NCBI GenBank assembly: GCA_900088475.1 | Contig: FLMG01000436.1 | Location: 3,792-46,788 of the forward strand | Direction: 5' to 3' | DNA length: 42,997 nucleotides | Origin: Hyphochytrium catenoides | Lineage: Eukaryota; Sar; Hyphochytriomycetes; Hyphochytriales; Hyphochytriaceae | In this document: piece after piece, positions 1-42,997 of the stretch | Numbering within the stretch: the stretch's first letter is position 1 | Layout: each line of letters opens with the position of its first letter | The notes under the pieces: generated by a model | Told to the model about the DNA's origin: nothing | Databases searched by the model: none | Seen by the model: only the letters and a program-made list of their open reading frames with translations | Translations under genes and position numbers: made by a program

Positions 1-1776
1 GAGAGAGAGAGAGGAGAGAGAGAGAGAGAGTGAGAGGGAAGAGGAGAGGAGGAGGGTAAAGAAAGAAACAAACTGTCTTCACCATGCGCACCTTAGCGCA
101 CTCGTAACGGATAAGCCTTACAAATCATCGGTATGGACACGTAAACTTACCTCATATGTGCGTACAGATAATCCACAGAAGCTGTTTTGCTGTGATCAGC
201 CACATTTCTGGTGCGCATTCCCAACGCCTTGTGTACCGCTAACGCTCGCGTCTACACCTCCTAAAGCTGTCGTATGGACACAATCGTACGCACATTCCAG
301 CCCTTGATTGCCCTCCTGCTTGCTTCCTCAGTCGCGTCACTGCAGCGTTCCTTTGCTTACAATAATACACAATAATGACGGTCAAGCTGCCTGCTTTTGA
401 GATGTAGAGCGCCCGCTTTGCAGAGATCGAGCGGCGGCAGAGAGCTGTTGACACTTTAGACGGACTGCCATTGCATCCGTTTGATGAGCTTACTAGGTGC
501 CGAGATGCTGAGGACAGCAGGTGTAGAGACTTGGCTCGTGATCTGCAGCGGTATAACACCGTGTATGGCAATGTGCTGTCGTCTCAAAGTGTGGGCCATG
601 AAGGCGGGTTCTCAGGCCTGGCCTGAGGGCTGCCAGATCTCCCACCTATGCAAAGACCAGCGAGCTCTAATGGTGCTCACCAAGGTGAAGACGTGGCAGA
701 AAGGTCACTCAGATAGGTTGAAGAGGCCATCTCTTTGCAGGCTAGTGAGAAGAAATCGGCTAGGGAAACAGCCAAGCACTGGCGTTAAAGCGCTGTTTGT
801 CAGGGTGAAAGGGTATGCTGATCACCGTTGTTTCCTCTCACACTTTCTTCTCTGCACTTGTCGTTATATGTCGCCGGTCTTTAATCAGCTAAGAACGCGA
901 CGAAGTGGCTCTCTTGGCTCCTAGTTAGTTGCCCTACGCATGCTACCTATCGATTCTCGTCTCCTCAATACGCAGAGCAGGGGAGCAAGGCAGAAATTTT
1001 GGCAGTGTTGCTCTTTATATTCTGTGATGGCTCCGCACTTTGATTGCGGCACAGAGCATTGACATTGAATAGGGACGTCGCAATCTTCAGAGCTAACTCC
1101 GAGCTAGACAGAGGGTATAATATCACGGACTAGTAACCCGATGCAGGAAGACGGGCCCAGCCTCACGCCCATCACTCAGTCAGCCACCACAGCCATTATT
1201 GTTGCCTGCTATGCAGCTGGAGAAAGTGTCAACGGAAAGCTGGGGCCACACCCGAGCTGTCCTAAGAAGTGCTCCAGTGTAGTCAACGTCCGGCGCCGGC
1301 CGCACCGCTCTTGGACATGACTCTTTGTTTCTTTGTTCTACGCTGGCGTCTGTTATATCAGACGTAGATAAGTTAATGATGCTGCATGCCAAGGGATACA
1401 TAGGAGAGAGGAGGTAACCCAGTAGCTTAGCTTGCTAGTCAGTTATCCTAGGTCACGGCTGCTGCTTATCGGCCGTCGGGGACCAGGAGCCCTTGGAAGC
1501 TAGCCAAGCGGCAAAGAGAGATCTCAGGTCAATAATGTCACAGCGCCAGTGTGATTCGCAGTCAGGGGCTTACACACCGGGGCTGGCAAAACATTCGCCC
1601 ATGATCCTTATCTCCCACTGTGAGGTAGCAGTGCTACCACTCTCCTTTGTTGCGCCTTTCTTGAGCTGCCGCTATATGGCGTCCTTGGTGTCCATCAGGC
1701 ATATGTTAGAGAGGCTCGTTACCTTTCACAGAGTAATTCTCAATAATCTGACTTCGAACGACTGATTAGCAGCGCC
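1..1776. other. Non-coding stretch opening with a GA microsatellite
   Basis: The first 57 bases are an almost pure GA microsatellite. The rest has only short open frames with no recognisable protein. Bases about 1640-1735 are weakly similar to 6835-6935, which lies downstream of the large kinase gene, so this stretch may be 3' flank duplicated together with the pseudogene relic that follows. I see no RNA gene and no convincing promoter. Confidence 0.5.
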
Positions 1777-2170
1777 CGGTAACCCTGCTTGGCCATGGCA
1801 CGATATTTCATAGTCAAGCCACCGTTATCTATGGCGGGTAGGTTGGGGCCGTGGTGTCGCCCACAGGGGCATCATGAAAAGAGCTCAGCCAGAAGTCTTG
1901 CTTCCAACTCTTCGTAGCTGCCACACTGGACGCCCACAGAGGATGTTTCGGTAGAGGATTCTGTCCTCCTCGCATGTCTCTCTCAGATATTATGCTAGAC
2001 AAATGTCTACGACGTCCGTTGGCTGTCTAGTGTGGCCAAGAGGGAACCCAATGAGCAAATGTTTAAAAGCCATTGACAGACGGATCCTCTCGATCAAACA
2101 CTTTGTCATCATCATCCCAATAGGATAGAAGTCGTCTTGGTTGCCAGTTGGTGTCGGAAGGTAGACGTGT
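1777..2170 (-). pseudogene. Relic of the kinase-HECT-RZ gene with two internal deletions
   Basis: This block aligns colinearly with three separate pieces of the large minus-strand gene. About 1777-1875 matches the 3' end and last codons (parent about 7490-7587). About 1876-1928 matches parent about 7827-7880. About 1929-2165 matches parent about 8376-8613 in the HECT-like domain; for example 'acgcccacagaggatgtttc' occurs in both. The intervening parent sequence is missing, so two deletions removed the RZ-finger coding region and part of the HECT region. Small indels break every frame. It cannot make a protein and shows that a second copy of the gene once existed about 5.7 kb away. Confidence 0.85.
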
Positions 2171-2296
2171 TAGCGCTTTCTATAAAGAGTAAGTGGGATA
2201 ATAGATACTTCTTTGATACGAGGAACTACACTGCAGCACGTCCTGAGAAGGACCACAGATCCGCCGTAGCACTTGCAGAGGAGATGTAGTGCTCAA

Positions 2297-4207
2297 CTAC
2301 CCTCTATCTCCCTGTGTTTCTTCTTCTATCTCTCCCTCCGTGTCTCTATCGTATTCAACAACTCTATCAGTCACGGACTCTACAAGCTTAAGACGCCTCC
2401 TCGGGCGCAGGTTCTGCCGTAGGTCCACAGCCTTGGTTACCTCTATGCTGCTTTTTATCAGGACGCAATCGTCAGGATGCCTGTAAGCAGAATAAATGAT
2501 GCGTATCATCAACACCACCATCGTCACTCCACGGTTCAAAGCAAAGCCGAGAAGAGGAAAACCCCATCGTGACACCTTCTCTACGCCGCCAGGGCTTTCA
2601 AGATCCACGAAGCCGGACATGAAGTCTACGCGATAGTTGCACATGTAGTTGAATCCCCTAAGGTACATCACGAGAAGGATTGCGGAGAAGTTTGCGCAAT
2701 GAAAGAGAAGAGTGTTCCGGATGCCCCTTCTGCCACGATGTGATAAGCTGTCATAAGAGACAAAGCATGACAGGATCCCCATGAATATGCTGAACATAGC
2801 AAAGAACCAGTGGATCGAAGAGCAGAAGCTGACAATGGCTGATAGTAGAAAGAGGACGGCCTGTATCAGGAGAAACCGTGTTTCAAACATCTGGAAATTC
2901 ACTGTCCAGATGGAGAAGTTCATCAGCGAGACCACTTGCAACAGGTATAATGCGGTGCACAGCGGATATATGCAGAATGCCCATATCTTCCTTGAGGTGG
3001 ATGAGAAGAAGCCCGTCTTTAGTCCAAGGACCCAACCAAAGGCGTAGCTCATAAGCACCGCAAGCCTGGCGAGAGGGACAAGGAAATGCTTCCATCTGTA
3101 CCATCTGCGTGCAAAGGAGTCTCCCAGGACAACCATCAGCAGTGTACGATGGCTTTCTTCAACGCTAAGAGGTTTGTGGTGATGGATAGCCACTAGGACC
3201 TTCAACTCATGAAGAGCGCTTTCATCAAGCCCTTCATCTAACACTCTGTTGTTGGAACACCAAGGTGACGATGGCCCTTGCAGCCCTACCTGCATGTCGT
3301 CACTGCTGAGCTCGATCATTCTTTGCCTACCATTCAGTAGCACGCAGTCCTTAGGATATCGGAAAGAGGAGAAGGCAATCCGGACCATAAGGAGTAGCAA
3401 GGTAGTGCCGCGGTTCAGGGCAAAAGTAGCAACAGAGAACCCCCAAAGTGATTGCGGCGGCCCCGCTTTGTCTCCCAAATCTCTGTTACCATCAACTAGT
3501 CCGTGGATGAAGTCCAATCGGTAGTCGCAGACGTTACTAAGACCTTGTTGACCATAGATGAGAATCAAGACTCCAAAGAGACCGACACAATGAAGCACCA
3601 AAGTATAGCGCAAGCCATGTCTAGTCCTCGGGGAGAACCCGTCATAGCCAAGAAAGCAAAAGCAGATGCCGCTGAACATGCCCAGAAGGTTGACGACAAT
3701 GTGCGGCTTGAAACAGAAATAGATGGTTGCCGATACCAAGTACAAGGTCGCCTCCACCAGGAGGTAGAAGGTGTGGAACATCCTAAAGCCGAGTGATAGA
3801 ATCTTGAAGTTGAGCAGAGACGCCAGGTGAAGCAGATACCAGGCGATACAGAACGGGCTAAGGATGGTCACAGACTTGAGGAAGAAGGATTGCTGGTCCG
3901 GAGTGAGGTACGACATCGGGAGACAGGAAAGCCACCAACAGATGTATGTCGCGCAGACGGAGATGTACGAGCCCGTCCGCGTTAATCGCTTACAGCCGTA
4001 CCACCATTTTGCAAAGGACTGACCGCAGACCTTGATTAGCAGTGTCGTGCGGCTTTCCTCCACGGTCAGATACGTCAAAGGATCGTGGGTTATAATGACC
4101 TTCGTAGTCCTTGCTAAGGTGGAAGCCGCGGGCACCACCTGAGTCGTCCGGAAAGGAACAGGTTTCGGACACCCGGCGGATCCTTTCAAAGTCGCGGCTT
4201 CCGCCAT
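2297..4207 (-). CDS. Polytopic membrane protein made of two homologous halves
   Basis: The frame encodes 636 residues from the first in-frame ATG (4207); it stays open upstream to 4261 but only with a GTG. The protein is an internal duplication. Residues about 38-292 and 338-587 each start with a 'VEES-RTLL' block followed by a W-rich segment 'SFA+(R/W)WY'. Each then has about six hydrophobic helices and ends with 'WGF...FALNRG(T/V)T', one last helix and 'YP/HP-(K/D)DCVL(L/I)'. That predicts about twelve membrane helices. The C-terminal tail is basic, then acidic. I do not recognise the family; it could be a transporter or receptor-like protein. The frame uses TAG as stop. An upstream exon cannot be excluded. 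The pseudogene relic lies just downstream of its 3' end. Confidence 0.75.
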   Translation of the reverse strand: MAEAATLKGSAGCPKPVPFRTTQVVPAASTLARTTKVIITHDPLTYLTVEESRTTLLIKVCGQSFAKWWYGCKRLTRTGSYISVCATYICWWLSCLPMSYLTPDQQSFFLKSVTILSPFCIAWYLLHLASLLNFKILSLGFRMFHTFYLLVEATLYLVSATIYFCFKPHIVVNLLGMFSGICFCFLGYDGFSPRTRHGLRYTLVLHCVGLFGVLILIYGQQGLSNVCDYRLDFIHGLVDGNRDLGDKAGPPQSLWGFSVATFALNRGTTLLLLMVRIAFSSFRYPKDCVLLNGRQRMIELSSDDMQVGLQGPSSPWCSNNRVLDEGLDESALHELKVLVAIHHHKPLSVEESHRTLLMVVLGDSFARRWYRWKHFLVPLARLAVLMSYAFGWVLGLKTGFFSSTSRKIWAFCIYPLCTALYLLQVVSLMNFSIWTVNFQMFETRFLLIQAVLFLLSAIVSFCSSIHWFFAMFSIFMGILSCFVSYDSLSHRGRRGIRNTLLFHCANFSAILLVMYLRGFNYMCNYRVDFMSGFVDLESPGGVEKVSRWGFPLLGFALNRGVTMVVLMIRIIYSAYRHPDDCVLIKSSIEVTKAVDLRQNLRPRRRLKLVESVTDRVVEYDRDTEGEIEEETQGDRG

Positions 4208-5319
4208 GGGACTCTTCCAGTGAATGACCTCTGCAATCAGCGATGGGGCTGGTGCTCTCACTCATCCTCTTCGTTCCTAATACTTTCCATCATCCCCGTC
4301 ATTACGAAGATGCTTTTCCTTTTGACAGCTCTCATGAGCCTCGTGTATGTCAGCTTCGCCGGCACCCACCCAAGCGCATAAGCGAGCTCCTCATCATAAG
4401 AAGGTCATCAAGTCAACAGATGCTCTCAGCAGCAGCAAAGAAGATGGAAACAGATAGCCATCCTTCTAGAGGAAAACGTGGTGTCTCTTATCCCTTCAGC
4501 CGGTTGATGTGCTGCTTGTTGCCGCGAAAGGAAGAACACGGCGGCGGCAGTGATGCTGAGCGGATGATGATCGGTGATGGGGCTCCAATGACGAGGGCGG
4601 CGGGCGCGCGGGCAGGCGGAGGGTGCTGAAGCTGTGAGGTGGTGGTTATATGACTAGACAGGCGCTGGCTGTGTGATGATGTGAGATGGGGAAAGCCCAC
4701 AGCTGTTGACCGTTACATGTACAGACTTATTGGTGTTTTCTACCACGAAAAACCCTCTAAATAAGTGCAGACATTTATTACAGAGCGTCTGTGGAGGTCT
4801 CATAGGCAGTCATTATAATAGGGAAGATGATTGATAGCCCTCAGAGCTTGATGATAGACAAGAGACGGCCAAGATTATTAGGATGATCATCAACGCTTGA
4901 GCCTCGGATGTCGCGGAGCTTGCCTGGCTCACTTGACTGCTTCTGGCCTGGTGTGAGGTCATGGACAGCCGCAGGCCAAGGAGGAGGACAGCCTTAGCGC
5001 TACTGTTAGAGACCTGGAAGTTATATTGTCTGCTGGAGAATGGCAGGCCATCATCAGTGCTGATCGTAAGCTACAGGTTATTCCTTTCTCCTCAACCCAA
5101 GGTACTTTTCCACAAGCTCCTTTGGCCACACCGCGACTAGCAGACTCGGTAGTAGTGTTGTTTGACGATACCTGAGCCGCTGGCGCCCTGCGTGCTGACA
5201 CTCCAGGAGAGGGAGCGGAGCCCAATATTTGAGCTTTACACTGAGCAAAACTATCTGGAATGACCAGAATAAATCTGCTCAGGAAACCCTGAGAGGACAC
5301 CCATCTCTTCTTTTCCTTT
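4208..5319. other. Intergenic region upstream of the duplicated membrane protein
   Basis: The region lies between the start of the minus-strand membrane gene and the first dispersed repeat. An open plus frame at 4243-4629 is low-complexity and overlaps the 5' end of the membrane gene. I see no recognisable protein, RNA gene or clear core promoter. It presumably contains the promoter of the membrane-protein gene. Confidence 0.4.
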
Positions 5320-6535
5320 GATGCTGCTGCCTATCGCAAGAGGACAACAAGCAGTCATATTTGCCACCCTTTGCAGGCTGTGGCTTCCTCTTGTCTCTTT
5401 CTCTTCTGAGAGAGAAGTAAGTCTCTTTCCCTCCCCCTCTCCTTCCCTCTCTCTCTCCCTCTTCTTCCCTCTCTCTCTCTTTCCTCTCTCTTCTCTGTCT
5501 CTCTGTCTCTCTCCCGACACAGTGCATGTCCCCAACAAGCCGTGCAACTGCGGCCCGTCTGTGGCCCGGGAGGAGAGAGAACAATGGGAGCCTCTCGCTC
5601 TCGTTTTGTCAGTGATTCATGTAGCTCTATCCAGATCCAAACTTCACCACGAGAGTAAGAATTGATACCGTGGTTATAGAGGAACGGCTACTTTCTCCAG
5701 AGAGCGTCATCGTCACCGAAGTTTTATCCCTCTCGCCCTATCGGCTGCTGTTCGTACCCTATTTCAGATGCGTTTCCAGCTCTGCGGCACTCTGATGTCT
5801 AGTGCTCGGTGGGAGAGGGCTTGCCTGTCATCCACTACTACGTAAAGGGTACTAAGCGGAGCACGCAAGTGTCATATGTTTGCGCTATGTGCTGACGTTC
5901 GTGGGACTCGTACCAACATTCCCTGGACGTTAACCTTGGCTGACAGTTTTGCATTACGTAGCAACTCTAAGAGCAGCAACAAGAGAAGTCGTGGGCGCTC
6001 TCGTCTTCTGTTACTGCACATCCTTGCCTCTTCTCCAGCTAACAGATCGTTAGAGATGCAATGTGGCCAGTAGTACCGCTTCTAATCGCTTACCCATCAC
6101 TTTGAGTTCTAGATAAGCATTCTCACATCAACCACGAGCCCGTCCGTGGTCAATACCTTATATCAAAGTGCGAGAACTTCGACGTCTAGGCTCTTCTACA
6201 TAGTTTGGCGGGATCCTGCTGGAAACTCTTGAGCGAAGAAAGCACCATATTGCAAAGTATCTCACTTCGTCCCTGGGTCCTTCTCGCCCATCATCGAAAC
6301 TCGCGGCGACTCGCAAGGAGGTTCTTACTGATCACTCACCTTCCATGGCAGAAAATCAACTTAGCTGGTACTTGTCTTTACTAGACCTTGCCTTTTCAGG
6401 AGGTCAAGGGCCCATATCTTAGTCTCTGACATTGCTCGTGCTAGGTTGGTCTCGTAGGAAAGTAGTTTTCACTTTTTTAGACCTTTGATGAGAAAGGGCC
6501 ATCGTCACCTTCCTCGCAATTATTGGTTCTTCCCT
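5320..6535 (+). repeat. Dispersed repeat, copy 1 (about 1.2 kb)
   Basis: This segment is colinear with 16080-17235 in the same orientation. Shared landmarks include 'ccctttgcaggctgtggctt' near 5370/16130, a CT-rich microsatellite, 'ggcccgggaggagagaga' near 5562/16276, and 'ctccagagagcgtcatcgtc' near 5696/16410. Further matches are the 'agcaactctaagagcagcaa' block near 5960/16680 and 'tctttactagaccttgcctt' near 6376/17068. Similarity looks high with scattered indels, and the CT tract differs in length. No coding capacity is visible. It is probably a non-autonomous mobile element or a decayed long terminal repeat; I could not define its ends. Confidence 0.85.
5418..5514. repeat. CT-rich microsatellite inside dispersed repeat copy 1
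   Basis: This is a run of CT, CCCT and TCTCTG motifs. The matching stretch at about 16163-16236 in copy 2 is shorter, so the tract has changed length since the copies separated. Confidence 0.8.
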
Positions 6536-7539
6536 ATTCAGAGGGTTACATATCCTTTCGCTGCTACCAAGACATCAGTTGCACAGGGACAAATAGTACC
6601 AGTCATTCGACGATGATCAGAGCGCCTGTGCCAAGATCCAAGATCTGCTCTTTTATGAGCCAGAAGCTATCGCAGTTATAGTCGGTGGCAGCTTCAGGCC
6701 AGTATAGTTACGGTGCTTCGAGAGATAGTCCATCCGGCTACATATAGCTCAAGCATTTCATCGAAACGCGAGTAAAGGGTTTGCGCTGCCGTCCTCTCTG
6801 ACCTCTGATCCCTATCTCACACGATGAGGAAGCTGCTACGACTCTGTTCTCCTGTTGCTCCAGTTGAGCTGTCCCAATATGGCGTCTCTGGTATTCATCA
6901 GACATATACTGAGGTTCTCTACCTTTCCTCCTTCTGCTTCCCAGATGTCGCGACGGAGGCACAAGGATAAATAAGCCTCTGGGCTGGGGGATCAACTGGT
7001 GCTTGACATTACTAACCTGGAAGCTGCTTTCCTTGCGCCCTGGTTTATATCAAGCGAAAGGGTCTCTTCATCAGGGCCGATAAGTAATAATAGCTGTGCT
7101 CTAAGTAGCTAACTAACGAAGACGAAGCGATAAGTACTCTCTCGTTCCCACTCCGGGTTACGGCGCTATCACCAGCCAAACGAACGAACTAAATAAATAG
7201 TCACCTATTATCTACCTATAGCAGCATGGGTGTACCAACAGCGGGCGGGCGAGCGGTTGACTATTCTGAGCCACATGCATACTTCTAGTCAGGTGTGCCT
7301 CCTCTCTTATCCGTAACCGCTGTCCCAGGCGGCTTCTGAGCAAACGGCAGCAGCTGAGGTTGCTGAGCGAATATAAGTGAGCGAGCTCAGCCCCATCCTC
7401 TACCGTGCCAGGAAAGTCTAGCTAACCCACGAAAAAAGTCACCTTCATCAGTCTAGTGTGATACTCTACCGGCGAACGACTAATCTACTAGCTCTCGGTA
7501 ATCTCCGCAGGCAAGGTATTCATAGTGAGCCACCTCTAC
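6536..7539. other. 3' flank of the WD40-kinase-HECT-RZ gene
   Basis: This is non-coding sequence downstream of the minus-strand gene that ends at 7540. Bases about 6835-6935 have a weak match to 1640-1735, next to the pseudogene relic. I see no gene or RNA here. Confidence 0.4.
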
Positions 7540-10527
7540 CTATTGCGGGTAGGTTGGAGCTGTGGAGCCGTCTACAGGGGCATGGGTATTACCCTCAGTG
7601 ACCTTATGGCCCTGTCCTCCAATGTTCTGACCACACTCTGGGCAAGTGGACTTCTGCATTGGACCTCCACACTCCCCGACAGCGTACAAGTGCCCATCGG
7701 GACATCGGAACCAGCCGCCAGACCGGATCTCACCTCTCATCGCTGCCACCACCTGGGCCAACTCCTCTTGCGTGACTCGACTTCTTCTTTCGAAGGAAGT
7801 TTTCATGCACCCTTCCTCTCCTAGTAAGAGCTCGTCCCGTAGTCTTGCTTCGAACGCTTCGTAGCTGCCACACCGAGCAGGTAGTTGAATCAATTGAGAC
7901 TCTGAGAGAAAGTGCACGTTCTCGTCAACGCTAGGGACCACGAAGACCTGGTGAAATGAGGAGGAAAGATGCGTGACAAGATGGCCAAACGATCTGCAAA
8001 TCACCAGGCGCAGAGTAAGGTCAGACACGCGAGAGATCCACTCCATAAACCATCCCCGTAGCTTTTCCATGGCCATTCTATCAGCCCACGAGTCTTCGAT
8101 AAAAGTGATGCAGTCCTTGATCTCGGAGACATCCAAGTAATCGGTTCCAAAAAATAATAACTGAAGCTCCTTTCCAGTCATTGCGCCCACTTCTTCAGCT
8201 ACGTTGAGCTTCAAAAAACCCTCCTGAAGCTTCTCCAATGAGCCTTGGCGTTGCCTAACCAGCCTGTGCCATATTGCCTCGCATATGACGCTTGCTTTAT
8301 TCTCGTCCGTCACATTCTGTTCTGATAACGATCCCGTTAGCACCCCCACAGAGAAAGCATAATCTAGAGCATTCTGACGCCCACAGAGGATGTTTCGGTA
8401 GAGGATGGTGTCCTCCTCGCATGTCTCCAATAAATATGCTAGACAGATGTCTACGTCCGTTGGCTGTTTATTGTGGCCAAGAAGGAACCCCAACGAGGAA
8501 CTGTTGAGGGTGATTGGCAGGCGGATCCCCTCGATCAGACACTTTGCCATCATGGTCCCAATAGTATAGAAGTCGTCTTGGTTGCCAGTGGCTGTGGGTA
8601 GGTAAGCTTTGCCTGTTGCTACAGCTATCTCCTCCCCACTAGAAGGCTCGTCCCATATTGTCTGCGTAAACAGCCCGTACTTTGGTCTCAGTATCTCACT
8701 GAAAAACTTTTCCATCATCTCTGCTAAGGGTCTTCGAACGCCACCGTCAGTAAGGATCTGAACAGGGCTGTGGATATCAATGATGGTAGAAAAGGCCCTT
8801 AAGAGGCTTCGGCAAAGTGCCTCGCTTTCATCTTCTACGTCTGTGATAGCTAGTCTCAGCTGTGTGGCTGGTGCTCTCTTCCGACTATTTGCAAGGCTCC
8901 GCATGACCATTTTGACCTTGGCCACTGGATCGTACTTTGACGGTCGCCGCACCAGTAGCTCTTCCTGCAAGAGTTCTTGGGCTAGTAAGCGCTCTTCTGG
9001 CCTCAGACGTAGGAGCTGAGAGCAAATTCGTACATAGGCCTTCATATGTGCTTCTCGGAAGAAGTTACTGAGGATATTATAGTCGATGGCTGTAGGATCC
9101 ATAAAGGCTAGACCGACCGTTCCTCGGAACTTGTCCGGAAACGCCTTAGGCAGGACTGGCAGCAGCGGCTCCAGCATCATACAACCCAACGACCACATGT
9201 CCAGGGCAAACGGATGCTCTCGCCATGTCCCATCTTGAGCTTCGGGAGCTCCATAACCGAGTGTCAGGGCGCCATGTAAGGTCGTTGTCAGGGTGACTGC
9301 CTTATCGATGTCTAAGCTAATTCCAAAGTCACACAAAGCGATTCTAGCTGAATCACTCAACAGAATGTTTTCTGGCTTAAGATCTCGGTGCACGATGCCT
9401 TTGGCATGAATGTGTGCGAGAGCTTGAGCTATTTGATGGATAGTAGTTTGCAGCTGGAGCCACTCCTCGCCTTCTTCTGCAAAAGTATTGAACCGCTCTA
9501 CGTGGCTCTGCAGCCCTGTCACCCACCGCCGCAAGTTGCCCTTCTCATAGAACGGCATCTGAATATAAGTAATGGTCTCTGGGTCGTTAATGTCAAGAAA
9601 GATACGCCTAATAGGGACCACGAGGGGATGCTTGAGATTGCATAACCGCTCAGCTTCTTTCCTGAACCCCTTCCGTCCAAGCAACTTCTTGATGACACAG
9701 AGTTGGCCATCGCGATCCTTCATAACCTGCACGTTCGGACCTAAGTTACCGACCTCGACAGGCTCATAGTCCCTAATAGTGACACTTAAGTCCAGCGCCT
9801 TTGCTGCAAGTCCAGAGGGCAAGGCGCCAGCCACAGAGAGGGACTTCGGGTCGTCTGATAGAAGCTCCGGAAAGTGCTCAGGCACCCTCTTGTCTGACAG
9901 AATACTAGCAAGTTTGGCAGCCCGCTCCTGAAGTCCTTTCAAAGCATATTCTTTCTCTTTTTTCACTTCTTGGAGCTTCAATGCTCTTTGAGCATCATCC
10001 TCTTCCGCAATTTCAATCTCGGTGTTGAGCCGCTTGATATCGTTGCGCAGTGGCTATGCTTGAGACTCAAGCTCCGCTCTCTCGGCTTTAGCCTTTGCTG
10101 CTCTGATGCCCAGATATTCTATGTCTTTCCATAGTTGGATGTTCTTCTCAAGCTCCAAGATGTCGGCACTGCGCTTTGGTTGGGCTACCTGGGAAAGAAA
10201 AGATTCCGATGACGCTATCTCCCGAAGCCTGAGAAAGTATGAATCCATCCTCTGATGCATGGCCCTGAGACGGCTCTGGAAAGAAGTTCTCATCTCTTCT
10301 AACTCTTTTTGGAGCTGTGAATGTGTGGCCACTGTTCCCGCCATCTCCTGCAACTCAGGCAGGGCTAGAAGGACTTTATACCATGTCGTCTTCTTCAGCT
10401 TTGGCTGCTTGCTCTGCCAGAGGGTAAACTGTTTGTCAAGAGATTGCCACCTATCCATGCTCGGAATGTAGTTGTCAGCCAGCTCGTTCAGCAGCTGATC
10501 AAGCAGCTGCTTGACATTGTGTTGCCC
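7540..10527 (-). CDS. Exon 2: coiled coil, protein kinase, HECT-like domain and RZ zinc finger
   Basis: The exon encodes 995 codon positions, including one TAG at 10056-10054. The kinase shows 'CVIKK' (ATP lysine), 'KEAERL' (helix C glutamate), 'IVHRDLKPENILL' (catalytic loop), 'CDFGIS' (metal-binding), 'GYGAPE' and 'DMWSLGCMMLE', so it looks active. Next is a HECT-like domain. Its N-lobe has 'GGVRRP', 'PKYGLF' and 'GTMMAKCLIEGIRLP'; its C-lobe has 'ELQLLFFGTDYLDVSEIKDC' and 'FMEWISRVSDL'. At the place of the HECT catalytic Cys I align Glu (codon 7902-7900, in 'FLSESQLIQLP'); the nearest Cys is about ten residues later. The C-terminus 'WFRCPDGHLYAVGECGGP', followed by 'CPECGQNIGG', is a complete RZ finger of the RNF213/ZNFX1 type. 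The stop is TAG at 7542-7540. Confidence 0.85.
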
Positions 10528-13398
10528 CTGATCATAGCAGCGTTAGCCTAGCAGGAACTACTACATAATTTATCAGACAATGGCACACGCTACCTTCTGA
10601 GCAGATAGTGATGGAGGTAGAACCATAGAGGCCGTGGCAGCCAGAACGTGATTCTTGATATTCTTACGCAACTCATAGCTGTTTTCGCCCGCTCTCAGTA
10701 AGCTCAGCTGCTCTTCAAAGCTGCTAAGCAGCTGGCTCCGCTTTTCGTTCCGAATACTTACTTTACTCCCATCGCTAGGATCCTTCTTAGCTTCTGCAGA
10801 TAGTCGCTTCACATCTTGAGTCAGCGCTAATGTTCTCTTGCTCCCCTGTTGCGCCTTAAGTTCATTACCCTCCAAGCGATCAAGAAGATCTCCGGTACCA
10901 TCTAATGTCTCTGATAAGTGAAGCTTAACACATAGCTTTTCAATAGCCGTGAGGACGGGCTTATGCACCTTATCAGACAGGTGGAGCCCTATAGTACGCT
11001 TCATGATGTCTTGGAATATTTGATCTGGACGAAGGCTCTCAATTACCTCCGCCGTCTCCACGTCTGGCTCCACCGTAGCCCCTCCTGCACTTATGCGTTG
11101 CGGTGGGCTAGCCTGTTTGCCCGCTGCCCTGTTGTTCTCTTGCTGATCTATGTCACGCCATACCACTGCTAAGCTTTGAATCAAATCGCTGTGACCCTTC
11201 AGTATCTTCACACATTCTTTCGAGTCCAGGTCCCAGATAGAGATCGAGTTGGCGCCGGATCCCGAGATGACCGTCTTACAATCTAGCGAGACTATGACCG
11301 TGTACACACGGCCTCCACTTCCTAAGAGTGTAGCCTTGCAAGCCCCAGTGGTGAGGTCCCATACCCGAATGGTCTTATCCCAGGAGCCTGAGATTATAGT
11401 GGTGCAGTCCTGTGAGATGGTGACGCTGCGGACGGTATCAGTATGACCTCGGAGAACGTGCAAACAATGCCCGGAGTGTGTGTCCCAGACTCTAATTGTC
11501 CTATCTCTAGAACCGGACACCGCCGTCTGACCATTCAAAGAGATAGCCACGCTATAGATAATGTTCCTATGACCATGTAAGGGTGTCACGCACGCCTGGA
11601 GGTCTAGATCCCAAACACGAACTGTCTTGTCTCCAGACCCAGAAACCACCTTCTTGCCGTTGACAGAGGCAGCGACGCTGTAAACTATCCCTTGATGGCC
11701 TTCCAAAATTATTATGCACCTTCGTGACTCCAGATCCCACACCCAGATTGTTCCATCGTAACAACCTGAGATCAGCTGTCTGCCATCCGGAGATATGACG
11801 ACGCAGACGACTCCAGTGTTATGTCCTTGTAGGGTCTTCACACAGGATCCGGATTGAAGATCAAAGCATCTAACTTCCTTTCCTGTGGAGTTGGAGGCCA
11901 CTAGCTTCCCATCAGGAGAGACTGACACATTTCCAGCCATATCGCTTTGTCCCTGTAAGGTCTTCAGGCACACTCCAGAAACGAAATCCCAGACGCGAAT
12001 GGTCTTATCCCATGATCCTGAGACTATCGTGGCTCCACGTAGTTGCAATTCAGCTCCACTCTCTTTGAAAGTGTTTGAAGCAGTAGCAAGATTGAGGCCA
12101 TCGATATCTATGAAAGCAGCAGAAGCGATAGAGAAGGTAGTATTAGAAACGCTAGGCCTAACTGCTTCACAAGCGGGGCATTCCCTTTGGTGTGCGTTAT
12201 TCCCGCACAGACAGAGCGTGCACTGCCAATCCTCCTTACTCCTCACAAGGGGCGTTGACAGACCCAGCGTTGATTTATCCGATTCAGCGTCAGTGCTCGA
12301 AGGAGCTGTAGGAAGCGGTGCGGGTCTGGGCTCTGAGGCGACTAGTGCCTTAGTGGCAGTATCAAACAGCAATGTAGGCATAACTACTGCGTCCTTTAGT
12401 GTTGGCTTACGAGGTGCCTGAAATCCGCTCATCGCGACGCTCTCGACAGATGTGCTGTGACCTTCCAGGACCTTCACACACACCTCAGACTTCAAATCCC
12501 ATATCCGGAGGGTCTTATCCTTAGATCCAGAGACCAGACTTCCACCATCGGGCGAGATAGCTATGGTCCAAACCTCCAGAGTGTGCCCTAGCAAGGTCCT
12601 CATACAGACGCCGGAGTCCAGGTCCCAGACGCGGATCGTCATGTCCATAGAGCCCGAAAGCACTTTTGTTCCATCTGGCGAGATAGCCACAGCGGAGACT
12701 GTCTCCGTATGCCCTTCTAGAGTTTTCAAGGAGATCCCAGAGGCCAAATCCCATATGCGCCCTGTCTTATCTACGGAGCCTGAAACCACCTTTGTCCCAT
12801 CAGGCGATATGGCAAGGGTCCAAACCGTTAGGCTATGTCCTTGCAGAGTCTTCACGCAGGCTCCAGCCTCAAGATCCCAGAGACGGATCGTACTGTCCAA
12901 CGAACCTGAGACAAGCGTCTTTCCATCTGGGGAGATAGTCACGACACGGACGATCTTAGAATGCCCGAGCAGCGTTTTCAAACAAATCCCTGACTCCAAA
13001 TCCCAAACACATATTCCGTCATCTCCAGAGGCAGTCACCACTCTTTTGCCATCAGGTGATATAGCGACGCTGCGGACACCGGTGGTACGGCCCTGCAGCG
13101 TTCTAAGGCATGCACCAGAACTCAACTCCCAGACACGTATTGTCTCGTCCCAGGAGCCGGAAACTACCTTCTTACCATCATTCGAAATAGCGACGCTACT
13201 CACAAACTCAGAATGGCCTTGCAGGATCCTCAGGCAGACCCCAGTGAGCACATCCCAGACTCGGATTTCACCATCTTCAGAGCCCGACACCACTATCAGG
13301 CCTCCATCGTCTTGGTGGCGCGACCCCTTCTCCGTCAGTGCACCACCGGTGGTCCCTACCTTCTCTTCCTCTCGACCAAGATGCTCGTCAGCTTGCAT
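7540..13398 (-). CDS. Giant WD40-zinc finger-WD40-coiled coil-kinase-HECT-RZ protein, interrupted by one TAG
   Basis: I read this as one gene of two exons. Exon 1 runs 13398..10594 and exon 2 runs 10527..7540. They join in phase 0 across a 66-nt GT-AG intron, giving about 1,930 codons. Domain order by position: seven WD40 repeats (13299-12442), a RanBP2-type zinc finger (12231-12157), seven more WD40 repeats (12033-11176), a helical region (11124-10594), and a coiled coil (10458-9890). Then follow a protein kinase (9753-8947), a HECT-like domain (8829-7792) and an RZ-type zinc finger (7718-7606). A single TAG at 10056-10054 interrupts the coiled coil. No in-frame ATG lies between that TAG and the kinase glycine-loop region, so the kinase half has no obvious start of its own. 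This supports one gene that carries a nonsense mutation, a sequence error or a read-through site. The likely setting is intracellular signalling or ubiquitin transfer. The start at 13398 is the first in-frame ATG; the frame is open further upstream. Confidence 0.75.
7606..7718 (-). other. RZ-type zinc finger domain
   Basis: The segment 'GGWFRCPDGHLYAVGECGG' plus 'CPECGQNIGGQGH' has the conserved Cys, GH, GECGG and CPxC-xxIGG pattern of the RZ finger. In vertebrate RNF213 this finger is needed for ubiquitylation of bacterial lipopolysaccharide. Here it is the last folded element, followed by about 20 disordered residues. Confidence 0.85.
10054..10056 (-). other. In-frame TAG splitting the coiled coil from the kinase
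   Basis: The minus-strand reading is '...LESQA-stop-PLRNDIKRLN...', with coiled-coil sequence in the same frame on both sides. No splice donor/acceptor pair that would remove it is evident nearby. Many single-base changes would give a sense codon; CAG to TAG is the simplest. Confidence 0.85.
10528..10593 (-). other. 66-nt phase-0 intron joining the WD40 and kinase parts
   Basis: Read on the minus strand, the donor is 'AGAAG|GTAGCG' and the acceptor is 'GATCAG|GGGCAA'. Removing bases 10593-10528 joins a complete AAG codon to a complete GGG codon. The downstream reading, beginning 'GQHNVKQLLDQLLNEL', then runs in frame into the coiled coil. The retained sequence would stop after five codons. 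Both intron length and splice signals suit a compact protist intron. Confidence 0.8.
10594..13398 (-). CDS. Exon 1: two seven-bladed WD40 propellers with a RanBP2 zinc finger between
   Basis: The exon encodes 935 residues from the ATG at 13398. I count fourteen WD40 units by their 'IRVWD'-like ends, seven before and seven after an insert of about 130 residues (about 12423-12034). The insert carries 'DWQCTLCLCGNN' and 'CPACEAVRP', with C-x2-C-x10-C-x2-C spacing and the Trp and Asn of a RanBP2-type finger; such fingers often bind ubiquitin or RNA. The units are very alike, for example 'VAISPDGKRVV' and 'SGSWDKTIRVWD', as in fungal and cyanobacterial WD40 proteins that evolve by unit exchange. 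After the second propeller comes a charged, mostly helical segment without a known family. If the intron is not spliced the frame adds five residues and stops at 10573. Confidence 0.88.
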
Positions 13399-14929
13399 TC
13401 TAGTAATGAACGCGCTACTATTCTCTAAGCGCTCAAACCTTCTGTAGTGATGACACACGGCTTGCGAGGATGACGCCTGGAAGGGACAAGATCTAAAAGA
13501 AGGAGGCGAAAGCGGACGACAGAGGCCCAACTACTATCTCATACTGCGGAAAGTGTGTTGTTACTGTTTGTGATATCTTTTGATGTTGCCCCGAATGTCC
13601 GTTACAACGTAGTGACCTTTGTGTATTATAAGGTGAAAGAGGAAGTCGTACTTCTGAAAAAGACAGATTTTTGCTCGCTTTGCTAGTCTCCACTATGGAG
13701 CTCGAGGTGGCTGATGAGCCTAGGCACAAAACTAAAAAACTAACTGCCCATGATGAAGGCTCTGCGTGATGAAGTGATAAAGTGTGTGGATGCGTTCAGA
13801 TTGGTACTATGATGCGGGGGGCAAGGGGTTCCTTGAAGATAGCACTTTCGATCGGTAACAAGTAGTCAGCTAATAACAGGGAGCGCAACTCAACAATCAT
13901 ACGATGGTCAGAAGAGATTTCTTCTAGACGACGTCTGCTATATCTTGTGAGAGTGAGCCCGCCGCCTGGCTCCGGAGGGGCTCTAGTGACTTAGAGGCCT
14001 GTCACGGTATCTAATCTTTTCTTCTAGAGCAGGCTAACTCTCAGCCTCCCTTAGCTGACCGAATACTCTTCCGTCCACCGATATTAGCCTTATCCGTTCA
14101 GGCCAACTTCTTTCTCCTGCAGCCACTTCGCTTCCTATTTTCACCTCTGCGTCTTCTTGTTATGGCGCTCATTGGTACGGGGCTAACCGTTTTTTCACCT
14201 CCTATAAATTTTAGACCAAGGGCCGCATCTTCTTCAGAGAAGAGATTATTGCTGACAACTGGATGTTGTCACCGCAGCTTGGTGACCGACGAGCCATTTT
14301 AAAGACGCAGTTCTAGTAGCACTCTATCCGTTACGCCGCTCCTCACATCCGTCAAACTCTGCATCTTCTTGAGCGAAGGAGGAGAAAGAGGTATCACTGA
14401 CTACGACGAAGTTGTTGGACTGGCGCGTTAGACTAGGATACTGAATTTTTCTTTTGAACCTCCAACTGTCGAATTCTTTTACGGAGTATCATACATCAAG
14501 GAGCGCAGCCCCTATTTGCTGCCAATCGCCTACGAGTGACTATACTTTATGCACAGCGTGGCTCTCGCTTCCTTGGCCCTCGTTGAGCATCCCGAGACCG
14601 TTTATCAGGCATCATCATCTGCCAGATGTCGCTCGTCCTTACATTTTAATCTTCCTCTCTCACCTCCATGCTCCTCCCCGTATGTGTTGCTGTAAGTCTG
14701 CAATACTACGACGCTTTGGCTGCTGCGTTGCACTGGGGATGCTATCGCTTGTGTCTACCAACCGATCCCCTAGAAGGATACCGTCGATTGACTCTTTCAG
14801 GGGCCATAAAGTCGAAATGGTGATTTATAAAGACAGCGGTAAAGGCAGAGAGACCTCCAACAGTTAACCCTCACTGCTAATGACGCTATCACGTAGTGAT
14901 TTTTCTCGCTCTACAATTGTTCCTGCCTC
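13399..14929. other. 5' flank of the WD40 gene and non-coding sequence
   Basis: The WD40 frame stays open to 13530 without an ATG, so part of this could belong to an upstream exon or the 5' UTR. From 13531 to 14929 I see no recognisable coding sequence. An open plus frame at 14454-14867 has no family features. Bases near 14610-14640 resemble bases near 26420-26450, so part of this is probably a dispersed repeat. Confidence 0.4.
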
Positions 14930-15290
14930 ATCGCATTGTTATGGTTATTACTTACTGCGCCTCATGACGTACTACTATCAAAGAGGGTCGTCTACAGTGG
15001 CTTGAACGATAATGATTGACAGTCTTTGACTAGTCCTCTGGCCCTTGTATCTGCGGGTTGACGCTCAATAGAACTGTCGGTTTGGACCTACAAAGATCAA
15101 ATAAGGAAAAATCTTCGGCTCACATTATGTCCTTAGTGGCACTAGTACCGGGGGTCACAAGACAAATCACACCAGCGAGGGAGATCACTCTCCAGTCAGG
15201 AATTGCTGCGGTCGCGAGAGGTTCTTTTGAAGCGTAAGCCTATACTCTGCCTGGTTATGCCCTGATACAAACAGGGACTCCTGAAGGCTG
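14930..15290 (+). repeat. Dispersed repeat, second family, copy A
   Basis: This block resembles 15601-15890 and, in part, 26985-27150. Shared words include 'atggttattactt', 'ctggcccttgta', 'ttgacgc', 'tttggac' and 'gaagcgtaagcc'. Copies A and B lie about 670 bases apart in direct orientation. No coding capacity is seen. Confidence 0.6.
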
Positions 15291-15600
15291 ACCCTCTATG
15301 TAATAAGGAGTCACGGTTCAACATCAATGAAGTGGAACAAGAAAATGAGACGTGTGATTTATTATTGTCCAATCCTTCGATTAGCTTCAAAGAGACAAAG
15401 TCAAAGTGCAAAGAATGCAAAGAAATGCTTTGAGGCACCAGCAGGCAGCAGGGGCCTGCTAACTGACTGCCCTGAGCGCAAGTACATGCGCTGCCCCGTA
15501 AGGGGGGATGTGCCTGGCCTCAGGTAACTTAGAGAGTGAGGCCAGGTCCATCCTCCGCAGCCCAGGAAACCTTAACATCCTACGGATATTCTACCTTCGT

Positions 15601-15890
15601 CCCACTATAATGGTTATTACTTGCGCTGCTCCAACTATCAAAGAGCTCGCTGTCTAGCATCGCTTCACAGCCCGGACAATAGCTGACCAGTCTCCCTGGC
15701 CCTTGTACTTTATGCACCCGTTGACGCCCAGCAGCATTGCCAATTTGGACATATGTAGAAAAACAAAGGAGCTTTTCAGCTCAGATTTGTGTGCAGTGGC
15801 ACTAGGGCCGAGATCGCACGCTTCACAAAGGATAACTTGGGGAGCTAGAGGGTTGAAGCGTAAGCCATTGCGTAATCCCTATTGGCTATT
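15601..15890 (+). repeat. Dispersed repeat, second family, copy B
   Basis: This is the direct repeat of 14930-15290: 'ggttattacttgcgctgct', 'actatcaaagag', 'cctggcccttgtactt', 'gttgacgccca' and 'ttgaagcgtaagcc' occur in the same order. It is followed by copy 2 of the 1.2 kb repeat, so the two families may be parts of one longer element. Confidence 0.6.
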
Positions 15891-16079
15891 CCCTCTCGTC
15901 ATCGAATCAGGTGCGTCCTCCTCAGTATCCAACGCATCTCACTGTTCTGGTTGACCAGTGGTTGATGTAAGGAACGGGCAAGCACCTATGTGTCACTTTG
16001 CTGACTCCACCTCTCTTGCCTCATTACCTCTCTCTACGTACATCTTTCTCCCAACAATAATTGCGCAGTCTGGCAGGCT

Positions 16080-17235
16080 CCGAAGTCCGATACCCATCGC
16101 AAGAGGGCAACGAGCCGTCATATTTGCGACCCTTTGCAGGCTGTGGCTTCCTCTTGTGTGTGTGTCTCTCTCTCTTCTCTCAGAGAAGTAAAGTCTCTTT
16201 CCCTCTTCTCTGTCTCTCTGTCTCTCTCAATACAGTGGATGTCCCCGAGCCGTGCAACTGTCTCTCCGTCTCTCTGTGGCCCGGGAGGAGAGAGACCAAT
16301 GGGAGCCTCTCGCTCTCGTTTGTCAGCGATTCATGAGCTCTATCGCAGATCCATACTTCACCACGAGAGTAAGAATTGCTACCGTGGTTATAAAGGAACG
16401 GCTGCTTTCTCCAGAGAGCGTCATCGTCACTGGAATTTCATCCTTCTCGCCCTATTGGCTGCTGTTCGTACCCTATTTCAAAATACCTTTCCAGCTCTGC
16501 GGCACTTTGATGTCTTCTAGTGCTCGGTGGAAGAGGGCTTGCCTGTCATCCACTACTACGTACTGGCTACTACGTAGAGCACCGGGGCAAGTGTCATAGG
16601 TTTGCGCTATGTGCTGACGTTCGTGGGACTCGTACCACATTGCCTGAAGGTTAACCTTGGCTGACAGTTTTACATTACGTAGCAACTCTAAGAGCAGCAA
16701 CAAGAGAAGTCGTGGGCGCTCTCATGTTCTGTTCCTGCACATCCTTGCCTCTTCTTCTCCAGCTAACAGATCGTTAGAGATGCAATGTGGCCAGTAGTAC
16801 CGCTTCTGATCGCTTTCCTTTCGCGTGAATTTTGGATAGCACACCTCAGATCAACTACGACTCGTCCGTGAATCCACCTCAAAGCTCCGCTACATAGTCT
16901 GGTGGGCCGAGCTCTTGAGAGGAGAAACCACCATATTGCGCAAGCTATGGCACACTATTCCACCTCGTCCCTGGGTCCTCGCCCATCGATTGTCGCCTCA
17001 CCTCGCCAGGAGGTTCTTACTGAGCACTCACCTTCGATGGCAGAAAATTAACTTAGCAGGTACTCATCTTTACTAGACCTTGCCTTTTCAGAAGTATCAA
17101 GGCCAAGATCTTAGTCTCTGCCCTTGCTCGTGCCAACTTGGTCTCGTATTAGGAAAGTAGCTCTCATTTTTTTAGACCCTCGATGGGAAGAAAGGGCCAT
17201 CGTCACCCTCCTCGCAGTTATTGGTTCTTCAGTGC
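16080..17235 (+). repeat. Dispersed repeat, copy 2 (about 1.2 kb)
   Basis: This is the partner of 5320-6535 and is colinear almost throughout. The best stretch, 16600-16810 against 5860-6075, includes the words 'gaagtcgtgggcgctctc' and 'cagatcgttagagatgcaat'. The open frames here are not shared between copies, which argues against a protein-coding role. Confidence 0.85.
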
Positions 17236-18686
17236 ATTTACTCTGTTCTCGCATTGATAGTTGAGGCCGCCACGGAGAGTTGCAAAAAGTCCCGTGTCCG
17301 ACGCAAACGATGATTGGGCCAAGATGATAGTTGAGATGCTATCGCCTTACCCTCTCTACGTAGGCTGACTCTCTTGCAAGAAAGACTCTTCTCTTACCCT
17401 CTATACATTTATTCAATAAACTTCCTTTTCCTGTAGGAGGTGCTTGTTGTCTCAACCGAAGCTTGGCCAGCCAAGATAAGGACAAAAAGCACTTTCATTC
17501 TCACTCGATTCCCGTTCACTAGGAAGCTCCTACGGAGCAGTCGAAGGAGATGCTACTACCTGAGGACGATGGAAGTAAAGATGTAAGAGAGTTGACCAAA
17601 GAATTAGGTTGCGCCTTCTCCAGTCGTTCGTTACGCTGGAATGCAAATGATTGTTATACTCTGTCTCCCGTGGCATCCTTTCTAAGAGTCATTCCACCGC
17701 CGGAGTTCCCAACAAATGCCCATATTCCCGTGGGTACAGAGAAAACAGGAGCCTGGAGAGGAGGTGCCAGATCTAGCGCCCTCTCACATGAGCCTATCGC
17801 TGGACACACCTGGTTCCGTCAACCTTTTTTGCTTCCGAGGTCTCTTCACGGGCTACAAGTTCTCCAACAGCCTTTTGACCTTAAGAGCTGTTGGATTATG
17901 TCTGTCGTCGAGCGTGAGACCACCGATACAATAAGCTGGCCATAGCCCACCAAGTCCTTCAACTGCAGCACTGCTGAGCCAGTGATTGCTCTTGTCTATC
18001 ATCATTTAGACGCCAACATACTAGCAGAGTCAATGACGGTCAGCAAGGTCATCACAAGGGCAGTGTCATAAGCGCCACTCGGTACAACGTGATGTGCACT
18101 GAAAACCTTTCTGTCCACTTGGCAACTTCGCAAACTCCGCAGGAGTAAGCTCATACCAGCACTGCCAAAGTGACCCTGTAGACATGGGGACCGTGTACGG
18201 TCAGACACTCCTGCAGCATGTTTCAAAAGAGCTTTCTCTCAGTAATAGTACCTACCAGTGAGAAGGCAACTTTTCTCCGCAGCAGCAGATCATTGCCCTT
18301 TCATAGGAGGGGATTGGCGGGTGTGGAGAGTTAGCCGCTCTTGACAAGCAAAGGAGTATGCTTAGCTATTGCCAACAGCGAAAGGCAGGAACTAGTGGGG
18401 CTAACACTGGCTTCTATTATTACCCAGCGAGAAAAGCTAAGAAGTGCTAAGGTAAGAAGAACAGGATGCACGTGGAAGCATGCCAAGATGCGTAGTATCA
18501 CAATCAGACCGATTATGCTAAGTCATAGTTGTAAGAAGAGCTCATCCGCTGGAAGAGTCCTCTAAAGGAAAAACCGAGGGGAGGTACTAGAACATATAAC
18601 ACGGGCGAACCTGTACAGCCGAGCTAAGGTCAGACGTCCTCCCTGCACCTCAGTATGGCGCTTTGGTTGTTGGTTCGTTGTTGAGA
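17236..18686. other. Intergenic region with no recognised gene
   Basis: Open frames at 17550-17945 (plus) and 18002-18226 (minus) show no recognisable domain, signal peptide or membrane segment. I found no repeat partner inside the window and no RNA gene. Confidence 0.4.
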
Positions 18687-19211
18687 CTAATTGGTTCCTG
18701 CACCATTTCTCATGGCAGCAGTGGACCGGCGGACCAGAGCCAAGACGGCTATCATCCACGAGAGAATGTCCCCCACGGTGCATAGCATTAACATGATGTT
18801 AATGCGTCCAACCAATGCGTCATTATTAGGTGGAGGAGTTGCCTTATGGTTTCCGCTGAACTGCCCTTCCCCGACCGTCACAACAGCACCGGTTAGCCCT
18901 CCGTAAAGCCAAGGAAGTACATTCATCCAGGCCCCAAGGTTGGCACTAGCTTCAAAGAAGAAGCGAGTTGCCGCTCCTATCTCCAGAAAGGGGAGGATTA
19001 GCGCCATAACGGCCAGCATCAATCCATTCTGTGCGGCCTGAAGGTGTAGTGTGTACATGTGCCTAGTACCGGGAAACCAGTGTTTGTTGAAGTGGAAGAG
19101 CGGAACCGCAGGGATGAGTCCAAAGAAAAGAAACATCAGGCTGCTGCTTAGAAGCAGTCGCGTTTGAACGGCAGTACCGTTGTAATGGTTCTTGAGAAAC
19201 AAGTTCACCAT
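18687..19211 (-). CDS. Four-helix membrane protein, hydroxylaminobenzene mutase/styrene-oxide isomerase-like
   Basis: The 174-residue frame starts at an ATG at 19211, with in-frame stops upstream. It has four hydrophobic helices at about residues 19-39, 56-78, 95-113 and 134-160. The segment 'LHLQAAQNGLMLAVMALI' at the second helix and the 'GAWMNVLPWLYGGLTGAV' stretch resemble the 'AHL-x-x-VxxG' and 'W...YG' blocks of HabA-type mutases. Members of that family rearrange hydroxylaminoarenes or isomerise epoxides in the membrane. The length is close to the bacterial enzymes, so it looks complete. The family call rests on remembered patterns, so function is tentative. The preceding bases 'cttcttctgcag' look like a splice acceptor, so an upstream exon is possible. 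Confidence 0.55.
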   Translation of the reverse strand: MVNLFLKNHYNGTAVQTRLLLSSSLMFLFFGLIPAVPLFHFNKHWFPGTRHMYTLHLQAAQNGLMLAVMALILPFLEIGAATRFFFEASANLGAWMNVLPWLYGGLTGAVVTVGEGQFSGNHKATPPPNNDALVGRINIMLMLCTVGDILSWMIAVLALVRRSTAAMRNGAGTN

Positions 19212-20765
19212 CCTGCAGAAGAAGCTTCATCAGCTCGTAGAGAGGAGCGATGTGATGATCAGATTCTTCTCTGTCAGCAGATTGCAGAATGCGTCCTCCA
19301 AACCAGTCAAAAGAAGACTGCTCAGACCCATGTATCCAAGAAAGGAGGACGAAGCGCATCAGCGAAGATCATCGATGGAAGGCCTAACCCCGCGCTACTA
19401 TATAGCATCACAAAAAAAAATCTGATGAGAATAGTAGCTAGGAACGACTACTATATAGAACTGCTATGGTCTTCCAAGCGAATATAATGTACGGGCAAAC
19501 ATGCACAACCACTGCCAAACAGAACAGAAGCCCCGTAATCTGCTGATGATAACTTGAAACAGATATGTCATCATAATCACTCTTTATAAGGGCTACACTA
19601 CCTTCCCCACCAATAATAAATGTGGCCGCCGAAATTGGATGGGGTTACAAGGTTAAAGCATTATGGCCGAGCTCAGGGACGAGAACGAAAGGGTGCGGGA
19701 TCTCTTCGTTCTCTCTCCTTCTCCCCTTTCGCTTTCCTTTCTTTCATGTTCTTCTTAAGCTTTCCGCTCTGGCTGACCCGGAACTCGATATTTTGTGAAC
19801 AGACACAGTTCTCTTCATGATACTGACGACTGGGAATCGCTGCTGTTTGCTGATAGCGTAATAAAGAAGAAGGAGAGATGATGGATGTACTACTGAGGGA
19901 TCGGGACAAGTAGAACAAGGGACGACCTACTACTAGCAAAGCACTAGAAGATTGTCCATCTATCTCGCTTCATCACCTGTTGTCCCTGGTCTCTTCTACT
20001 AACGTTAGTTCAGTCAATTGAAGTGGGACACTAGCCCGATACAAAAGAATGGCTTAAGGTGGAGGACCACTCAGGGCACTGTCAGACTTTCTATTAGCCA
20101 AAGATTCATTGACACTATCTGGCTGCTGAGCAGTGTCGCCAAAATGTATGGGCAAACCTGGCAAGGATTATATCTTTGTTATTCTCGTTGAAAGTTTAGG
20201 CGGCTGGCCTCTTAGGCTCTATGTCGCTTGGCCTCTATGTGGTGCGCCAGCCTCGCTGGCGTCCAGTGTTTGACTTCTCTTCTCTCTATCCATCGCTCTT
20301 CCTCCATCTCTTGTTGTCGCTCTTCTCCATCTCTTGGTCGTCGTTTGAGCCCTTCACTTGGGCACTTTGCTTTCTAGGCCTCCCCTTACCTACCTTTGGT
20401 CCTTTAATTAAGGACATCAAACTCTTCTGGAAGATGCTGCTGTGTCGTTGCTGTTGAGGTCTTGCTTGGTGCCGCAACGGTTGTTATTGGTCAGAAAGGT
20501 GCTCCTCTAAAGTTTATTAAGCTGCTGCTCTTGTTGTGGTGGGTTGTCTATGATACTACAGTACCTGTAAAATTTATTAGAAAAGCTATGAGTACTACGA
20601 GTATGATTCCACCTTCTCATACCCGCCCATCCGCCCATTGCACGGACAACCCCCCATCTTCGTCAATTTTGGACCTGAGCGTGCGCTTTTTGAACTTTAG
20701 CCTTAACCAGGAGCTTGTCACTTGGTCGCTTGCTGCCTTAGAAGCTGGATGAGCCTCAGCCCGTT
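19212..20765. other. Intergenic region
   Basis: There are TATA-like words at 19397-19404 and 19450-19456 ('tatatag', 'actatataga'), both upstream of the minus-strand four-helix gene; whether they are used is unknown. The remaining open frames are low-complexity or unsupported. No repeat or RNA gene was recognised. Confidence 0.35.
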
Positions 20766-21424
20766 GTGACACACGATAGTTTATGGTAGCATACATACTG
20801 TATAAGAATAAGAGGACGAGCCTTTCCTTTTGGCGGACGGAGCGAATGCACTGGGAAGAGCAAGAGTTAGTACAGGTCTTTGTTCTGGGTGTTACGTTGG
20901 AGGATATTCTTTTTTCTCGCGAATGAAGATGAGTTGACGGTGGTAAGCTATGCTGCCGAAAGGGAAGCGATTCTAATAGCCATAGCAGTAGCAGCAATGT
21001 GGCACACCTTAGTTCATGGTTGCACACAGGATAAGAGTAAGAGGACGACCCTTTCCTTTTGGCGGACGGAGCGAATGCACTGGAACAGCAAGAGTTATTA
21101 CAGGTCTTTGTTCTGAATGTTGGCTTGGAGGATATTCGTTTTTCCTGCGAATCAAGATGCGTTGATGGTGGTAAGCTATGCTGCCGAAAGGGAAGCGACT
21201 CTAATGACCATAGTAGTAGCAGCAATTGTGGCACACGATAGTTCATGGTTGCATACAGGATAAGAGTAAGAGGACGACCCTTTCCTTTTGGCGGACGGAG
21301 CGAATCCACTGGAACAGCTGTTGTTGGCTTGGAGGATATTCCTTTTTCTTGCGAATCAAGATGAGTTGATGGTGGTAGCTATGCTTCCGAAAGGGAAGCG
21401 ACGCTAATGACCATAGTAGCAGCA
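20766..21424. repeat. Three tandem units of about 230 bp
   Basis: Unit 1 runs 20766-20998, unit 2 20999-21227 and unit 3 21228-21424. Each starts with 'gtg(a/g)cacac' and contains 'cctttccttttggcggacgg', 'cttggaggatattc' and 'ccgaaagggaagcga', ending in 'tagcagcaat'-like sequence. Unit 3 lacks about 36 bases present in the others. A 230-codon minus-strand frame (21309-20617) crosses the units, but it reads as repeated low-complexity sequence rather than a protein. Confidence 0.9.
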
Positions 21425-23019
21425 TCAAGGAACAAGAAGGGCCATCTTTCATTTATCGCTTCCTCCAGACTCCTCACTCAAAAATGATGACTTTGTTAAA
21501 TAAGGGTTGTCTCCACAATAGAGTTGAAGCCATGACCACACTCATGTTGATCAACCTTCAACTGCTGCCTTCTTCACCTATTATTCTCTAACTCACCGGG
21601 TTCTTACATTTAATGGCAGACGAGACACCACCAGCAGGAGGACGAAAAATTATGACGTCGTTAACCACTACTGGGAGGGCAATCTTGATGTCATACTCAT
21701 AATCAGGATGGTATGAAGAGTAGGGAAGTAGACCTTTCTTTGTAGATCCACTGTTGTTCGTCTACACCAACTCACTAGCAAAAATCAAGTGAATCAGCCA
21801 ATACTTGGTGGGTCGCGTTCTCTATAAAAGATTCTCGCTATTTATCAGCGGATGATGTGAAACCCCCTGTCTCCACCTTAGCATGCTGGTGCATCCAATC
21901 ACCGTTCCCTCCTCAGTGAATAGAGGTCTAAAAAATAAGTCTTTGTAGCCACAGACAGCAGTGCAAGAAGGGTTGTTGGTCACCTTCTACTTCTTCTGGC
22001 ATGAAGGGGCGCTGTGGTCCCATTCGACACTTCTCTTGCCAAGACTACGCCCATCTTCTTGACACTACTACTAATCTGCCCCTTTCTGCAAGACACTGCA
22101 CCACCATGTCCATCAAAGGGTGGAAGTTGATGTTTTTGATCGCGGCAAAAATGTTCTTCCCCAACCCAAGCCAAGGAGGAGAGACCTATGCTCATGGACA
22201 CTTACAGTTCCGGCTATTCCTTGTATTTGATTGTCTACCCTCTAACGACATAAAAACCCGCTCGCTGATGATGCAAAATACGTCTAACATCTGTTTAACA
22301 TCTGCTTCTTCTGGCAGGCTGCTACCATGATTGTACCGTCTCTGTCCAGACGAAAGAGTAAGACAAGGAAGAAGAGGAGCACGCCAAACTACTATCCCTC
22401 GTGCACGAGGCCATCATCAGAGCTCCTGGCTGGGCTTGACTCAGGCTTTTTGGTCTCTCTTCTAAAGCTGTGAGGCTTGCTAGCTGCTGGTATTTAGTGC
22501 TTTTGATCCCTTCATAAGGCACTTGGTTGGTTCAAAGGAGTGTCCTCTCACCGATCGTCGTCCTCTACGGCGGTGGTCTAAGATGCGTCCTGCCTTTCTC
22601 TTTGTCCAAAGGAATGCCAATGAATAGTTTACTATTTCTTTGACAGTAAATCTGCGACGTCCTCATCATCATCAGCACAGTGCAGCTAGACTAGACTCTA
22701 CTCAGCCCCAAGTGGATCACAATGATAGTAGCTATTGTATCGTCTATCTGGTAGTCTATCCGCTCTCCTCCTTGACACCTTCGACCTTTACAGTCGTCAA
22801 TGATCAACGACAGCCCGTATTGTTGTTTGTCAGCTACTCCTGCTGTCCCCTACCAATCGTCGTCATCCTTACTCTTCTCCTCCTATTCAGCAATGATTCC
22901 GTCAACGAAGTGCAAGCTCTACAAGCAGTCAGTCACTTTTCAACTTTCTTGGAAGCCCTCAAACGCCAAGAATCACTGGACAAAGCACTTCCGGGTAAAC
23001 CAACAAAAACCGAGATACA
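21425..23019. other. Intergenic region
   Basis: No recognisable coding sequence, RNA gene or repeat partner was found. The final part is the upstream region of the secreted-protein gene at 23020. Open frames at 22640-23050 and 22800-23132 overlap that gene's 5' end in other frames and have no family features. Confidence 0.35.
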
Positions 23020-23604
23020 ATGTACCTTCCTGCAACCTCCCTGTTGCTGACCTTCTGCGCTGTGCTCTCGCTGGAGTTTTCGAGTGCCAAGCAAGTGTTG
23101 TTAACCTACAAAAAATTGGTTTCTTTCACTGATCTGGACAACGGCCATCCTCCAATCCGGAACCACATTGAAAGCTTCGCTATGATGGTAGATACCTTTT
23201 CTGACAACGGATCCAACGATGCGCCAAGGGAACAAGCTAAAGTATACGACCGCTGGGCCTGCGCCAACGCTTACTGCCAGGGAAGATCCCCCCCTAACTG
23301 GACTCTACGCAATGAGGTCAATGGCAAGGAGGTTTGTGACGACCAAGGCATATGCTATAGATTTGAAGTCTACCTGGCTTTTAACATGGCTCTCTGGGAT
23401 AAGAATCTTTGGGATGCTCCGCAGACAACCACCAACATTGCCAGAGTCACGCATGCTGACAGTTGGGGAATGCATTGCCGTATGAACAAGAAACGCGGTT
23501 TTCGATCAGGCGAACCTCAAAATTCCGTCGAAGTGTTTGCCGTCCTGGAATGTCGTCCCAGCTATGGTATGTGGGGCAACACCAACGCTGCCAGCTTCAA
23601 GTGA
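23020..23604 (+). CDS. Secreted six-cysteine protein of unknown family
   Basis: The 194-residue protein starts 'MYLPATSLLLTFCAVLSLEF', a good signal peptide with likely cleavage near residues 22-25. The mature part has six cysteines at residues 81, 86, 106, 112, 153 and 178, an even number that suits three disulfides, and one N-glycosylation site (NWT, residue 93). It is rich in Trp and Asn. I recognise no catalytic motif and no membrane anchor, so it is probably an extracellular protein. In a pathogen or symbiont such a protein would be an effector candidate, but nothing in the sequence proves that. The start is supported by the hydrophobic leader, and the gene looks intronless. Confidence 0.65.
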   Translation: MYLPATSLLLTFCAVLSLEFSSAKQVLLTYKKLVSFTDLDNGHPPIRNHIESFAMMVDTFSDNGSNDAPREQAKVYDRWACANAYCQGRSPPNWTLRNEVNGKEVCDDQGICYRFEVYLAFNMALWDKNLWDAPQTTTNIARVTHADSWGMHCRMNKKRGFRSGEPQNSVEVFAVLECRPSYGMWGNTNAASFK

Positions 23605-25719
23605 GGAGGGGAACCTAAAGACGTAAAACAGTCCTCAGTCTGCTGCACGGGCTCTTCGTTGCCTATGAACTGAATTTAGCTCATAACAAGGGACATAAGT
23701 CAGCCTTTGAGGTCCTCGGCGGCGATAGTAGAAGGTCTTCATCGGTTTGTCAAGAAAAAGATGAATAGTAACGATGGCAATAATATGAGATAAGGTTTCT
23801 GTCACCTTCTGCTGAAAAGGCGCGATCATTGGATGTTGTTTCGTGGGTCTTGGTTGGTCTCTCGTTGCATTGAAGCGTCATCGTCGTTGTTGAGGACGAT
23901 CCCGAAATACACTACGATTGGTAGTGAACGTTCTACACTTTCTCCTCGCGCTTGCTAGCATTTGTATGATAAATAAGAGAAGAAGAAACTCATCTCCATC
24001 AGCTATCGTCACCAACAAGGGTTGATGAAGATTAAAGTCAAGGCCTTCTCATCATCAGCCATCAGCCTTGATCACCTCACATCATCTGTCAATCCGGAGT
24101 TGAGTTCCGGGTTCTGATTGCTCCGTCAAATCATGAAAAACCATAATCTCGGCATTATTGCAGCGTTGCAGGGGAACAGAGATCCGTCTGCAGATTGTAG
24201 TCAGTCGCAGTGAGAGAAGAGAGAGGGAGGTTCACACGCACAATATTTATTAGAGTAAGAGCCTTGCTGATCCGCGTACTCGTTCCTCAGCGTGGAGGAG
24301 GGCGACCTTCCCTCTTATATCCGCATGCTCTGCGACGTAACCTGTCTGGGCCGCTGCATGAAGAACTAAGGTGTTAGTAGGAGACCCCTGTATGTGTAGG
24401 GCAGAACGTACTCTTCTGTCTATCTCGTCACCGAACCGTATCATCCTTCTCAGTTCCCAAAGCATCTTAGTGTTCCCATCACTGGTTGGTGGGGAAGGCG
24501 GCAAATATCCTATCGGTGGGTATCTTCTCCAAATCAATTCTCCAGAAAATGAGAGAGAAGAAGGAAATGTCTGGAAGAATTTGGCTTAATTCTACCACCA
24601 CCACGACGGTGGGGAGGGGAAAGTTGCCCTCTAGGTGGTGGTGGTGTTCTGTTCGCTGGATGGTCCGTGTTGGTGTGCGGAACTTGCTGTCGCAGATAAT
24701 GCTATCTTCTGAAGCCACACCACTTGAACTAGCTCTGGAGGACGCTTCCAGTGTTGCGCAACCAGCGACACTAATGGAATTGTCCTCGGCTCAATTCCCA
24801 TCATCATCGTTGATCTGGTGGGTCTTCTATTGATGAACACATAATCGGTATTAAGAAGGACACGAGGTCATTGCAACTTTTCAAAGTCAATGAATTGGTC
24901 GTCTTTCTTTCGCCCGCTATCGTAGCAGCAGAAGTACGTGTGAAAAAGGGGCAGAAGAGAAGGGAGCAATGAGCTGGAAGAAGCACACAAGCATCATCGT
25001 GAGACTAGAGTTTTACTTTTATGTGTCCATCGACCGCAACAACGCACGGCGGTGTCGACGTCATAGTTAGTGCTCATAAAAAGATAAAGAAGGAAAGGAT
25101 TGATGAAGGAGACATCACCCGCACGGTGCCAGGAGAAAGACAAGCAAAAGCAATCGTCGTGGCGGCGGAATTAAGCAGCCAACAAGTGCTTGTTAGCATC
25201 ATTCTTGAGAGAACAAGAAAGGGAAAAAGCATAACTAGTGAAAGGACCAACTAGAAAGCTAGAAGACAGAGTGAAGATGAGGCGACGCTAAATTCCATGT
25301 TCATGGCGGCCGGATAGCATCTGGCATAAAGAAGGATGAACGATGAAGATGAAGAAGGCTGAAGAAGGAACAAGGGCAAAGCCAATTCTAAGTCAGAAAG
25401 CCTTCTTCTTGTTGAACAGGGCTCAAAAGGGACTTCAAGTGTGTCATTGCATCTCCAACTAACGTTCTCTGCTGATCGGATGAAGCACCCGTCAGAGTGA
25501 TTAAGTCCCCCGCCTGTCCATAAAGATGCTTAATACGGCTCAAGATATTGATAATGTGCTCATGACATTCCCACAGTGGACGATCTAAGCTGACCTACAT
25601 GTAGGCCCGTGGTGATCGTGTACATCTCGTCATCCTAGTTCTCAACTGAACGATGGTATGCCCAATGTTCCCGACTTAGTGTCAAACCTGAGCCTCCTCC
25701 TACTCTTCCGAGGTCTGCT
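23605..25719. other. Intergenic region
   Basis: A minus-strand frame at 24250-24537 ends in a stop followed by 'ataaatattg' and has fairly protein-like composition ('RRMIRFGDEIDRRVRSAL'). It might be a terminal exon, but I recognise no family. Otherwise I see no gene, RNA or repeat here. Confidence 0.3.
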
Positions 25720-26115
25720 GGGAAGGCAAGCGCTTAAGATATGTTACCTTTCCTCTGACAGTTCTTACTTACCAGAGCTCTCTCATGCCTCCTTGTTCTC
25801 TCTATATTTGCTGCTCCATAAGTACTCTTCCAATGCCCTGGCCCTCACTTTTAGTTGCACCCCCGACCCCCTCTTTTGGAACAGCAAATGCCATGAGAAG
25901 GATACTCATGCAAGGAGAGAGAGTTGAAATAGAGAGACAGATTGTTTGAGAGAGAGTGGAGAGTGAGGGAGTGGAGATGGAAGAGAGGAGAGAGAGAGTT
26001 AGAGAGGAAAAAAGAGAGAGGTTTCACGTCAACCACAACCGTTGATCCAAACGTCATCCCTGTCATCAGCTCATGTCTCCTCCGTCTCGTTCTCTTCTAT
26101 TCTCCATCTTCTGCG
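25720..26115 (+). repeat. Dispersed repeat, third family, copy A
   Basis: This resembles 27330-27820: 'gggaaggcaagcgct', 'ctggccctcactt', 'tagttgcacc', a GA-rich microsatellite, then 'gag(a)ggt(t/g)tcac' with 'gtcaacc' and 'ccaaacgtcat'-like words. The GA tract is longer in the second copy. No coding capacity is seen. Confidence 0.6.
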
Positions 26116-26715
26116 GCGATCTCCTAGGCTACTTCCTCCGCACGTGCACTACCTCGGTCTCAGTCTGCAACCAACACGGCAAAGGCGAAACAATTTGCCT
26201 GCATCCGTGCTGCTCACTGATCACAGCTTCACGTCATGGCTTCCTCGCACGGTCATCTACTTCAGTTGGACTTTTTGTCTTGCTTCGAAAATGGCCTACT
26301 CAGTGCCATTCGCGCTCTTTATATATATATGTACATATATATCATACGCTATGGATGCTATAAATGACACCTTCATCCCTTCAGGGCTCTTGTTTAGGAT
26401 CGCTAAGCTGGAATCCCAGCATCATCATATGCCAGTTATCGCTCGATTTTGCACTTCAGTCACGCTTGCAGCTCTCTCTCTTCTTGTTCTCTCTGCTCTG
26501 TCTCTCTCTTTGCCGATCCTTCTCCTTGTAGTGCTGCACAAAGGTTAGAGTTCGGTCGTCGTTGCTATACACCTGGCTTGCCTACTATCTCTCTCGTCTC
26601 TCCCTCGTGTCTCCGAAGGGAAGCACTACAATAATACTTCATCCTGCTTCTCACTCCGAGGACTATGTGACGAAATGGTGCCAACAAAGACTTTAAATGA
26701 GCAGCAGAAAAATTT

Positions 26716-26902
26716 TCTCTCAACCTCAAAGCTTCACGGACCGGCTCACCCAGCAGGCAGTGAGTGTCACTATTCCCTTGTCAATTGTTCCTACCTCTTC
26801 CCATTATGGCTTTCTCTCAACCTCAAAGCTTCACGGCCTGGCTCGCCCAGCAGGCAGTGAGTGTCGCTATTCCCCTGTCAAGTGTTCCTACCTCTTCCCA
26901 TT
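26716..26902. repeat. Two tandem units of 97 bp
   Basis: Units 26716-26812 and 26813-26902 share 'tctctcaacctcaaagcttc', 'cagcaggcagtgagtgtc' and 'gttcctacctcttcccatt'. There is no evident function. Confidence 0.85.
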
Positions 26903-26984
26903 CTTGCTACATGTATCGGGTACTGTACCTTATGACCTATGATCAAAGAGTTGGCTGTCAACAATGCTTTGGTGATCCTTTCGG

Positions 26985-27150
26985 CAATCATTGACGTGTC
27001 CTCTGGCCCTTGTATCTTCTTCTTCTCTACTTGTTGTTGATGAGGAGGATGCCCAACAGAACTGTCTTATTTGGACCTTAAAGATCAAACAAGGGTACTT
27101 CCCACCTCAGAGGATGTCCGCAGTTGGCAGTAGTGCTAAGGCTTGAGGGA
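26985..27150 (+). repeat. Partial copy of the second dispersed repeat family
   Basis: 'cctctggcccttgtatct', 'caacagaactgtct', 'atttggacct' and 'aaagatcaaa' match 15035-15100 in the same order. It is truncated or diverged after about 27150. Confidence 0.55.
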
Positions 27151-27329
27151 CAGAGTAAAAAAAACATGCTTGATTGGCGAACCGCACTCGCCAGGAAAGG
27201 ATAAATAGTAGGAGGTGAGAGGAGAAGAGGCAGTGTATAGTTCTACCTATGGTCTCTTCTGTCTCTTCATTAATGCGGTATCATCATTCTCAGTATCCAA
27301 AGCACCTTATTGTTCCAGGCAAACCGAAA

Positions 27330-27668
27330 GGGAAGGCAAGCGCTGGCAACCTTCCTTTAGCTCCCTCCTCTCTCCTTCCTTTCTTTATGCTGTTTTGTCT
27401 CACCAAACCATCGCGCAGTCTGGCCGGGCTCCAATCCAAGGCGCTGGCCCTCACTTCTAGTTGCACCAACCCCTCAAGGCCCCTCTATTTGATCAAGAAG
27501 GACCACCTAATAATGTTCTGGGAGACCACCTATGCAAGAAAGGAGAGAGAGGAGTGATAGTGAGACAGAGAAAGAGAGAGAGANNNNNNNNNNNNNNNNN
27601 NNNNNNNNNNNAGAGAGAGAGAGAGAGAGAGGGAGGAGAGAGAGGGAGAGGGAAGAGAGGGAGAAAGG

Positions 27669-27701
<33 letters not shown>

Positions 27702-27820
27702 GGACGGACACCGACAGAGAGAAAGAAGAGAGAGAGAGGTGTCACCTCAACCCACTCCTTTTGATCGAAAGGTCATCTGTCGTCTGTCATCACTTCATAT
27801 CTCCCCAGTCTCATTCTCAG
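27330..27820 (+). repeat. Dispersed repeat, third family, copy B, with a GA tract
   Basis: This is the partner of 25720-26115. The internal GA microsatellite (about 27541-27740) is expanded relative to copy A and contains a run of unknown bases. The word 'gcgcagtctggc' at about 27414 also occurs near 16062, next to the 1.2 kb repeat, so the families share modules. Confidence 0.6.
27584..27611. other. Assembly gap of 28 N inside a GA microsatellite
   Basis: Twenty-eight undetermined bases lie inside a GA tract. The true length is unknown; the gap is most likely due to the microsatellite. No coding sequence is affected. Confidence 0.95.
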
Positions 27821-28777
27821 GTGCATAAACAACGAAGCAGGAGAAATATGAAAGTTTCCATGTAACCTTCGAACTTTGAAGCTGACCTCTGGTTATATAT
27901 CTGGAGGTTGAAATAATACAGAAATGTAAAGAGAAGGTGATTGAAAGTATCATTGTGGGCTTGGGAGGTGGATTTGGGGTGACCCAATAGTGCACTCAAT
28001 GCCCCTGTAACGGCCCGAGAGCCAGTTCCTGAAGATCCGCTCTTCAAAAAATTCGTGGCCCACTCTTGGCCCCTCTCAGGCACTCACTTGCAGTGCGGCA
28101 GCCAGTCCGCTTCTTCTCTCTCTCACTATCACCTTATTATGACCTTGTTTGTCGTCTGTCTCTTCCATCATCATCTGCCCTTAGTTCTGCTTCAAGTGTA
28201 TGTCGCTTTGGCTTGTGGTTGACCCATCAGGGAAGATAACACTCAGTCGCTAAGAGATAGGGAGCGAGAAGAACGATGGAAATGATGGCCGACTGTGCTT
28301 CGGATCCACAAGAGGCACGGGAGACCATGGAGGATGAAGAGTTATAAACAGCTGTCCAACCGAAGCGAAGGCGCTTGTCAGAACTATACCAAGGCTATGA
28401 ATAAGGTCACAGCAGGAGGAATCAAGTGTAAGGTATAGATAAAAGATAACATATTACATTAGTTAGAATTACCTCCTTCTTGTAGAGGATAGAGTGAGTT
28501 CCATTGGCTTGTCTGTTGTGCCTCTCTTCGTCCTCGCTGACGCGCTTGAAGGACTGAAACGACCCTCTCCCTGAGCCTTGCTTGCGACTTTATCACGCAG
28601 ATGTGTACATAGCGGGTAGAGGGATTTGGCCCTCAGCTGAAGGTGCCACTCTTTTCTCTCCAAAATCTTCTCACTTTTGAAAAGAGGAGCCCAAGAGTAG
28701 GCTTCTTCTGCTGCCCGTCTCGCTGTTTCGACAAAGCAGCAAGCACCTTTTGTCCCAGAGGTAGATAGAGCTGAATA
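27821..28777. other. Intergenic region upstream of the deacetylase gene
   Basis: No recognisable gene or RNA. Two open minus-strand frames at 28469-28881 overlap the start of the deacetylase gene and are unsupported. The promoter of that gene must lie here, but I see no clear TATA box or initiator motif. Confidence 0.35.
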
Positions 28778-31170
28778 ATGAAGCTGCAATCCCTTCTCCT
28801 AGCAGCTTTTAGCTGCTTCCTTGCGGCTGCGGAAGCCGCGCGAGTGGATCGTTGCACTGTCCCAAACTTTATCGCTCCCACCTACGATGACGGGCCAGCA
28901 GCTGGCACCACGCCCACGCTTCTGGACACCCTGATCAAGGAAAAAGCAAAGCTAACGTTCTTTGTGGTTGGCCAGATGTTAGATAGTGCTGAGGGTAAAG
29001 AAATCCTAAAGAAGATGGACGCCGATGGCCAGCACATTGCAATGCACTCTCACACCCACCAAGATATCGACAAGATGACCAGGGAACAGATAGCAGAGGA
29101 GGTCAAGCAGAACAGTGACAGAGTCAACCATGTTATCAACAAGCGCCCAAGGTTCTTCCGCTGCCCATTCGGCTCCTGTGGACCCGAGAAAGTGGCTATT
29201 TTGGAGTCGCTGGGCCTGAGAGTGATTCACTGGAGCGATGACGCGGGTTAGTAGCAGAGCGACAGCCACTGCACCCGTTGATCGCTTTTCTTCTGAGGCT
29301 CGTCCTTTGTTCCTTTTTTCAGTATTCTGGCTGTTCTACTTCATATGCCCAGTCTCTGCCTAGTCGTGTACTTTGCCCTCTCTCACTTGTCATACTGACC
29401 CTTACTTTGGCCTCTTCCCCTTACCCGCCAGGTGACACTAATGACTGGAGGCCCGAGAACGCCAACAAGGTAGCGAACGTGGTCAACACGTACAGGAAGG
29501 CATTGGACGACCCCAACGTCAGCATCTTCCTGCAGCACGACCTATACAGCTGGTCAGTGCAGGCGGCTAAGGAATTCATTCCGCTTATCAGATCTAAGGG
29601 AAAAGTCGTGGCAACCGTACCGGAATGTTTGGGAGACTCGAAGCTGTACTACACAGAGGCCGAGTGGACAGCTATCCTCCAGCAGTTCCAAGGAGGAGTC
29701 GCAGCCCCTACACCTTCCCTTACTCCAGCTCCTCGGCCTGTAACTGTTGCACCAGTAGCACCTACACCGGCTCCAGTTGCACCTACACCGGCTCCAGTTG
29801 CACCTACACCGGCTCCAGTTGCACCTACACCGCCTCCAGAGGCTCCCACACTAGCTCCTGTGGCGCCAACATCAGCGCCTGGGGCTCCTAGCCCTGAGTC
29901 CCCTCCTGCCACCACGCAGCCAGCGGCTACGGGGGCACCGCAAGTTCCGACTTTGGCCCCGATCGAGGCTCCTAACACGCCAGCACCTGGACCCAGCGAG
30001 AGTCCTTCCGCTACCCCCTCTCCCAACTCTGAAGCCCCTGCACCTGGCTCTCAGTCTCCCCCTATTTTGACACCGATCACGGACAGTCCTTACTATCCTC
30101 CAGCAGCACCAAGTGAGCTTCCTACCAGCTCCACACCGACATCCGCTCCAGCCACAGGAGGAGAGACGTCCGCCCCACCTGCCTCACAGCTCCCTACTTT
30201 AGCTCCGATGGAGCCATCCACTGAGGCGCCTCCGATTGGAGAGCAAACTCCTCCACCTTCCTCTCAGTCTCCTCCAGTGGTGACTCCAATCACTGACTCT
30301 CCTAACTATCCTCCGACATCACCAAGTGAGCTGCCTGCAACCTCATCGCCCACCAGTTCTCCAACCACAGGCGCGGAGACCCCTGCCCCCAGTGCTTCGG
30401 AGATTCCTACTCTCGCGCCTATGGAACCACCAGCAGTCACCCCCACTGCAGGAGGAAGCGAGACTCCTGCCCCTGGTTCGCAACAGCCAACCTCAAGTCC
30501 CGCAGCAGCTCCCACCACAGCTCCCAGCGGGGATCTAGTGCAAGACCCCACTCTGCCGCCTGCGACTCCATCTCAAGCTCCGGGTTCAGCTCCTCCTGTT
30601 ACGGAGACCCCTGCTGCTCCCACTAACACCCCTCCTGCATCTACTGAGACCCCTGCTGTTCCCGTTCCCTCATCTTCGGCACCCGCACCCCAGGAGCAAT
30701 GTGGTGCCGCACAGAACAACGTTGACTACTTTGGCAATGACCTCAAGTCGACCAGAAGGAAGAGATCATCGGACTGCTGCGCTGACTGCCTTCAGACTCA
30801 AGGCTGCGAGGGCTATGTGTGGACCAAGTACAGAGGAGGGACCTGCTGGCTCAAGAGCAGTCTTTCCTCTCGGCGGACATGGAGCTACGGTGCTGTCTCC
30901 GCCGCTGTAATAGCTTCTCCAAGCGGTGACTCCTCCACCCCACCAGCTGAGGGATGCACAAAAATGGAGAGAGGCATTGACTATTTTGGAGACGACATCG
31001 GGAATGCTCGTGCGCCAAGAGCGAAAGACTGCTACGACCTTTGCAGAAAGAAGAAAGGTTGCACTGCCTTTGCCTGGAATTCCTACCGAGGAGGGACCTG
31101 CTGGCTAAAGAACGGCACCGGGAAGCGGAAGTACGACTCCAGCGTTACCTCTGGCACTGTTTGTCTCTAA
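28778..31170 (+). CDS. Secreted CE4 polysaccharide (chitin) deacetylase with twin PAN/apple domains
   Basis: Exons 28778..29246 and 29432..31170 give 735 residues. The signal peptide is 'MKLQSLLLAAFSCFLAAAEA'. The catalytic domain has all five CE4 motifs: 'TYDDGP' (residues 35-40; catalytic-base and metal Asp), 'HSHTH' (90-94; metal His), 'RFFRCPFGSCG' (125-135), 'DTNDW' (158-162) and 'FLQHD' (189-193). The enzyme would remove acetyl groups from chitin or a related N-acetylglucosamine polymer outside the cell. A Pro/Thr/Ala/Ser linker of about 330 residues (29700-30690) follows. Two PAN modules end the protein (30694-30915 and 30949-31167), each with 'DYFG(N/D)D' and 'YRGGTCWLK'; oomycete CBEL-type proteins use such modules to bind polysaccharide. 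There is no C-terminal membrane anchor. It is convergent with the surface-protein gene at 32664-33827. Confidence 0.9.
29247..29431 (+). other. 185-nt phase-1 intron of the deacetylase gene
   Basis: The donor is 'gcgg|gttagt' and the acceptor 'cccgccag|gtgaca', with a possible branch site 'tactgac' near 29394-29400. Splicing restores motif 4 ('DTNDW') of the catalytic domain in frame. Without splicing the frame stops at 29251. Confidence 0.9.
29755..29840 (+). repeat. 21-bp tandem repeat coding 'APTPAPV' in the linker
   Basis: Nearly identical 21-bp units (core 'gcacctacaccggctccagt') encode Ala-Pro-Thr-Pro repeats, the expected pattern for an O-glycosylated spacer. Confidence 0.9.
30052..30440 (+). 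repeat. 213-bp duplicated block in the linker
   Basis: The block from 30052 (starting 'SQSPPILTPITDSP') recurs from 30265 ('SQSPPVVTPITDSP') with a period of 213 nt (71 codons), and both copies end in 'PTLAPMEP'. The linker grew by in-frame duplication. Confidence 0.85.
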
Positions 31171-32663
31171 GTTGGATAAAGAAAGAGAGCTTCGATCGTT
31201 TAGGAGGCTAGCCTTTAAGCGTATACTTTAGCACAGAAGCGAACCTTCATGATTTAGTCAAATATAAGCTACGAGGCTCTTCTTTATAAGAAAGCATTAG
31301 TCCATCGTAAGTGTTACATATGCATCGCAACGTACCATTCTGGTGAGAGTCTAGACGTTACGCGGAGAGAGCGCCCTATGTAGGCGTGCTTAGTGATTGG
31401 ATGGTACCATTCTGGGCTTCTGTGCTCCTGGTGACGTCCAGTTCTCATGACGCTGTGTAAATGAAGCTAAACCGCAAGTAGTGGTCGCCACCTCCCTTTG
31501 TCTGTTTTCGGCGGTGCATGACAGTGCAATCAGCTTTCGTCCATACCTGTCGACTTGTTGACTGAACTCTGCATCCAGGAGGAAAGATATCAAGCTCCCT
31601 CTCTTTTTAGTATGAAGATTCGAGCCATTGACTTCTTCGTTTTTGACTTACTGGGGCCAGGCTGATCCAACGCGGATCAGTCAGGTGGTGCACGCAAAAG
31701 GAGCGTGTGGGGTGAGAAGACACGAATAGGAAGCATGCAGAGAGTGTCAGCGTCATACCCTCGTCCTGCCAGATAACAAGCAGAAGGAGAACAGGGAAGA
31801 AACCGAGCGGAGAGCGGGTGAAGCAACCTCCACAAGAAGATGAAAAGAGAGCAGTAAACCAGTTTTCCTTTTGATTATTATGTGTGTCTTGGAGTGGCGA
31901 CATCTGTGTGGCAAAGAGAGAGGGAGAGAGGAAAGAGAGAATAGGAGGACTAAGGAGAGCAAGAGAAAATGAGATTGGAAGCAGAGAGAGAGAAAGAGGA
32001 AGAAAGAAAGAGAGAAAGAGAGTAATGGAAACAAGGAAAGAGGAAGGGGACGAGAATGTAATGTGTACCGGGAGGAGGAACACCAAGCTCCAAGAGGTAT
32101 TAGCACGTCAGGGAATGAGGTTGAAAGCAGAGGATAATTGAGGAGGACTGAAGAGGAAGCAGGGAGCGGAAGAGCTAGTAACGGAAGAGGGGCGACCTGG
32201 GAAAGGGAGAAAAGGTGAGAGACTTGGGGCACTCCTTCCTAATCTTTGATCATGGCCGGCATACGTTGACTATAGCTTGGGCAAGCAAGAAAGGGAGACT
32301 ATGTCCTCGGACTTGTCATAGAGCTGGGCGACTATTGCTCCTCAATGCTGGTGATGGAGAATGAAGTCTACTTTCTAGAGACACTCATGGCTGTAGCACT
32401 AGAAGATGATGGGAGCCCGAGTCGTCTGCTGGCACCCAACGAACCACATGCAGTACATTCGGTATTGCTTCAGCGTTATACAATATCAGTTAATTGTCAT
32501 TAGATAGAACATAAAAGTAGCACGGCAGATGGCACGCAATGGGGACAGATTCCATGAGCAGCAGCGAAGCGAGCAAGAATAGAGCCTAAGAGTAAAATCC
32601 CAGAGAAGGCGAGAGACAAAAGGCAATGATGGGCCATCACTTTCACACTGAGTAGAACAACGG
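31171..32663. other. Region between two convergent genes, with purine-rich tracts
   Basis: About 31905-32060 is GA- and AAG-rich. Minus-strand frames at 31607-32232 are low-complexity translations of that tract. No gene or RNA was recognised; the 3' ends of both neighbouring genes lie here. Confidence 0.4.
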
Positions 32664-33827
32664 CTAAATGTGGACCTCCCCTTCACCTTCCCCGTCATCC
32701 ACAGTCCCTTGCTTGTCTCCCTGTCCCTTCTTCTTCCTCAGCAAGGTAAAGGCGAAGAAACCTATGGTCAGCACTGCCAGTGCACCGGCCACGGCCACTC
32801 CAGACACCGCCAGTGCGTCAAGGTGCGGCGCACCAGGTCCAGATTTCTCAATGGATTCCGCAGCAAATGCCGCACCACCACCAGGACCAGCACTGGAGGT
32901 AGGCGATGGGGTCAAAGGCAAGACCTCAGTCGTCTTAGAAGAACTGCCCCATTCTCCTTGTTCTCCCTCCGCTCCGCTAGGAGGATTGCCCAGTTCTCCT
33001 GCTGAAAACTCTGAGCCGCCGTTAGTGGACCCAGTTTCTGAAGAGTTGCCCGAGTTAACGGGCGCATGAGGAGAGCTTCTGCTAGGAGGGAGCATGAGAA
33101 TGGGAGAGACGTCCGTGGAAGGGCTCCGGGAACTTTCAGACGATGCCTCAGATGATGTGGGTGCTGTTGATCCGTCCTCCTCTGCTGAGACTGCGGTGGG
33201 TGCTTCTGAAGGAGCGGATGGATCCCTCTCTTCGTCCCCGTGGCTGGGTGCTGGGGCCACTTTCTCTGTTACCGGCTGTGAGGATGAGCTAAGGTCTGCA
33301 CCTATTGTCACTTTCGTAGCCGATGTGGGAGAGGAGGGTTCTGCCGCCGTAGGATCTGCGGTAGGCGGTGATGGTGGAGGAAGTGACGGTGACGGAGGAG
33401 TTGCGGTGATGGGAGCTTTTGTGTTAACAACGCAGCCCGCCACTCCTGTCTTCACCACTTTGCAGTGAGCGCCGTAGGGAAGCCCTTCCTGAGGTCCTGG
33501 GCAGCTTCCATTGGTGTTACTGCCAGAGCAGACGGGCAAAGGAGCACAGAAAGTGTCCGACTGTTCCACAGATACGGGGTCCCAGCCTGGACTGCAGCGA
33601 AGAGAGGAGCCTCCTCTCAAGCCGCGTGTGGCATGGGACAGCGAGGTGGAGGCCTCGGTGACTATCGGAGGCTCTTCCCTCTGTCTTTCCTCTCCCAATC
33701 CTATCATTGAGGCACTCGTCCGAGTCGCAGGCGGTCTAGAGCCATCCGCTAGGAGTATCTCAATGGCGAGAAGCAGAACAAGAAGCATGAAGCTCCTAAC
33801 AGAGCTCCGTTGACCTTGGAACTTCAT
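32664..33827 (-). CDS. Single-pass surface protein with Cys-rich module and Ser/Thr/Pro-rich stalk
   Basis: The frame encodes 387 residues from the first ATG (33827). A hydrophobic leader (about 11-27) suggests a signal peptide. Six cysteines at 78, 94, 100, 109, 122 and 132 form a small module containing 'CPGPQEGLPYGAHC' and 'KTGVAGC'. From memory this resembles a module in oomycete secreted proteins. About 200 residues of Ser/Pro/Thr/Glu-rich stalk follow, then a membrane helix at about 339-361 ('VSGVAVAGALAVLTIGFFAF'), a basic stop-transfer 'RKKK' and a short acidic tail. This is a type I membrane topology. An 'RGLR' tetrapeptide at 68-71, before the Cys module, and an 'EER' at 46-48 recall RxLR effectors, but the order is reversed and the membrane anchor argues against a translocated effector. 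The function is unknown; cell-wall sensing or adhesion would fit. Confidence 0.8.
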   Translation of the reverse strand: MKFQGQRSSVRSFMLLVLLLAIEILLADGSRPPATRTSASMIGLGEERQREEPPIVTEASTSLSHATRGLRGGSSLRCSPGWDPVSVEQSDTFCAPLPVCSGSNTNGSCPGPQEGLPYGAHCKVVKTGVAGCVVNTKAPITATPPSPSLPPPSPPTADPTAAEPSSPTSATKVTIGADLSSSSQPVTEKVAPAPSHGDEERDPSAPSEAPTAVSAEEDGSTAPTSSEASSESSRSPSTDVSPILMLPPSRSSPHAPVNSGNSSETGSTNGGSEFSAGELGNPPSGAEGEQGEWGSSSKTTEVLPLTPSPTSSAGPGGGAAFAAESIEKSGPGAPHLDALAVSGVAVAGALAVLTIGFFAFTLLRKKKGQGDKQGTVDDGEGEGEVHI

Positions 33828-35259
33828 TGATAACAACTGATAGACGTGTTTTTCAGGAGAAATCGTACCCTTTGAGAGACTGAGATTAAGGAAGGAAGCT
33901 TGAGCAGCAGAGAAAAGGTGATGTCAACCAAAGCAGGGAAAGGTTCGCGTCCTTATTGAAGCCGTCCTTTCCCTCAGCTGCTTTCCTTCTCTTGTTAAGC
34001 TGAACTGCTAGCAAGCGGACGATAGGGGCGTGTTAAGCTGTGCTCCGCTCAGTCTCTTTAATAATAATAGGTGCAGGTGTTGCTCTGCTCTGGCCATGAG
34101 CTGCTTGAGATTGTCTAGGCTGAACTGACCTGTGGACAAGCAGCTTACAGCTCATTCCAAAGAGACCCAGTCTTCCTCCGCTATCGAACTGGCGCTTCCA
34201 ACGGTCACACCACCGCCACCGCCAACAAAGGAGAGGAAGTTTCTTTCGTATCATGTTGCTAACAGGCGGCGGTCGAGAAAAGGGTCGCTGCCTTTTTCTC
34301 CGCCTTTGACACTACCTGAGAAGAAAGGGCTAAGGGTACAGAGAGGAAAGCGGTAGGAGAAGAGAGGTTAGCTCCCTAGCAGGCCACCCCAGAGAGCTAA
34401 GGCACAAGCTGTCTGCTGGAGGACGACAGGGCAGAGCTGCAGGAAGGGCTGCCCCTTTTGTGTCACTTGACGCTTCGAAGAATGGCGTTGTCGTCCTTCC
34501 CGTCATTCTGTCGGTCAAAACAGAGGCACAGATGTCAGACCTCTTCTCCTCCTCCTCCTTTCTTTCACTGTGGCGCTGGTGATACAGAGCTGCTCCCACT
34601 CAGGCGGCGCACCTTCGATCCCTAGTAATATTATGCAGCAGAGGGCAGCAAGCTCCTGTCTGATCCGCATGTTCCTCCTGCCCTAGATCCGTTACAAGCC
34701 ATGACACATTCTGCCAGTAAACCTCTTACCAAAGTTATGCTAATTAGTTGGGCTAATGCTACTAAAGTCTATCACTTTCTTAGGAGGTTGGCATCTATCG
34801 GGAGGTGAACTTTCTTCTGTTCGATTGTCTTCACTTCCTTTCGTTGTTCTTCGCGTCCTCTGGCCCACGTCTCATAACGGCGTCTTAGCTTTTCTCCTGC
34901 CGTACAATCCCCACCGACTTTGTTCCTCCTCCTTCTTGCAATCCTCCGACGACTCTTTCTCCTTGTTCTTAGTGAAGCGGCAGAGTGGTGAGAAGGATGG
35001 ATGATTAGTAGCACGCAAGTCATCATTTCTAGTAGTAGTAAGCCTTCCTACAAGCAGATGCGTAAGGTATTGCCATTCCTCATCATTGTCGTCACACAAT
35101 GTACTGTACAACGTTAAGTGAATGAAGATGCTAGCGACAACTCAGCGAAGGATTGAGGTTAACGTTCTGCTAATTGAACATCACTTTGGTTGCCTTCTTA
35201 GAAGATTACTACGAAAGAACTATTGTCTCATGGGTTGAATGACTCCTCAGAACGCAGAA
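33828..35259. other. Intergenic region
   Basis: No recognisable gene, RNA or repeat partner was found. It includes the 5' flank of the minus-strand surface-protein gene. Open frames here lack family features. Confidence 0.35.
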
Positions 35260-35309
35260 TAAGCTAAAGACTGAAAGGGTAAGCAGTAAGAACGACGGAG
35301 AAGCGCTTC

Positions 35310-35700
35310 AACATATCAAGGGATCCATACGACCGGGAAGACGACGTTTGGGAGTCTTTCGGGGGAGGAGCTATGCCGTGTGTCCTGGTCTGTGTGGAAC
35401 AGCTCGTGAAGCTTCGGGTGATCGCTCTGCTCTTGATGCTTCTAGGCATCCATGGCCATTGATCTCGTCAGGACATGGCTTTACGACGTTATCCCAGGGT
35501 TTCTTTTGCCATCCATGAAGAAGAAAGTGCGCTTCAGAGTTCCTCTTCAGCAGCTGGGCTGTTCTCCTGCTTGGACCCTTCTCTTGCTTTCCTCCTGGTA
35601 GAAAAAGATGATGACAATATCATTGGTACTTCATCTTCTCCTCTTCTTCTCCTGTCGTTGTTACGGAGGAAGTCAGCTATTATGATTCTTCCTTTTTTGT
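35310..35700 (+). pseudogene. LINE-type retroelement C-terminal tail, copy 1 (broken)
   Basis: Translated pieces ('SFGGGAMPCVL', 'EQLVKL', 'RVSFAIHEEESALQSSSSAA') align with the 3' part of the copy at 36700-37480 ('SFGGAMPHVL', 'HQVVKL', 'RISFAIHEENVIQI'). Frameshifts and a stop break the frame. It is truncated at its 5' side, as LINE copies often are, and is followed by a long CTT/TCC tract. Confidence 0.65.
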
Positions 35701-35754
35701 GATAACGAATGTGGAGCCGATAGAGTCGATGAAGAGACCAAGTCGCTGTACCTC

Positions 35755-35912
35755 TTGTCTCTTCTTCTTTCTCTTCTTCTTCTTTTTTTGTTCCTCTTCT
35801 TCTTTCTCTTCTTCTTCTTTTTTAGTTCCTCTTCTTCTTCTTCTTCTTCTTCTTCTCCATCTCCTTCTTCTTCTTCGCCATCTCCTTCTTCTTCTTCTCC
35901 TTCTGAGTAAAC
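35755..35912. repeat. CTT/TCC-rich microsatellite
   Basis: A long run of CTT, TCTTCC and TTTCTC units. It directly follows the first LINE tail; a similar tract (about 37497-37563) ends the second. Confidence 0.85.
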
Positions 35913-36690
35913 AGATAATGTGGCAGAAGACGTGGACAATAATAGAAGAAATCAAGAGAGATATAATAATGTACCCGAGGAAGAACAATGGACGAGATGA
36001 AGGAGAAGGACGGGACAGGGTACAGGGCCGAGCTTCTTGCCTCTTATCGCAACGGTAAGAGGGAGAAAGTGACAGTAGAGCCACCGCCTGCGAGTACTAA
36101 ACATTACTGGCACACCTACGTGACTCGTTTTTCGCTGGTGGTCGACAAAGTGTTCATGACTCACTGATGCATTAAAACCGACGTCCTTCCAAGTTAGTAC
36201 TACGGCTGCCCCTCCGCCTCCCCATCATCCTGGTCGTGATAAAGTTGCAGCAGAGTGTAGAAGAAGAGGGAGACGTACTTCTTATCGTTAGGGTTTAGCT
36301 GAGGATAAAACAGTACCTGTAACAACCCTGGTATAGGCCACGGTCACACGGCTTTAGGCTGCGAGTACTGACGACGAAGTCCCTGTACGACTGGCCATTA
36401 TCACTCAATATATAGACAATGATGGAGTTATTACGATTACTCGGGAAGACTGTTGCTCCGAAGTGACCCACAAAGACCGCGCCCAGCACTTGGTGCTCCA
36501 CAGCCAGACCTAGCATAGTAGGTATAGGCCTGCTCGCCCCCAGTATTCTTGTGTCAACAGAAGAAGAAGAAGACGGAGACGCACTTCTTCTCTAAGGTTT
36601 TAGGTCGGATAAAGAAGGAATACTGTTATAGGCTAGGAGTAATGACCACGAAGTACCTACTACGACTGTAACCTAATGCTCGTTTCTTTG
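35913..36690. other. Non-coding region with diverged internal repeats
   Basis: About 36290-36395 and 36593-36672 are diverged copies of one another ('ggttt(a)ggt', 'ggataaa', 'tataggc', 'gacgaag', 'tacgactg'). No gene or RNA was recognised. Confidence 0.4.
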
Positions 36691-36694
36691 TTAT

Positions 36695-37600
36695 ATTCTT
36701 GCCTGTCTTGTGCGCGTCCAACGGATGCCTTTGGCGATCATGGCACAGTCTGTCGTCGTGGCGGTGGCGCTCATCAACGTCACTGCCGCGTCCAGGACTT
36801 CCTCTTTCATGCCTTTCGGGATTCTGGTCTCAAAAGTCTCCTGCGAACCTCGCCACCTCCTTCCGGGCTCCAATCAGAAGCCTGGAGATTTGTTGGTTCG
36901 TGGATTTTCACTTTCCTATCAGTACTCGGCCTTTGATGTCTCCGTCACGGATTAGCTGCAATTCAGAGCCCTTCCCTATGCAGCAGTCCATGCCGGTTAT
37001 CAAGGTCGTTTGTCTGAGAAAAAAGCGAAGGTGAGAAAGTATGAGGCTCTCTGCCAAGCTGTGGGGCTACAGATCGTGCCGCTCGTCTGGGTGTCTTTTG
37101 GTGGTGCTATGCCGCATGTCCTGGACATTGTGCATCAGGTAGTCAAGCTTCAGTGTGATCGTGCCGCTCTTGAGGCTTCCCGTCCTCTTGGTCATTGGTC
37201 TCGGTTGGCAAAGGTTCTGACTCTCCATACCAGAATCTCTTTCGCCATCCATGAAGAGAATGTGATTCAGATTCTGAAGCGTATTTCTCTTCAGCAGTTG
37301 GGCCCCGCTCTAGCTTGTATGATTGAACGCGATGATGATGATGGTCTCGGCGCTTCGCCGCTTTCTTCATCTTCTCCTCCGTCGTCTCCTATCATTATTG
37401 CGGAAGAGGTCAACTATGATTCTTCTTCCTTTCCCGACATTGGTGGCGAGGGTGGTGGAGGAGAACGCATTGTAAAGTCCAGGGCTTTGTGGCTCTCGTC
37501 TCCTCTTCTTTCTCTTCTTCTTCTCCTTTTTCTTCTTCTCCTCTGTCTTCTTCTTCCTCTTCTGGAAAAAGATGGTGGGGCATTCAAGAGTAAACGGTAA
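36695..37600 (+). pseudogene. LINE-type retroelement C-terminal tail, copy 2 (frameshifted)
   Basis: In one frame, 36705-36835 reads 'SCARPTDAFGDHGTVCRRG' followed by 'HRHCRVQDFLFHAF'-like sequence. This is the CxxC...DPFGDH...C zinc motif found after the reverse transcriptase of many algal and protist LINEs. A frameshift near 36840 leads to 'PGSNQKPGDLLVRGF' and 'AFDVSVTD', then a stop at 36952-36954. The same frame continues as 'KVRKYEALCQAVGLQIVPLV', 'SFGGAMPHVL' to 37600, the usual nuclease-like C-terminus. The reverse transcriptase itself is absent (5' truncation). Confidence 0.7.
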
Positions 37601-38880
37601 GCGGGTTGCTCCTAGTAAATGACCTCACAAAGACCAGCAGTTGGCGCAGCACAGTCAGACCACGCCCGTTAAGCAAGGACATTCGAAACAATACCATTGG
37701 AGGCATTTGCCGCCCTTAGGAGTTAAGCAAGATGCTGCGGAAGTCAAGTTGAAAGTGGAGATATAGTTATCTTTACCTCGAGCTTGGCTGTTCAACTATT
37801 GGTTAAACTCTATTAACCATAGCACAGTCGCGAGCGTTGTCACCGGGCAGTATTGGTCCTAAGTGTACCAAACCTAATCCTCTGTAAGCCGTCCAGGATC
37901 GTCAATTGATGCTGTTCTCATTCAGTCGCTGCTTAGGCAGAAGGGCATGTCTGGACGCCAAGAGTTAGCTCGCCCCAAGCCAGCCCGAGCTTGGCTTTAA
38001 CCACGACGAAAGACTGCCGCTGCTTCCTAAGGGCACGCCCACTCTTAAGAGCATTTCCCAGCCTCTCAAACGCTATGAAAAGATTGTTCTGACTGTAGTA
38101 TGTAATAGACTGAGTCAATGGGTTGGCTAAGTCTTCGCTTCGGCGGGCCAGGCCTCATAAGCTCCGTAAAAGCTCTGCAGAGGAAGACTTCCAAGGTTCT
38201 AAGGACTTTCTCTTAGGTCGAACTTTATTGACTGATTAGCATTTTTAGCATCAGCGAACCGATCTCAGGGAGAGCAGAGAGCGAAAGAGGGAGAGAGGGG
38301 ATAGAACTAGAGATGAAAGAGCAGCCTCCTTCGTAGTAAGCGCTACGGTGATAGCCAACCATTGGCCCAGGAGACTCGGACTACTACCCATCTTCGTCGG
38401 CTAGTACCTTTGAAAGCCGCGGCTCTCCTGCCAGTGCCTTCTCCTATCCCACCTCCTGACCCCAGCGCTTGCCCCAAGAGATAAAGCGAGAGCTTGTAGT
38501 TCAGAGGAGGACTATATCAATAGCTTTAGGCTTCGCCTAGGGCTCGCTTGACGTTACTAGTGCGTAATCCAGCCTTCGGCTGCATTATTAGTGGAAGATG
38601 CTTGGACGACACACTGATTTGGTTGTACGAAGTAACACCAGGAGCTCTTCATCTCTTCCTACATGTAGAACCATCAGTATTTCCTAGATAATAGGCACAC
38701 TCTACTCGTTCACACACGCTTCCAACAGCAGAGTAGTGAGTGAGTGAGTGAGTGAGTGAATGGCCAAAGTTTCTCAACTCTCGAATTGCTGCAGGAGTTG
38801 CGTGACATGTCACCTCCACCCTCAGCTTCTACAGCTAAAGATACTGGAAAGTAGGTGATGCGTCTCAGGTAAAATAAGGC
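37601..38880. other. Intergenic region
   Basis: A (GTGA)n microsatellite lies at about 38735-38760. No gene, tRNA or rRNA was recognised; open frames are short and unsupported. Confidence 0.35.
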
Positions 38881-38899
38881 TACAACACAAAGACTCCTC

Positions 38900-39447
38900 T
38901 GGTGAAGCGGTGTTATTTCCCTCAAATGGAGCTTACACTCTCCTCAGTCCTTCATCGATCAAGGACATTGCAAAGTTAACCTCACAAGAACAGGTGGTGA
39001 GACGTATTGTTTTAACCAATGGAACCGTCTATTATTCCTCGGACACTGCCGATGCACAGGGACAAAGTGATTCTTCTCCTCCAAGACTAGCCGCAGCTAC
39101 GAGCAAACAAGAGCCTATCACCCTGTGGCACAATCGGCCTAATCATCTCAAATCATACAGATATTCGAAGACTAGCCGTACAGGCTTCGGGTATAGCTCT
39201 TGATAGAGCTTGTCAGCAGCCGTGCCTCTGTGAGACCTGCATTCTAGCCAAGCTAACACGTAAGCCTTACCACGCTCAGCCTCGCAAGACAACAAGAAGA
39301 CTGCTTGAACTCCTGCACGCGGACGTGGGCATTGTCAATACTCGTAGCTACCAAGGTTAGGTATACTTCCGACTCGTTGTAGATGATCACTCGCGGAGGT
39401 GCTTTGTACAGTTTCTAAGAAGCAAAGCAGAGGCAGAAAGTAAGCTG
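38900..39447 (+). pseudogene. Copia-type pol fragment: pre-integrase zinc motif and start of integrase
   Basis: Plus-strand frames read 'VLTNGTVYYSS', then 'LWHNRPNHL'. After a 1-nt frameshift comes 'CLCETCILAKLTRKPYH', completing the HHCC zinc motif that precedes Copia integrase. 'LLELLHADVGIVNT' and 'FRLVVDDHSRRC' are the first integrase core segments. There is a stop at 39358-39360. The fragment ends abruptly at 39447, exactly where a minus-strand LTR begins, so it was probably cut by a later insertion. Confidence 0.85.
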
Positions 39448-39771
39448 TGTTAGAATATATGGGATGATTGGACAATGTCATTAGATGAGAGTGCTCTACT
39501 TATAAGCCCAACTGGGGTCCCATAATCTAGAGCTACTCTGACTATGCCAACTCTTCCTAATAAACCCTAAGATATTCAGTCATAGAGAAATCCCTGTCTA
39601 GAACAGTCAGTCCTGAAGGTATTCCGGGGTACTGACCATAACGCCATAGATATAAACAGGGACATTTCGTTTGCTTCATTTCTCGGCTTCTACTGGGAGT
39701 TTAGAGCTGAAACTTGGGTAGTTAAGCTTGCCAGCTTGTAGTCCGCATAACTGTGCCCTCAGACTCCAACA
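39448..39771 (-). repeat. LTR of a Copia-type element (324 bp)
   Basis: On the plus strand it begins 'tgttagaatatatgggat' and ends 'ctcagactccaaca', giving TG...CA ends. On the minus strand it is preceded by a purine-rich stretch (complement of 39772-39783), as expected for a 3' LTR. It shares its ends with the LTR at 41619-41934, but the interiors hardly match. Confidence 0.7.
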
Positions 39772-39848
39772 CCTACCCGCAGCTCGAACTCCCTCTTGTG
39801 AAGGGTCGAAGCTGAACATTCTACACCTCCCCGCATGCTGTTGACCCG

Positions 39849-40262
39849 CTAGAAAGAGATTACTTGCTTCTTGGGTTTCCATTGCACACATTTCTCGATG
39901 TACGATGAACAGCGAGGTTGGCGAGATGTTGTTTCCTTAGCCTCTTTGATAAACGCGTCGAGGTCTCCAGAAAATTCCACATTGTCTGACTGCTTCAGCG
40001 CTAGGTAGAAAGTGTGGAGAATATTGATTTTAGCGTCAAGCTTTTCTTGGTTCGAAGCCTGCGTATTGGTTAGTTGTCCTTCATTTGGATCCTTGGGACC
40101 TTGATTTTGGTTGAATCCTGTTCGTACTTCCTCTTCGGAAAGAGATACTTTAGCTGGTTGTTGAGATGCTTCCTTAGTGATGAGCTGGTTGTGGTCTTCA
40201 GTTCTTCTCAGTATTGCCTTGACTGTTTCACGATAAGAAGTCTTCTTCCTTGATGAAAACAT
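39849..40262 (-). CDS. Unrecognised frame inside the Copia-derived region
   Basis: A 137-residue charged frame lies between the gag region and the left LTR. It has no zinc knuckle, protease, integrase or reverse transcriptase motif. It may be a leftover of a polyprotein or an extra element-encoded protein. Confidence 0.35.
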   Translation of the reverse strand: MFSSRKKTSYRETVKAILRRTEDHNQLITKEASQQPAKVSLSEEEVRTGFNQNQGPKDPNEGQLTNTQASNQEKLDAKINILHTFYLALKQSDNVEFSGDLDAFIKEAKETTSRQPRCSSYIEKCVQWKPKKQVISF

Positions 40263-40301
40263 AAGTCAGTAATTTTCTTCAAAGCTTTTGACAGATTCTG
40301 C

Positions 40302-41107
40302 TTAGAGCGTGAGTTCCGGAAAGACGGTCTGCGATGAGCGTTCTGCTCGAGTTCCCAGCACTTCTCTGAAGGATGGCTGGGACTTCCGAAAAATGGGCAC
40401 TCCGGCCATTGGTCGCGAACTTATAATATTTGATGATGATGATGACCCTGGATGAGCCTTGTTCTTGGTCTCTTGATGACGGTGACGATGGGGTTCCTTT
40501 ATCCTTTGTTGATGTAGAGAGTATGCTGCAAAGCCTTCTTCTTCATCATAACTCTTGTTGCTAGTGCGAATAGCACCTCTTCGGTGTTGTTCTCCGATAA
40601 GAATATCATCTATGGCACTTGCACATAGTGCGCCCGTTCCACGCACTTGAATAGCTTGAGCAATAATACCTTCATATGACGGTGGAAGGGCCATAAGTAC
40701 TGCGACTTTGTAGAGGTTGTCGTAGAAAAAATCTTTCTCCTCCATCATTTCGCGAAGTAAATCAAGCTTTCTTCTCTGCTCGCACAGGAATAGGCTAATG
40801 TCTTGTTCTTCGGCTACGTTTGCCGATAAGAAAGAGGTAAGAGTAGTCACAATGATGTTGTTTGCGCTTCGGCTCTCAAAAGATTCTTCCAACTTCAGCC
40901 AAGCTTCTCTCGCAGTTCCTATAATACGAGGTAGAAGTGGAATAAGGTTGTCAGCCACTGCCAAATCTTGTTGAACGGCCTTTTGTCATTCCTTAGCCAA
41001 GAAGACTGCGGCGTAGCCCTAGACGTAGACATGGGCTTGTTCTTTGAGGAGATATCAGGGGATCCTTGGCTCCCGTCAACATGATGAAGAAGGTTCAGTT
41101 CATCCAA
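40302..41107 (-). pseudogene. Copia gag (UBN2-type) remnant
   Basis: The long frame (40964-40302) contains 'AREAWLKLEESFESRSANNI', 'LFLCEQRRKLDLLREMMEE' and 'ALPPSYEGIIAQAIQVRG', the usual Copia gag pattern (AW-x-LEE-x(Y/F)ESKS, LPPSYE). The N-terminal part is in another frame (41107-40919), so a frameshift near 40970 breaks it. No CCHC knuckle was seen downstream. Confidence 0.8.
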
Positions 41108-41618
41108 GATAGGCCTCCATCTTCAATCGTCAAACAGGGTAGTCCTCCATCCCTTGTAGCTTTAATATCGTAACCAGGAAAGAGCTCATTATGCTGATGA
41201 TTCTGAGGGTTTGAAATAGGTCTTGATGATAAGAATGGAAAGAGAAATGGAGAATATGAGACTTTGTGTCCGTAGGATTTGGTGTTCTTCCTGCCTTGAT
41301 AAATGAGACGATATCTTCAGAACGAAGCGGTTTCAGAAGAAAATAATGGCACCAATGAACTCAGCGATGCCGATTTACCCCCTCTCACTCTTTGAAGCCG
41401 AAAAGAGGTGATTTTGGGCCGAAATCGTGCTTGAAACTTTCCCTTTGCAAAAGTACTCGTATGGTGAAATTTTCGCTACAGGGTTGACACTTTACCAAAA
41501 TTTTGAGTGAAAACTTTTCAATGTTTCAACCCTTTGTAGTATAGTGAAGGAGACTTGTGTGAAGTCACGGAAACTGGTGACTGCCATGATGTGGTTCAGG
41601 AGACTTGGGAGCAGACAG

Positions 41619-41934
41619 TGTTATAATATATGGGATTTGAAGACACTCTTATTTAGGTTATGTGGTCTACTGATATGCTCAGAGTGAGTATGAAGAGCTT
41701 ATGGGACAGCGTTTCCTAGTTATCACGTTGTCTAGTTGTTCTGGAGAGTAACTGTGTCTCGTATAAACTACTAGACCCAGTTACTACTTCTTGACGTCAG
41801 ATGATGACTTACCTGGTAATAATAACCTAGTTATCATAACTTTGAAACACTTTCTTTTGTGCCTTCTTCCTCTTGTCAGATAGAGTCTGGAACTGTGAGC
41901 CTTTTAGAGCTCTTGTCAGCTTCTGCTCTCAACA
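41619..41934 (-). repeat. LTR of a Copia-type element (316 bp)
   Basis: On the plus strand it begins 'tgttataatatatgggattt' and ends 'cttctgctctcaaca'. Next to it is the polypurine tract of the pol region to the right, complement of 'cctccccgcagg' (41935-41946), so it is the 3' LTR of that element. The same LTR lies upstream of the gag remnant on the minus strand and could also have served as its 5' LTR. Confidence 0.75.
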
Positions 41935-42997
41935 CCTCCCCGCAGGTCCAGACTTCCTGAGTGTCCGGCGGTCTCCGCCTTGTCCTCCCCGGAAAGTAGA
42001 CTTTGTCTTACGACGGATGTGTGTGGACGGGACAATTCCGAGTTGCGGAAGAAGTTCTCGGAAATGAGGTGCTGGTAACGCCTTGGTGAGAATGTCGGCA
42101 GTCATCTTCTTGGTTGGACAGTGTTGCAATTCCAAGACTTTGCGATTCACCTGATCTCTAACCACACAGTGTTCGACATCAATATATTTCGATTTTGGTC
42201 TCGGCATCTCGCACACTGTTATTGTGCTCTTGTTGTCTTGATGTGCGAGGATAATGGGTCTACTCAGAGGATACTGAAGCTCCTGTAAGAAATAAGAGAT
42301 GTGTTCTGCATGTTTGGCTCCGGTCCACAGTGAGATGCACTCAGCTTCAGTGGTTGAAGAAGCCACTATGTCTTGCTTCTTAGCCTTCCAACTAAAAGCA
42401 CCAGTCCCCAGTGTAAGAAAGTAGCCTGAGATGGATTTCCTGTCCATAAGATCATTCGCCCAGGATGCGTCTGCAAAGAGTTGTAGTCTTGGACTCTGAT
42501 TGATGATGTCTGGGGTTCTTCTCCTCCTAGACATAAGAAATGGTCTGCTGCAATCCCTTTCACTTATCTCAGTATCCGCTTCACAGCGGTCCAGTGAGTC
42601 TGTCTATAGTTAGTCATATTATGCTGGCTAACCGATTGTACCGCGAAGGCTATATTCGGCCTGGAGGCTACCATCAGATGCATAAGACTGCCAACAGCAT
42701 TCCTGTACGGTATCTTGAAAATATTGCTCCTCTTCAGAAGTCAGCGTAGAAAGAGAGTCTGCCTTGGGTAGCTTTTCACCAGGAGTAACAGGCGTGCTGA
42801 TTGGGTTACAATCTTCCATGCCATAACGCTTCAGAAGGTCGTGAATAAATCTTCGTTGGCGAAGGTAGATTTTCCGATTCTTTCGATCCTAATAACTTCT
42901 ACCCCTAGGAAGTATTGGAGTTCTCCTAAGTCCTTCACATCAATTCTGTCCTTTAGAAGTCCTTTAACTTGATCCGCACGATTGTTGCTTGGCGCGA
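41929..42997 (-). pseudogene. Copia reverse transcriptase end and RNase H (frameshifted, cut by the window edge)
   Basis: Minus-strand frames read 'VKDLGELQYFLGVEV', 'FIHDLLKRYGMEDCNPISTP', 'SRPNIAFAVQSVSQ' and 'HWTAVKRILR', the C-terminal reverse transcriptase blocks, spread over at least three frames. The RNase H part (42534-41929) is open and has 'LQLFADASWANDLMDRKSIS' and 'SWKAKKQDIVASSTTEAE', with 'HQDNKS' and 'DVEHCVVRDQV' further on. The element continues beyond the window. Confidence 0.85.
41935..41946 (-). promoter_or_regulatory. Polypurine tract next to the 3' LTR
   Basis: The minus-strand word 'cctgcggggagg' immediately precedes the LTR, the expected plus-strand primer site of an LTR retrotransposon. 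Confidence 0.6.

Follow-up and report, generated by a model that had tools for sequence, protein, structure and literature searches.

The kinase–HECT–RZ (KHR) core encoded on the minus strand of the window, the whole 42,997-nucleotide stretch of Hyphochytrium catenoides DNA analysed here, is almost certainly a real conserved protein family, in which the RZ finger rather than the HECT-like domain is probably the ubiquitin carrier. In the window this core lies downstream of two WD40 propellers and a RanBP2-type finger, with which it very probably forms one gene by origin, in a copy that may have been recently disabled.

Domain architecture of the predicted protein

The proposed gene occupies positions 7540–13398 of the minus strand, from an ATG at 13398 to a TAG stop at 7542–7540, and comprises 1930 codons after removal of a 66-base intron, with an in-frame TAG as codon 1093. 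Three open stretches were found between 13398 and 7540, all in one frame: ORF1 (13398 to 10573), holding the WD40 part and the first part of a linker; ORF2 (10542–10054), holding the second linker part and ending in TAG; and ORF3 (10053–7540), holding the kinase, HECT-like and RZ domains. The frame is interrupted by five stops (codons at 10575 to 10543) and by the single TAG (10056–10054). Read along the minus strand, the order is seven WD40 units, a RanBP2-like finger, seven WD40 units, linker, kinase, HECT-like domain and RZ finger.

WD40 units were matched by Pfam PF00400 at 427.9 bits over 12 stretches, above the curated cut-off, and a hand-made motif list gave a total of 14, arranged as seven and seven around the finger. 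Propeller 1 lies at 12424–13299 and propeller 2 at 11167–12033, both on the minus strand. The finger between them (12151–12237, minus strand) scored 25.6 bits against PF00641 (E 7.1e-6), just short of the cut-off of 27, and it carries unbroken the pattern W-x-C-x2-C-x3-N-x6-C-x2-C, which we take to be that of RanBP2-type fingers. Mean amino acid identity between WD40 units was 41%, with 62% for the best pair, in a comparison in which one of the 14 units was out of register by one residue. The alternative of near-identical WD40 repeats maintained by concerted evolution was ruled out by these values.

An earlier note on this DNA had proposed a single protein with this domain list. Pfam bore out the WD40, kinase, HECT and RZ assignments, the last two passing the HMM test above their curated cut-offs, and left the RanBP2 finger just below threshold; the WD40 units had been called near-identical, which the identities above contradict. 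The single-protein claim held in that all the domains share one minus-strand frame, but this frame is broken by stops. For ORF1, domain absences are stated among the matches listed (25 of 54).

Relatives of the KHR core and their front ends

Nine relatives were found, three in metagenome collections (P0001–P0003, 43–45% identical to the window) and six labelled Mesvir1, which we take to be Mesostigma viride, a streptophyte green alga; over the whole core, the relatives are 30–46% identical to the window. A search with ORF3 residues 60–837, in which scoring was limited to the 8000 candidates with most words in common and 542 passed, gave among the best 120 of those 542 four relatives with kinase and HECT (727, 609, 543 and 354 bits, the next listed protein reaching 104). 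Three of these four also have RZ, and P0002 ends before it. With the HECT–RZ part of P0004 as query (7998 candidates scored), the ten hits were six Mesvir1 proteins, the query included, and helicase-type RZ proteins; the five further Mesvir1 proteins scored 391–854 bits, and each has kinase, HECT and RZ. The three domains occur in this order in the window and in eight of the nine relatives, the exception being P0002. The protein searches score limited candidate sets and may miss relatives. In searches with two peptide patterns each, tblastn confirmed no KHR relative among 124 pattern matches in viral contigs or among 53 in one genome per prokaryote species. In an NCBIfam scan of three proteins, every match was below cut-off. 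Two weak marker checks of the genome itself gave no sign of a stramenopile origin: chlorophyll-binding proteins, which a heterotroph would in any case not have, were not matched, and the single TPI gene recovered from an assembly that may be incomplete is not fused to GAPDH.

The front ends of the Mesvir1 members were compared by Pfam. P0130 has ankyrin repeats together with clathrin linker and propeller matches, P0131 and P0132 have USP7_ICP0_bdg and USP7_C2, and P0004, P0128 and P0129 have no recognised domain upstream of the core. No WD40 or RanBP2 match was present in any of the nine relatives by Pfam. A search with the 1952-residue reading returned seven proteins, all with helicase-type Pfam domains and RZ, and so no relative combining WD40 with the KHR core; since the same search missed P0004, whose length was in range, the reach of this negative is limited. 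The co-occurrence in relatives that the earlier note had proposed as a check was thus seen for kinase, HECT and RZ, and for WD40 plus core in no relative found.

In the tree, one branch with support of 100/100 splits the window and P0001–P0003 from the six Mesvir1 members. Among the latter, P0130 is joined by P0131 and P0132 (91/95, short of the starred level), and P0004, P0128 and P0129 fall together (100/99). Given this grouping of members with differing front ends, a change of front end within a single species is probable, provided that its gene models are right.

Catalytic residues of the core

The protein kinase domain (8959–9750, minus strand) matched PF00069 at 114.9 bits (E 5.6e-33). 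In ORF3 numbering, K122, E133, HRD at 222–224, N229, DFG at 242–244 and APE at 269–271 are all present, and no glycine-rich loop GxGxxG was seen by eye in the window kinase or in the rows of the family alignment. From its active-site residues, the window kinase is predicted to be active. Deviations were noted in the relatives: P0001 has NFG for DFG, P0002 has APD, and P0003 is without the kinase N-lobe.

The RZ finger (7582–7743, minus strand) matched PF20173 at 76.1 bits (E 1.6e-21; cut-off 27). For RNF213, PMC12075652 gives C4451, H4455, C4471 and C4474 as RZ zinc ligands, C4462 as the nucleophile and H4483 as the likely base. The corresponding residues in the window are C784, H788, C804 and C807 for zinc, C795 for the nucleophile and H816 for the base, with spacings (+4, +7, +9, +3, +9) identical to those in RNF213, and all six positions are retained in nine of the nine RZ-bearing members. 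Of all the parts, RZ differs least between the window set and the Mesvir1 set, at 58% identity compared with 33–36% in the kinase, 27% in the HECT N-lobe part and 24% in the C-lobe-like part.

The HECT N-lobe-like domain (8020–8703, minus strand) matched PF00632 at 58.6 bits (E 1e-15; cut-off 23.9), but this match covers only profile positions 4–228 of 306 and ends before the part with the catalytic Cys; across 10 proteins, the Pfam HECT matches stop at profile positions 205–259 of 306. It is followed by a C-lobe-like stretch (7783–8019, minus strand) in which the place of the catalytic Cys is taken by Glu718 (7900–7902). Over the 10 family rows, this column holds Glu in seven, Asp in two, a gap in one and Cys in none. 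The column was placed by an L-x-L-P shared with ordinary HECTs, where it follows the TC motif; at the catalytic site, two such HECT genes in this genome have HTCFNRIDLP and HTCFFSIDLP. The C-lobe placement draws on MAFFT and on a weak global hhalign alignment (probability 40%) and its reading, and the local alignment stops short of it. A solved-structure search with the HECT–RZ profile gave 56 sequences, of which nine were RNF213 chains matched through RZ (best E 8.6e-10) and 47 were HECT chains, led by NEDD4L (E 7.5e-8). None of the 47 matches past profile position 290, and E718 corresponds to about position 308. In the window protein, the HECT domain is not C-terminal, as the RZ finger and a tail come after it.

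The likening of this RZ finger to that of RNF213 in the earlier note agrees with both the profile match and the retention of every active-site position. The note had also counted two ubiquitin-transfer modules, which is not consistent with a HECT catalytic Cys in none of the 10 rows (one being a gap). Of its wider proposal of a sensor joined to an E3-type effector, the sensor-like modules beside a kinase and an E3-type module remain, and the pair of transfer modules does not.

The HECT part could instead be catalytic through a displaced nucleophile, C728, with RZ assisting or serving as a second carrier. This residue, 10 positions after E718, is kept in nine of the 10 rows, two or six residues after (L/M)-P, and the one member without it, P0001, also has NFG where DFG is expected and is possibly inactive. 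However, C728 follows the L-x-L-P that the TC of ordinary HECTs precedes, which puts it 10 residues away from the expected place, and both the Pfam HECT matches and the solved HECT chains end short of this region, so that we regard a displaced HECT nucleophile as improbable. About equally small is the chance that the HECT–RZ part is no E3 and binds ubiquitin or nucleic acid to target the kinase. Some other zinc fingers in E3-like proteins have turned out to be inactive, the CYLD B-box being an example (PMC13061254); against this reading, all six catalytic or zinc positions have survived a split that left the HECT part at 27% identity. The RZ finger stays the probable ubiquitin carrier of the family.

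Gene structure and the in-frame TAG

The first part of the linker is the non-WD40 end of ORF1 (10594–11166, minus strand), and the second lies in ORF2 (10057–10527, minus strand). They are separated by a proposed intron of 66 bases in phase 0 (10528–10593, minus strand), which reads AAG/GTAGCG ... GCTAACGC ... GATCAG/GGG across its borders. Each of the five stops between ORF1 and ORF2 falls within this GT–AG stretch, which has a GCTAAC motif close to its 3' end and restores the frame exactly when removed. Exon matches of TCP-1 genes in this genome lie 47–64 bases apart in five neighbouring pairs and 133–175 in others; GT and AG borders could be made out there by eye, with one candidate donor AAG/GTAGGG, though not at the minus-strand loci.

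ORF1 continues for 191 residues after its final WD40 unit, and this tail scores as coding. It matches the N-terminal part of a profile of the six Mesvir1 linkers, weakly and in the expected order. Equally good matches were given by 103 of 5000 shuffles, and by 14 of 5000 at the colinear place, in a test in which 4729 of the 5000 shuffles were scored and the 40-residue colinearity tolerance was set after the match was seen; in an earlier run, 36 of 2000 shuffles were as good. The tail was not significantly similar to P0004 alone (113 of 1000 shuffles as good), nor was ORF2 alone to P0004 (807 of 1000) or to the linker HMM (483 of 1910 scored shuffles). Global alignment of the linker by hhalign also failed, and a search of the own genome for a second linker copy gave one match, the linker itself.

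Codon scores of the linker, kinase and HECT were 0.085–0.120 in frame and negative out of frame. In frame, the WD40 part scored −0.005 and the RZ end −0.001, yet both did better there than in the other frames. The measure is a rough one, as these two parts lie near zero and the 17 scored codons of the proposed intron reach 0.266 in frame; the intron is not marked by codon use.

The exact restoration of frame, the gap sizes in the TCP-1 genes and the match between tail and linker together suggest that a 66-base intron at 10593–10528 is likely, as is one transcript across the WD40 part and the core, and the two parts are very probably one gene by origin. The presence here of two adjacent genes, one for WD40–RanBP2–WD40 (ORF1) and a separate one for linker–kinase–HECT–RZ (ORF2 and ORF3, or ORF3 alone), is decidedly unlikely. 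It would agree with the three Mesvir1 members that have no recognised N-terminal domain, with the Met start of P0001 seven residues upstream of the by-eye equivalent of the window TAG, and with the failure to find either a WD40–KHR relative or a second linker copy that could decide. However, a mere 66 bases with intron signals separate ORF1 and ORF2, leaving scant room for a promoter, and the coding tail of ORF1 resembles the linker start, faintly yet at the expected place in the order.

Within this proposed single gene, the TAG (10054–10056, minus strand) falls between linker and core, where an alignment by eye gives K in P0001. The 44 codons preceding it score 0.170 per codon in frame, as opposed to −0.119 and −0.167 when shifted to the other two frames. 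Pieces of 44 codons used as reference score 0.088 ± 0.085 when in frame and −0.103 ± 0.087 when out of it. A local hhalign match of the second linker part to the Mesvir1 linkers spans the TAG but is weak (E 0.007, probability 5%). The coding-like codons before the TAG and the weak match across it suggest a stop inside an exon, to be explained by recent damage, by an assembly error or by read-through. A second intron at 10188–10054 (135 bases), which would remove the TAG, was set aside, as the stretch scores as coding and the weak linker match crosses it.

At the TAG the plain reading of the gene stops, and the window copy may be freshly broken. A decayed partial copy of the gene's 3' end, with pieces of HECT, C-lobe and tail, lies at 1797–2163 on the minus strand; its substitutions are evenly spread over the codon positions (7, 8 and 9), as counted in a gappy alignment with a doubtful end. 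Another contig of the genome, C1042, carries a HECT–RZ remnant with a frameshift. That the locus is itself a pseudogene or near-pseudogene, with the TAG as its first lesion, is a possibility to be taken seriously, though not a probable one. The TAG and these two decayed fragments speak for it, but there is one stop only in 1930 codons, the linker, kinase and HECT keep coding-like scores, every tabled key residue of the kinase and RZ is retained, and the TAG itself may be an assembly error or read through.

Proposed mechanism

For an intact KHR protein, we lean slightly towards a switch in which one gene combines sensors, a kinase, a HECT-like E2 dock and an RZ ubiquitin carrier. The two WD40 propellers and the RanBP2 finger would recognise a ligand, and the long linker would relay the signal to the core. 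There the kinase, whose catalytic residues are in place, would phosphorylate itself or a partner, and the HECT N-lobe-like domain, homologous by sequence, would dock a charged E2. By analogy with RNF213, Cys795 of RZ would then stand in for the lost HECT Cys and accept the ubiquitin by transthiolation, and His816 would act as base in the transfer of the ubiquitin to the target. The proposed carrier chemistry is modelled on RNF213, in which the six RZ residues and their spacing are the same.

We suggest tentatively, as something short of a probable reading, a role as a sensor in defence or quality control rather than as a constitutive enzyme. The exchange of front ends and the two decayed copies fit with a fast-changing sensor family, although defence is not proven thereby. 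Bolder, and rather unlikely as it stands, is the view of KHR proteins as a third class of RZ ligase, kinase-gated, with a chemistry-dead HECT as E2 dock and exchangeable sensors; they would serve protists and a streptophyte alga as NLR-like intracellular receptors for immunity or quality control, coupling recognition to phosphorylation and ubiquitylation, perhaps of non-protein targets as in RNF213.

If true, an RZ–HECT family without the HECT Cys would show how an E3 active site can shift between domains. The HECT–RZ part, at about 430 residues, would offer a much smaller piece than RNF213 for the study of RZ chemistry, RZ being the catalytic part of that immune E3. Exchange of front ends in a single alga would be a sign of a sensor family built on a plan other than that of the NLRs. 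No description of a kinase–HECT–RZ architecture was found in the open papers searched, and it is on the basis of open-literature searches alone that we call it undescribed.

Comparison with known systems

The closest relatives found, the Mesvir1 and metagenome KHR proteins, share the core with the window, whole except for the RZ of P0002 and the kinase N-lobe of P0003; among these proteins WD40 and RanBP2 matches are in that of the window only, and three of the six Mesvir1 members have other front ends. Among better-known proteins, ZNFX1 is reportedly presented as a split-site E3 by the title of a 2025 paper by Grabarczyk, and we know of no kinase or HECT domain in it. It is described in PMC12075652 as an RNA helicase with the same zinc finger and a Cys/His dyad in its C-terminal region. 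It shares the finger and dyad with the window protein but differs in being a helicase. On contig C889 of the same genome lies another RZ ORF, 2240 aa long, that appears ZNFX1-like by eye.

RNF213 (mysterin) has the same RZ zinc ligands, nucleophile, base and spacing as the window. It has an AAA core and a C-terminal domain (CTD) that docks the E2, while RZ carries the ubiquitin (PMC12075652). This division between E2 dock and RZ carrier resembles that proposed for KHR with its HECT-like dock. The window protein has the HECT-like partner and a kinase instead, with no AAA domain among the matches listed. Contig C1029 of the same genome holds a separate long ORF with RZ that looks RNF213-like by eye.

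With the HECT E3s NEDD4L, UBR5 and HUWE1, the window shares the N-lobe (best chains E 7.5e-8 to 1.1e-6). It differs from them in that the catalytic end of the C-lobe is unrecognised, Cys is replaced by Glu or Asp, and the protein continues into an RZ finger. According to PMC4327156, a C-terminal position of the catalytic site is required in HECTs.

As to overall design, no STAND NTPase (NACHT or NB-ARC) was present among the matches listed for the window and its relatives, and the WD40 units of the window, unlike those of HNWD, are not near-identical. Fungal HNWD and plant NLR-type receptors combine a conserved effector core with exchangeable sensors and undergo gene birth and decay. The KHR family resembles them in this logic, with its conserved core, exchangeable sensor-like front ends and signs of gene birth and decay.

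Genomic surroundings of the kinase-HECT-RZ gene

The kinase-HECT-RZ gene (7540..13398, minus strand) was found to be bracketed by a direct repeat of ~1.2 kb, with one copy on each side (5330-6532 and 16093-17230, both on the plus strand) and 82-84 % identity between the copies. In a search of the organism's own genome with this repeat, which skips very common words, no further long copy was recovered and the only other match was 161 bases on contig C681. The 3' end of the gene is also present a second time, in degraded pieces, at 1797-2163 on the minus strand; the best piece comprises 236 bases at 83.9 % nucleotide identity to the gene, with substitutions distributed evenly over the codon positions.

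Elsewhere in the window, a 654-aa ORF (2297-4261, minus strand) displayed two halves that, by eye, resemble membrane proteins and each other, and had no Pfam match. A proline-rich ORF (29242-31170, plus strand) ended in two PAN-domain stretches. The interval 40302-42603 (minus strand) likely represents the remains of a Copia-type retrotransposon, containing a gag-like ORF (25.7 bits, under the cut-off of 27) and a second ORF, without a Pfam match, that reads by eye as RNase H-like.

Related loci and other RZ-finger genes

Sequence comparison placed a HECT-RZ remnant on contig C1042 (3001-3755, minus strand) in the same family as the window gene. Its frames were shifted and its RZ positions altered, and no kinase or WD40 match adjoined it in the 9900 bases examined. 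Two further long open frames in the genome carried an RZ finger. Judged by eye from sequence, the frame on contig C889 (1475-8197, plus strand) appears ZNFX1-like and that on contig C1029 (3471-9335, plus strand) RNF213-like, the latter with an RZ finger that seems to lack both the zinc-binding and the base His.
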